Assembly (NCBI GenBank): GCA_949288145.1 | Contig: CASEJD010000091.1 | Location: 1 to 35,357 of the forward strand | Length of the DNA: 35,357 nt | Direction of reading: 5' to 3' | Source of the DNA: an uncultured Coriobacteriia bacterium | Lineage (GTDB): Bacteria; Actinomycetota; Coriobacteriia; Coriobacteriales; Eggerthellaceae | Shown here: positions 1 to 35,357 of the stretch, piece by piece | How the letters are laid out: the number at the start of each line of letters is the position of its first letter | Numbering within the stretch: the first letter of the stretch is position 1 | Translations under genes and position numbers: made by a program | The notes under the pieces: generated by a model | Databases searched by the model: none | The model's input: the letters and a program-made list of their open reading frames with translations, nothing else | Told to the model about the DNA's origin: nothing

Positions 1-312
1 CGCGCGGGCGCGGGCGGCGTTGCCGACGGAGGCCTGCCGACGTTCGGCGCGTCCGGCACCGACGCGCAGCCGTACTCGGAAGACCTGTTCGAGCGCCTGC
101 GCGCGCTGCGCAAGCGCCTGGCGGACGAGGCCCACGTGCCGCCGTACGTGGTGTTCTCGGACAAGACCCTGCGCGGCATGTGCGCAGCCCTGCCGTCCAC
201 CGACGAAGAGCTCTTGACCGTGAGCGGCGTGGGCGAGCGCAAGCTCGAACGCTACGGCGAGGCGTTCCTGGCAGAGATCGCGTCGTTCCGCGCGGGCGAA
301 GGGCGGTCGTAA
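1..312 (+). CDS. recQ: ATP-dependent DNA helicase RecQ, C-terminal fragment (HRDC domain)
   Basis: The window opens inside this gene; reading from base 1 gives 103 codons to the TAA at 310-312. After a Gly/Ala-rich linker the residues LFERLRALRKRLADEAHVPP, then PYVVFSDKTLRGMCAALP and LLTVSGVGERKLERYGEAFL, match the HRDC domain, the helical nucleic-acid-binding module at the C-terminus of RecQ-type helicases. RecQ unwinds duplex and branched DNA 3' to 5' during recombination and fork repair. The helicase core and zinc-binding region would lie upstream of the window. An HRDC domain can also end RNase D or a UvrD-like helicase, but the short linker and a stop right after the domain fit RecQ best. 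No clear terminator follows. Confidence 0.75.
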   Translation, partial: RAGAGGVADGGLPTFGASGTDAQPYSEDLFERLRALRKRLADEAHVPPYVVFSDKTLRGMCAALPSTDEELLTVSGVGERKLERYGEAFLAEIASFRAGEGRS

Positions 313-386
313 AGGCGCGAGGGGTGCTTTCGTTCCCGAAAACGGGACATTCGCGACCTCCTCTTTCGTTTGGGCGGCGTTTTGGG

Positions 387-392
387 CATGAT
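387..392 (+). promoter_or_regulatory. Candidate -10 element for the SLH/papain protein
   Basis: CATGAT in the context GGGCATGATAGG lies 54 bases before the ATG at 447. It resembles other -10-like elements in this window in position and flanks. No convincing -35 box is visible. A short stem at 334-347 just upstream lacks a T run. Confidence 0.3.
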
Positions 393-446
393 AGGGCGTG
401 ACAACCCGTCTTCACGGCGCGTGCGCGCCGGAAAGGAGCGTGCGCC

Positions 447-3400
447 ATGCCGCGTCCTCAGATTGCCGACTTGCAGTCCAAGCTCGCTCGCGACCTGCCC
501 CTTCGCCTGCTCGCATGCATGCTTTCGCTCGTGCTCGCGTTCTCGGGCGCGCCGCTTGCCTTCGCCGAGCCGGGCCAGACCGGTCAGCCTGACGGCTCCA
601 GCGCGGACGCCGTGGCAAATGAGGTGACGGCTCGCACCGTGGAGGAAGCGGGCATCGAGGTCAGCGTGGCGGACGTGAACCCCGCCTACCGGGAGTACCT
701 TGAGGCGGAGGACTACGAGGGCATCGTTCCTTCGACGCTCGACCTTTCGTACCTGAACGAGTCGTACGCTGCGTCCGTCTCGGCGCGCTCGGCGGAGGAT
801 TCCTTGCCGGCGTCTTACGACCTGCGCGACACCAACGCGATCGGTCCGGTGCGCAATCAGGAAACGACGAACAACTGCTGGGCGTTCGCTGCGATCGGCT
901 CCGCCGAGGCGAGCATCGCGGCGTACGACCCGAACACGCTGCTTTCGCCCGCTCACCTGGCGTGGTTCAGCTACACGGGCGGCGAGCAGCAGGAGGCCGT
1001 CGTGGGCAAGCAAGAGGGGTCCGGCGCGTACAATTCCGGTGGGTTCCAGCAGACGGCCGTGGCAACGCTGGCGGCATGGGAGGGCCCCGTCCTGCTCGCC
1101 GACGCGCCGTTCCAAAGCGAGCTGCTTGGCGAAGACCGTCGGTACGATGCCGCGTACCACCTCCAGGATGCGCAGTACCTGCCCGGCTCGCTGTCGGACG
1201 CGGGCGGCGAGGTGCAGAGCGCGAGCATCGAGACAGTGAAGCGCATCATCATGGAGAAAGGCCCCGTCACCGTGGACATTGCCACGCAGGGTGACCAGGC
1301 GCACCTGACGATGCCGAACGCGGACGGCTCAGGCCATGCCACGCTGTACAACGACGCGTATTTCGGCATTGACCATGCGGTGCTCATCGTGGGCTGGGAC
1401 GACGGCTTCGCGAAAGAGAGCTTCCATCCCGACGCGCAGCCGGCACACGACGGCGCATGGCTCGTGAAGAACAGCTGGGGCGCCTCGTGGGGAGAGAACG
1501 GCTATTTCTGGCTGTCCTACGAGGACCAGAGCGCCGTCTACAACGCCGCCTACCAGCTGGAGTCCGCCGAGAACTACACGACGAACCACCAGTACGACGT
1601 CATGGGTTGGATCACGAGCCTTTCGGTCGCGAACGCGGGCGACGCTTCGTCGAGCGCTGCCGGCGTCGGCTGGATGGCGAACGTCTTCACGGCTGAGGAG
1701 GCCGAGACGGTGGAGGCTGTGGGCTTCTACACCACCGACGAGGGCACGTCCTACGAGATTTCGATCTACAAGAACCCGCACGAGGACGACCCGGCATCCG
1801 GCGAGCGCATCGGCGGTGTCCAGACGGGTGTCGAGGAGCATCCGGGCTATCACACCATCGAGCTCGATGAAAGCCTGCAGGCGCAGCTTGCGGCGGGCGA
1901 GACGTTCTCCGTGGTGGTCAAGCTCGCGAACCCGCGCTACGAGAAGGCAATCCCTGCCGAAGGAGCCGTGGGGCGCGGCTTCGATTGGAGGCCGGCGTAC
2001 TTGGGCTACGACGCCGAGGGCAATCCGGAGACGAGTTACGTGTCCGCCGACGGCGAGGCGTGGGGCACGTTGGGAACGAGCTTCATGGACCCGTCGGGCG
2101 TGAGCGTCTACGCTACGAACGTCTGCTTGAAGGCGTTCGCCCAGGCCGAGGGTGCGGACGATTCCGGTCGCCAGCTAGAGGAGTCGAATACGGCCGCAAT
2201 CGGCGGCGTGAACGTGCGGTTCGTGGAGGATGCCACCGGATGGGACGGCTCCGCGTACGAGCAGTCGACCGACTACGGCGAGGTCGATTTCACGCGGGCT
2301 GACGACGGTGCGTGGGAAGCCACCGTGGCGTGGCAGCCGACCGAAGGCATGGCGAACCCGCGGGCGCGCATCCTGGTCACAGGCGACCGCGAGCTGCGCG
2401 CGACCATGAACGGCACGGCCGTCGACGTGCGCTGCGGCTCGTGGAGCGCCGACGCCGCGTTGAGCAGCGCCGAGGACGGCGTCAACGTCCTGGAGTTGAC
2501 GAGCGCCGATCCTTCGTCGGGCAAGGAGCCTGCGGTCTACCGCATTCGGTTCGTGACCGGCCAGGTGACGTTCGATTTCGAGCGGGAGACGGTCACCTTC
2601 GACGAGGCGCACTACGAGGTCGCGGCGCCGGATGGTACGAAGCTTCGCAGCGGCGATGCGGTCTCTGCCTGGTCGTCCATCGACGGAGAACGAGCTCAGG
2701 CGCTGCGCGTGACGGAGCGGTCGAGCGGCCTGACGTTCTCGCTGGCGGTGCCCACGCGGCATGCCGACATCACGGAGGACGAGGTGTCGATCAACTGGCC
2801 TGCCGAGACGGTCGGTTTCGGTCAGCGCGGCATGGTCGTGGCGTCGTACGCCGCCGACTTCTCGAACCCGTTCGATCTGTGGTCGACCGACCGGGTGACC
2901 CCGGGCACCACGATCTACGTGAAGGCGCCGGCGGGCGAGGGGCATTTCGCGTCGACCAACGCCCTGCGGGTCGAGCTGCCCGAGCGCGGCGAGGCGCCCG
3001 CTGTCGCCACCGTGCTGCGCACGACGCCGACGACCGCGCTGTTCGAGCAGTACGACGCGGACGGCGTGCGCCTGCAGTTCAGCGTGGACGGCAGCATGTG
3101 GAGCGACGACCCGCTCGTGATGGGGCTGCAGCCGGGCGCTGCGAACACGGTGTACGTCCGCTACCCGGGCGAGTACCTGGGCGCCGGCGCGCAGGTGGCG
3201 GGGCATTTCGGCTCCGAGCCGCTTGCCGTGACGGTGGAGACGCCGGAGCAGGTGTCCTCCTACGACGTGCGTAGCGAGGTCGGCCTGCCCGCCGTGCGCG
3301 ACCAGGACGTGTACAGCACGTGCTGGGCGTTCGCGGCGCTCGGCTCGCTCGAGTCGAACCTGATCAAGCAGGGGCTCGCCGGCACCGACGTGGACCTTGC

Positions 3401-5426
3401 CGAGGCGTCGCTCACCATGCTCACGTACCAGCGCCTGCCGCTGTACGCCGACGACGCCTCGGCGAAGGACGCGTACGCGACGAGCGGCGGCCGGTTCGAA
3501 GGCTACGAGTACATGCTGCGCTCGGGAGGAACCTGGCAGATGGCGGCGAGCACGCTGGCGCGTTGGCAGGGCGCGGCGAGCGAAGCGGACGTCCCGTACG
3601 TGACGCTCGAGGCGGCCGACTACGACTACGCGGCGGCGGGCGAGGCCATGGGGGAGGCGGCCGCCGCGGTGGCGAACGACGACGCCGTGCGCCTGGAGTC
3701 CGCCTACGAGCTGCCCGTCCCGGTCTCGACGGACGCGGGCTACGCGAAGGCCGACTGGCCCGCAGTCGAAGCGATCCAGCAGGCGATCCTTGCGGACGGT
3801 GCGCTCGACCTTGGCATGGCGGAACCGTTCGAGGACGACGGATACTGGGGTGCAGGCGAAGGCGCGAACCATTGGTTCTACGACGCGTACACGAACGGGA
3901 TGTCCGCCAAGCACGCGGTGATGCTGGTGGGCTGGGACGACGGGTACAGCCGCATGAACTTCGCCGTTCCCTACACCGGTCAGGCCTACGACGTCGATCT
4001 TGCCGAGCTCGTGAACGCCGACGGGACGCCGGCGGCCGAGCCCATTCCGAACAGCGGGCAGCTCATCGTGCCGCTGTCCGACGGCGCGTGGTTGGTGCGC
4101 AACAGCCGCGGCGCCGATTTCGGCGACGACGGGTGCCTGTGGGTGCCGTACTACGACGCGAGCCTGCGCGCGCCCGTGGCGTTCACGGCGGACGGCACGC
4201 CGGCGGACGAGCGCCCGGACAAGAGCTACCAGCACGATGGGCTTGCCGCTACTGAGGTGTCCAGTTGGGAGTCCGGGCTGCTGGCGGCGAACGTGTTCAC
4301 GGCGGGCGAGAGCGCCGAGCTCATGAGCGTGGGCATGTGGACGACGCGCGATAACGCGACGGTCAGCGTCCAGGTGTACACGGGCTTGACGAACGCCGCG
4401 GACCCGACGAGCGGCGAGCTCGCGGCGTCCTTCGAGGCGATGGAGCTGTATGCGGGCTATCACACCTTCGAGCTGCCCACGGCGGTGGCGCTATCGGAGG
4501 GGACGACCTTCTCGGTGGTGGTGGGCGAGCGCTCGCCCGCGACGGCCTCTATCCCTGCATACGCCGTGCCCGTGGAGGCGGCCACCGTCATCGGCTGGAA
4601 CGAGGACGGCACGCCACGCTACGACAGCACGCCGGTCGTTGAGGCAGGGCAGAGCTTCATCTGCGAGAACGGCATCTGGGGCGACGTTGCTGAAAACCGC
4701 GCCCAGTGGGAGGCGCGCCTGGGCGTGCCCATTGGCAACGTGGCCGTGAAAGCTTTCACGAAGGCGGTAGAGGACTCTGGTCCCGAACCGGTCTCGTTCC
4801 TTGATGCGGCGCTCTGGGCCGACGGCGGTGCGTACGCGTGGGCGTCGCCGTGGATCGAAGAGGCGGCGAGCCTTGGGGTCTTGAAGGGCGTTCCGGCGGA
4901 GGGCGGCGTCGCGCTCGAGCCGGCGGGCGCGGTCACGCGCGCCCAGGTGGCCACGGTGCTCTACCGCGCCACGGTGGGCGAGGCCGCCGACGAGCGCGGG
5001 ACGGCTTTCGCGCTCGATGCCACCTCATTCGTCGACAATGCGGACGGCCAGTGGTACACGAGCGCTGTGAACTGGGCGTTCGAGCACGGCATCCTGGAGG
5101 GTTACGAGGGCTTCGTCCGTCCGGACGACCCGGTGACCCGCGCCGAGTTGGCCACGATGGTGGGGCGCTGGGCCGAGGCGTGCTTCGGCGTGGACGTGTC
5201 GGCCGCCGACCCGACGGCGCTTCTGTCCACGACAGACGGCGCACAGCTTGAGGCGGAAGGCTTCGGTTACGCCGTCCCGTACCTGGCGTGGACGGCCGAC
5301 ACGGGCATCCTGGGCGGCTTCGGGAACCCCGACGGCTCCGTCTCGATTGTGCCCGACGGCACGGCAGAGCGCGCGCAGCTGGCGAAGGTTGGCGTCGAGG
5401 CCATGCGGGCGGTCGGACTCTTGTAG
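447..5426 (+). CDS. Large exported protein with two papain-like (C1) protease domains and SLH repeats
   Basis: 1659 residues. A Sec signal peptide ends near residue 40 (hydrophobic core, then AFA followed by EPGQ). Protease domain 1 (about 120-365) has Gln138 and Cys144 in NQETTNNCWAF, His310 in IDHAVLIVGWDD and Asn342 in VKNSWG, the full papain set. A lectin-like beta domain follows (about 375-565), then further beta-rich segments. Protease domain 2 (about 935-1240) has Gln953 and Cys959 (DQDVYSTCWAF), His1156 (KHAVMLVGWDD) and Asn1219, but the usual NSWG is NSRG. A second lectin-like segment leads to about three SLH motifs (1445-1659) that should anchor the protein to the cell wall. AGGAG at 434-438 supports the ATG. 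It is probably a surface protease acting on proteins or peptides outside the cell; substrate unknown. It ends in a strong terminator and stands as a single-gene unit. Confidence 0.88.
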   Translation: MPRPQIADLQSKLARDLPLRLLACMLSLVLAFSGAPLAFAEPGQTGQPDGSSADAVANEVTARTVEEAGIEVSVADVNPAYREYLEAEDYEGIVPSTLDLSYLNESYAASVSARSAEDSLPASYDLRDTNAIGPVRNQETTNNCWAFAAIGSAEASIAAYDPNTLLSPAHLAWFSYTGGEQQEAVVGKQEGSGAYNSGGFQQTAVATLAAWEGPVLLADAPFQSELLGEDRRYDAAYHLQDAQYLPGSLSDAGGEVQSASIETVKRIIMEKGPVTVDIATQGDQAHLTMPNADGSGHATLYNDAYFGIDHAVLIVGWDDGFAKESFHPDAQPAHDGAWLVKNSWGASWGENGYFWLSYEDQSAVYNAAYQLESAENYTTNHQYDVMGWITSLSVANAGDASSSAAGVGWMANVFTAEEAETVEAVGFYTTDEGTSYEISIYKNPHEDDPASGERIGGVQTGVEEHPGYHTIELDESLQAQLAAGETFSVVVKLANPRYEKAIPAEGAVGRGFDWRPAYLGYDAEGNPETSYVSADGEAWGTLGTSFMDPSGVSVYATNVCLKAFAQAEGADDSGRQLEESNTAAIGGVNVRFVEDATGWDGSAYEQSTDYGEVDFTRADDGAWEATVAWQPTEGMANPRARILVTGDRELRATMNGTAVDVRCGSWSADAALSSAEDGVNVLELTSADPSSGKEPAVYRIRFVTGQVTFDFERETVTFDEAHYEVAAPDGTKLRSGDAVSAWSSIDGERAQALRVTERSSGLTFSLAVPTRHADITEDEVSINWPAETVGFGQRGMVVASYAADFSNPFDLWSTDRVTPGTTIYVKAPAGEGHFASTNALRVELPERGEAPAVATVLRTTPTTALFEQYDADGVRLQFSVDGSMWSDDPLVMGLQPGAANTVYVRYPGEYLGAGAQVAGHFGSEPLAVTVETPEQVSSYDVRSEVGLPAVRDQDVYSTCWAFAALGSLESNLIKQGLAGTDVDLAEASLTMLTYQRLPLYADDASAKDAYATSGGRFEGYEYMLRSGGTWQMAASTLARWQGAASEADVPYVTLEAADYDYAAAGEAMGEAAAAVANDDAVRLESAYELPVPVSTDAGYAKADWPAVEAIQQAILADGALDLGMAEPFEDDGYWGAGEGANHWFYDAYTNGMSAKHAVMLVGWDDGYSRMNFAVPYTGQAYDVDLAELVNADGTPAAEPIPNSGQLIVPLSDGAWLVRNSRGADFGDDGCLWVPYYDASLRAPVAFTADGTPADERPDKSYQHDGLAATEVSSWESGLLAANVFTAGESAELMSVGMWTTRDNATVSVQVYTGLTNAADPTSGELAASFEAMELYAGYHTFELPTAVALSEGTTFSVVVGERSPATASIPAYAVPVEAATVIGWNEDGTPRYDSTPVVEAGQSFICENGIWGDVAENRAQWEARLGVPIGNVAVKAFTKAVEDSGPEPVSFLDAALWADGGAYAWASPWIEEAASLGVLKGVPAEGGVALEPAGAVTRAQVATVLYRATVGEAADERGTAFALDATSFVDNADGQWYTSAVNWAFEHGILEGYEGFVRPDDPVTRAELATMVGRWAEACFGVDVSAADPTALLSTTDGAQLEAEGFGYAVPYLAWTADTGILGGFGNPDGSVSIVPDGTAERAQLAKVGVEAMRAVGLL

Positions 5427-5460
5427 GGGAGAAGGCACAGAGCCGCATGTGGCGGAAGTC

Positions 5461-5498
5461 GCGCCCCTGCCCCGATACTTCGGGGCAGGGGCGCTTTT
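5461..5498 (+). terminator. Rho-independent terminator after the SLH/papain gene
   Basis: A perfect 14-bp stem (5461-5474 with 5481-5494) closes a six-base loop, ATACTT, and is followed by TTTT. It starts 35 bases after the stop codon at 5424-5426. Confidence 0.92.
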
Positions 5499-5746
5499 GT
5501 GCCAGCAGTCGGTTGCGGCTTGGTGGCGGCGCGTGTGGCCTTCGTGCCGCGCGTCAAGTTTTCAGCGTTTCGAAACAAACGCCGGCTATACTTTGCCTCG
5601 TCAAACAGAGAGCGCCGCTTTGCGGTGCGAAGGTCGGGCGGGCATCGGCGCGAAGCCGTCCAGCTTCTCCCGGCCTGGCGCGGAGCCCGCTTCGCGCTTC
5701 CCCCGGTACCGTGCCGGGGCGCGATTCCTGAAGGGAGACTTGCACT
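5499..5746 (+). promoter_or_regulatory. ddh upstream region: -10 element, palindrome and leader hairpin
   Basis: This non-coding stretch holds a good -10 element, TATACT, at 5587-5592 (context GGCTATACTTT). A perfect 10-bp palindrome, GTTTCGAAAC, lies at 5567-5576, in the spacer just before the -10, where a repressor could sit. The implied leader is about 150 bases and includes a GC-rich hairpin at 5701-5719 (CCCCGG pairing with CCGGGG) and the ribosome binding site AAGGGAG close to the ATG at 5747. No small gene is evident. Confidence 0.45.
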
Positions 5747-6736
5747 ATGTCCGAAACCCGCATTGGCATCCTGGGCTACGGCAACCTGGGCCGTGGCGTC
5801 GAACTGGCCATCCGTCAGAACGCCGACATGAAGCTCGCTGCGCTGTTCACGCGCCGCGACCCCGCGTCCCTGACCCCGCTGACCGAGGGCGTGCCGGTCT
5901 ACTCCGCCGACGCCGTGGCAGACCACGCCGACGAGATTGACGTGCTCATCCTGTGCGGCGGCAGCGCGACCGACCTGCCGGAGCAGACCCCGCGCTATGC
6001 CGGCATCTGCAACGTGGTCGACTCCTTCGACACCCATGCGAACATCCCGCAGCACTATGCTAAGGTCGACGCGGCTGCGCAGGGCGCCGGCACCGTGGCC
6101 GTCATCTCCGGCGGCTGGGACCCGGGCATGTTCTCCATCGCCCGCCTCTACGCGAACTGCATCCTGCCGGAGGGCCAGGACTACACGTTCTGGGGCCGTG
6201 GCGTTTCCCAGGGCCATTCCGACGCCATTCGCCGCGTGCCCGGCGTGAAGGACGCCCGCCAGTACACCGTCCCGGTGCCCGCTGCCCTTGAGGCCGTCCG
6301 CGCCGGCGAGAACCCGGAGCTGACCACGCGCCAGAAGCACACGCGCGAGTGCTACGTCGTGGCGGAGGAGGGCGCCGACCTGGCTGCCATCGAGAAGGCC
6401 ATCGTCGAGATGCCGAACTACTTCGCCGACTACGACACCACGGTGACGTTCATCTCCCAGGAAGAGCTCGACCGCGACCATGCGGGCATCCCGCACGGCG
6501 GCTCCGTCATCCGCACGGGCCTGACCGGCGCTAACGGCGAGGACCAGCACGTCATCGAGTTCTCGCTCAAGCTGGACTCCAACCCGGAGTTCACGGGCAG
6601 CGTGCTCGTGGCCTGCGCCCGCGCCGCGCACCGTCTGGCCGAAGAGGGTCAGACCGGCTGCCGCACCATGTTCGACATCGCCCCGGCCTACCTCTCGCCG
6701 AAGAGCGCTGAGGAGCTGCGTGCCACGATGCTGTAG
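5747..6736 (+). CDS. ddh: meso-Diaminopimelate D-dehydrogenase
   Basis: 329 residues, the usual length of the family. Ddh makes meso-diaminopimelate from tetrahydrodipicolinate, ammonia and NADPH in one step, supplying lysine and peptidoglycan cross-links and bypassing the succinylase or acetylase branches. The N-terminus has the dinucleotide motif ILGYGNLG (Gly10, Gly12, Gly15). Family-typical segments include CGGSATDLPEQTP, VDSFDTHANIP and SGGWDPGMFSIARLY (about 121-135), the last contributing to the substrate pocket. The ATG follows a clear AAGGGAG. The gene is monocistronic between its own promoter region and a strong terminator. The assignment is firm; alternatives such as homoserine or dihydrodipicolinate dehydrogenase lack these motifs. 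Confidence 0.95.
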   Translation: MSETRIGILGYGNLGRGVELAIRQNADMKLAALFTRRDPASLTPLTEGVPVYSADAVADHADEIDVLILCGGSATDLPEQTPRYAGICNVVDSFDTHANIPQHYAKVDAAAQGAGTVAVISGGWDPGMFSIARLYANCILPEGQDYTFWGRGVSQGHSDAIRRVPGVKDARQYTVPVPAALEAVRAGENPELTTRQKHTRECYVVAEEGADLAAIEKAIVEMPNYFADYDTTVTFISQEELDRDHAGIPHGGSVIRTGLTGANGEDQHVIEFSLKLDSNPEFTGSVLVACARAAHRLAEEGQTGCRTMFDIAPAYLSPKSAEELRATML

Positions 6737-6782
6737 TTTTGTTGCGCTGGTCTGACGACTGGTGAAACATCGAAAGAACAGG

Positions 6783-6810
6783 CGCCCGCTGCGTGAGCAG
6801 CGGGCGTTTT
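6783..6810 (+). terminator. Rho-independent terminator after ddh
   Basis: A 10-bp perfect stem (6783-6792 with 6797-6806) with a GTGA tetraloop is followed by TTTT, 46 bases after the ddh stop codon. Confidence 0.9.
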
Positions 6811-6812
6811 GC

Positions 6813-6818
6813 TATCAT
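6813..6818 (+). promoter_or_regulatory. Candidate -10 element for gatCAB
   Basis: TATCAT in the context TTGCTATCATAG lies immediately after the ddh terminator and 62 bases before the gatC ATG. No clear -35 box is seen; the region where it would sit is the terminator stem. Confidence 0.4.
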
Positions 6819-6880
6819 AGCCTCCGTGTGACTCGCGGGGATTTGGCGCGGCCGCCCCGCTTCAAGAAAAAGGATTGCAG

Positions 6881-7189
6881 ATGACCCAACACGTGACCGA
6901 AAAGGACGTGCGCGACATCGCGACGTACACGCGGATCGCGCTTTCCGACGAAGAGCTGCCGCAGATGACGAAGGACCTGAACGACATCATCGAGAGCCTC
7001 AAGCCCATCACCGAGTACGACCTCGAGGGCGTGGAGCCCACGTTCCATCCCATCGGCAGCCTGTCGAACGTCATGCGCGAGGACGTGGAGACCACGTCGT
7101 TCACGCAGGAGGAGGCGCTCTCCAACGCGCCGAAGCAGCAGGACGGCTGCTTCTTGATCCCGGCTATCCTGGGCGGAGGTGACCAGTAA
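6881..7189 (+). CDS. gatC: Asp/Glu-tRNA(Asn/Gln) amidotransferase subunit C
   Basis: 102 residues, typical of GatC, the small subunit that wraps around and stabilises GatA in the GatCAB complex. It has the family pattern of an N-terminal helical segment (VRDIATYTRIALSDEEL), a central DLNDIIESLKPI helix, and a C-terminal region (PTFHPIGSLSNVMREDV) that contacts GatA. I start at the ATG at 6881, seven bases after AAAAAGG; an in-frame TTG at 6875 overlaps that ribosome binding site and is less likely. The stop overlaps the gatA start by one base (TAATG), implying coupled translation of the two subunits. Confidence 0.92.
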   Translation: MTQHVTEKDVRDIATYTRIALSDEELPQMTKDLNDIIESLKPITEYDLEGVEPTFHPIGSLSNVMREDVETTSFTQEEALSNAPKQQDGCFLIPAILGGGDQ

Positions 7190-8670
7190 TGGCAGCATTC
7201 GGCGCCATGGGCGTCCGCGAGGTCCGCGCGGGCCTCGCCGCGAAGGAGTTCTCCGCGCGCGAGGTGGCCGAGGACGCGCTTTCCCGCATCAAGGCGGTCG
7301 ACCCGCAGATCCATGCGTTCCTCGAGGTGACGGAGGAGGCGGCCTACGTGCAGGCCGCGAAGGTCGACGAGGCCATCGCGGCCGGCCGCCTGGCTGAGAT
7401 GGGGCCGCTCGCGGGCGTGCCCGTGGCCTTCAAGGACAACATGAACATGGAGGGCACGCACACCACGTGCTCCTCCCGCATGCTCGAGAACTACGTCTCG
7501 CCCTACACTGCCACCTGCGTGGCGAACACCATTGCCGCCGGCGGCATCCCGCTCGGCAAGCTCAACATGGACGAATTCGCGTTCGGATCCTCGACGGAGA
7601 GCTCGGCGTTCGGCATCACGCGCAATCCGTGGGACCTCGAGCGCGTGCCCGGCGGCTCCTCCGGCGGCTCGGCCGCGGCGGTGGCGGCAGGCCTTGCCAC
7701 CATCACGCTGGGCTCCGACACGGGCGGCTCCATCCGCCAGCCGGGCAGCTTCTGCGGCATCGTGGCGGTCAAGCCCACGTACGGCACGGTCTCGCGCTAC
7801 GGCGTCGTGGCGTTCGGCTCCTCGCTCGACCAGGTGGGCCCCTTCGCTCGCTCGGTGGAGGACGCCGCGCTCGCGCTCAACGCGCTGGCCGGCCATGACC
7901 CGCTCGACTGCACGAGCCAGGCAATCAGCACCGACTTCACGGCCAACCTGGCCGAAGGCGCCAAGGGCTTGAAGGTGGGCATCGTCCCGGCGTTCATGGA
8001 GGCCGAAGGCCTGGACGCCGAAGTCCGCGACAAGGTGGCCGAGGCCGCCCGCCAGCTCGAGCAGCTGGGCGCGGAGCTCGTGGAGGTCGACCTGCCGAAC
8101 GCGCAGGCCGCCATGAGCGCGTACTACGTGCTGGGCCCCTGCGAGGCGTTCTCCAACCTGGCCCGCTTCGACTCGGTGCGCTACGGCTACTGCGCTGAAG
8201 GCCACAAGGACCTGGGCGGCCAGTACGAGGACAGCCGCGCCACCGGCTTCGGCCCCGAGGCGCGCCGCCGCATCATGCTGGGCAGCTATTTGCTCTCCGC
8301 GGGCGTCTACGAGAAGTACTACTACCCGGCGCAGCAGGTGCGCACGCTCATCACGCAGGACTACGTCCGCGCGTACGAGAAGGTGGACGTCATCCTGGCG
8401 CCCGTCTCGCCGCGCACGGCGTTCATATTTGGCGAGATCAGCGATCCGACGACCATGTACCTTTCCGACATGTTCACCATCTCCATCAACATCGCGGGCA
8501 ACGGCGGCATGAACATGCCGGTGGGCCTGGGCGCCGAGTCGGGTATGCCCGTGGGCGTTCAGCTCATCTCCCCGCAGTTCAAGGACGCGAACATGCTGCG
8601 CGCGGCGGCCGCGCTCGAGACGGTCTATGGCCCGGCTCCGGTGGCCCCGGCATTCTGCCCGGAAAGGTAG
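7189..8670 (+). CDS. gatA: Asp/Glu-tRNA(Asn/Gln) amidotransferase subunit A
   Basis: 493 residues, usual size. GatA is the amidase-signature glutaminase that frees ammonia from glutamine and channels it to GatB for conversion of misacylated Glu-tRNA(Gln) or Asp-tRNA(Asn). The Ser-cisSer-Lys triad is visible: Lys82 in VAFKDNMNMEG, the cis-Ser at 157 in GGSSGGSAAAV, and the nucleophile Ser181 in SDTGGSIRQPGSFCG. Translation is coupled to gatC by a one-base overlap; an AGGTGA-type site within the gatC end serves as ribosome binding site. gatB begins 13 bases after the stop. Confidence 0.97.
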   Translation: MAAFGAMGVREVRAGLAAKEFSAREVAEDALSRIKAVDPQIHAFLEVTEEAAYVQAAKVDEAIAAGRLAEMGPLAGVPVAFKDNMNMEGTHTTCSSRMLENYVSPYTATCVANTIAAGGIPLGKLNMDEFAFGSSTESSAFGITRNPWDLERVPGGSSGGSAAAVAAGLATITLGSDTGGSIRQPGSFCGIVAVKPTYGTVSRYGVVAFGSSLDQVGPFARSVEDAALALNALAGHDPLDCTSQAISTDFTANLAEGAKGLKVGIVPAFMEAEGLDAEVRDKVAEAARQLEQLGAELVEVDLPNAQAAMSAYYVLGPCEAFSNLARFDSVRYGYCAEGHKDLGGQYEDSRATGFGPEARRRIMLGSYLLSAGVYEKYYYPAQQVRTLITQDYVRAYEKVDVILAPVSPRTAFIFGEISDPTTMYLSDMFTISINIAGNGGMNMPVGLGAESGMPVGVQLISPQFKDANMLRAAAALETVYGPAPVAPAFCPER

Positions 8671-8683
8671 GCGAGAGGCGACT

Positions 8684-10258
8684 ATGAAAAAGCTCGAAGA
8701 AGTCCTGAAGGACTGGGAGGCGGTCATCGGCCTGGAGATCCACGCCGAGCTGACCACGCTTGAGACCAAGATGTTCTGCGGCTGCAAGCTGGAGTTCGGC
8801 GCCGCGCCGAACACGCACACCTGCCCGGTGTGCCTGGGCCTGCCCGGCGCGCTGCCGGTGCCGAACAAGGCGGCCATCGAGTCCATCGTGCTGGCCGGCC
8901 TGGCCACGAACTGCGACATCGAGAAGCACTCGATGTTCTATCGCAAGAACTACATGTATCCCGACATGGCGAAGAATTTCCAGACCACGCAGGGCCCCAT
9001 CGCGTTCTGCATGCGCGGCCATCTGGACCTCGATGTGGACGGCCCGGCGGCCAAGGAGCGCTATCGCCTTGAGGAGTTGGCCGAAGGCGAGTCCGAGGGC
9101 AACATCACGCGTACGGCCGACGGCTACACCGCGCACGTGGGCATCACGCGCATCCACATGGAGGAGGACGCGGGCAAGATGGTGCACATCGGCGGCGGCG
9201 AGGGCCGCATCGCCGGCGCCACGCACTCGCTCGTGGACTACAACCGCGCTGGTACGCCGCTCATCGAGCTCGTGACCGAGCCCGACCTGCGCACGCCGGA
9301 GGAGGCGCGCCTGTTCATGCAGAAGCTGCGCCAGATCTACCTGGCCATCGGCATCTCCGACTGCTCCATGGAAGAGGGCAGCCTGCGCTGCGATGGCAAC
9401 GTGAGCCTGCGCCGCCGCGGCACCACGCAGTTCGGCACGAAAACCGAGCTCAAGAACATGAACAGCTTCAAGAACCTCCACGACGGCCTCGCCTACGAGA
9501 TCTGCCGTCAGGCGGAGGTGCTGGAAGAGGGCGGCATCATCTATCAGGAGACGCGCCATTGGGACCCGTCCGCCAAGCGCACCATCGTCATGCGCGTGAA
9601 GGAGACGGCCGACGACTACCGCCTGTTCCCCGAGCCAGACCTGGCGCCCTACGACCTTTCTGACGAGTTCATCGAGCGCGTGCGCGCCAAGCTCCCCGAG
9701 CTACCCGACCAGAAGGCGAAGCGCTACGAGGCCGACTTCGGCCTGTCCGCCTACGACGCACGCCACTTGGTGGAGCACCGTGCCACCGCGAACTTCTTCG
9801 AGGCCTGCATGCAGCAGGCCGGCGACAGCGCCGCGAAGCTGGCGAAGCCGGTGGCGAACCTCGTGATCAACGACGTGGCAGCGCGCATGAACGCCGACGA
9901 GTCGTTCGATTTGGCCACGTGCCCGCTCACGCCGGCGCGCGCCGTGGAGCTGGTGAAGCTTCTGTCCGAGGACGCCATCTCGTCGAAGCAGGCGAAGGAA
10001 GTCTTCGCCGCAGTGCTGGACGAGGATAAGGACCCTGCCGCCATCGTGGAGGAGCGCGGCATGAAGCAGGTCTCCGACACGGGCGCCATCGAGGCCGTGG
10101 TGGACGCGGTCATCGCCGCGCACCCCGACGAGGTGGCCCGCTACAAGGAAGGCAGCCAGAAGCTCATCGGGTTCTTCGTGGGCCAGTGCATGAAGGAAAT
10201 GCGCGGCCAGGGTAACCCGAAGGTCATCAACCAGCTGCTCGCGAAGAAACTTTCGTAA
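8684..10258 (+). CDS. gatB: Asp/Glu-tRNA(Asn/Gln) amidotransferase subunit B
   Basis: 524 residues. GatB binds the misacylated tRNA, activates the side-chain carboxylate with ATP and completes transamidation with ammonia from GatA. The N-terminal kinase-like domain begins VIGLEIHAELTT and carries the zinc-binding cysteines in MFCGCKLEF and HTCPVCLGLPGALPVPN. EGSLRCDGNVSLRR and GTKTELKNMNSFKN are classic GatB motifs, and the C-terminal YqeY/tail domain ends with GQCMKEMRGQGNPKVINQLL. I chose the ATG at 8684 behind GAGAGG (8673-8678); an in-frame start at 8627 would overlap gatA and add residues not in the family. It closes the gatCAB operon, followed by a strong terminator. Confidence 0.97.
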   Translation: MKKLEEVLKDWEAVIGLEIHAELTTLETKMFCGCKLEFGAAPNTHTCPVCLGLPGALPVPNKAAIESIVLAGLATNCDIEKHSMFYRKNYMYPDMAKNFQTTQGPIAFCMRGHLDLDVDGPAAKERYRLEELAEGESEGNITRTADGYTAHVGITRIHMEEDAGKMVHIGGGEGRIAGATHSLVDYNRAGTPLIELVTEPDLRTPEEARLFMQKLRQIYLAIGISDCSMEEGSLRCDGNVSLRRRGTTQFGTKTELKNMNSFKNLHDGLAYEICRQAEVLEEGGIIYQETRHWDPSAKRTIVMRVKETADDYRLFPEPDLAPYDLSDEFIERVRAKLPELPDQKAKRYEADFGLSAYDARHLVEHRATANFFEACMQQAGDSAAKLAKPVANLVINDVAARMNADESFDLATCPLTPARAVELVKLLSEDAISSKQAKEVFAAVLDEDKDPAAIVEERGMKQVSDTGAIEAVVDAVIAAHPDEVARYKEGSQKLIGFFVGQCMKEMRGQGNPKVINQLLAKKLS

Positions 10259-10281
10259 GCGCGCTATCAAAGAACGGTGCC

Positions 10282-10317
10282 GCAGCCCTGTCCTCACACG
10301 GACAGGGCTGCTTTTTT
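10282..10317 (+). terminator. Rho-independent terminator of gatCAB
   Basis: A perfect 12-bp stem (10282-10293 with 10300-10311), loop TCACAC, is followed by six T residues. Confidence 0.95.
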
Positions 10318-10374
10318 GTGCATTTCCGCAGGTTATTCGGGGTTTATGAGCTGTTCAATATCTCTTTGAAATGG

Positions 10375-10406
10375 TTGACCCTCCCTGAGGGCGCCGGCAT
10401 TATAGG
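10375..10406 (+). promoter_or_regulatory. Candidate promoter of aqpZ
   Basis: A -35 element TTGACC (10375-10380) is followed after 17 bases by CATTAT (10398-10403), which overlaps TATAGG (10401-10406). The start codon lies about 64 bases downstream. This is the only unit here with a recognisable -35 box. Confidence 0.5.
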
Positions 10407-10469
10407 CAGGCTGTTTATTCCGCTTGCCGACATTTCCTGCCGTCGGCGAGCCAATCCAAGGAGGGGTAC

Positions 10470-11177
10470 ATGGAAATTTCCGCAGGGAAGAAGTATGCCG
10501 CCGAGGCGCTCGGCACGTTCGTGCTGACGCTGTTCGGCTGCGGGAGCGCCGCCATTGCCGGCGCGACGCTCGGCACGCTCGGCATCGCGTTCGCGTTCGG
10601 CCTGTCCATCGTCTGCATGGCGTTCGCCATCGGCAACATCTCGGGCTGCCACATCAACCCGGCCGTCTCGCTCGGCGTGTTCCTGGACGGTCGCATGACT
10701 GCCAAGGACCTCGTGGGCTACTGGGTCGCCCAGTTCATCGGCGGTCTTATCGCCGCTGCCGTGCTGCTGTTCATCGTCAACATGTGCGGTCTGGGCGGCG
10801 CGCTGCAGACCGGCCTGGGCTGCAACGGCTTCGACGACGCCTCCACCGTGGGCCTGAGCATGTTCGGCGCGGTGCTCGTGGAGATCATCCTGACCTGCTT
10901 CTTCGTGCTCACTATCCTGGGCGTCACCGCCGACGAGAAGGCCTCGCCGTTCGCGGGCATCGTCATCGGCCTCACGCTGACCTTCGTGCACATCATGGGT
11001 ATTCCGCTGACGGGCACCTCCGTGAACCCGGCCCGCAGCTTCGGCCCGGCCGTCATGATGGCCACCCAGGGCGACATGACCGCGCTGTCCCAGGTGTGGG
11101 TGTTCATTGTGGCCCCGCTCGTGGGCGCTGCCCTGGCCGCGCTCATCTATCGCGCGCTGTACCGCAACAACCAGTAA
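10470..11177 (+). CDS. aqpZ: Aquaporin Z-type water channel
   Basis: 235 residues with six membrane helices and the two pore-lining motifs HINPAVS (Asn63) and SVNPARS (Asn186). The four selectivity-filter positions carry Phe43, His174, Thr183 and Arg189, which are the residues and even the numbering of E. coli AqpZ; glycerol facilitators have Trp/Gly/Phe/Arg instead. This argues for a water-selective channel, although the product could also pass small neutral solutes. The gene has its own promoter region, the strong ribosome binding site AAGGAGGGG (10458-10466) and a hairpin after it, so it appears to be transcribed alone. Confidence 0.93.
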   Translation: MEISAGKKYAAEALGTFVLTLFGCGSAAIAGATLGTLGIAFAFGLSIVCMAFAIGNISGCHINPAVSLGVFLDGRMTAKDLVGYWVAQFIGGLIAAAVLLFIVNMCGLGGALQTGLGCNGFDDASTVGLSMFGAVLVEIILTCFFVLTILGVTADEKASPFAGIVIGLTLTFVHIMGIPLTGTSVNPARSFGPAVMMATQGDMTALSQVWVFIVAPLVGAALAALIYRALYRNNQ

Positions 11178-11236
11178 CACATGTGTGCACTGGGCGGTGC
11201 GTTGAAACGCGCGCTGTCCAGCCGTGCTGAAACCGG

Positions 11237-11242
11237 TATCAT
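11237..11242 (+). promoter_or_regulatory. Candidate -10 element for the nucleoid-protein gene
   Basis: TATCAT in CCGGTATCATCG lies 61 bases before the ATG at 11304. The adjacent hairpin at 11245 would fall at the start of the transcript if this element is used. Confidence 0.35.
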
Positions 11243-11244
11243 CG

Positions 11245-11274
11245 AAAGCCGTCGTGCTCCCGCACGGCGGCTTT
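11245..11274 (+). terminator. Hairpin after aqpZ, possibly bidirectional terminator
   Basis: A 13-bp stem with one G-T pair (11245-11257 with 11262-11274) closes the loop TCCC. It begins with AAA and ends with TTT, so it can act in either direction, but the T run is short and followed by CTGCG. It probably terminates aqpZ transcripts. Confidence 0.55.
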
Positions 11275-11303
11275 CTGCGTAGGACGAAGCTCGAAGGAGT
11301 CCC

Positions 11304-12365
11304 ATGAAAATCAACCACGCCATCCTGCACGTGCTCGACTTCACGTCGTGCGTGAACGTGTTCGCGGAGGAGGAACTGGACCTTTCGTCGAAGAACGCGA
11401 AGAACTTTGTGGGCCGCCACGCGGCGAAGGTCCTGAGCAACATCGACAACAAGCGCGGTTCGTTCTTGCCCGAGAGCGGCTTCGCCGACGAGCTACAGGC
11501 GTACCTGCGCGGCGAGCTTGACTTCGTGGACTTCTCGGCGCAGATTGCCGCGTTCGTGGGCGAGGAGCTGGGTCGCGCGGAGAAGGCGGAGTCCACCGAC
11601 GTGCTCGTGGTCGATTTCGAGCACGAGGACGAGAAGCCGGTGGGCGAGCTGGACGACGAGGAGGCGGAGGCGGCATACCGCGGCCGCGCGCGCCGCTACT
11701 TCGCGTTCATGCTGCTCGAGAGCAAGCCCGCCTACGTGCACGAGGTGCGACGCGGCGATTCCGGCCTGCAGCAGTGCGACATCGCGCGCCATCACGCCAC
11801 GCTGCCCGGCCCGTCACAGAAGGTGCCGTCGTACGCCGTTGTCGACGTGCGCTCGGGCGCCGTGCAGTTCTGCGACAAGCCGCGCAAGATCGCGGGGGAA
11901 GAGCGCTGGCTCGTGCCCGACGGCCTGCTGCAGTGCTCCATGGAGGCATCCAGCAAAGAGGCCATTGAGGCAGTGACGCGCATCGTGGAGGACGTGGCGG
12001 AAGAGTACGGCGCGAACGCCGCCACGGCGCTGTCCAAGGCGAAGGCGTACGTGTCCGAGAACGTGGCGGAGTCCGACGGCTTCTCGCCCGAGGACATGGG
12101 CCGCGAGGTCTTCGGCGAGGGCTCGCCGCTGCTCGACCGCTACGAGGCGGCGGTGGCGGAGGAGGGGCTGCCCGAGCGCGTGAGCGTGGAGAAGGCGGCA
12201 GCCAAGCGCGTGGCGCGCAACCACAAGATTCGCACCGACACGGGCATCGAGATCACGTTCCCGGCGGAGTACGGGCGCAACCCGGACTTCATCGAGTTTA
12301 CGAGCAGCCCCGACGGGCTCATCTCCATCGAGCTCAAGAACATCTCGCACATCGAGAACCGATAA
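11304..12365 (+). CDS. Nucleoid-associated protein, YejK/NdpA family
   Basis: 353 residues, close to the 37-kDa nucleoid-associated protein family. The strongest evidence is the C-terminal block HKIRTDTGIEITFPAEYGRN, then DFIEFTSSPDGLISIELKNI, which is the family signature. The N-terminus (MKINHAILHVLDF) also begins like the family, and VPDGLLQCSMEASSKEAIEA follows mid-protein. Members are found with the nucleoid in E. coli and have no clear enzymatic role; in some bacteria they sit in defence or mobile regions, but nothing nearby suggests that here. The ATG follows AAGGAG. The protein is acidic in the middle (HEDEKPVGELDDEEAEA). It is monocistronic; the next gene begins 131 bases later behind its own regulatory region. 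Confidence 0.82.
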   Translation: MKINHAILHVLDFTSCVNVFAEEELDLSSKNAKNFVGRHAAKVLSNIDNKRGSFLPESGFADELQAYLRGELDFVDFSAQIAAFVGEELGRAEKAESTDVLVVDFEHEDEKPVGELDDEEAEAAYRGRARRYFAFMLLESKPAYVHEVRRGDSGLQQCDIARHHATLPGPSQKVPSYAVVDVRSGAVQFCDKPRKIAGEERWLVPDGLLQCSMEASSKEAIEAVTRIVEDVAEEYGANAATALSKAKAYVSENVAESDGFSPEDMGREVFGEGSPLLDRYEAAVAEEGLPERVSVEKAAAKRVARNHKIRTDTGIEITFPAEYGRNPDFIEFTSSPDGLISIELKNISHIENR

Positions 12366-12396
12366 GGCATCGCAAACGACGTTACGGCGCGGGCGC

Positions 12397-12430
12397 TTCT
12401 CAGGTTTTTCTCAGGCACGTCGTGCATGAT
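12397..12430 (+). promoter_or_regulatory. Tandem 8-bp direct repeat at the lipoprotein promoter (OmpR-type operator candidate)
   Basis: TTCTCAGG occurs at 12397-12404 and again at 12408-12415, identical and exactly 11 bp apart, one helical turn. OmpR/PhoB-family regulators bind such head-to-tail repeats as dimers. A -10-like CATGAT at 12425-12430 would place the repeats over the -35 region, where such activators sit. An OmpR-family regulator is encoded 0.8 kb downstream. Confidence 0.6.
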
Positions 12431-12496
12431 GCTGGCATGACAAGAAAGGCCCCACGAGCACGACGAAGTCGATGAGACGACGGAGAGGAGACCACG

Positions 12497-12991
12497 ATGA
12501 AGAAGACCGCCACCGCCGCCAAGTTCACCGCCGTTGGGCTTGCCGCCCTGCTCGCGCTGTTCGCGATGGGCGCGCTGGCCGGATGCTCCGCCGCAGGCGC
12601 GGACGACCGCAATGCCGCAAGAGCGAGCGGGTCCAGCTCTGCGCAGGTTGGGGGAATCTCCGAAGACCGCTTTGACGACGCCGATGGTCGCTCCGATGAC
12701 GCGGACGACCGTTACGACGACGCCGACGACCGCGATGACGATGCGGACGACCAGGGAGGCGCTGCTCCTGCCGCAGCTCCCGCTTCCGTTGCGGCCCCTG
12801 CTCCCGTTGCGGGGGACGATTGGAACGACGACGCCGACGACCGTGACGACGACTGGGATGACGACGCGGACGACCGGGATGACGACTGGGATGACGACGG
12901 CGCCGACGACCGGGATGACGATTGGGACGACGACAACGACGACCGGGACGATCATGACGACGACGGCGCCGACGATGACTGGGACGACTGA
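12497..12991 (+). CDS. Aspartate-rich repeat lipoprotein
   Basis: 164 residues. The signal peptide ends in a lipobox, ALAGC with Cys30, so the mature protein should be lipid-anchored on the outer face of the membrane. The rest is low complexity: four near-identical heptads of the DDADDRY type (60-86), an Ala/Pro linker (88-105), and three copies of an 11-12-residue unit, DDDADDRDDDW (110-143), with a similar acidic tail. No known fold is recognisable. Clustered Asp could bind Ca2+ or other cations, as in Asp-rich repeats elsewhere; this is inference. AGGAG at 12486-12490 supports the ATG. It lies upstream of a two-component system whose kinase also has an Asp-rich outer region, and its promoter carries a tandem repeat, so it is a candidate target or accessory sensor of that system. 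Confidence 0.8.
   Translation: MKKTATAAKFTAVGLAALLALFAMGALAGCSAAGADDRNAARASGSSSAQVGGISEDRFDDADGRSDDADDRYDDADDRDDDADDQGGAAPAAAPASVAAPAPVAGDDWNDDADDRDDDWDDDADDRDDDWDDDGADDRDDDWDDDNDDRDDHDDDGADDDWDD
12674..12754 (+). repeat. 21-bp tandem repeats encoding Asp-rich heptads
   Basis: Four units encode DDADGRS, DDADDRY, DDADDRD and DDADDQ (residues 60-86 of the lipoprotein). Codons for Asp alternate between GAC and GAT, so the DNA units have diverged at silent sites while the protein repeat is kept. Confidence 0.8.
12824..12925 (+). repeat. 33-36-bp tandem repeats encoding Asp/Arg/Trp 11-12-mers
   Basis: Three units encode NDDADDRDDDW, DDDADDRDDDW and DDDGADDRDDDW (residues 110-143), each ending in a Trp at 120, 131 and 143. 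A partial fourth unit follows. Confidence 0.8.
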
Positions 12992-13091
12992 ACGCCGCAA
13001 GACGCCAGCAGACACGATGCTTCGATCAATGCAAACCATGCGTAAAGCGTTTGAAAAGCGCGGGTAAAATCTGACGCGAAACAAAGCCTTA

Positions 13092-13134
13092 GGGGAGCCC
13101 GCACCGCAAGCCGGCTCCCCCTTGCCCGTACAAT
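13092..13134 (+). promoter_or_regulatory. Hairpin and -10 candidate upstream of the response regulator
   Basis: An 8-bp stem GGGGAGCC (13092-13099) pairs with GGCTCCCC (13113-13120); it lacks a T run and is at best a weak terminator of the lipoprotein transcript. TACAAT at 13129-13134 lies 97 bases before the regulator ATG and is a candidate -10. A second AT-rich candidate, TAAAAT, lies at 13065-13070. Confidence 0.35.
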
Positions 13135-13231
13135 CGTGCCATCGAACACGCACGCGAAGCCGTGCGCCGGTCTTGGGCTCGGCTGCCGCGCATGGCGGCG
13201 AAGTGCTTCGCACCGATTGAAGGGGCACGAT

Positions 13232-13903
13232 ATGCGCATCCTCATCGTGGAGGACGAGAGGAACGTAACCTCGTATCTGCAAGCGAGCTTGGAGGCGGAA
13301 GGCTTCGCCGTCGACATTGCCGAAGACGGTGACACGGGGCTTGAGCTGGCGCTCACCAACGCTTACGACGCCATCACGCTCGACATCATGCTTCCTGGCA
13401 CGAACGGGTACCGCGTGTGCGAGGAGATTCGCAAAGCGGACATCGAGACCCCCATCCTCATGCTGACCGCGAAAGACGGAGAGTACGACGAAGCTGACGC
13501 GCTCGACATCGGCGCCGACGATTTTCTGCGCAAGCCGTTCTCGCTCGTCGTCCTCATCGCGCGCCTCAGGGCGCTTCTGCGGCGCGGCGCGGGCAGGGCG
13601 AAGGCGTCTTTGAGCGTGGGGGATTTGGAGCTTGACCCTTCGACGAAATGCGCGGTGAGGTCCGGCCAGCGCATCGAGCTCACCCCGCGCGAGTTCGCCT
13701 TGCTGGAATACCTCATGTACAACGCTGGAACCGTGCTCACGAAGGCGCAGATTCTCGATCACGTCTGGTCGCCCGGGTTTCTCGGCGACGAGAACGTGGT
13801 CGAAGTCTACATCGGGTATGTGAGGAAGAAAATCGACGCGCCGTTCGACCGCAAACTCATCAGCACGGTCCGCGGCGTCGGGTACCGCATCGGTGAAGCG
13901 TAG
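13232..13903 (+). CDS. OmpR-family response regulator
   Basis: 223 residues. The receiver domain (1-115) begins MRILIVEDERN and has the phospho-acceptor Asp51 in ITLDIMLPG, Thr79 in LMLTAKD and Lys101 in FLRKPF. The DNA-binding winged helix (about 127-220) has ELTPREFALLEYLM, VLTKAQILDHVW and the terminal VYIGYVRKKID...RGVGYRIG pattern of the OmpR/PhoB class. I take the ATG at 13232 behind GAAGGGG (13219-13225); a longer in-frame reading from 13136 would add residues not found in the family. The kinase gene starts 15 bases after the stop, so the pair is co-transcribed. Likely targets include the upstream lipoprotein promoter with its 11-bp-period repeat (inference). Confidence 0.93.
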   Translation: MRILIVEDERNVTSYLQASLEAEGFAVDIAEDGDTGLELALTNAYDAITLDIMLPGTNGYRVCEEIRKADIETPILMLTAKDGEYDEADALDIGADDFLRKPFSLVVLIARLRALLRRGAGRAKASLSVGDLELDPSTKCAVRSGQRIELTPREFALLEYLMYNAGTVLTKAQILDHVWSPGFLGDENVVEVYIGYVRKKIDAPFDRKLISTVRGVGYRIGEA

Positions 13904-13918
13904 GCGCAAGGAGGGGTC

Positions 13919-15952
13919 ATGGGTCCGTTCCGCACCGTGCGCGGCAAGGTCTCCGCGCTGGCGACCATCGTGTCCGCTGCTGCCATGGCGGCGATTATCG
14001 CCGCGGTGGCGCTCACGACGAGCTTCATGGTCGCGAGCGCCATCACCGACTCGCTCGAAGAGCGCCTTGATGCCGTCGAAGGGCAGCTGAGCGCAGGGAT
14101 GGTTCCTGAGCGCATCGACGGCACGGGAAACGTGCTCGTTCAGGTGATCGGCGCCGACGGGACCGTCGTGGCGGCGAGCGCGTGGGCGGAGGGCGTCGGC
14201 GCCGTTTCCGAAGGCGGATTGGCGCCGGGCGAGACCTCTTCCGCGCAGGTTTCCTCCCTGTCCCTTTCCCGCGTTCTGGCCGATGACGACGACGGAGACG
14301 ACGACTCCGAAGACGACGTCGACGAAGGGGCCGTAGACGAAGGCCAGCAGGAGCCTGCCGCCGACCCGGCGACGTCCGGCGAGTCGGCGCAGGCTGCGGA
14401 GGCCGCTTCCGCTCCCGAGGCAGCGCCCGCTCCCGCGCCAACGTACGACTACGTCGCGCCTGCCCCGACTCCCGAGCCGATCTACGACTATGCCGAACCT
14501 GCGCCAACGCCCGCGCCGAGCTACGACTACACTGCGCCCGCCCCCGCCCCCGCGCCAAGTTACGACGACGATGACGACGGCGACGACGGCGGTTTCGACG
14601 ACGACGGGGATGACGACGGCAACGATGGCGGCGGCGATGACGACGACAGTGGCGATGACGGCGATGACGACTGGGATGAGGCGTCCTATCGTGCGAATCA
14701 AAGCGTGACGGGCGCGTCCGCCCAGACCGCCGTCTGGCGGCAAGCTCGCGAGGACTCCGCCCGCGCTGCCGTATGGCAGCGCGCGGATGTCGGGCGCCCC
14801 TCGCTTTGCACGGTGGCGTTCGCGGCGGAGGAGCCCTCTGCGGGCAATACCGCTGCGCCCGCAGAGGGCGCTTCGCCGCTTGCGGACGGCCAGCAGCGCG
14901 TCACCCTCGACGCGCGCGAGCTTTTCGGAAGCGAAGGGCCGTTTTTGGTGCTCAAGCGCGGCGTCGAGACGCCTGACGGGACGGTCACCCTTGTCGCCAT
15001 GGCCTCGCTCGCGTCGGCGCACGAAACGGCCCGCACGGTCGGCCTGGTCCTGGCGCTGGTGATGGCCGTCGCGCTCGCGGCGATCGCGGTCTTCTCGTCA
15101 CGTCTTGTCGGCCGCACGCTGGCGCCCGTTGAGTCGATGCGCTCCCAAGCTGCGAAGATCTCGATCACGGATTTAGGGCGGCGCCTTCCTGTGCCCGAAG
15201 GCGACCGAGACCTTGAAGGGCTTGCGACCACGTTCAACGACATGCTCGAGCGCCTTGAGGCATCGGTGGCGGACCAACGGCGCTTCGTGTCCGATGCGTC
15301 GCACGAGCTCAAGAGCCCCGTCGCCGCCATCCGGATCATGCTCGAGACGCTGCGGGACCATCCGGACGCCGTCGACCTTGACGCGCTCACGTCTGACCTC
15401 ATGTCGGAGAACGACCGCGTGAGCGGCATCGTGAGCAACCTGCTGCTGCTCGCGCGCCATGACGAGGGCGTCCAGCGACTCGACAAGCAGCCGCTGGACT
15501 TGTGCGACCTGCTGTTCGAGGAGGCCGCCGCGCTCTCCAGCCGGACCGACCGCAGCGTGGACGTTTCAGGGGTCGAGCCGCTTGTGTGCCGGGCAGATCG
15601 CGAAGCGATCTCGCACGCCGTGCGCAACATGCTGGACAACGCAGCGCGCTATGCGAGCTCGAAGGTCGCGCTCTCGTGTCGCGCTGCAGCATCAGACGGG
15701 CAGGGCGGAGCGGGCGCGTCCTTCGTCGACATCGTCGTGAGCGACGATGGACCTGGCATTCCGCCAAAGGACCGAGAGCGCGTGTTCGAGCGCTTCGTCC
15801 GCCTTGAGGAAGGCCGCGACCGAAAAAGCGGCAGCACGGGACTGGGCCTGTCGGTGGTGCGGACGATCGCCGAACAGCATGGCGGCACCGCGTTCTTCGC
15901 AGACCCTGAGCAGGGCGGAGCGACTATCACCCTGCGCATCGCGTGCGAATAA
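13919..15952 (+). CDS. Sensor histidine kinase with repeat-rich, Asp-rich extracytoplasmic domain
   Basis: 677 residues. Membrane helix 1 (about 13-42) and helix 2 (about 373-393) flank an unusually long outer region of about 330 residues. Within it are an acidic patch (121-141), three 13-residue units of the form YDYxxPAPTPxPx starting at Tyr176, 189 and 202, and an Asp/Gly tract at 215-254. Inside the cell are a HAMP linker (about 395-450), the phospho-acceptor His462 in SDASHELKSPVAA, an N box (NMLDNAARY), and ATP-lid glycine motifs DDGPGIP and GSTGLGLSVV. It should phosphorylate the response regulator encoded just upstream. The ligand is unknown; the Asp tract suggests a divalent cation or a positively charged molecule (inference). 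AAGGAGG precedes the ATG. Confidence 0.93.
   Translation: MGPFRTVRGKVSALATIVSAAAMAAIIAAVALTTSFMVASAITDSLEERLDAVEGQLSAGMVPERIDGTGNVLVQVIGADGTVVAASAWAEGVGAVSEGGLAPGETSSAQVSSLSLSRVLADDDDGDDDSEDDVDEGAVDEGQQEPAADPATSGESAQAAEAASAPEAAPAPAPTYDYVAPAPTPEPIYDYAEPAPTPAPSYDYTAPAPAPAPSYDDDDDGDDGGFDDDGDDDGNDGGGDDDDSGDDGDDDWDEASYRANQSVTGASAQTAVWRQAREDSARAAVWQRADVGRPSLCTVAFAAEEPSAGNTAAPAEGASPLADGQQRVTLDARELFGSEGPFLVLKRGVETPDGTVTLVAMASLASAHETARTVGLVLALVMAVALAAIAVFSSRLVGRTLAPVESMRSQAAKISITDLGRRLPVPEGDRDLEGLATTFNDMLERLEASVADQRRFVSDASHELKSPVAAIRIMLETLRDHPDAVDLDALTSDLMSENDRVSGIVSNLLLLARHDEGVQRLDKQPLDLCDLLFEEAAALSSRTDRSVDVSGVEPLVCRADREAISHAVRNMLDNAARYASSKVALSCRAAASDGQGGAGASFVDIVVSDDGPGIPPKDRERVFERFVRLEEGRDRKSGSTGLGLSVVRTIAEQHGGTAFFADPEQGGATITLRIACE
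14444..14560 (+). repeat. 39-bp tandem repeats encoding YDY/Pro 13-mers
   Basis: Three units encode YDYVAPAPTPEPI, YDYAEPAPTPAPS and YDYTAPAPAPAPS in the kinase outer domain; a fourth Tyr-Asp at residue 215 leads into the Asp/Gly tract. The Pro-rich units should form an extended spacer. Confidence 0.85.
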
Positions 15953-16066
15953 GGCGGTTTCTTGGCGTGCCTGGGCGTCTGCCGGAATGTAGGAGGGCGC
16001 CCAGGGCGCCTTTCCGCGCGCTTTTTGGAGTTGCCGCGAATTCCGGCAGCCAGCATGGCGTTGCGC

Positions 16067-16072
16067 TACCAT
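16067..16072 (+). promoter_or_regulatory. Candidate -10 element for the DUF2797 gene
   Basis: TACCAT in TTGCGCTACCATACCC lies 86 bases before the ATG at 16159. No -35 box is evident. It precedes a strong leader hairpin. Confidence 0.35.
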
Positions 16073-16093
16073 ACCCTCCCGAAAGAGAGAAGG

Positions 16094-16138
16094 GCGCTGC
16101 CGTCCGCCCGCGCTCGCTTGCAAGGCGGACGGCGGCGC
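16094..16138 (+). promoter_or_regulatory. Strong hairpin in the leader of the DUF2797 gene
   Basis: A 15-bp stem with one G-T pair (16094-16108 with 16124-16138) encloses a 15-base loop. No T run follows, so it is not a simple terminator; it ends 20 bases before the start codon, close to the CAGGAG ribosome binding site. Confidence 0.5.
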
Positions 16139-16158
16139 TTGGCTATTCAGGAGACCAC

Positions 16159-17055
16159 ATGACGCGATTCAAGCCTGACCACGAGATCGTCCTTGCCGGC
16201 TTCGGTTTCGCCGACGACGGCCCGCACCTTGTTCTGAACGACATCGACGAATCGAAGCGCTACCTGTTCCCGGTGCTCGGGCGCACGTTCTCGCTCAAGC
16301 GTCTGCCGAAGCGCTACTGCACCGGCCCGTTCGACCTCAAGACCTTCGAGGCTCGCTGTTGCCCGAACAAGGTGGAGCTGCTGCCGGACATGAAAGAGAC
16401 GCAGTGCCCGGCGTGCATCGAGGAGACGGGCTTCAACCCCTCGTTCTACTTCGCCACCACCATCTCGCCGCAGCAGCGCGCATACAACCTCACGCCGCAC
16501 TTCGTGTACATGGCCTACTTCGCGCCCGGCTTCGTGAAGGTGGGCATCTCCTCGGAGACGCGCGGGGTGGAGCGCCTACTGGAGCAGGGCGCCCGCGCGG
16601 CGTGCATCATCGGGCGGTTCGAGAACGCCGACGCTGCGCGCGAGCTGGAAGCCCGCATGTGCGCGGAAGAGGACATCTACGAGACCATGCGTGCCTCGAA
16701 GAAGCGCGATCTGCTCGTGGAGGTGCCGTACAGCTTCGAAGAGGGCAAGCGCACGCTCGAGGAGACGGCGGCGAAGCACGGCATCGACATCGTCGAGGGG
16801 CCGTTCGACCTGTCGCCGTACTTTTTCGGAGGCCCGTCGCCGAGCGTGGACGAGCTCACGCTGCCGCAGGATGGCGTCGACGACGTGTGCGCCGGGCGCT
16901 GTGTGGGCATGGTGGGCGCCGATCTGGTGTTCCGCCAGGGCGAGATGAACTTCGTGACCCTCGTGAAGGACTGGGAGTCCCACGTGGTGGAGCTGCACGT
17001 GGGCGACGTCATCCACGAGTACTCCTACGAGCCGGCCCAGATGACGCTGCTGTAA
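16159..17055 (+). CDS. DUF2797 family protein with zinc-binding cysteines
   Basis: 298 residues of a family with no assigned function. The N-terminal third is beta-rich and carries a Cys set that could bind zinc: Cys54, Cys67-Cys68, Cys83 and Cys86 (CPAC). The central block HFVYMAYFAPGFVKVGIS, then R135, E138 and QGA (143-145), resembles the start of a GIY-YIG nuclease-like fold (VYxA ... KVGIS ... R), and is the most conserved part of DUF2797. Whether it cleaves nucleic acid is unknown. The ATG is preceded by CAGGAG; a longer in-frame reading would start within the kinase gene and cross the leader hairpin. It appears to be transcribed alone. Confidence 0.75.
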   Translation: MTRFKPDHEIVLAGFGFADDGPHLVLNDIDESKRYLFPVLGRTFSLKRLPKRYCTGPFDLKTFEARCCPNKVELLPDMKETQCPACIEETGFNPSFYFATTISPQQRAYNLTPHFVYMAYFAPGFVKVGISSETRGVERLLEQGARAACIIGRFENADAARELEARMCAEEDIYETMRASKKRDLLVEVPYSFEEGKRTLEETAAKHGIDIVEGPFDLSPYFFGGPSPSVDELTLPQDGVDDVCAGRCVGMVGADLVFRQGEMNFVTLVKDWESHVVELHVGDVIHEYSYEPAQMTLL

Positions 17056-17260
17056 TCGGTGGCGCGCTGGCGTGTGCGATGCCGCGGCGTTCGCGCCCGC
17101 AAGCAGCTGCCAGCGCGGTCGCGCAGCGCCAACATAGCGCCAGCGCAGTGTCGCCCGCGCTTTCGCTCCGTGCATCAAGAGCGTGTACGACGCTTGTTTG
17201 AACCAGGTAATGAAACGCAAACAATCCCTGCCTACGCTTCCGGTCAACGCGCCTCGGTGG

Positions 17261-17266
17261 TAGCAT
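17261..17266 (+). promoter_or_regulatory. Candidate -10 element for the acetyltransferase-nfo unit
   Basis: TAGCAT in GGTGGTAGCATGGG lies 48 bases before the proposed TTG start at 17315. No clear -35 box. Confidence 0.35.
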
Positions 17267-17314
17267 GGGCGCGCTCTCAAAGGGGGAGTGCACACGAATG
17301 AGAACGGAGAGAGC

Positions 17315-17941
17315 TTGAACACGTTCCAAAGCATCGTTGGGAACGACGGCGACCTGTCCATGCGCTTCGCCACGCTGGAGGACGCCGAGGCGCTGCTGGA
17401 CATCTACGCGCCCTACATTGACCAGCCGGTCACCTTCGAGTTCGAGGTTCCGCCGCTGGAGGAGTTCCGCCATCGCATCATCGAGCGCATCGCGTTCTAT
17501 CCGTACCTGGTCATCGAAGTGGATGGGAAGGTGGTGGGCTACGCCTACGCCAGCCGTTACAAGGCGCGTCCGGGCTACCAGTGGGACGTGGAGCTGTCCA
17601 TCTACGTCGACCAGAACTGCCGTGGCCGCGGCGTGGGCCGCAAGCTGTACACCGCGCTGCTCAAGCTGCTGCAGATGCAGGGCGTGCGCAACGCGTTCGG
17701 CATCGTGTCCATGCCCAACGTCGGCAGCATGCACCTGCACCGCAAGATGGGCTTCCGCGTGGTGGGCATCCAGTACCGCGCGGGCTACAAGTGCGGGGAG
17801 TGGCACGACGTCCTCATCTTCCAGAAGGAGCTCGGCGACTTCGAGTCCGAGCCGCAGCCCATTGTGCCCATCGCGGCGTTCGAGCCGCCCGCCATCGAGG
17901 CGGTGCTCTCGGGCGCGCTTGCGGGCACGATCAAGATCTAG
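17315..17941 (+). CDS. GNAT N-acetyltransferase, phosphinothricin/methionine-sulfoximine acetyltransferase-like
   Basis: 208 residues. The fold and motifs match the PAT/MnaT branch of GNAT enzymes: MRFATLEDAEALLDIYAPYI at the N-terminus, VVGYAYASRYKARPGYQWDV in the middle, the acetyl-CoA loop QNCRGRGVGRKLY, and the C-terminal SMPNVGSMHLHRKMGFRVVG. These enzymes acetylate amino groups of small amino-acid-like compounds; the substrate here is unknown. Start choice: the in-frame TTG at 17315 follows CGGAGAG at good spacing, whereas GTG 17288 touches its purine run directly and the ATG at 17360 has no ribosome binding site. The C-terminal 30 residues extend beyond the usual family end. Endonuclease IV begins nine bases after the stop, so the two are likely co-transcribed. 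Confidence 0.8.
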   Translation: MNTFQSIVGNDGDLSMRFATLEDAEALLDIYAPYIDQPVTFEFEVPPLEEFRHRIIERIAFYPYLVIEVDGKVVGYAYASRYKARPGYQWDVELSIYVDQNCRGRGVGRKLYTALLKLLQMQGVRNAFGIVSMPNVGSMHLHRKMGFRVVGIQYRAGYKCGEWHDVLIFQKELGDFESEPQPIVPIAAFEPPAIEAVLSGALAGTIKI

Positions 17942-17950
17942 GCGCGCGCC

Positions 17951-18802
17951 ATGCCGGGCCTGACCATCGGCTGCCATCTGTCCAGCGCCAAGGGCTACCT
18001 GCACATGGCGAAGACCGCCGTCTCCATCGGGGCGAGCACGTTCCAGTTCTTCACGCGCAACCCGCGCGGCGGCAAGGCGAAGGCGCACGACCCGAAGGAC
18101 ATCGCGGCGTTCCGCGCGTACGCGGCGGAGCACGGCATGACCGTGTTCCTGGCGCACGCGCCCTACACGCTGAACCCTGCGGCGGCGGATGCGCGCGTGC
18201 AGGAGTTCGCGCGCGAGACGTTCGCGGACGATCTGGCGCGCATGGAGGCCACGCCCGGGCAGCTGTACAACTTCCATCCGGGCAGCCACGTGAAGCAGGG
18301 CGTCGAAGTCGGCGTCGAGAAGATCGCCGCCGTCCTGAACGAGGTCCTGCGTCCCGAGCAGACCACGACGGTGCTGCTTGAGACCATGGCGGGCAAGGGC
18401 ACGGAGGTCGGCCGCAGCTTCGAGGAGCTCGCCGCCATCATCGGGCGCACGGAGCTGTCCGACCACGTGGGCGTGTGCCTGGACACCTGCCACGTGTGGG
18501 ACGCGGGCTACGACATCGCGGGCGACCTCGACGGCGTGCTCGAGGAGTTCGACCGCATCGTGGGACTCGACCGCCTGAAGGCCGTGCACCTGAACGACAG
18601 CCTGAACCCGCGCGGTGCGCGGAAGGACCGCCATGCGCGCATCGGCGAAGGCCACATCGGCTTCGAGGCGCTCTCCGCCGTGACGTGCCATCCGGCGCTG
18701 CGCGGCCTGCCGTTCTTCCTGGAGACGCCCAATGAATTGCCCGGCTACGCCGACGAGATCGCGCGCCTGAAGGAAGCGTTCGGGTATGATGTGCACGAGT
18801 AA
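17951..18802 (+). CDS. nfo: Endonuclease IV (AP endonuclease)
   Basis: 283 residues, standard length. Nfo cuts the DNA backbone 5' of abasic sites in base excision repair and uses three zinc ions. The metal ligands line up with E. coli Nfo: His69 (AHAPYTLN), His109 (NFHPGSH), Glu144 (LLETMAGKG), Asp178 and His181 ([13 protein letters not shown]), His213 (VHLNDS), Asp226 and His228 ([13 protein letters not shown]) and Glu258 (FFLETPNE). It follows the acetyltransferase by nine bases with no strong ribosome binding site of its own, so it probably depends on translational coupling. Confidence 0.96.
18785..18790 (+). promoter_or_regulatory. Candidate -10 inside the end of nfo
   Basis: TATGAT in CGGGTATGATGTG lies 65 bases before the ATG at 18856, a spacing like that of other candidate -10 elements here. 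It overlaps the last codons of nfo. Confidence 0.25.
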
Positions 18803-18855
18803 ACGCCGGCTTCGCGCGTGAGCGCAGGAGAGGGCGCGGTGACGAAAGGATTCGC

Positions 18856-19314
18856 ATGAGCAAGAAAAAGAACAAGCACGCCAGCAACCAGCACCTGGTG
18901 TCGGTGTCATCGCGCGATTTGAACCTGCTCGCGGGCGTGTCGATCGCGGGCCTCGCCTCGGGCGTGCTGGCGCTCGTGCTAGTGGGCACGGCGCTCTCGT
19001 CGCTCGACACGGGCAACGGGCTCCAATGGCTACGCCTGTTCACGCCCACGGCCACGTTCGCCGACATCATCATGGTGTTCATCGGCGCGTTTCTCATGAT
19101 CGCGTTCGGCTTCTTGGGCTACCGCGCGTACCGCGAGCCCTCGAAGATCGTCCCGTTCCACTGGGTGAGCCTGTTCGCCATCGCCTTCATGGCGGTGGAC
19201 TTCTTCGCCCGCATCGCGGGGGGCATCTCGTGGCTCGACCTGCTGTGCCTGGTCATCGCCATCGTGGGCTACGCCATCGACGCGCGCCTGAAGAAGCAGC
19301 TCACCGCGAAATAG
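18856..19314 (+). CDS. Small membrane protein with four helices, function unknown
   Basis: 152 residues. After a lysine-rich cytoplasmic N-terminus (MSKKKNKHASNQH) come four hydrophobic segments: about 23-47, 66-88, 100-120 and 122-143, ending in a charged tail. The positive N-terminus and tail suggest both ends are inside the cell. No family motif is recognised. AAAGGA precedes the ATG. It sits 53 bases after nfo and is followed by a terminator, so it may be the last gene of the nfo transcript or have its own promoter. Confidence 0.7.
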   Translation: MSKKKNKHASNQHLVSVSSRDLNLLAGVSIAGLASGVLALVLVGTALSSLDTGNGLQWLRLFTPTATFADIIMVFIGAFLMIAFGFLGYRAYREPSKIVPFHWVSLFAIAFMAVDFFARIAGGISWLDLLCLVIAIVGYAIDARLKKQLTAK

Positions 19315-19347
19315 GCAGCACATCCGCACAACCCACCTGCTGTGACC

Positions 19348-19380
19348 GCACGGCGCCCAAGCGGCGCCGTGCGTGTTTTT
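19348..19380 (+). terminator. Rho-independent terminator after the small membrane protein
   Basis: A perfect 10-bp stem (19348-19357 with 19363-19372), loop CAAGC, is followed by GTGTTTTT. Confidence 0.88.
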
Positions 19381-19388
19381 CGGGGCGC

Positions 19389-19394
19389 TACAAT
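19389..19394 (+). promoter_or_regulatory. Candidate -10 element for the Nudix-PHP unit
   Basis: TACAAT in GGCGCTACAATGGGGC lies 43 bases before the ATG at 19438 and directly after the preceding terminator. Confidence 0.45.
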
Positions 19395-19437
19395 GGGGCG
19401 CAGTGAAGTGTGCAGGCGTCGACGAAAGCGAGGCGGC

Positions 19438-20427
19438 ATGGGGGCGAGCGAAGAGAGGCTGTTCCGATCGGGCGAGCAGTTCGTCGTGCGGGACGTGCCC
19501 GCTCAGACGGCCGACCGTGCCAGGGCGTTCTTGGGCGCGGTCGGATTCCAGCCCGTCGCGCCGCGCCTGTCGTCATCCGTGCTGCTCATGCGCGAACGCT
19601 GGGGACAGGAGAAGACCGAATGGAGCATCGAGCGCGACCCGGCGCTCGAAGCGGTGCGCGAGCGCGCTGCCGCGATGCGCGCCGCGGGCACGCCGCTTCC
19701 ATACCCCCTCGCCGTGCCGGACAACGGCATCGAGGTCTTCATGATCCGCCGGCAGCGCTCCATGCCCACGTCGCCGAACGCGGTGGTGTTCCCCGGTGGC
19801 GGCGCCGACGTGCGCGATGCGGAAGAAGACCTGCCATGGGACGGCCCTGCGCCGTCTGAGTGGGCGGCGCTGCTGGGCGTCAGCGAGGAGACGGCGCGCC
19901 GCGCGGTGGTGGCTGCCGTGCGCGAGGTCTACGAGGAGACCGGCGTGCTGTTGGCGGGCCTGCCCGACGGCACGGTGGTGGGCGACGCGTCCGGAGCGGC
20001 ATGGGCGGATCACCGCGCGGCCTTGTCCGGCCACCAGGAGTCGTTCGCGGGCTTCCTGCGCGCTGTGGGCCTTCGGCTGCGCTCTGACCTGCTAGGTGCG
20101 AAGGCGCGCTGGACCACGCCACCGTATGAGCCTCGCCGCTATGACACGTTCTTCTTCGCTGCCGCGGTGCCTGCCGGGCAAGAGCCCGACGGGGAGTGCA
20201 GCGAGTCGTTCATATCCGACTGGATTCAACCGCGCTGGGCGTTCGTGCGCGGCGACGACGGGACCATCAACCTGCTGCCGCCCACGAAGTACAATCTGGA
20301 GCAGGCGATGTGCGCTGCGTCGCTCGAGGACGCCCTATGCTCCGTCGACGCGCCGGTCAGGCGCATGATGACGGAGCCGTTCGTGCAGGACGACGGCTCT
20401 ATTGGGCTGCGCACGCTCGTTCCGTAG
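19438..20427 (+). CDS. Nudix hydrolase with split Nudix box (NUDT19-like)
   Basis: 329 residues, long for a Nudix enzyme. The Nudix helix is present as REVYEETGVLL (162-172), and the glycine part of the box as FPGGGADV (118-125). Between them is an insertion of roughly 20 residues beyond the normal spacing, which is the pattern of NUDT19/RP2-type CoA diphosphatases. The metal-binding Glu pair of REVYEE is intact. Such enzymes hydrolyse nucleoside diphosphates linked to another group; CoA or acyl-CoA is a reasonable guess, not proven. ATG at 19438 follows GAGG; a longer in-frame reading would start inside the terminator. The PHP gene follows after 39 bases and is probably co-transcribed. Confidence 0.75.
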   Translation: MGASEERLFRSGEQFVVRDVPAQTADRARAFLGAVGFQPVAPRLSSSVLLMRERWGQEKTEWSIERDPALEAVRERAAAMRAAGTPLPYPLAVPDNGIEVFMIRRQRSMPTSPNAVVFPGGGADVRDAEEDLPWDGPAPSEWAALLGVSEETARRAVVAAVREVYEETGVLLAGLPDGTVVGDASGAAWADHRAALSGHQESFAGFLRAVGLRLRSDLLGAKARWTTPPYEPRRYDTFFFAAAVPAGQEPDGECSESFISDWIQPRWAFVRGDDGTINLLPPTKYNLEQAMCAASLEDALCSVDAPVRRMMTEPFVQDDGSIGLRTLVP

Positions 20428-20466
20428 CGCGCTCGCGGCGCGAAGCTTCGAACGGAAAGGACCCGC

Positions 20467-21309
20467 ATGGACCAAAGCATGCTGCTCGAGGTGCTGGGCG
20501 TGCGCGAGGGGGAGCCGTACCGGGCAGACCTGCACGTCCACTCCACCGTGTCAGACGGCTCCGAAACGTGCGCGCAGCTGGTCGCGCGCGCGGCAGGGTC
20601 GGGGCTGACGCACGTCGCGTTCACGAACCACGACACCACGCGAGGCATCGCGGCGGCGCAGCGCGCCGGCCGCGCCGTCGGCGTGGTCGTGGTGGGCGGC
20701 GTGGACATCTCCGCGTACGATTTCGCGCGCGACCGTAAGGTGCACATTCTCGGCCTGGGCCTGCGCGAAGGATCGCCCGCGGTCGAGCGCCTCTGTCGTC
20801 CGTTGCTGCAGCGTCGTGAGGCGGCGTCTCGATGGCAGCTGGAGTGCTTGCTGCAGGCGGGATTTGCCGTGGACGTGGAGAAGGTCGAGCGCCTGGCGGC
20901 GGCGTCCACGTGCCCGTATAAGCAGCACATCATGGCGGGCTTGGTCGACGCGCCGTGCGCGAGCCCGGAGTGGCAGCGTCTGTACCGCCGCCTGTTCAAG
21001 GGCGAGGGCGTCGCCGTGCGCGATATCGAGTACGTGGACGCGCGCGATGCCGTCGCTGCCATCGTGCGCGACGGTGGGCGTGCGGTCTTGGCCCACCCGG
21101 GGCAGATGGGCAGCTACGAGCTCGTGCCCGCGCTCGTGGAGGCGGGCCTGTCGGGCATCGAACGCCTGCATCCCGACCATGGCGCGGCGGACCACGACCG
21201 GTGCTACAACCTGGCGCGCCGCTACGGCCTGTTCTGCACGGGCGGCTCTGATTACCATGGCGTGTTCGGGCGGTCTCCCTCGCTGGGGTGCTGCCGAATC
21301 GAAGGGTAG
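20467..21309 (+). CDS. PHP-domain phosphoesterase
   Basis: 280 residues. PHP proteins hydrolyse phosphate esters with a cluster of metal ions. Metal ligands visible are His23 and His25 (DLHVHSTVSDGS), Asp30, His55 and Asp56 (FTNHDT), His93 (KVHILGLGL), a late His in VLAHPGQMG, and SDYHG near the end. The bridging acid usually found as Glu in GVEIS is Asp80 here (GVDIS). The architecture with an insert between the two halves is that of the YciV/RNase AM group that acts on 3',5'-bisnucleotides or short RNA; this is a family inference. AAAGGA precedes the ATG. The next gene starts nine bases after the stop. Confidence 0.88.
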   Translation: MDQSMLLEVLGVREGEPYRADLHVHSTVSDGSETCAQLVARAAGSGLTHVAFTNHDTTRGIAAAQRAGRAVGVVVVGGVDISAYDFARDRKVHILGLGLREGSPAVERLCRPLLQRREAASRWQLECLLQAGFAVDVEKVERLAAASTCPYKQHIMAGLVDAPCASPEWQRLYRRLFKGEGVAVRDIEYVDARDAVAAIVRDGGRAVLAHPGQMGSYELVPALVEAGLSGIERLHPDHGAADHDRCYNLARRYGLFCTGGSDYHGVFGRSPSLGCCRIEG

Positions 21310-21318
21310 GGTGCTGGC

Positions 21319-21621
21319 ATGGAGCGACTGACCACGAAGCGACCGGACGGCACGTTCGCGGTTGATGCGGCCGCCGTCTGCGCGAACGACGACGGCACGG
21401 CGGGCGGCGCGGCAGTTGACCGGCTGGGCGCGCTCGAGGACGTCTACGAGGCACTCTCAGCGCGGCTGAGCGAGCTGGAGGCGCGCGTCGACGCCCTGAA
21501 GGCGCAAGGACGCGCGCGCAGCTCAAGCGCCCAGCAGCTGCTCGCGCAGAAGCTCGCCATCCAGAGCACGCTTTCGCTCATGGCGCCCCTCGAGGACGCG
21601 CATGGCGAAGATGAGAACTAA
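21319..21621 (+). CDS. Small coiled-coil protein with a phage-like N-terminus
   Basis: 100 residues. It begins MERLTTKRPDGTFAVD, a start shared by many small phage and prophage proteins of unknown role, followed by VDRLGALEDVYE. Residues about 44-75 (LSARLSELEARVDALKAQGR) should form a coiled coil. Nothing suggests enzymatic activity. It follows the PHP gene closely and ends in a terminator, so it is the last gene of the Nudix-PHP unit. No other phage genes are nearby. Confidence 0.6.
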   Translation: MERLTTKRPDGTFAVDAAAVCANDDGTAGGAAVDRLGALEDVYEALSARLSELEARVDALKAQGRARSSSAQQLLAQKLAIQSTLSLMAPLEDAHGEDEN

Positions 21622-21646
21622 AAGGCCTGTTCGCAGGCCTTCTTTT
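21622..21646 (+). terminator. Rho-independent terminator of the Nudix-PHP unit
   Basis: A perfect 8-bp stem (21622-21629 with 21634-21641) with the stable UUCG loop is followed by CTTTT. It starts immediately after the stop codon. Confidence 0.92.
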
Positions 21647-21830
21647 ATGTTTATCACCCGTTATTCGTGAGGTTCGAAAACACGCCCTCACCAAAAAAGA
21701 GTTCCGGTTTCACGAACTACGGGGCTTCTTAGCTGCCCCTCATCTTGACTACTGTCAGCGTATCCAAGCAACGCGTTTAGGAAATGGGCGTCAGGTTGCT
21801 CGGAGCGCTGAAAAAAAAGGGGGGGACAGC
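21647..21830 (+). promoter_or_regulatory. Upstream region of the 21831 gene, with an A8G7 tract
   Basis: This stretch is richer in A/T than its surroundings. It holds a 7-bp inverted repeat, TTCGTGA (21664-21670) and TCACGAA (21710-21716), 39 bases apart, and a -35-like TTGACT at 21745-21750 without a good -10. Directly before the gene is a run of eight A (21811-21818) and seven G (21819-21825), which includes the ribosome binding site, five bases from the ATG. Confidence 0.4.
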
Positions 21831-22454
21831 ATGACTTCTATCGAAACGACCGACCGCTCCACCGAGGCGGTGGAGCGAGTCATGGCGTGCGTGCGCAAGA
21901 CGCGTGCGAACACGCTGCCCATGTGCGCGTGTCTGCGCGCGTGTCTGGAGGAGGCGCCGTACCGCGACATCGAAGCCGGTCTTGAGTCGTTGACGGTTAT
22001 GAAAACCAGCCTGCAGACGCCGCACGTGCTCATCAACCTGCTCGTCGAGGCGGGCGGCATCGAGCGTACCGCGGTGGAAGAGGAGTCCGCGGAAACCGCT
22101 GATGAATCCAACCTCGATTCCGAGGATCAGCCGACGGACTGGACGCTCAAGACCACCCCGGCAGGCCAGACGGTGCTCGCGTCGCTCGAGCCCGCGAAGA
22201 TGATTGACGCGCTGTGCGCGTCCGAGCCCGCGGAGTTCACGGCCGCCATTAAGGAGACGCTGCGTGCGTGCGAACAGGGCGCAAAGCTCTCCGACGTGAA
22301 CGAGGCGCTTGGCGGCAAGGTCGAGGCCGACGGAAAGAGCGTCTATCCCGAGTATTTCGTCTCGAAGCTCGAAGCGGCAGGCGGCCTTGAGTGGGAGGGC
22401 TGCTGGAGGACCACGGATGCAGGACTGCGCTTCCTGCGGAGGGCGGGCGCGTAA
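21831..22454 (+). CDS. Hypothetical protein with two similar winged-helix-like halves
   Basis: 207 residues, no family recognised. The two halves look related. The first contains HVLINLLVEAGGIERT, an acidic linker (83-101), and DWTLKTTPAGQTVLASL; the second contains YFVSKLEAAGGLEWEGCWRT and TDAGLRFLRR. The pattern helix - LxEAGG(I/L)E - strand - (T)TxAG - helix is that of small winged helices, so a duplicated DNA- or protein-binding module is plausible (inference). Three cysteines cluster near the N-terminus (MACVRK, PMCACLRAC). It lies upstream of the molybdenum reductase operon on the same strand, 122 bases away, and could belong to it functionally. The ribosome binding site is part of an A8G7 run. 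Confidence 0.6.
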   Translation: MTSIETTDRSTEAVERVMACVRKTRANTLPMCACLRACLEEAPYRDIEAGLESLTVMKTSLQTPHVLINLLVEAGGIERTAVEEESAETADESNLDSEDQPTDWTLKTTPAGQTVLASLEPAKMIDALCASEPAEFTAAIKETLRACEQGAKLSDVNEALGGKVEADGKSVYPEYFVSKLEAAGGLEWEGCWRTTDAGLRFLRRAGA

Positions 22455-22508
22455 GCCCGCTGGGCGGCGCGGCCGCGCACGGTCGCGCGTCGTTTTACTT
22501 CGGTCACT

Positions 22509-22552
22509 AGGCGGCATGCCGCCTTGTGCACATTCACGTGGACGAACGTCCA
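22509..22552 (+). promoter_or_regulatory. Two palindromes upstream of the reductase operon
   Basis: A perfect 16-bp palindrome, AGGCGGCATGCCGCCT, lies at 22509-22524. A second dyad, TGGACG-AA-CGTCCA, lies at 22539-22552. Both are within 70 bases of the catalytic-subunit start codon at 22577 and are plausible binding sites for a dimeric regulator or RNA hairpins in the leader. Confidence 0.5.
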
Positions 22553-22576
22553 AGGAAGAGAGAAAAAGGAGGGAGT

Positions 22577-25315
22577 ATGGCAACAGCGAGCCAGGCATCC
22601 GCGACCATGTCGCGTCGTAGCTTCGTGAAGGCGTCGGCGTTGTGTGGTGCGGTTGCCGCTTCCGGCATCGCGGCGACGGACTGCTTTGTGAAGGCTGATC
22701 CCGCCCGCGCTGCCGAGAGCAACGACGTCAAGATCGTCAAGACCTCGTGCCGTGCGTGCATCGCGGCATGCGCTGTCCTGGCGCACGTCCAGAACGGTCG
22801 CGTCATCAAGATCGAGGGCAATCCGGAGAGCCCCATGAGCATGGGCGGCGTGTGCGCCAAGGGTCTTGCCGGCATCCAGGCGCTCTACAACCCGAACCGC
22901 CTGCAGTACCCCTTGCGTCGCGTGGGCGAGCGCGGTGGCAACGACTGGGAGCGCATCTCCTGGGACGAGGCCATCACGGATATCGCGACCAAGATCAACG
23001 AGATTTCCGACAAGTACGGTTCCGAGGCCATCACGGTGTCCACGGGCGGCGGCGGCAACCCACACTTCTCTAACGTGAAGTGGTTCGGCGAGTCCATCAA
23101 CACGCCGAACGTGTGGGAGCCCGGTTGCGCCCAGTGCTATCTGCCCCGCATGGCCGCCTCGCAGCTGGTCTACGGCGCCGGCAAGCCGAACAACCTGTCC
23201 TTCGCGGACTCCAACGGTTGGGACTACTACTTCGACGACACGCCGGTGACGAGCCTGGTGCTGTGGGGCACCGACCCGTCCAACTCCTCCGTCGCGACCG
23301 GCGGTCGCGCGCTGGCGGAGCTGCGTGCTCGCGAGCAGGGCCTCAAGACGGTGGTCATCGACCCGCGCATGACCTTGGACGCGTCCAAGGCCGACGTGTG
23401 GCTGCCCATCCGCCCGGGCACCGACGCCGCGCTGCTTCTGGCATGGGAGCACTGGATTATCGAGAACGAGCGATATGACGCCGAGTTCTGCAAGACCTGG
23501 ACGAACATGCCGTACCTGATCAACCCGGAGACGCGCCTGACGCTCAAGGCGACGGAGGCTGGACTTGAAGGCACCGACAAGGACTACGTGGTGTGGGACT
23601 CCAAGACCAACCAGCCCGTCGTCGTGGACTATCCCATGAACGAAGGCGTCGACCCGGCGCTGTTCGGCACCTACGAGGTCAACGGCATGCAGTGCTCCAC
23701 CGGCGGTGAGCTGCTCAAGCGGTCCTGCGAGGAGTGGACCGTCGAGAAGGCCGCCGAGGTCTGCTGGCTGGACGCCGACCAGATCGTGAAGGCGCTCGAG
23801 ATCTACACCGACCCCGAGGGTCAGTCCGGCATCATGCAGGGTGTGCCGATCGACCAGTACCCGCAGTCCCAGCAGTGCGCGCTGGCTGCCCTTGCCCTGG
23901 AATTCCTCATGGGCAACGTCGAGAAGCCCGGCACCATGCTGCAGAACTTCAAGGGCTGCCCCGTCAAGGACCAGCTGGGCAACACCCCGCGCCTGCTGTC
24001 CAAGGAGAAGGTCATGAAGCGCGCGGGCTACATCGAGCACAAGGGCCTCATGGACTGGGATATGTGCTTCATTCCCGACGTCATGACCATGATGAAGGAC
24101 GGCGACCCGTACCAGATTCACATGTGGTTCGACCGTTCCGGCAATAAGCACGCGGTGCTCGGCAACTCCCTGCAGCTTGACGAGGTCACGCCGAACGTCG
24201 ACTGCATCGTCCACATCTACATGTACCCGACGGCCTTCACCCGCATGTACGCCGACTACGCGCTGCCGTGCACGGAGTGGCTGGAGACGAACCTGCCCAT
24301 CCCGCAGCTCAACACTGTTGTCGTCCGCCAGGCGGTCACTCACCTGTTCGAGACGGTGGAAGAGGGCATCATCTGGACGAACATCGTCCAGAAGTGCGCT
24401 GAGCTGGGCAACGAGGCCGCTGCCCGCGCCTTCGACCCGGAGGCTACCTTCGGCCACGTGCTCTACAAGAACGAGTACGAGAAGCAGAAGCAGCACATGG
24501 GCACGTCTGGCATCACCTGGGACGAGCTGTGCGAGAAGGGCGTCATGGAGTGGTGCTCCGTCGACGAGTACCGCACCTACGAGGTCTACAAGAAGATTGA
24601 CGAGAAGACCGGCAAGCCGAAGGGCTTCGGCACGCCGTCCAAGAAGCTCGAGATCTACGCCGAGTCCAACACCATCCTGGGCCGTACGGGCTATCCGTGG
24701 GCGAAGTGCGCCGAAGAGGAGCACTTCGAGGTTCCGCCCGCCAGCGCCGATTACGAGCCGCTCTGCTACTACGTGGAGCCGGCGGAGTCCCCGGTCGAGG
24801 GCGCCGAGGGCTACGACCCCGACTTCCCGCTCGTCATCACGAACGGCCGCCTGCCCATGTACCACCATGGCACGCTGCGCAACGTCCCATGGCTGCGCGA
24901 GATCTATCCCGTGCCCGAGCTATGGATTAACCCCGCGGATGCCGAGAAGTACGGCATCGAGGACGGCACGTGGACGTGGATCGAGTCCCGCCGCGCTAAG
25001 ACGCGCGGCCTGGCGAAGGTCACGACGGCCATCCCGAAGGGCGTGCTGTACCAGGAGCGCTTCTGGAATCCAGAGTTCCTGAACAGCGACGACCCGAAGC
25101 TCGCCTACACGGCCATGAACTACAACGTCCTGAGCAAGACCGACGCCCCGTACAACCCGGAGTATGGCACCTACACACTCCGCGGTTTCACGGTCAAGGT
25201 CTACCCGTGCCCCGAAGGCGCGCCGGAAGGTACCTGGATGAAGCCCGAGGACTTCACTCCGTGGCTGCCGACGCCCTCCGATCCTACCGAGGAGGTGTTC
25301 GATTATGGCGCGTAA
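22577..25315 (+). CDS. Tat-exported molybdopterin oxidoreductase catalytic subunit (DMSO reductase family)
   Basis: 912 residues. The N-terminus carries a Tat signal (SRRSFVKASALCG, Arg13-Arg14), so the enzyme folds with its cofactor and is exported. A 4Fe-4S site follows: Cys58, Cys61, Cys65 and Cys93. The rest matches bis-MGD enzymes: EGNPESPMSMGGVCAKG, WERISWDEAI, LVLWGTDPSNSS, KTVVIDPRMTLDASKADVWL and the C-terminal dinucleotide domain (PLVITNGRLPMYHHGTLRN). By position relative to LVLWGTDP, Cys187 in GCAQCYLPRM is the best candidate Mo ligand (inference). The enzyme is closest in type to orphan Eggerthellaceae reductases; the substrate cannot be told. ATG 22577 has the strong site AAGGAGGGAG. 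The next gene overlaps by 11 bases. Confidence 0.92.
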   Translation: MATASQASATMSRRSFVKASALCGAVAASGIAATDCFVKADPARAAESNDVKIVKTSCRACIAACAVLAHVQNGRVIKIEGNPESPMSMGGVCAKGLAGIQALYNPNRLQYPLRRVGERGGNDWERISWDEAITDIATKINEISDKYGSEAITVSTGGGGNPHFSNVKWFGESINTPNVWEPGCAQCYLPRMAASQLVYGAGKPNNLSFADSNGWDYYFDDTPVTSLVLWGTDPSNSSVATGGRALAELRAREQGLKTVVIDPRMTLDASKADVWLPIRPGTDAALLLAWEHWIIENERYDAEFCKTWTNMPYLINPETRLTLKATEAGLEGTDKDYVVWDSKTNQPVVVDYPMNEGVDPALFGTYEVNGMQCSTGGELLKRSCEEWTVEKAAEVCWLDADQIVKALEIYTDPEGQSGIMQGVPIDQYPQSQQCALAALALEFLMGNVEKPGTMLQNFKGCPVKDQLGNTPRLLSKEKVMKRAGYIEHKGLMDWDMCFIPDVMTMMKDGDPYQIHMWFDRSGNKHAVLGNSLQLDEVTPNVDCIVHIYMYPTAFTRMYADYALPCTEWLETNLPIPQLNTVVVRQAVTHLFETVEEGIIWTNIVQKCAELGNEAAARAFDPEATFGHVLYKNEYEKQKQHMGTSGITWDELCEKGVMEWCSVDEYRTYEVYKKIDEKTGKPKGFGTPSKKLEIYAESNTILGRTGYPWAKCAEEEHFEVPPASADYEPLCYYVEPAESPVEGAEGYDPDFPLVITNGRLPMYHHGTLRNVPWLREIYPVPELWINPADAEKYGIEDGTWTWIESRRAKTRGLAKVTTAIPKGVLYQERFWNPEFLNSDDPKLAYTAMNYNVLSKTDAPYNPEYGTYTLRGFTVKVYPCPEGAPEGTWMKPEDFTPWLPTPSDPTEEVFDYGA

Positions 25316-25889
25316 TTGCATCGTCGTGAACCTCGACCGCTGCACTGGCTGCTACGGCTGCGAGGTCGCCTGCAAGATGGAGAACGACATCGCGCTGGGT
25401 GAGTACTGGAACAAGGTCGTCGAGGTCGGTCCGTTCGGCGACTACCCGGACATCACGCGCTACAAGGTGCCGTCCATGTGCCAGCAGTGCGAGGACGCCC
25501 CGTGCGTCCACGTGTGCCCGACCGGCGCGAGCTACCGCGATCCCGAGACCAACATCGTGCTCGTCGACCGCGAGAAGTGCATCGGCTGCAAGTACTGCAT
25601 GATGGCGTGCCCGTACGGCGTCCGCAACTGGAACGCCGAGACCAAGACGGTCGAGAAGTGCACCCTGTGCGGCCACCTGACTGCGCAGGGCGAGCTGCCC
25701 GCGTGCGTGAAGAGCTGCGCCGCCGGCGCGCGTTTCTACGGCGACTTGGACGACCCGGATTCCGACGTGTCCAAGGAGCTCGCACGCTACGACGCTGACG
25801 CGATCCACACGCTCGAGGACGTGGGGAACCATCCGGCGACCCATTACATCTGGTCCCCGAAGCATGGCGAATGGAAGGAGCGCATCTAA
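25305..25889 (+). CDS. Four-cluster ferredoxin subunit (DmsB-like)
   Basis: 194 residues. Sixteen cysteines in four groups should bind four 4Fe-4S clusters: 13/16/19/23, 59/62/67/71, 92/95/98/102 and 119/122/134/138. The motifs CTGCYGCEVAC, CQQCEDAPCVHVCP and CIGCKYCMMACP are those of the DmsB/PsrB/NrfC group, which relay electrons from the membrane subunit to the molybdenum subunit. It has no signal peptide, so it should cross the membrane with the catalytic subunit's Tat signal. It overlaps the catalytic gene by 11 bases, with GAGGAGGT inside that gene's end, and abuts the anchor gene. Confidence 0.95.
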   Translation: MARNCIVVNLDRCTGCYGCEVACKMENDIALGEYWNKVVEVGPFGDYPDITRYKVPSMCQQCEDAPCVHVCPTGASYRDPETNIVLVDREKCIGCKYCMMACPYGVRNWNAETKTVEKCTLCGHLTAQGELPACVKSCAAGARFYGDLDDPDSDVSKELARYDADAIHTLEDVGNHPATHYIWSPKHGEWKERI

Positions 25890-26702
25890 ATGGAGATCCA
25901 ATGGTCACTCGTTCTGTTCACGGTGCTCTCCGGTGCCGGTGCGTGGCTGTTTGCCAGTGCCGCCATCGATGAGTTCAAGGGCACGACGAAAAAGACGGCG
26001 TTCCCTGCCGCTATCCTGGCGGTGGTCCTGCTGGCTGTCGGCGGCATCTGCTCTGTGACGCACCTTTCGCACCCTGAGCGCATGCTGGCCGCCCTCGGCC
26101 ATCCCACCGCGGGCATCTTCCTGGAAGCGCTGCTCCTGGGCATCCTGGCCGTCGTCGCGATCGTCTACGCGATCTTGGTGAAGCGCGAGGCGTCCGCTGG
26201 AGCCCGCAAGATCTTCGCGGCTCTTGGCATCATCGCTGCCATCGCGCTGACCTTCGCCTGCGGTGCGTCCTACATGATGTCCTCCCACGCCATGTGGAAC
26301 ACCATCACGCTTCCGCTCGCGTACCTGGGCACTGCCGCTGCCAGCGGTACGGCGCTCTACCTGGTGCTGTGCGCTGCTCTGAAGGAGAGCGACGAGGCGG
26401 TCTCCTTCGCGGGCCTGCTTGCCACTGCGGGCGGCGTGCTCGCCCTGGTGCTCGGCATCGTCTACGGCGTTGCTGGCAACGTCGCCTTCGGCGACCAGGC
26501 GGCTATCTTCTGGCTGGCGGTCGTTGTCTGCGGCGGCGTCGCGCCGATCGTGTTCGGTTACCTGGCGAGCAGGAAGCCCGCTTCCGGCCTGACCTACGGC
26601 GCCATTGCCGTGGTGGGCGCCCTTATCGGGTCAATCGGCCTGCGCTGCGTCATGTGGCTTGCCGGCTCGGCCCTGATGTCCCTGTTCGGGGTTGTCCTCT
26701 AA
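25890..26702 (+). CDS. Membrane anchor subunit (DmsC-like)
   Basis: 270 residues with about eight hydrophobic helices, the size and pattern of DmsC-type anchors. These oxidise menaquinol and pass electrons to the iron-sulfur subunit. The N-terminus (MEIQWSLVLFTVLSGAGAWL) and the HLSHPERMLAALGHPTAGIF segment after helix 2 are characteristic. It starts on the base after the ferredoxin stop codon, so the three structural subunits are translated as a coupled set. It is followed by a 200-base gap with three stem-loops before the chaperone gene. Confidence 0.88.
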   Translation: MEIQWSLVLFTVLSGAGAWLFASAAIDEFKGTTKKTAFPAAILAVVLLAVGGICSVTHLSHPERMLAALGHPTAGIFLEALLLGILAVVAIVYAILVKREASAGARKIFAALGIIAAIALTFACGASYMMSSHAMWNTITLPLAYLGTAAASGTALYLVLCAALKESDEAVSFAGLLATAGGVLALVLGIVYGVAGNVAFGDQAAIFWLAVVVCGGVAPIVFGYLASRKPASGLTYGAIAVVGALIGSIGLRCVMWLAGSALMSLFGVVL

Positions 26703-26723
26703 GGAGTCCCGAGGCATGTTTGT

Positions 26724-26869
26724 CTGCCGGCCTGCGAATGCGGGCCGGCAGCCCTTCGGACGACCGCTCGGCGAAGCGCCATGCACCCCCCCTCGCACGG
26801 CGCTTCGCCGGTCGATCGGCCGGCCTTGTGTACTCCACCCCTCTGATCCCTCCCAAGGCCGGCTCGACC
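26724..26869 (+). repeat. Three consecutive stem-loops between anchor and chaperone genes
   Basis: Stem 1: 26724-26735 with 26740-26751 (one or two G-T pairs, GAAT loop). Stem 2: 26769-26780 with 26799-26810, perfect 12 bp, 18-base loop containing C7, extendable by 26761-26764 with 26811-26814. Stem 3: 26819-26828 with 26854-26863, perfect 10 bp, extendable by 26810-26815 with 26864-26869. The outer parts of stems 2 and 3 compete for 26810-26815. None has a T run, so they look like RNA processing, stability or attenuation elements inside the operon. Confidence 0.65.
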
Positions 26870-26902
26870 GTTCCAAGCCTGACGAAGCAAGGAGACCATC
26901 AC

Positions 26903-27583
26903 ATGGACGAAGCAATGAAAAAGGAAGTGCGCGAATCGAGCGAAGCGCGCGCCACGTTCTATCGCTTCCTGGCAAGTGTCTATTTCACGGAATTGACCGT
27001 CGAGCAGATTGAAACGCTGGCGACACAAGAGTTCCCGCAGGACGACTCCGAGATTGCGCAGGGGTACGCAACCATCAAAGAATACCTGCGGCATCGTGAC
27101 GCGGGCACGCGACAGGAGCTGGCGGTCGACTACGCCCACACGTTCCTGAGCGCGGGCATGTACGACACGGTTATGGCGCCGCCGTACGAGTCGGTCTTCA
27201 CGAGCGAGCAGCACCTGCTCATGCAGGAGGCGCGCGACGGCGCGGTCGCGTTCTACCGTGCTGAAGGGATCGACCTTCCTGCCGACAACACCACGCCTGA
27301 GGATCACGTGTCGTTCGAGATGCAGTTCATGGCTCGCTTGATCGACCGCGCGGTCGAGGCAATCGACGAAGGTGACGACGCGGAGTTCGCTCGTCTGGTC
27401 GGTGTGCAGGACCGCTTCCTCGCGGAGCATCTGGAGAACTGGATTCCCGCGTTCACGCGGGCAATCGACGAGCATGCCCGCACTGATTTCTATCGCGGTG
27501 TGGCGAGCTTGACGCGCGGTTTCTTGACGCTTGACCGCGAGGTCGTGGACGACTTGGCGGCGTACGTGTCGGAGCAAGCGTAA
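26903..27583 (+). CDS. TorD/DmsD-like chaperone for the molybdenum enzyme
   Basis: 226 residues, all-helical, of the TorD family of redox-enzyme maturation proteins. These bind the Tat signal and apoenzyme of their partner until the molybdopterin cofactor is inserted. Recognisable parts are ARATFYRFLASVYF near the N-terminus, the APPYESVF segment (92-99), and the conserved PEDHVSFEMQFMARL (132-146), then FLAEHLENWIPAFTRAI. The partner is almost certainly the catalytic subunit encoded at 22577. ATG 26903 follows AAGGAGA; any longer in-frame start would run through the stem-loop region and the anchor gene. Confidence 0.88.
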   Translation: MDEAMKKEVRESSEARATFYRFLASVYFTELTVEQIETLATQEFPQDDSEIAQGYATIKEYLRHRDAGTRQELAVDYAHTFLSAGMYDTVMAPPYESVFTSEQHLLMQEARDGAVAFYRAEGIDLPADNTTPEDHVSFEMQFMARLIDRAVEAIDEGDDAEFARLVGVQDRFLAEHLENWIPAFTRAIDEHARTDFYRGVASLTRGFLTLDREVVDDLAAYVSEQA

Positions 27584-27666
27584 GCGGAATCGTGCGAGCG
27601 GGCGGCCGCCGTCATGGCGCGTCGGTGCTCAACAGGTGGTGTCCTGATCGCGGGGAGAGGAGAGGC

Positions 27667-28293
27667 ATGGCTGACTTGACGCGCAGGACGTTCATTGGCG
27701 CGTGCGCGAGCGTCGTCGCGTGCGCTGGAATCGGCGGGGGAGTTCGCGTTCTCGGCTCCTCCGACGAACTGTTGCGCCCGCCAGGCGCTCAGGACGAGGC
27801 GCACCTGCTAGGCGCCTGCGTGCGTTGCGATCGGTGTCGCTCCGTGTGCCCGACCGGCGTGATCGCCGTCGGACACGTCGAGGACGGGCTGGTGAACGCG
27901 CGTACGCCCATCCTCGACTTCCACAAAGGCTACTGCGATTTCTGCGACAAGTGCGCGGAAGTCTGTATGACAGGCGCCATTCGCCCATTCGACGAGACGC
28001 GCGAGAAGATTGGCGTCGCGGTCGTCATCGAGGACCGATGCGTCGCGTACTACGGCGGGTGCGACCGGTGCGCCGAGGTCTGCCCGTACGAGGCAATCTC
28101 GCTTGACGGGGCGGGCCATCCTCAGGTCAATGCTGACGCGTGCAATGGGTGCGGCCTGTGCGTCGACGAATGCCCGGCGCTCGTGTACCGCTCGTTCGTC
28201 GGCGGCGTGCACCGCGGCATCGAGGTCGTGGCTCCCGCGGTGTACGACCGCCTCTCCCGCACGACGGTCTCGACCGAAAGCGAGTTGATGTGA
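27667..28293 (+). CDS. NapG-like Tat-exported ferredoxin
   Basis: 208 residues. A Tat signal begins at LTRRTFIGACAS (Arg6-Arg7). Four 4Fe-4S groups are visible: Cys51/54/57/61, 90/93/96/100, 125/132/135/139 and 159/162/165/169; the third has a longer first spacer (RCVAYYGGCDRCAEVCP), a feature of NapG/MauM ferredoxins. With NapH, NapG passes quinol electrons to a soluble exported reductase. There is no nitrate reductase here, so the pair should serve the molybdenum enzyme upstream or another one. ATG 27667 follows GGAGAGGAGAGG. The napH-like gene starts one base after the stop. Confidence 0.88.
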   Translation: MADLTRRTFIGACASVVACAGIGGGVRVLGSSDELLRPPGAQDEAHLLGACVRCDRCRSVCPTGVIAVGHVEDGLVNARTPILDFHKGYCDFCDKCAEVCMTGAIRPFDETREKIGVAVVIEDRCVAYYGGCDRCAEVCPYEAISLDGAGHPQVNADACNGCGLCVDECPALVYRSFVGGVHRGIEVVAPAVYDRLSRTTVSTESELM

Positions 28294-28294
28294 C

Positions 28295-29290
28295 ATGAAA
28301 AAGCCGTCGTCTATGCTGCTTCGCACGTTGAGCGCGGTCGCGGCCATCGCACTCGTGTGCCTGGGGCTGGCCATCCATACCGGCTTCGGCACCCCGTCCT
28401 CGTGGGGTATCGCCGACATCGCTGCGCTCTGCCCGCTCGGCGCCATCGAGGCGGCCATCGCATCGCGCACGGTCGTCCCGCCCATGCTGCTGGGCGCTGT
28501 CATCGTCGTTGTCCTCACCATCGTGTTCGGACGCGCGTTCTGCGCGTGGGGTTGCCCCATCCCGCTGCTTCGCCGCGTCCTGGGCTTGAAGTCTCCGCAG
28601 GAGAAGCGAGCGGAGCGGGAGCGCAAGCTGGGCAAGCGCGCGGCGCACGCCGAGGGCGAAGAGCGCGAGAAGGCGCTCAAGGAGCTTGAAGAGGTGGCAG
28701 CCGAGGAGGCCGAAGCCCGCCTGCATCCGGGTGAGATGGTCGAGCAGGGCCCGCTGGGAATCCCGCGCAAGCTACGCGGCGGAATCCACGATTCCCGCAA
28801 CTGGGTTCTGGGCGGTACGATTCTTTCGACTGCGCTGTTCGGCTTCCCGGTCTTCTGCCTGATCTGCCCGGTTGGCCTCACGTTCGGTACGATTATCGTG
28901 CTCTGGAGGCTGTTTCAGTTCAATGAGGCGACGCTGTCTTTGGTCGTGTTCCCGGCGTTGCTGCTGCTGGAGATCGTCGTGCTGCGCAAGTGGTGCCACC
29001 GGTTCTGCCCGCTCGGCGCGCTGTTCTCGTTGATCGCACGCCTGAACCGAACGTTCCGTCCGCGCGTCGACGCAACGACGTGTCTGCGCGAGAACGGCGA
29101 GGCGTGCCACAAGTGCGCGGAGGTGTGCGAAGAGGGCATCGACCTCCACGACGGGACGGTTTCCGCGCCGCTGTTCGAATGCACGAAATGCCGCGTGTGC
29201 GCGGACAGGTGCCCGGCGCACGCTATCAGCTTCCCGTTGTTGAACGGTGGCTTTCACACTCGGGAGTCTGAAGAAAAACAGGTAAAGTAG
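28295..29290 (+). CDS. NapH-like quinol-oxidising iron-sulfur membrane protein
   Basis: 331 residues. Hydrophobic helices carry the paired Cys motifs of the NapH/NosR/RnfC-neighbour family: FCAWGCPIP (about 82-90), FCLICPVG and HRFCPLGAL. A C-terminal ferredoxin-like part has CLRENGEACHKCAEVC and CTKCRVCADRCP for two clusters. Between the first Cys motif and the next helix is a 65-residue charged segment (EKRAERERKLGKRAAHAEGE and onward) likely to be a cytoplasmic coiled coil; E. coli NapH has only a short loop there. Together with the NapG-like protein it should oxidise menaquinol and feed the exported reductase. ATG follows the previous stop by one base. Confidence 0.88.
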   Translation: MKKPSSMLLRTLSAVAAIALVCLGLAIHTGFGTPSSWGIADIAALCPLGAIEAAIASRTVVPPMLLGAVIVVVLTIVFGRAFCAWGCPIPLLRRVLGLKSPQEKRAERERKLGKRAAHAEGEEREKALKELEEVAAEEAEARLHPGEMVEQGPLGIPRKLRGGIHDSRNWVLGGTILSTALFGFPVFCLICPVGLTFGTIIVLWRLFQFNEATLSLVVFPALLLLEIVVLRKWCHRFCPLGALFSLIARLNRTFRPRVDATTCLRENGEACHKCAEVCEEGIDLHDGTVSAPLFECTKCRVCADRCPAHAISFPLLNGGFHTRESEEKQVK

Positions 29291-29358
29291 CAGAAGGGGG
29301 ACACTGCGAAGTGGGGAAGGCCGCGCCGGAGACGTGCGCGCCCTTCCGAGGAGGGGCC

Positions 29359-30990
29359 ATGGACGCAAGACGAAACGAATCAAGCACGCTTTCTCGATTG
29401 TCCGAGGAGAAGACGGTCGCCGCTGCGAGCACGGAGGGGAAGCGCCCGTGGCTTTCGATGTCGACGCTGTTCGCGGACATCGACGAGCAGTGGCCGAGCC
29501 TGAAATTCCTCGGTTTCGGGTGCTATTACGCGTGGATTTGGCTGTGTTACGACAGTGGGGTCCTTGTGCCCGATTGGATGCAGAACCAGGCCGCGTACAG
29601 CGTGTTCGACATGTACCTGCTCTCGACGACGGCACTTGCGGTCGTTCTCATCGCCTCGTCGTTGTTCGCTTCTAAGGTCGAGGCGGTCTTGCGCTACTCC
29701 TCTATCGTGTTCGCTGCGGGAGTGCTCGCCACCGTGAGCACGGTGGGCGTGGTCTTCAGCGGGGGAGGCCCTGCCTTCACGGTCTTCTCGGCCCTGACGG
29801 GCGTTGGGACGGCGTGGATCGCGCTGCGCCTTGGCGTGGTGTACGGCACGGTGCCGGCGCGCCAGGCGCTCATGTACACTGCGGCGTCGTTCGTGTTCGC
29901 CGGCATGCTGTACTTCGTTGCCGTGGGCTTGCCCGGGTTTGCGGGCATCCTCTTCGCGGCGTTCTTGCCGACAATGGCGGCGTTGTGCTCCATCGCCACG
30001 CTCGCGCGCACGGATTCTGCGCGGTCTGACCGTCGTCCGACCAGGTCGCTGCCGCACGGGTTCTTCGCTCGCTTCGTGCTGGCGGTTGCGGCGTTCGCCG
30101 TGGTCGTGGGCGTGACGCGCGGCTACTCGACGCTGTCGAGCGGTGTTGACGTCCTGAGCGCGAAAGGCGTGATCATCGTGGCGGCGACAGCATGCATTGC
30201 CGCCATCCTCTTCCTGGTCGCCGGCATGCTCATGCGCGATTTCGACGTGTCGAAGCTGTACTATCCGGCGACGATTCTGGTTTCAGGTGGTGTGCTGGTC
30301 ACGCCGGTCGTCTCGTCCGCCACGGGCGGGGCGAGCGCAGGGGCGTTCGAGGGACAGGTCATTGGCGTGGCGTACGCGCTGTTCGTCATGGTCATCTGGT
30401 GCCTGTGCGCGCACGTGTCCTACATGGCCGACCTGTCGCCCGTGCGCGTGTTCGGTTGGGGCCGCGGCGCCTCCGCTGCCGGCACGACACTGGGGTGGGT
30501 GCTGGGCTCGATGCTGCTCGAGCGGACGGGCGACAACCCGACGGTCATCGTCGCGGTCTCGATCGTGATGGTGTTCGTCCTGCTCATTGTGGTCATGCTC
30601 GTGTTCAACGACCGTGCGATCGGTCGCGTGCTGCGCCAGGCGAACGGCCTCGAGCGAGCCGAGGCGGACGCGTTCGGCAATATTTTCCCAGATGGCATGG
30701 TCGAAGGCGCCGGTGTTCCTGACGAGGGCGACGGCGCATCGCGGCCGCAGGGCGCCTGGACGCGCGCGTGCAACCTCATCGCCGACGACGGTGGGCTCTC
30801 CGCGCGCGAGCGGGATGTCCTGTTCCTGCTGGCGAAGGGCCGTTCGATTGAGTACGTGCACGAGGAGCTGGGCATCTCCGTCAACACCGCGAAGACCCAT
30901 ATCAAGAACGTGTACGCGAAGCTCGGCGTGCACACGCGCCAGGAGCTCCTGGACATGGTCGAGCACGCCGTCGATGAGCAACGACGGTAA
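29359..30990 (+). CDS. Membrane-embedded LuxR-type transcriptional regulator
   Basis: 543 residues. The first 430 or so hold about a dozen hydrophobic helices in a transporter-like arrangement, and the C-terminus is a LuxR DNA-binding domain (480-535): LSARERDVLFLLAKGRSIEY, then ISVNTAKTHIKNVYAKLG. This architecture is expanded in Eggerthellaceae, where such genes sit beside respiratory reductase operons and some have been shown to control them in response to the reductase's substrate. By position it is the likely regulator of the operon at 22577-29290 (inference). ATG 29359 follows GAGGAGGGG; an in-frame GTG at 29311 has a poorer site. It is 68 bases after the napH-like gene with no terminator between, so it may be on the same transcript. 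Confidence 0.92.
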   Translation: MDARRNESSTLSRLSEEKTVAAASTEGKRPWLSMSTLFADIDEQWPSLKFLGFGCYYAWIWLCYDSGVLVPDWMQNQAAYSVFDMYLLSTTALAVVLIASSLFASKVEAVLRYSSIVFAAGVLATVSTVGVVFSGGGPAFTVFSALTGVGTAWIALRLGVVYGTVPARQALMYTAASFVFAGMLYFVAVGLPGFAGILFAAFLPTMAALCSIATLARTDSARSDRRPTRSLPHGFFARFVLAVAAFAVVVGVTRGYSTLSSGVDVLSAKGVIIVAATACIAAILFLVAGMLMRDFDVSKLYYPATILVSGGVLVTPVVSSATGGASAGAFEGQVIGVAYALFVMVIWCLCAHVSYMADLSPVRVFGWGRGASAAGTTLGWVLGSMLLERTGDNPTVIVAVSIVMVFVLLIVVMLVFNDRAIGRVLRQANGLERAEADAFGNIFPDGMVEGAGVPDEGDGASRPQGAWTRACNLIADDGGLSARERDVLFLLAKGRSIEYVHEELGISVNTAKTHIKNVYAKLGVHTRQELLDMVEHAVDEQRR

Positions 30991-31054
30991 GCGGCGCAGC
31001 TTGGGCCGTCGTGCGCGCCCGTTCTATGCGCTTGCACCTCTGTTTTCGGCAGGC

Positions 31055-31101
31055 TATGCGCATATGGAAAATTACCCGCGTGCAACACCCTCTGTTATAG
31101 T
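31055..31101 (+). promoter_or_regulatory. feoA: feoAB promoter region with a palindrome
   Basis: A good -10 element, TATAGT (31096-31101, context TGTTATAGTGTT), lies 110 bases before feoA. The perfect 10-bp palindrome TATGCGCATA at 31055-31064 is about 32 bases upstream of it and could be an operator. No sequence resembling a Fur or DtxR/IdeR box is evident. Confidence 0.45.
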
Positions 31102-31121
31102 GTTCAGCCGAAATAAGGAAG

Positions 31122-31186
31122 CTTGCCCGCGTGCGCGTGGGCAAGAAGGCCCGTCGTGCGGCGCCCTTGCGCTAAAGGGGCGCCGC
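31122..31186 (+). promoter_or_regulatory. Two stem-loops in the feoAB leader
   Basis: Stem 1: 31122-31131 with 31136-31145, 10 bp with one G-T pair, loop TGCG. Stem 2: 31158-31168 with 31176-31186, 11 bp with one G-T pair, seven-base loop. Both lie between the predicted -10 and the feoA ribosome binding site. Neither has a T run. Confidence 0.6.
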
Positions 31187-31211
31187 TGCGGGCGCAACGT
31201 TCGGGAGAAGC

Positions 31212-31450
31212 ATGACGGCAGGACAGACGACGCTTGACAAGGCGCGCGTGGGCGGACGGTACCGCGTGCGCGGCATACAGCTGGAGACGGCGGTCGAGAA
31301 GCGCCTTGAGGCGCTCGGCATGACCCATGGCGCGCTCATCGAGGTGCTCAACGGCAAAGGCAAGGGCACGGTCATCGTGCGCGTGCGCGGTGCGCGCTTC
31401 GCGCTCGGCAGTGGCATCGCCGCCGGCATCGCGGTGGAGGAGGCTGTCGC

Positions 31451-31454
<4 letters not shown>
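31212..31454 (+). CDS. feoA: Ferrous iron transport protein A
   Basis: 80 residues, an SH3-like beta-barrel protein that assists FeoB. Typical features are the start of the barrel RVGGRYRVRGIQ, then RLEALGMTHGALIEVLNGKG and the closing VIVRVRGARFALGSGIAAGI. A GGGAGA site precedes the ATG. Its stop overlaps the feoB start (ATGA, 4 bases), giving coupled translation. FeoA may regulate or open the FeoB transporter. No feoC follows. Confidence 0.93.
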
Positions 31455-33598
<2,144 letters not shown>

Positions 33599-33675
33599 AC
33601 TGCGCTTCGCGCCGCCCGCCGGCGGGGCGATAGCGCCGCGCGCGGTGCCGCGTCTTGCGTGCTGTATCCCCGTGC

Positions 33676-33681
33676 TATAGT
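33676..33681 (+). promoter_or_regulatory. Candidate -10 element for the flippase-like gene
   Basis: TATAGT in CGTGCTATAGTGGGGC lies 67 bases before the ATG at 33749. A partial -35, TTGCGT, lies at 33655-33660 with a short 15-base spacer. Confidence 0.45.
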
Positions 33682-33748
33682 GGGGCTTTGCAACAGCCAA
33701 GGGCCGCGCGAGCGCCGGCCGGAGACGACGACGAGGGAGCGAGGGCCC

Positions 33749-34966
33749 ATGAAGCTGAACATACGCAACCTCTTTGCCGGCCTGGTCATCATCATCGTGC
33801 TCGCGTTCGTGCTCTTCCGCGGCGACCAGCTGGTGGAGCTCGTGGAGACCATGAAGCAGGGCCAGCCCCTGTTCATGGCGGTCGCCGTGCTCACGCAGCT
33901 GGGCAAGTACTTCGCGCAGAGCTTCGCGTACTCGTTCGCGTTCGCGGCGGTGGGCGAGCACATGGCCGCGCGCAACACGCTGCCGCTCGTGTTCGGCACG
34001 TTCTTCATGAACACCATCGCGCCCTCGCTCAACCTGGCGGGCACCACGCTCGTGGTGGACGATGCGCGCCGTCGCGGTATCCCCGCCGGCAAGGCCACGT
34101 CCGCCGCGCTGCTCATGCAGATCACCATCGACTCCGGTTTCGCCATCATCATGCTCACGGGCTTTTTGGTGCTGGCCATCACCGTGGGGCTTGACCCCAT
34201 GTGGGCGCTACCGGGCTTGATCGTCCTGCTCATCGTGAGCGCCATGGTGTTCATCATGGTCATGGGGCGCAAGCGCCCGCAGGTCATCATCCGTCTGCTC
34301 TCGAGGGTTGACCGCCTGATCAACCGCATCCTGGCGAAGATGGGCAAAGCCTCGCTCAAGCCGTGGGTCGAGCGCACGGTCGCTTCGTTCTCCGAGGCGG
34401 CAGGCCTTATCGCCAGCCAACCGAAGACCACGGCGAAGGCGTTCGGCTGCTCGGTGTTCGCTTCCATCTGCGAGCTTTCGTGCTTTAGCCTGGTGGGCAT
34501 GGGCTTCGGCGTGTTCTCGCCCGAGGCGCTCGTGTGCGGCTACGTGGTGGCCACGCTGTTCGCCATGGTCTCGGTCACGCCGCAGGGCGTGGGCGTGGTG
34601 GAAGCGGCCGTCACAGTGGCGTTCACCTCGTTCGGGCAGGCTGCCTCGGCGGGCCTGTCCATCGCGCTCGTGTACCGCGGCATCGTCTTTTGGATGCCGT
34701 TCATCATCGGCGCCATCCTGATCCAGACCACGAAGACGTTCCGCAACGCCGGGACGAAGGGGAAGGGCTCCGAGCTTGACGGCGCGCCGGGAGATGAGCG
34801 CCCGGCGAGCGGCGACGATGCTGCCGAGCCTGAGCTGGAGTCGAGCGTGGTGCACGCGACGCTCGAGCAGATTTCCGCGGTCGAGGAAGACCACGACACC
34901 GAAGCGCTCGTGGACGCCGCGAAGGAGATGGGCGTTATCCGCGAGCGCCCGCGCCCGCGTTCGTAG
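33749..34966 (+). CDS. Lysylphosphatidylglycerol synthase TM-region / YbhN-like flippase family protein
   Basis: 405 residues, about eight membrane helices, without the C-terminal synthase domain of MprF. The helix-loop pattern with FGTFFMNTIAPSLNLAGTTL (about 87-106) and VSVTPQGVGVVEAAVTVAF (about 269-287) is the signature of the UPF0104/LPG-synthase membrane family, whose members move or help modify lipids. The C-terminal 65 residues are acidic and not part of the domain. The substrate is unknown. I use the ATG at 33749 behind GAGGG; an upstream in-frame start at 33659 would lie before the predicted -10. It is transcribed alone. Confidence 0.85.
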   Translation: MKLNIRNLFAGLVIIIVLAFVLFRGDQLVELVETMKQGQPLFMAVAVLTQLGKYFAQSFAYSFAFAAVGEHMAARNTLPLVFGTFFMNTIAPSLNLAGTTLVVDDARRRGIPAGKATSAALLMQITIDSGFAIIMLTGFLVLAITVGLDPMWALPGLIVLLIVSAMVFIMVMGRKRPQVIIRLLSRVDRLINRILAKMGKASLKPWVERTVASFSEAAGLIASQPKTTAKAFGCSVFASICELSCFSLVGMGFGVFSPEALVCGYVVATLFAMVSVTPQGVGVVEAAVTVAFTSFGQAASAGLSIALVYRGIVFWMPFIIGAILIQTTKTFRNAGTKGKGSELDGAPGDERPASGDDAAEPELESSVVHATLEQISAVEEDHDTEALVDAAKEMGVIRERPRPRS

Positions 34967-35140
34967 GTGGCGAGCGCTGTCGTCCCTTACCCGCACGTTC
35001 TCTGCGCAGCGGCGCTCCATGCCCCTGGCAGCACGCGCCGCGCACGCGTGCTCGTGCTTGCGTACGCCGTGCGAGGTAACGGCGCGTGTCGGTTCCGTGA
35101 CGGGACCGTGCCAGGTTCCTGGCGGGCGGGATTCCCGTGG

Positions 35141-35146
35141 TACGCT
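35141..35146 (+). promoter_or_regulatory. Candidate -10 for the last gene
   Basis: TACGCT in GTGGTACGCTCGC lies 38 bases before the ATG at 35185. It is the weakest member of the -10-like set. The remainder of 34967-35184 holds only a small dyad, CCAGG-TT-CCTGG, at 35111-35122, and no gene or terminator. Confidence 0.25.
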
Positions 35147-35184
35147 CGCGCCATCGAAACAACGTTCCAACGAAAGAGGACGCC

Positions 35185-35357
35185 ATGTCTGAGAATACGA
35201 ACCCTATCCCGAACGCCCCGCAGGGCGAGAACGCCGCTATCCCGGAGCAGGGTCAGCAGGCCGCTGCCGCCGCACAGCCGGCGCCCGAGCAGCCCGCCGC
35301 CCAAGCCGCCGACTTCCAGCCGACCGCTGATCAGGCTGCTTCCCAGCAGCCGGGTGC
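35185..35357 (+). CDS. Pro/Gln/Ala-rich protein, N-terminal fragment
   Basis: The first 57 codons are seen; the window then ends. The ATG follows AAAGAGGA. The visible part (MSENTNPIPNAPQGENAAIP and on) is a disordered stretch rich in Ala, Gln, Pro and Glu without hydrophobic segments. Such N-termini often precede a small membrane domain in actinobacterial proteins, but nothing here shows what follows. No function is proposed. Confidence 0.65.
   Translation, partial: MSENTNPIPNAPQGENAAIPEQGQQAAAAAQPAPEQPAAQAADFQPTADQAASQQPG

Follow-up and report, generated by a model that had tools for sequence, protein, structure and literature searches.

Cwp84 of Clostridioides difficile (4ci7, 4d59) is a secreted, surface-held enzyme in which a prosegment and a single C1A peptidase are followed by a lectin-like domain. 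In the parts of PMC4089489 available to us, its target is given as SlpA of C. difficile, its acidic S2 pocket is lined by Ser235, Thr317, Asp318 and Asp320, and a figure legend credits Cwp84-type proteins with cell-wall-binding repeats (PF04122). A papain-like enzyme is also joined to a lectin in the Marasmius oreades agglutinin (MOA), which is fungal and calcium/manganese-dependent and, according to the excerpts of PMC8244254 at hand, is active with a polar residue, Gln276, at the position of papain Trp177 and with Trp in place of the oxyanion Gln. The same excerpts describe the role of Trp177 in papain catalysis as debated, and a title in the reference list (Gul 2008) links this residue to the formation of the nucleophilic Cys25/His159 pair in papain. 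In its accessible portion, a survey of prokaryotic C1A peptidases (PMC10380794) leaves the multidomain ones without more detailed analysis, which suggests that they are little studied. Among the matches listed in the open-licence literature, no title concerned a bacterial protein with two papain domains, which is weak evidence of absence.

Here, we describe a protein from an uncultured member of the Eggerthellaceae that carries two peptidase-lectin units on one chain. Its gene lies near the start of a 35,357-nucleotide stretch of DNA (the window), and its features, in window coordinates and with D1 and D2 as the two peptidase domains, are as follows.

447..5426, plus strand: putative tandem C1A/lectin-like surface protease, 1659 aa (ORF and Pfam)
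447..566, plus strand: putative signal peptide, aa 1-40 (by eye, hydrophobic N-terminus up to AFA)
567..803, plus strand: Cwp84-like prosegment of D1, aa 41-119 (phmmer to 4ci7, model, pair identity)
804..1529, plus strand: peptidase domain D1, aa 120-361 (Gln138, Cys144, His310, Asn342, Trp344, Trp348)
1590..2141, plus strand: lectin-like domain 1, aa 382-565 (PF18560)
2184..3236, plus strand: middle region, aa 580-930 (beta-rich in the predicted model)
3249..4166, plus strand: peptidase domain D2, aa 935-1240 (Gln953, Cys959, His1156, Asn1219, Arg1221, Phe1225)
4227..4760, plus strand: lectin-like domain 2 (PF18560)
4764..5423, plus strand: linker and SLH repeats, putative surface anchor of this strain (PF00395, 3e-15, 2 stretches)
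4765..5550, strandless: segment without a BLAST match to the orthologous locus L056, the putative anchor swap (blastn)
5747..6736, plus strand: diaminopimelate dehydrogenase gene (ddh), downstream gene (neighbour in L056 too, 98% aa)

The domain order is signal peptide, prosegment, D1, lectin 1, beta-rich middle region, D2, lectin 2 and SLH, and Pfam found two matches each to Peptidase_C1 (8.9e-30), Lectin_like (4.3e-56) and SLH (1.2e-12). The middle region of the window copy had no Pfam match; in the two Gordonibacter orthologues scanned it contained fn3, with scores of 26.0 and 21.2 against a cut-off of 25. NCBIfam returned one match on the whole protein, below its cut-off and of no usable name. 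PF04122 was absent from the matches to Pfam families up to E = 1, and SLH was found instead. Judged by its domains, the window protein appears to be a member of the C1A-lectin family of the Cwp84 type in an unusual two-headed build. Both of its units share with Cwp84 the C1A peptidase followed by the same lectin-like domain, and the stretch before D1 resembles the Cwp84 prosegment; Cwp84, in contrast, has one such unit, whereas the window protein has two of different descent, the second without a visible prosegment, together with an SLH anchor.

A search of 60 related genomes (its own included) returned two orthologues in the same genus, 75% and 55% identical. A contig search with a five-row D2 alignment as the query, from which the best 80 of 157 loci were taken, assigned the same-genus orthologues to Ca. 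Aveggerthella excrementigallinarum (L056) and Ca. A. stercoripullorum (L057) and added three more, from Gordonibacter sp. 28C (L058), sp. Marseille-P2775 (L100) and G. pamelaeae 7-10-1-b (L101). Among the best 80 of 157 loci, some of which are cut by contig ends and could hide further tandems, these five have a pair of C1 and a pair of lectin units in a single frame. The tandem build is known from six proteins, the window protein included, in two genera; with five orthologues, this survey of related genomes, a check proposed in the sequence-only reading, indicates that the build is not a recent oddity.

Alignment places the D1 site at Gln138, Cys144, His310 and Asn342 with the motif NSWG, and the D2 site at Gln953, Cys959, His1156 and Asn1219 with the motif NSRG. 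The equivalents of papain Gln19, Cys25, His159 and Asn175 are kept at both sites in all six tandem proteins, and, since most peptidase columns vary among the six (98 of 242 invariant in D1, 112 of 306 in D2), their retention is unlikely to be due to chance. The claim of the sequence-only reading that one protein holds two full papain sets, each followed by a lectin-like domain, was thus borne out by two Peptidase_C1 profiles, two PF18560 matches and four conserved residues per site. Its observation that NSRG replaces NSWG in D2, with loss of the shielding Trp, also held: the position of papain Trp177 is Trp344 in D1 and Arg1221 in D2. A further change that it had missed is at the position of Trp181, which is Trp348 in D1 and Phe1225 in D2. 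In six of six tandem proteins, D2 has Arg and Phe at these two positions and D1 retains both Trp.

The segment between His and Asn, which had been described as longer in D2, is indeed so in the window protein (63 residues, compared with 32 in D1), but the trait is not unique, as it is shared by single-domain relatives. Among single-domain members of the D2 subfamily, the three steps measured are 58, 59 and 81 residues long, as against 30-42 residues in 21 measured domains outside the subfamily. Because it is common to these single-domain relatives, a long step alone is no mark of decay. The D2 domains of Gordonibacter have a step of 37-38 residues, and thus the subfamily is not uniform; the sequences suggest that the step was either shortened in Gordonibacter D2 or lengthened elsewhere. 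The view of the long loop as a sign of decay is therefore unsupported.

The identical C1-lectin order in both halves would be expected had the tandem arisen by internal duplication, with D2 as a decaying copy. Phylogenetic analyses point in another direction. D1 and D2 fell into different clades in a first tree of 27 domains. In a second tree of 44 rows, which includes Gordonibacter and 12 outside rows, draws on 12 of the 79 single-domain rows and leaves out G56a, the six D1 domains grouped with G10 and with the second unit of both G024 and G032 (support 100/98), and the six D2 domains grouped with five single-domain Eggerthellaceae rows (G8/L063, G24c/L060, G33/L054, L067 and L074; support 100/98); several branches of this tree are long, and the program flags two of its joins as doubtful. 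Structure alignments covered 54 of the 79 single-domain rows and the 6 tandem rows. A constraint that unites all twelve tandem domains, a group defined once the first tree was known, lowers the log-likelihood by 75 units (p-AU 0.0005), and internal duplication is thereby rejected under the tree model used. The long His-Asn step of single-domain relatives also speaks against duplication, which we regard as extremely improbable. D1 and D2 thus appear, from their sequences, to come from different C1-lectin subfamilies, and the different descent of D2 fits its long His-Asn step, because the single-domain members of its subfamily share that step. These five relatives are not part of a tandem, and the Arg position of D2 is Trp in three of them and Tyr in two. 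The fusion would be older than the split between Gordonibacter and Ca. Aveggerthella, or else the gene, once fused, would have moved from one genus to the other.

A second kind of tandem was observed in the family. Lectin_like gave 100 matches in 55 of 137 family genomes, and nine reading frames had two of them (hand count). Six of the nine are the present tandem, and the other three (G024, G032 and G117) differ in size and also have two C1-lectin units per frame. In G024 and G032, a first unit of C53 rather than D2 type precedes a second one from the D1 clade with CGPF as against CWAF, and the Trp177 site is without Arg. In G118, which belongs to the genus of G024, two lectin-like matches lie in neighbouring frames of 1018 and 725 aa (contig C56, about 118910-122369); they may represent an unfused state of the second tandem kind, a broken fusion or unrelated neighbours.

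The genome of the window also contains a paralogue on contig C53 (L036, L002), a 1809-aa frame with Ser (AGC) in place of the catalytic Cys and NGWG in place of NSWG. Its counterpart in another genome of the same genus (G001, L040) retains Cys (TGT) and NSWG. As judged from these codons and motifs, activity was likely lost in one species of the genus, and this paralogue indicates that catalytic loss does occur in this protein family.

Among 113 aligned C1 domains, a set in which two contigs are doubled (L048/L060, L049/L063) and two fragment rows are blank in the Gln and Cys columns, the Trp177 position is occupied by Trp in 90, Tyr in 14, Arg in 6, His in 2 and Asn in 1. All six domains with Arg are the D2 of tandem proteins. 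The Arg codons across the six genes are CGC (four), CGT (one) and CGG (one), and this use of synonymous codons suggests that the residue has been maintained; the change from Trp to Arg would have arisen once. A degenerate DNA pattern for GAW..RN[S/N]RG was found in at least 6 of 138 family genomes and 2 of 48 genera, and in an even sample of the order in at least 3 of 297 genomes, all three within the same family; these are lower bounds, as the pattern covers some Ser and Arg codons only and the order sample omitted three of the six known carriers. By analogy, Gln276 of MOA may be taken as a precedent for an active enzyme with a polar residue at this site, with the difference that MOA has exchanged its oxyanion Gln, whereas D2 retains it.

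Estimates of dN/dS (Nei-Gojobori, four pairs) lay in the ranges 0.15-0.20 (D1 peptidase), 0.22-0.26 (D2 peptidase) and 0.32-0.59 (middle region), the value for the pair with Ca. A. stercoripullorum being rough because dS exceeds 1 there; the neighbouring ddh gave 0.06 (one pair). The value of the D2 peptidase was slightly higher than that of D1 in four of four pairs. D2 therefore seems to be under purifying selection, with a constraint slightly below that of D1.

These data bear on whether only D1 cuts, with D2, weak or silent, retained for binding peptides so as to offer substrate to D1 or orient it. D2 has neither Trp of the NSWG region, its constraint is a little weaker, and the C53 paralogue of the same genome has exchanged Cys for Ser. 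Moreover, Arg at the Trp177 site could weaken D2, since Trp177 is said to support the ion pair of papain (a reference title in the excerpts of PMC8244254). Nevertheless, a dead site would not need all four catalytic residues, and these are invariant in six of six proteins although just 112 of 306 D2 columns are; nor is Trp at the Trp177 position universal, as 17 other domains of the 113 have Tyr, His or Asn there. We consider a silent D2 unlikely, albeit deserving of some weight. The earlier suggestion that the two sites differ in specificity or that one is weak therefore divides: weakness is argued against by the dN/dS of D2 and its invariant catalytic residues, and a difference in specificity is likely, based on the S2 columns of the alignment described below.

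Structure prediction supported the assignment of both domains. AlphaFold models had a mean pLDDT of 90.5 for aa 580-1450 and 82.8 for aa 41-600. The D2 model matched Cwp84 (4d59) with Z 31.5 (2.7 A, 402 residues) and cathepsins with Z of about 19, and the best match of the D1 model was Cwp84 with its propeptide (TMt 0.73), with cathepsin S at TMt of about 0.77. As the sequence-only reading had proposed to check, a papain fold is thus predicted for both D1 and D2. A fold match is no proof of activity, however, because papain folds without the catalytic Cys (2b1m and 2b1n) also match the D2 model (Z 18.4 and 18.6).

For D1, the phmmer alignment with 4ci7 begins at aa 74, ahead of the catalytic domain and within the prosegment, and the identity of the prosegment in four pairs is 35-85%. 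By eye, no prosegment-like sequence was seen in the middle region before D2. The single-domain D2 relatives L048/L060, L049/L063, L067 and L074 have about 50-80 residues between the hydrophobic N-terminus and the peptidase, and in L054 the peptidase follows the hydrophobic N-terminus almost directly. It is likely that D2 lost its prosegment upon fusion.

The columns aligned with the four S2 positions of Cwp84 contain Val/Tyr/Asn/Ala in D1 and Leu/Ala/Pro/Ala in D2 (alignment only). Neither domain shares a residue with Cwp84 at any of the four, and D1 and D2 agree at just one of them. Since no acidic residue is aligned with these positions in either domain, in contrast to the acidic S2 pocket that the available parts of PMC4089489 describe, neither head should share the preference of Cwp84 for P2 Lys; since three of four positions differ, D1 and D2 should differ in specificity. 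In the alignment, Ser294 of Cwp84 (4ci7, KSSWG) stands at the position of papain Asn175, and seven residues before it comes the Asn287 mentioned in the available text of PMC4089489. It may be worth checking which residue of Cwp84 is the third catalytic one.

Based on sequence and predicted models, we propose, with a probability of roughly 0.6, that the window protein is a two-headed C1A cysteine protease of the Cwp84 type, secreted and kept at the surface, in which both sites work and their specificity differs. D1 would be synthesised as a zymogen that its N-terminal prosegment keeps in check, whereas D2, with no prosegment seen before it, would be able to act once folded. Both heads would then cut with different P2 and prime-side preferences, and their substrates would be envelope proteins or protein reaching the surface. 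One step further, the chain could form a zymogen cascade, in which D2, active on folding at the surface, removes the prosegment of D1; the fixed change from Trp to Arg in D2 would in that case mark a narrow, dedicated processing site rather than a weak enzyme. The cascade appears improbable to us, and its odds are lowered by L054, one of the five single-domain D2 relatives, which is also without a prosegment.

A role compatible with the two-headed protease proposed here is the maturation, at the envelope, of the cell's own surface or SLH proteins, rather than digestion. Cwp84 is the closest solved relative by both sequence and fold, SLH-like matches occur on several other contigs of the same genome, and surface anchoring would hold the enzyme at the envelope. 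Against this, the acidic S2 positions of Cwp84 are missing in both domains, making the same cleavage rule unlikely, and the D2 signature was found in at least 6 of 138 family genomes, which suggests that such an envelope function is not core to the family. We regard maturation of own-cell proteins as a tentative but serious candidate, with odds somewhat short of even. By analogy with Cwp84, processing of envelope proteins would fit equally well as the processing of host or dietary protein that the sequence-only reading had put forward.

With respect to anchoring, the protein had been described as wall-anchored and ending in SLH motifs. The SLH end was confirmed, as the C-terminal piece alone matched SLH in Pfam (3e-15, 2 stretches), the whole-protein score was above the cut-off, and a third repeat of the AERAQ type was recognised by eye only. 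SLH repeats usually number three. The description is limited to this strain, however, since all five orthologues end (by eye) in L[AV]xTGD, a hydrophobic stretch or TM segment and basic residues, which we take to be a sortase signal. The sorting motif, the membrane helix and the basic tail are absent from the window protein, and SLH repeats are absent from the five orthologues in the alignment and from the three scanned with Pfam. In blastn comparison with L056, matches extend over 326-4764 and 5551-6750, the second running into ddh. As homology resumes at 5551 and continues into this shared gene, the exchange of the anchor would have happened in place, and the adjacency of ddh (98% aa) to the protease in both the window and L056 indicates an intact locus. 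These comparisons suggest that a sortase-type tail was replaced by SLH repeats in this strain.

As the genome is a draft of 181 contigs and SLH is missing from the orthologues, the SLH end could also be an assembly error that fused an SLH protein to the protease. Such a chimera is very unlikely given the L056 homology and the same downstream gene on its flanks, the continuous frame with a GC3 of 0.89 before the joint and 0.88 after it, and the lack of a near-identical SLH copy elsewhere in the genome. At the DNA level, the best-scoring match in the genome was 66% over about 360 bases, and pieces of 45-84 bases reached 75-82%. Nor was a close source of the SLH cassette found there among proteins, the best-scoring match being 46% (C76). 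Two sortase genes were found in the genome by Pfam, nearest to class B in NCBIfam and below the cut-off of that model. SLH anchoring requires a pyruvylated wall polymer (CsaB); one PF04230 (CsaB-like) gene is located beside SLH matches on contig C26, with a TIGR03609 score of 103.8 bits, below the equivalog cut-off of 213.1.

Between the window (326-6750) and L056, the tandem protease is 74% identical and the adjacent ddh 98%, a contrast that suggests fast change or exchange of the surface gene. Further downstream, the window contains a molybdopterin oxidoreductase, a DmsC-like anchor and a 4Fe-4S protein (22526-29290), which form a DMSO-reductase-like respiratory set, followed by a LuxR-type regulator (29311-30990) and FeoB (31451-33598).

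In one strain, SLH repeats have taken the place of a sortase-type tail, which suggests that the anchor is a replaceable module and the enzyme stays. The replacement of Trp177 by Arg with the rest of the papain set intact, in six of six proteins, offers a natural experiment on the part that this residue plays in catalysis. With two papain sites of apparently different descent held by selection on one chain, the purpose of the second head becomes a question that can be asked.
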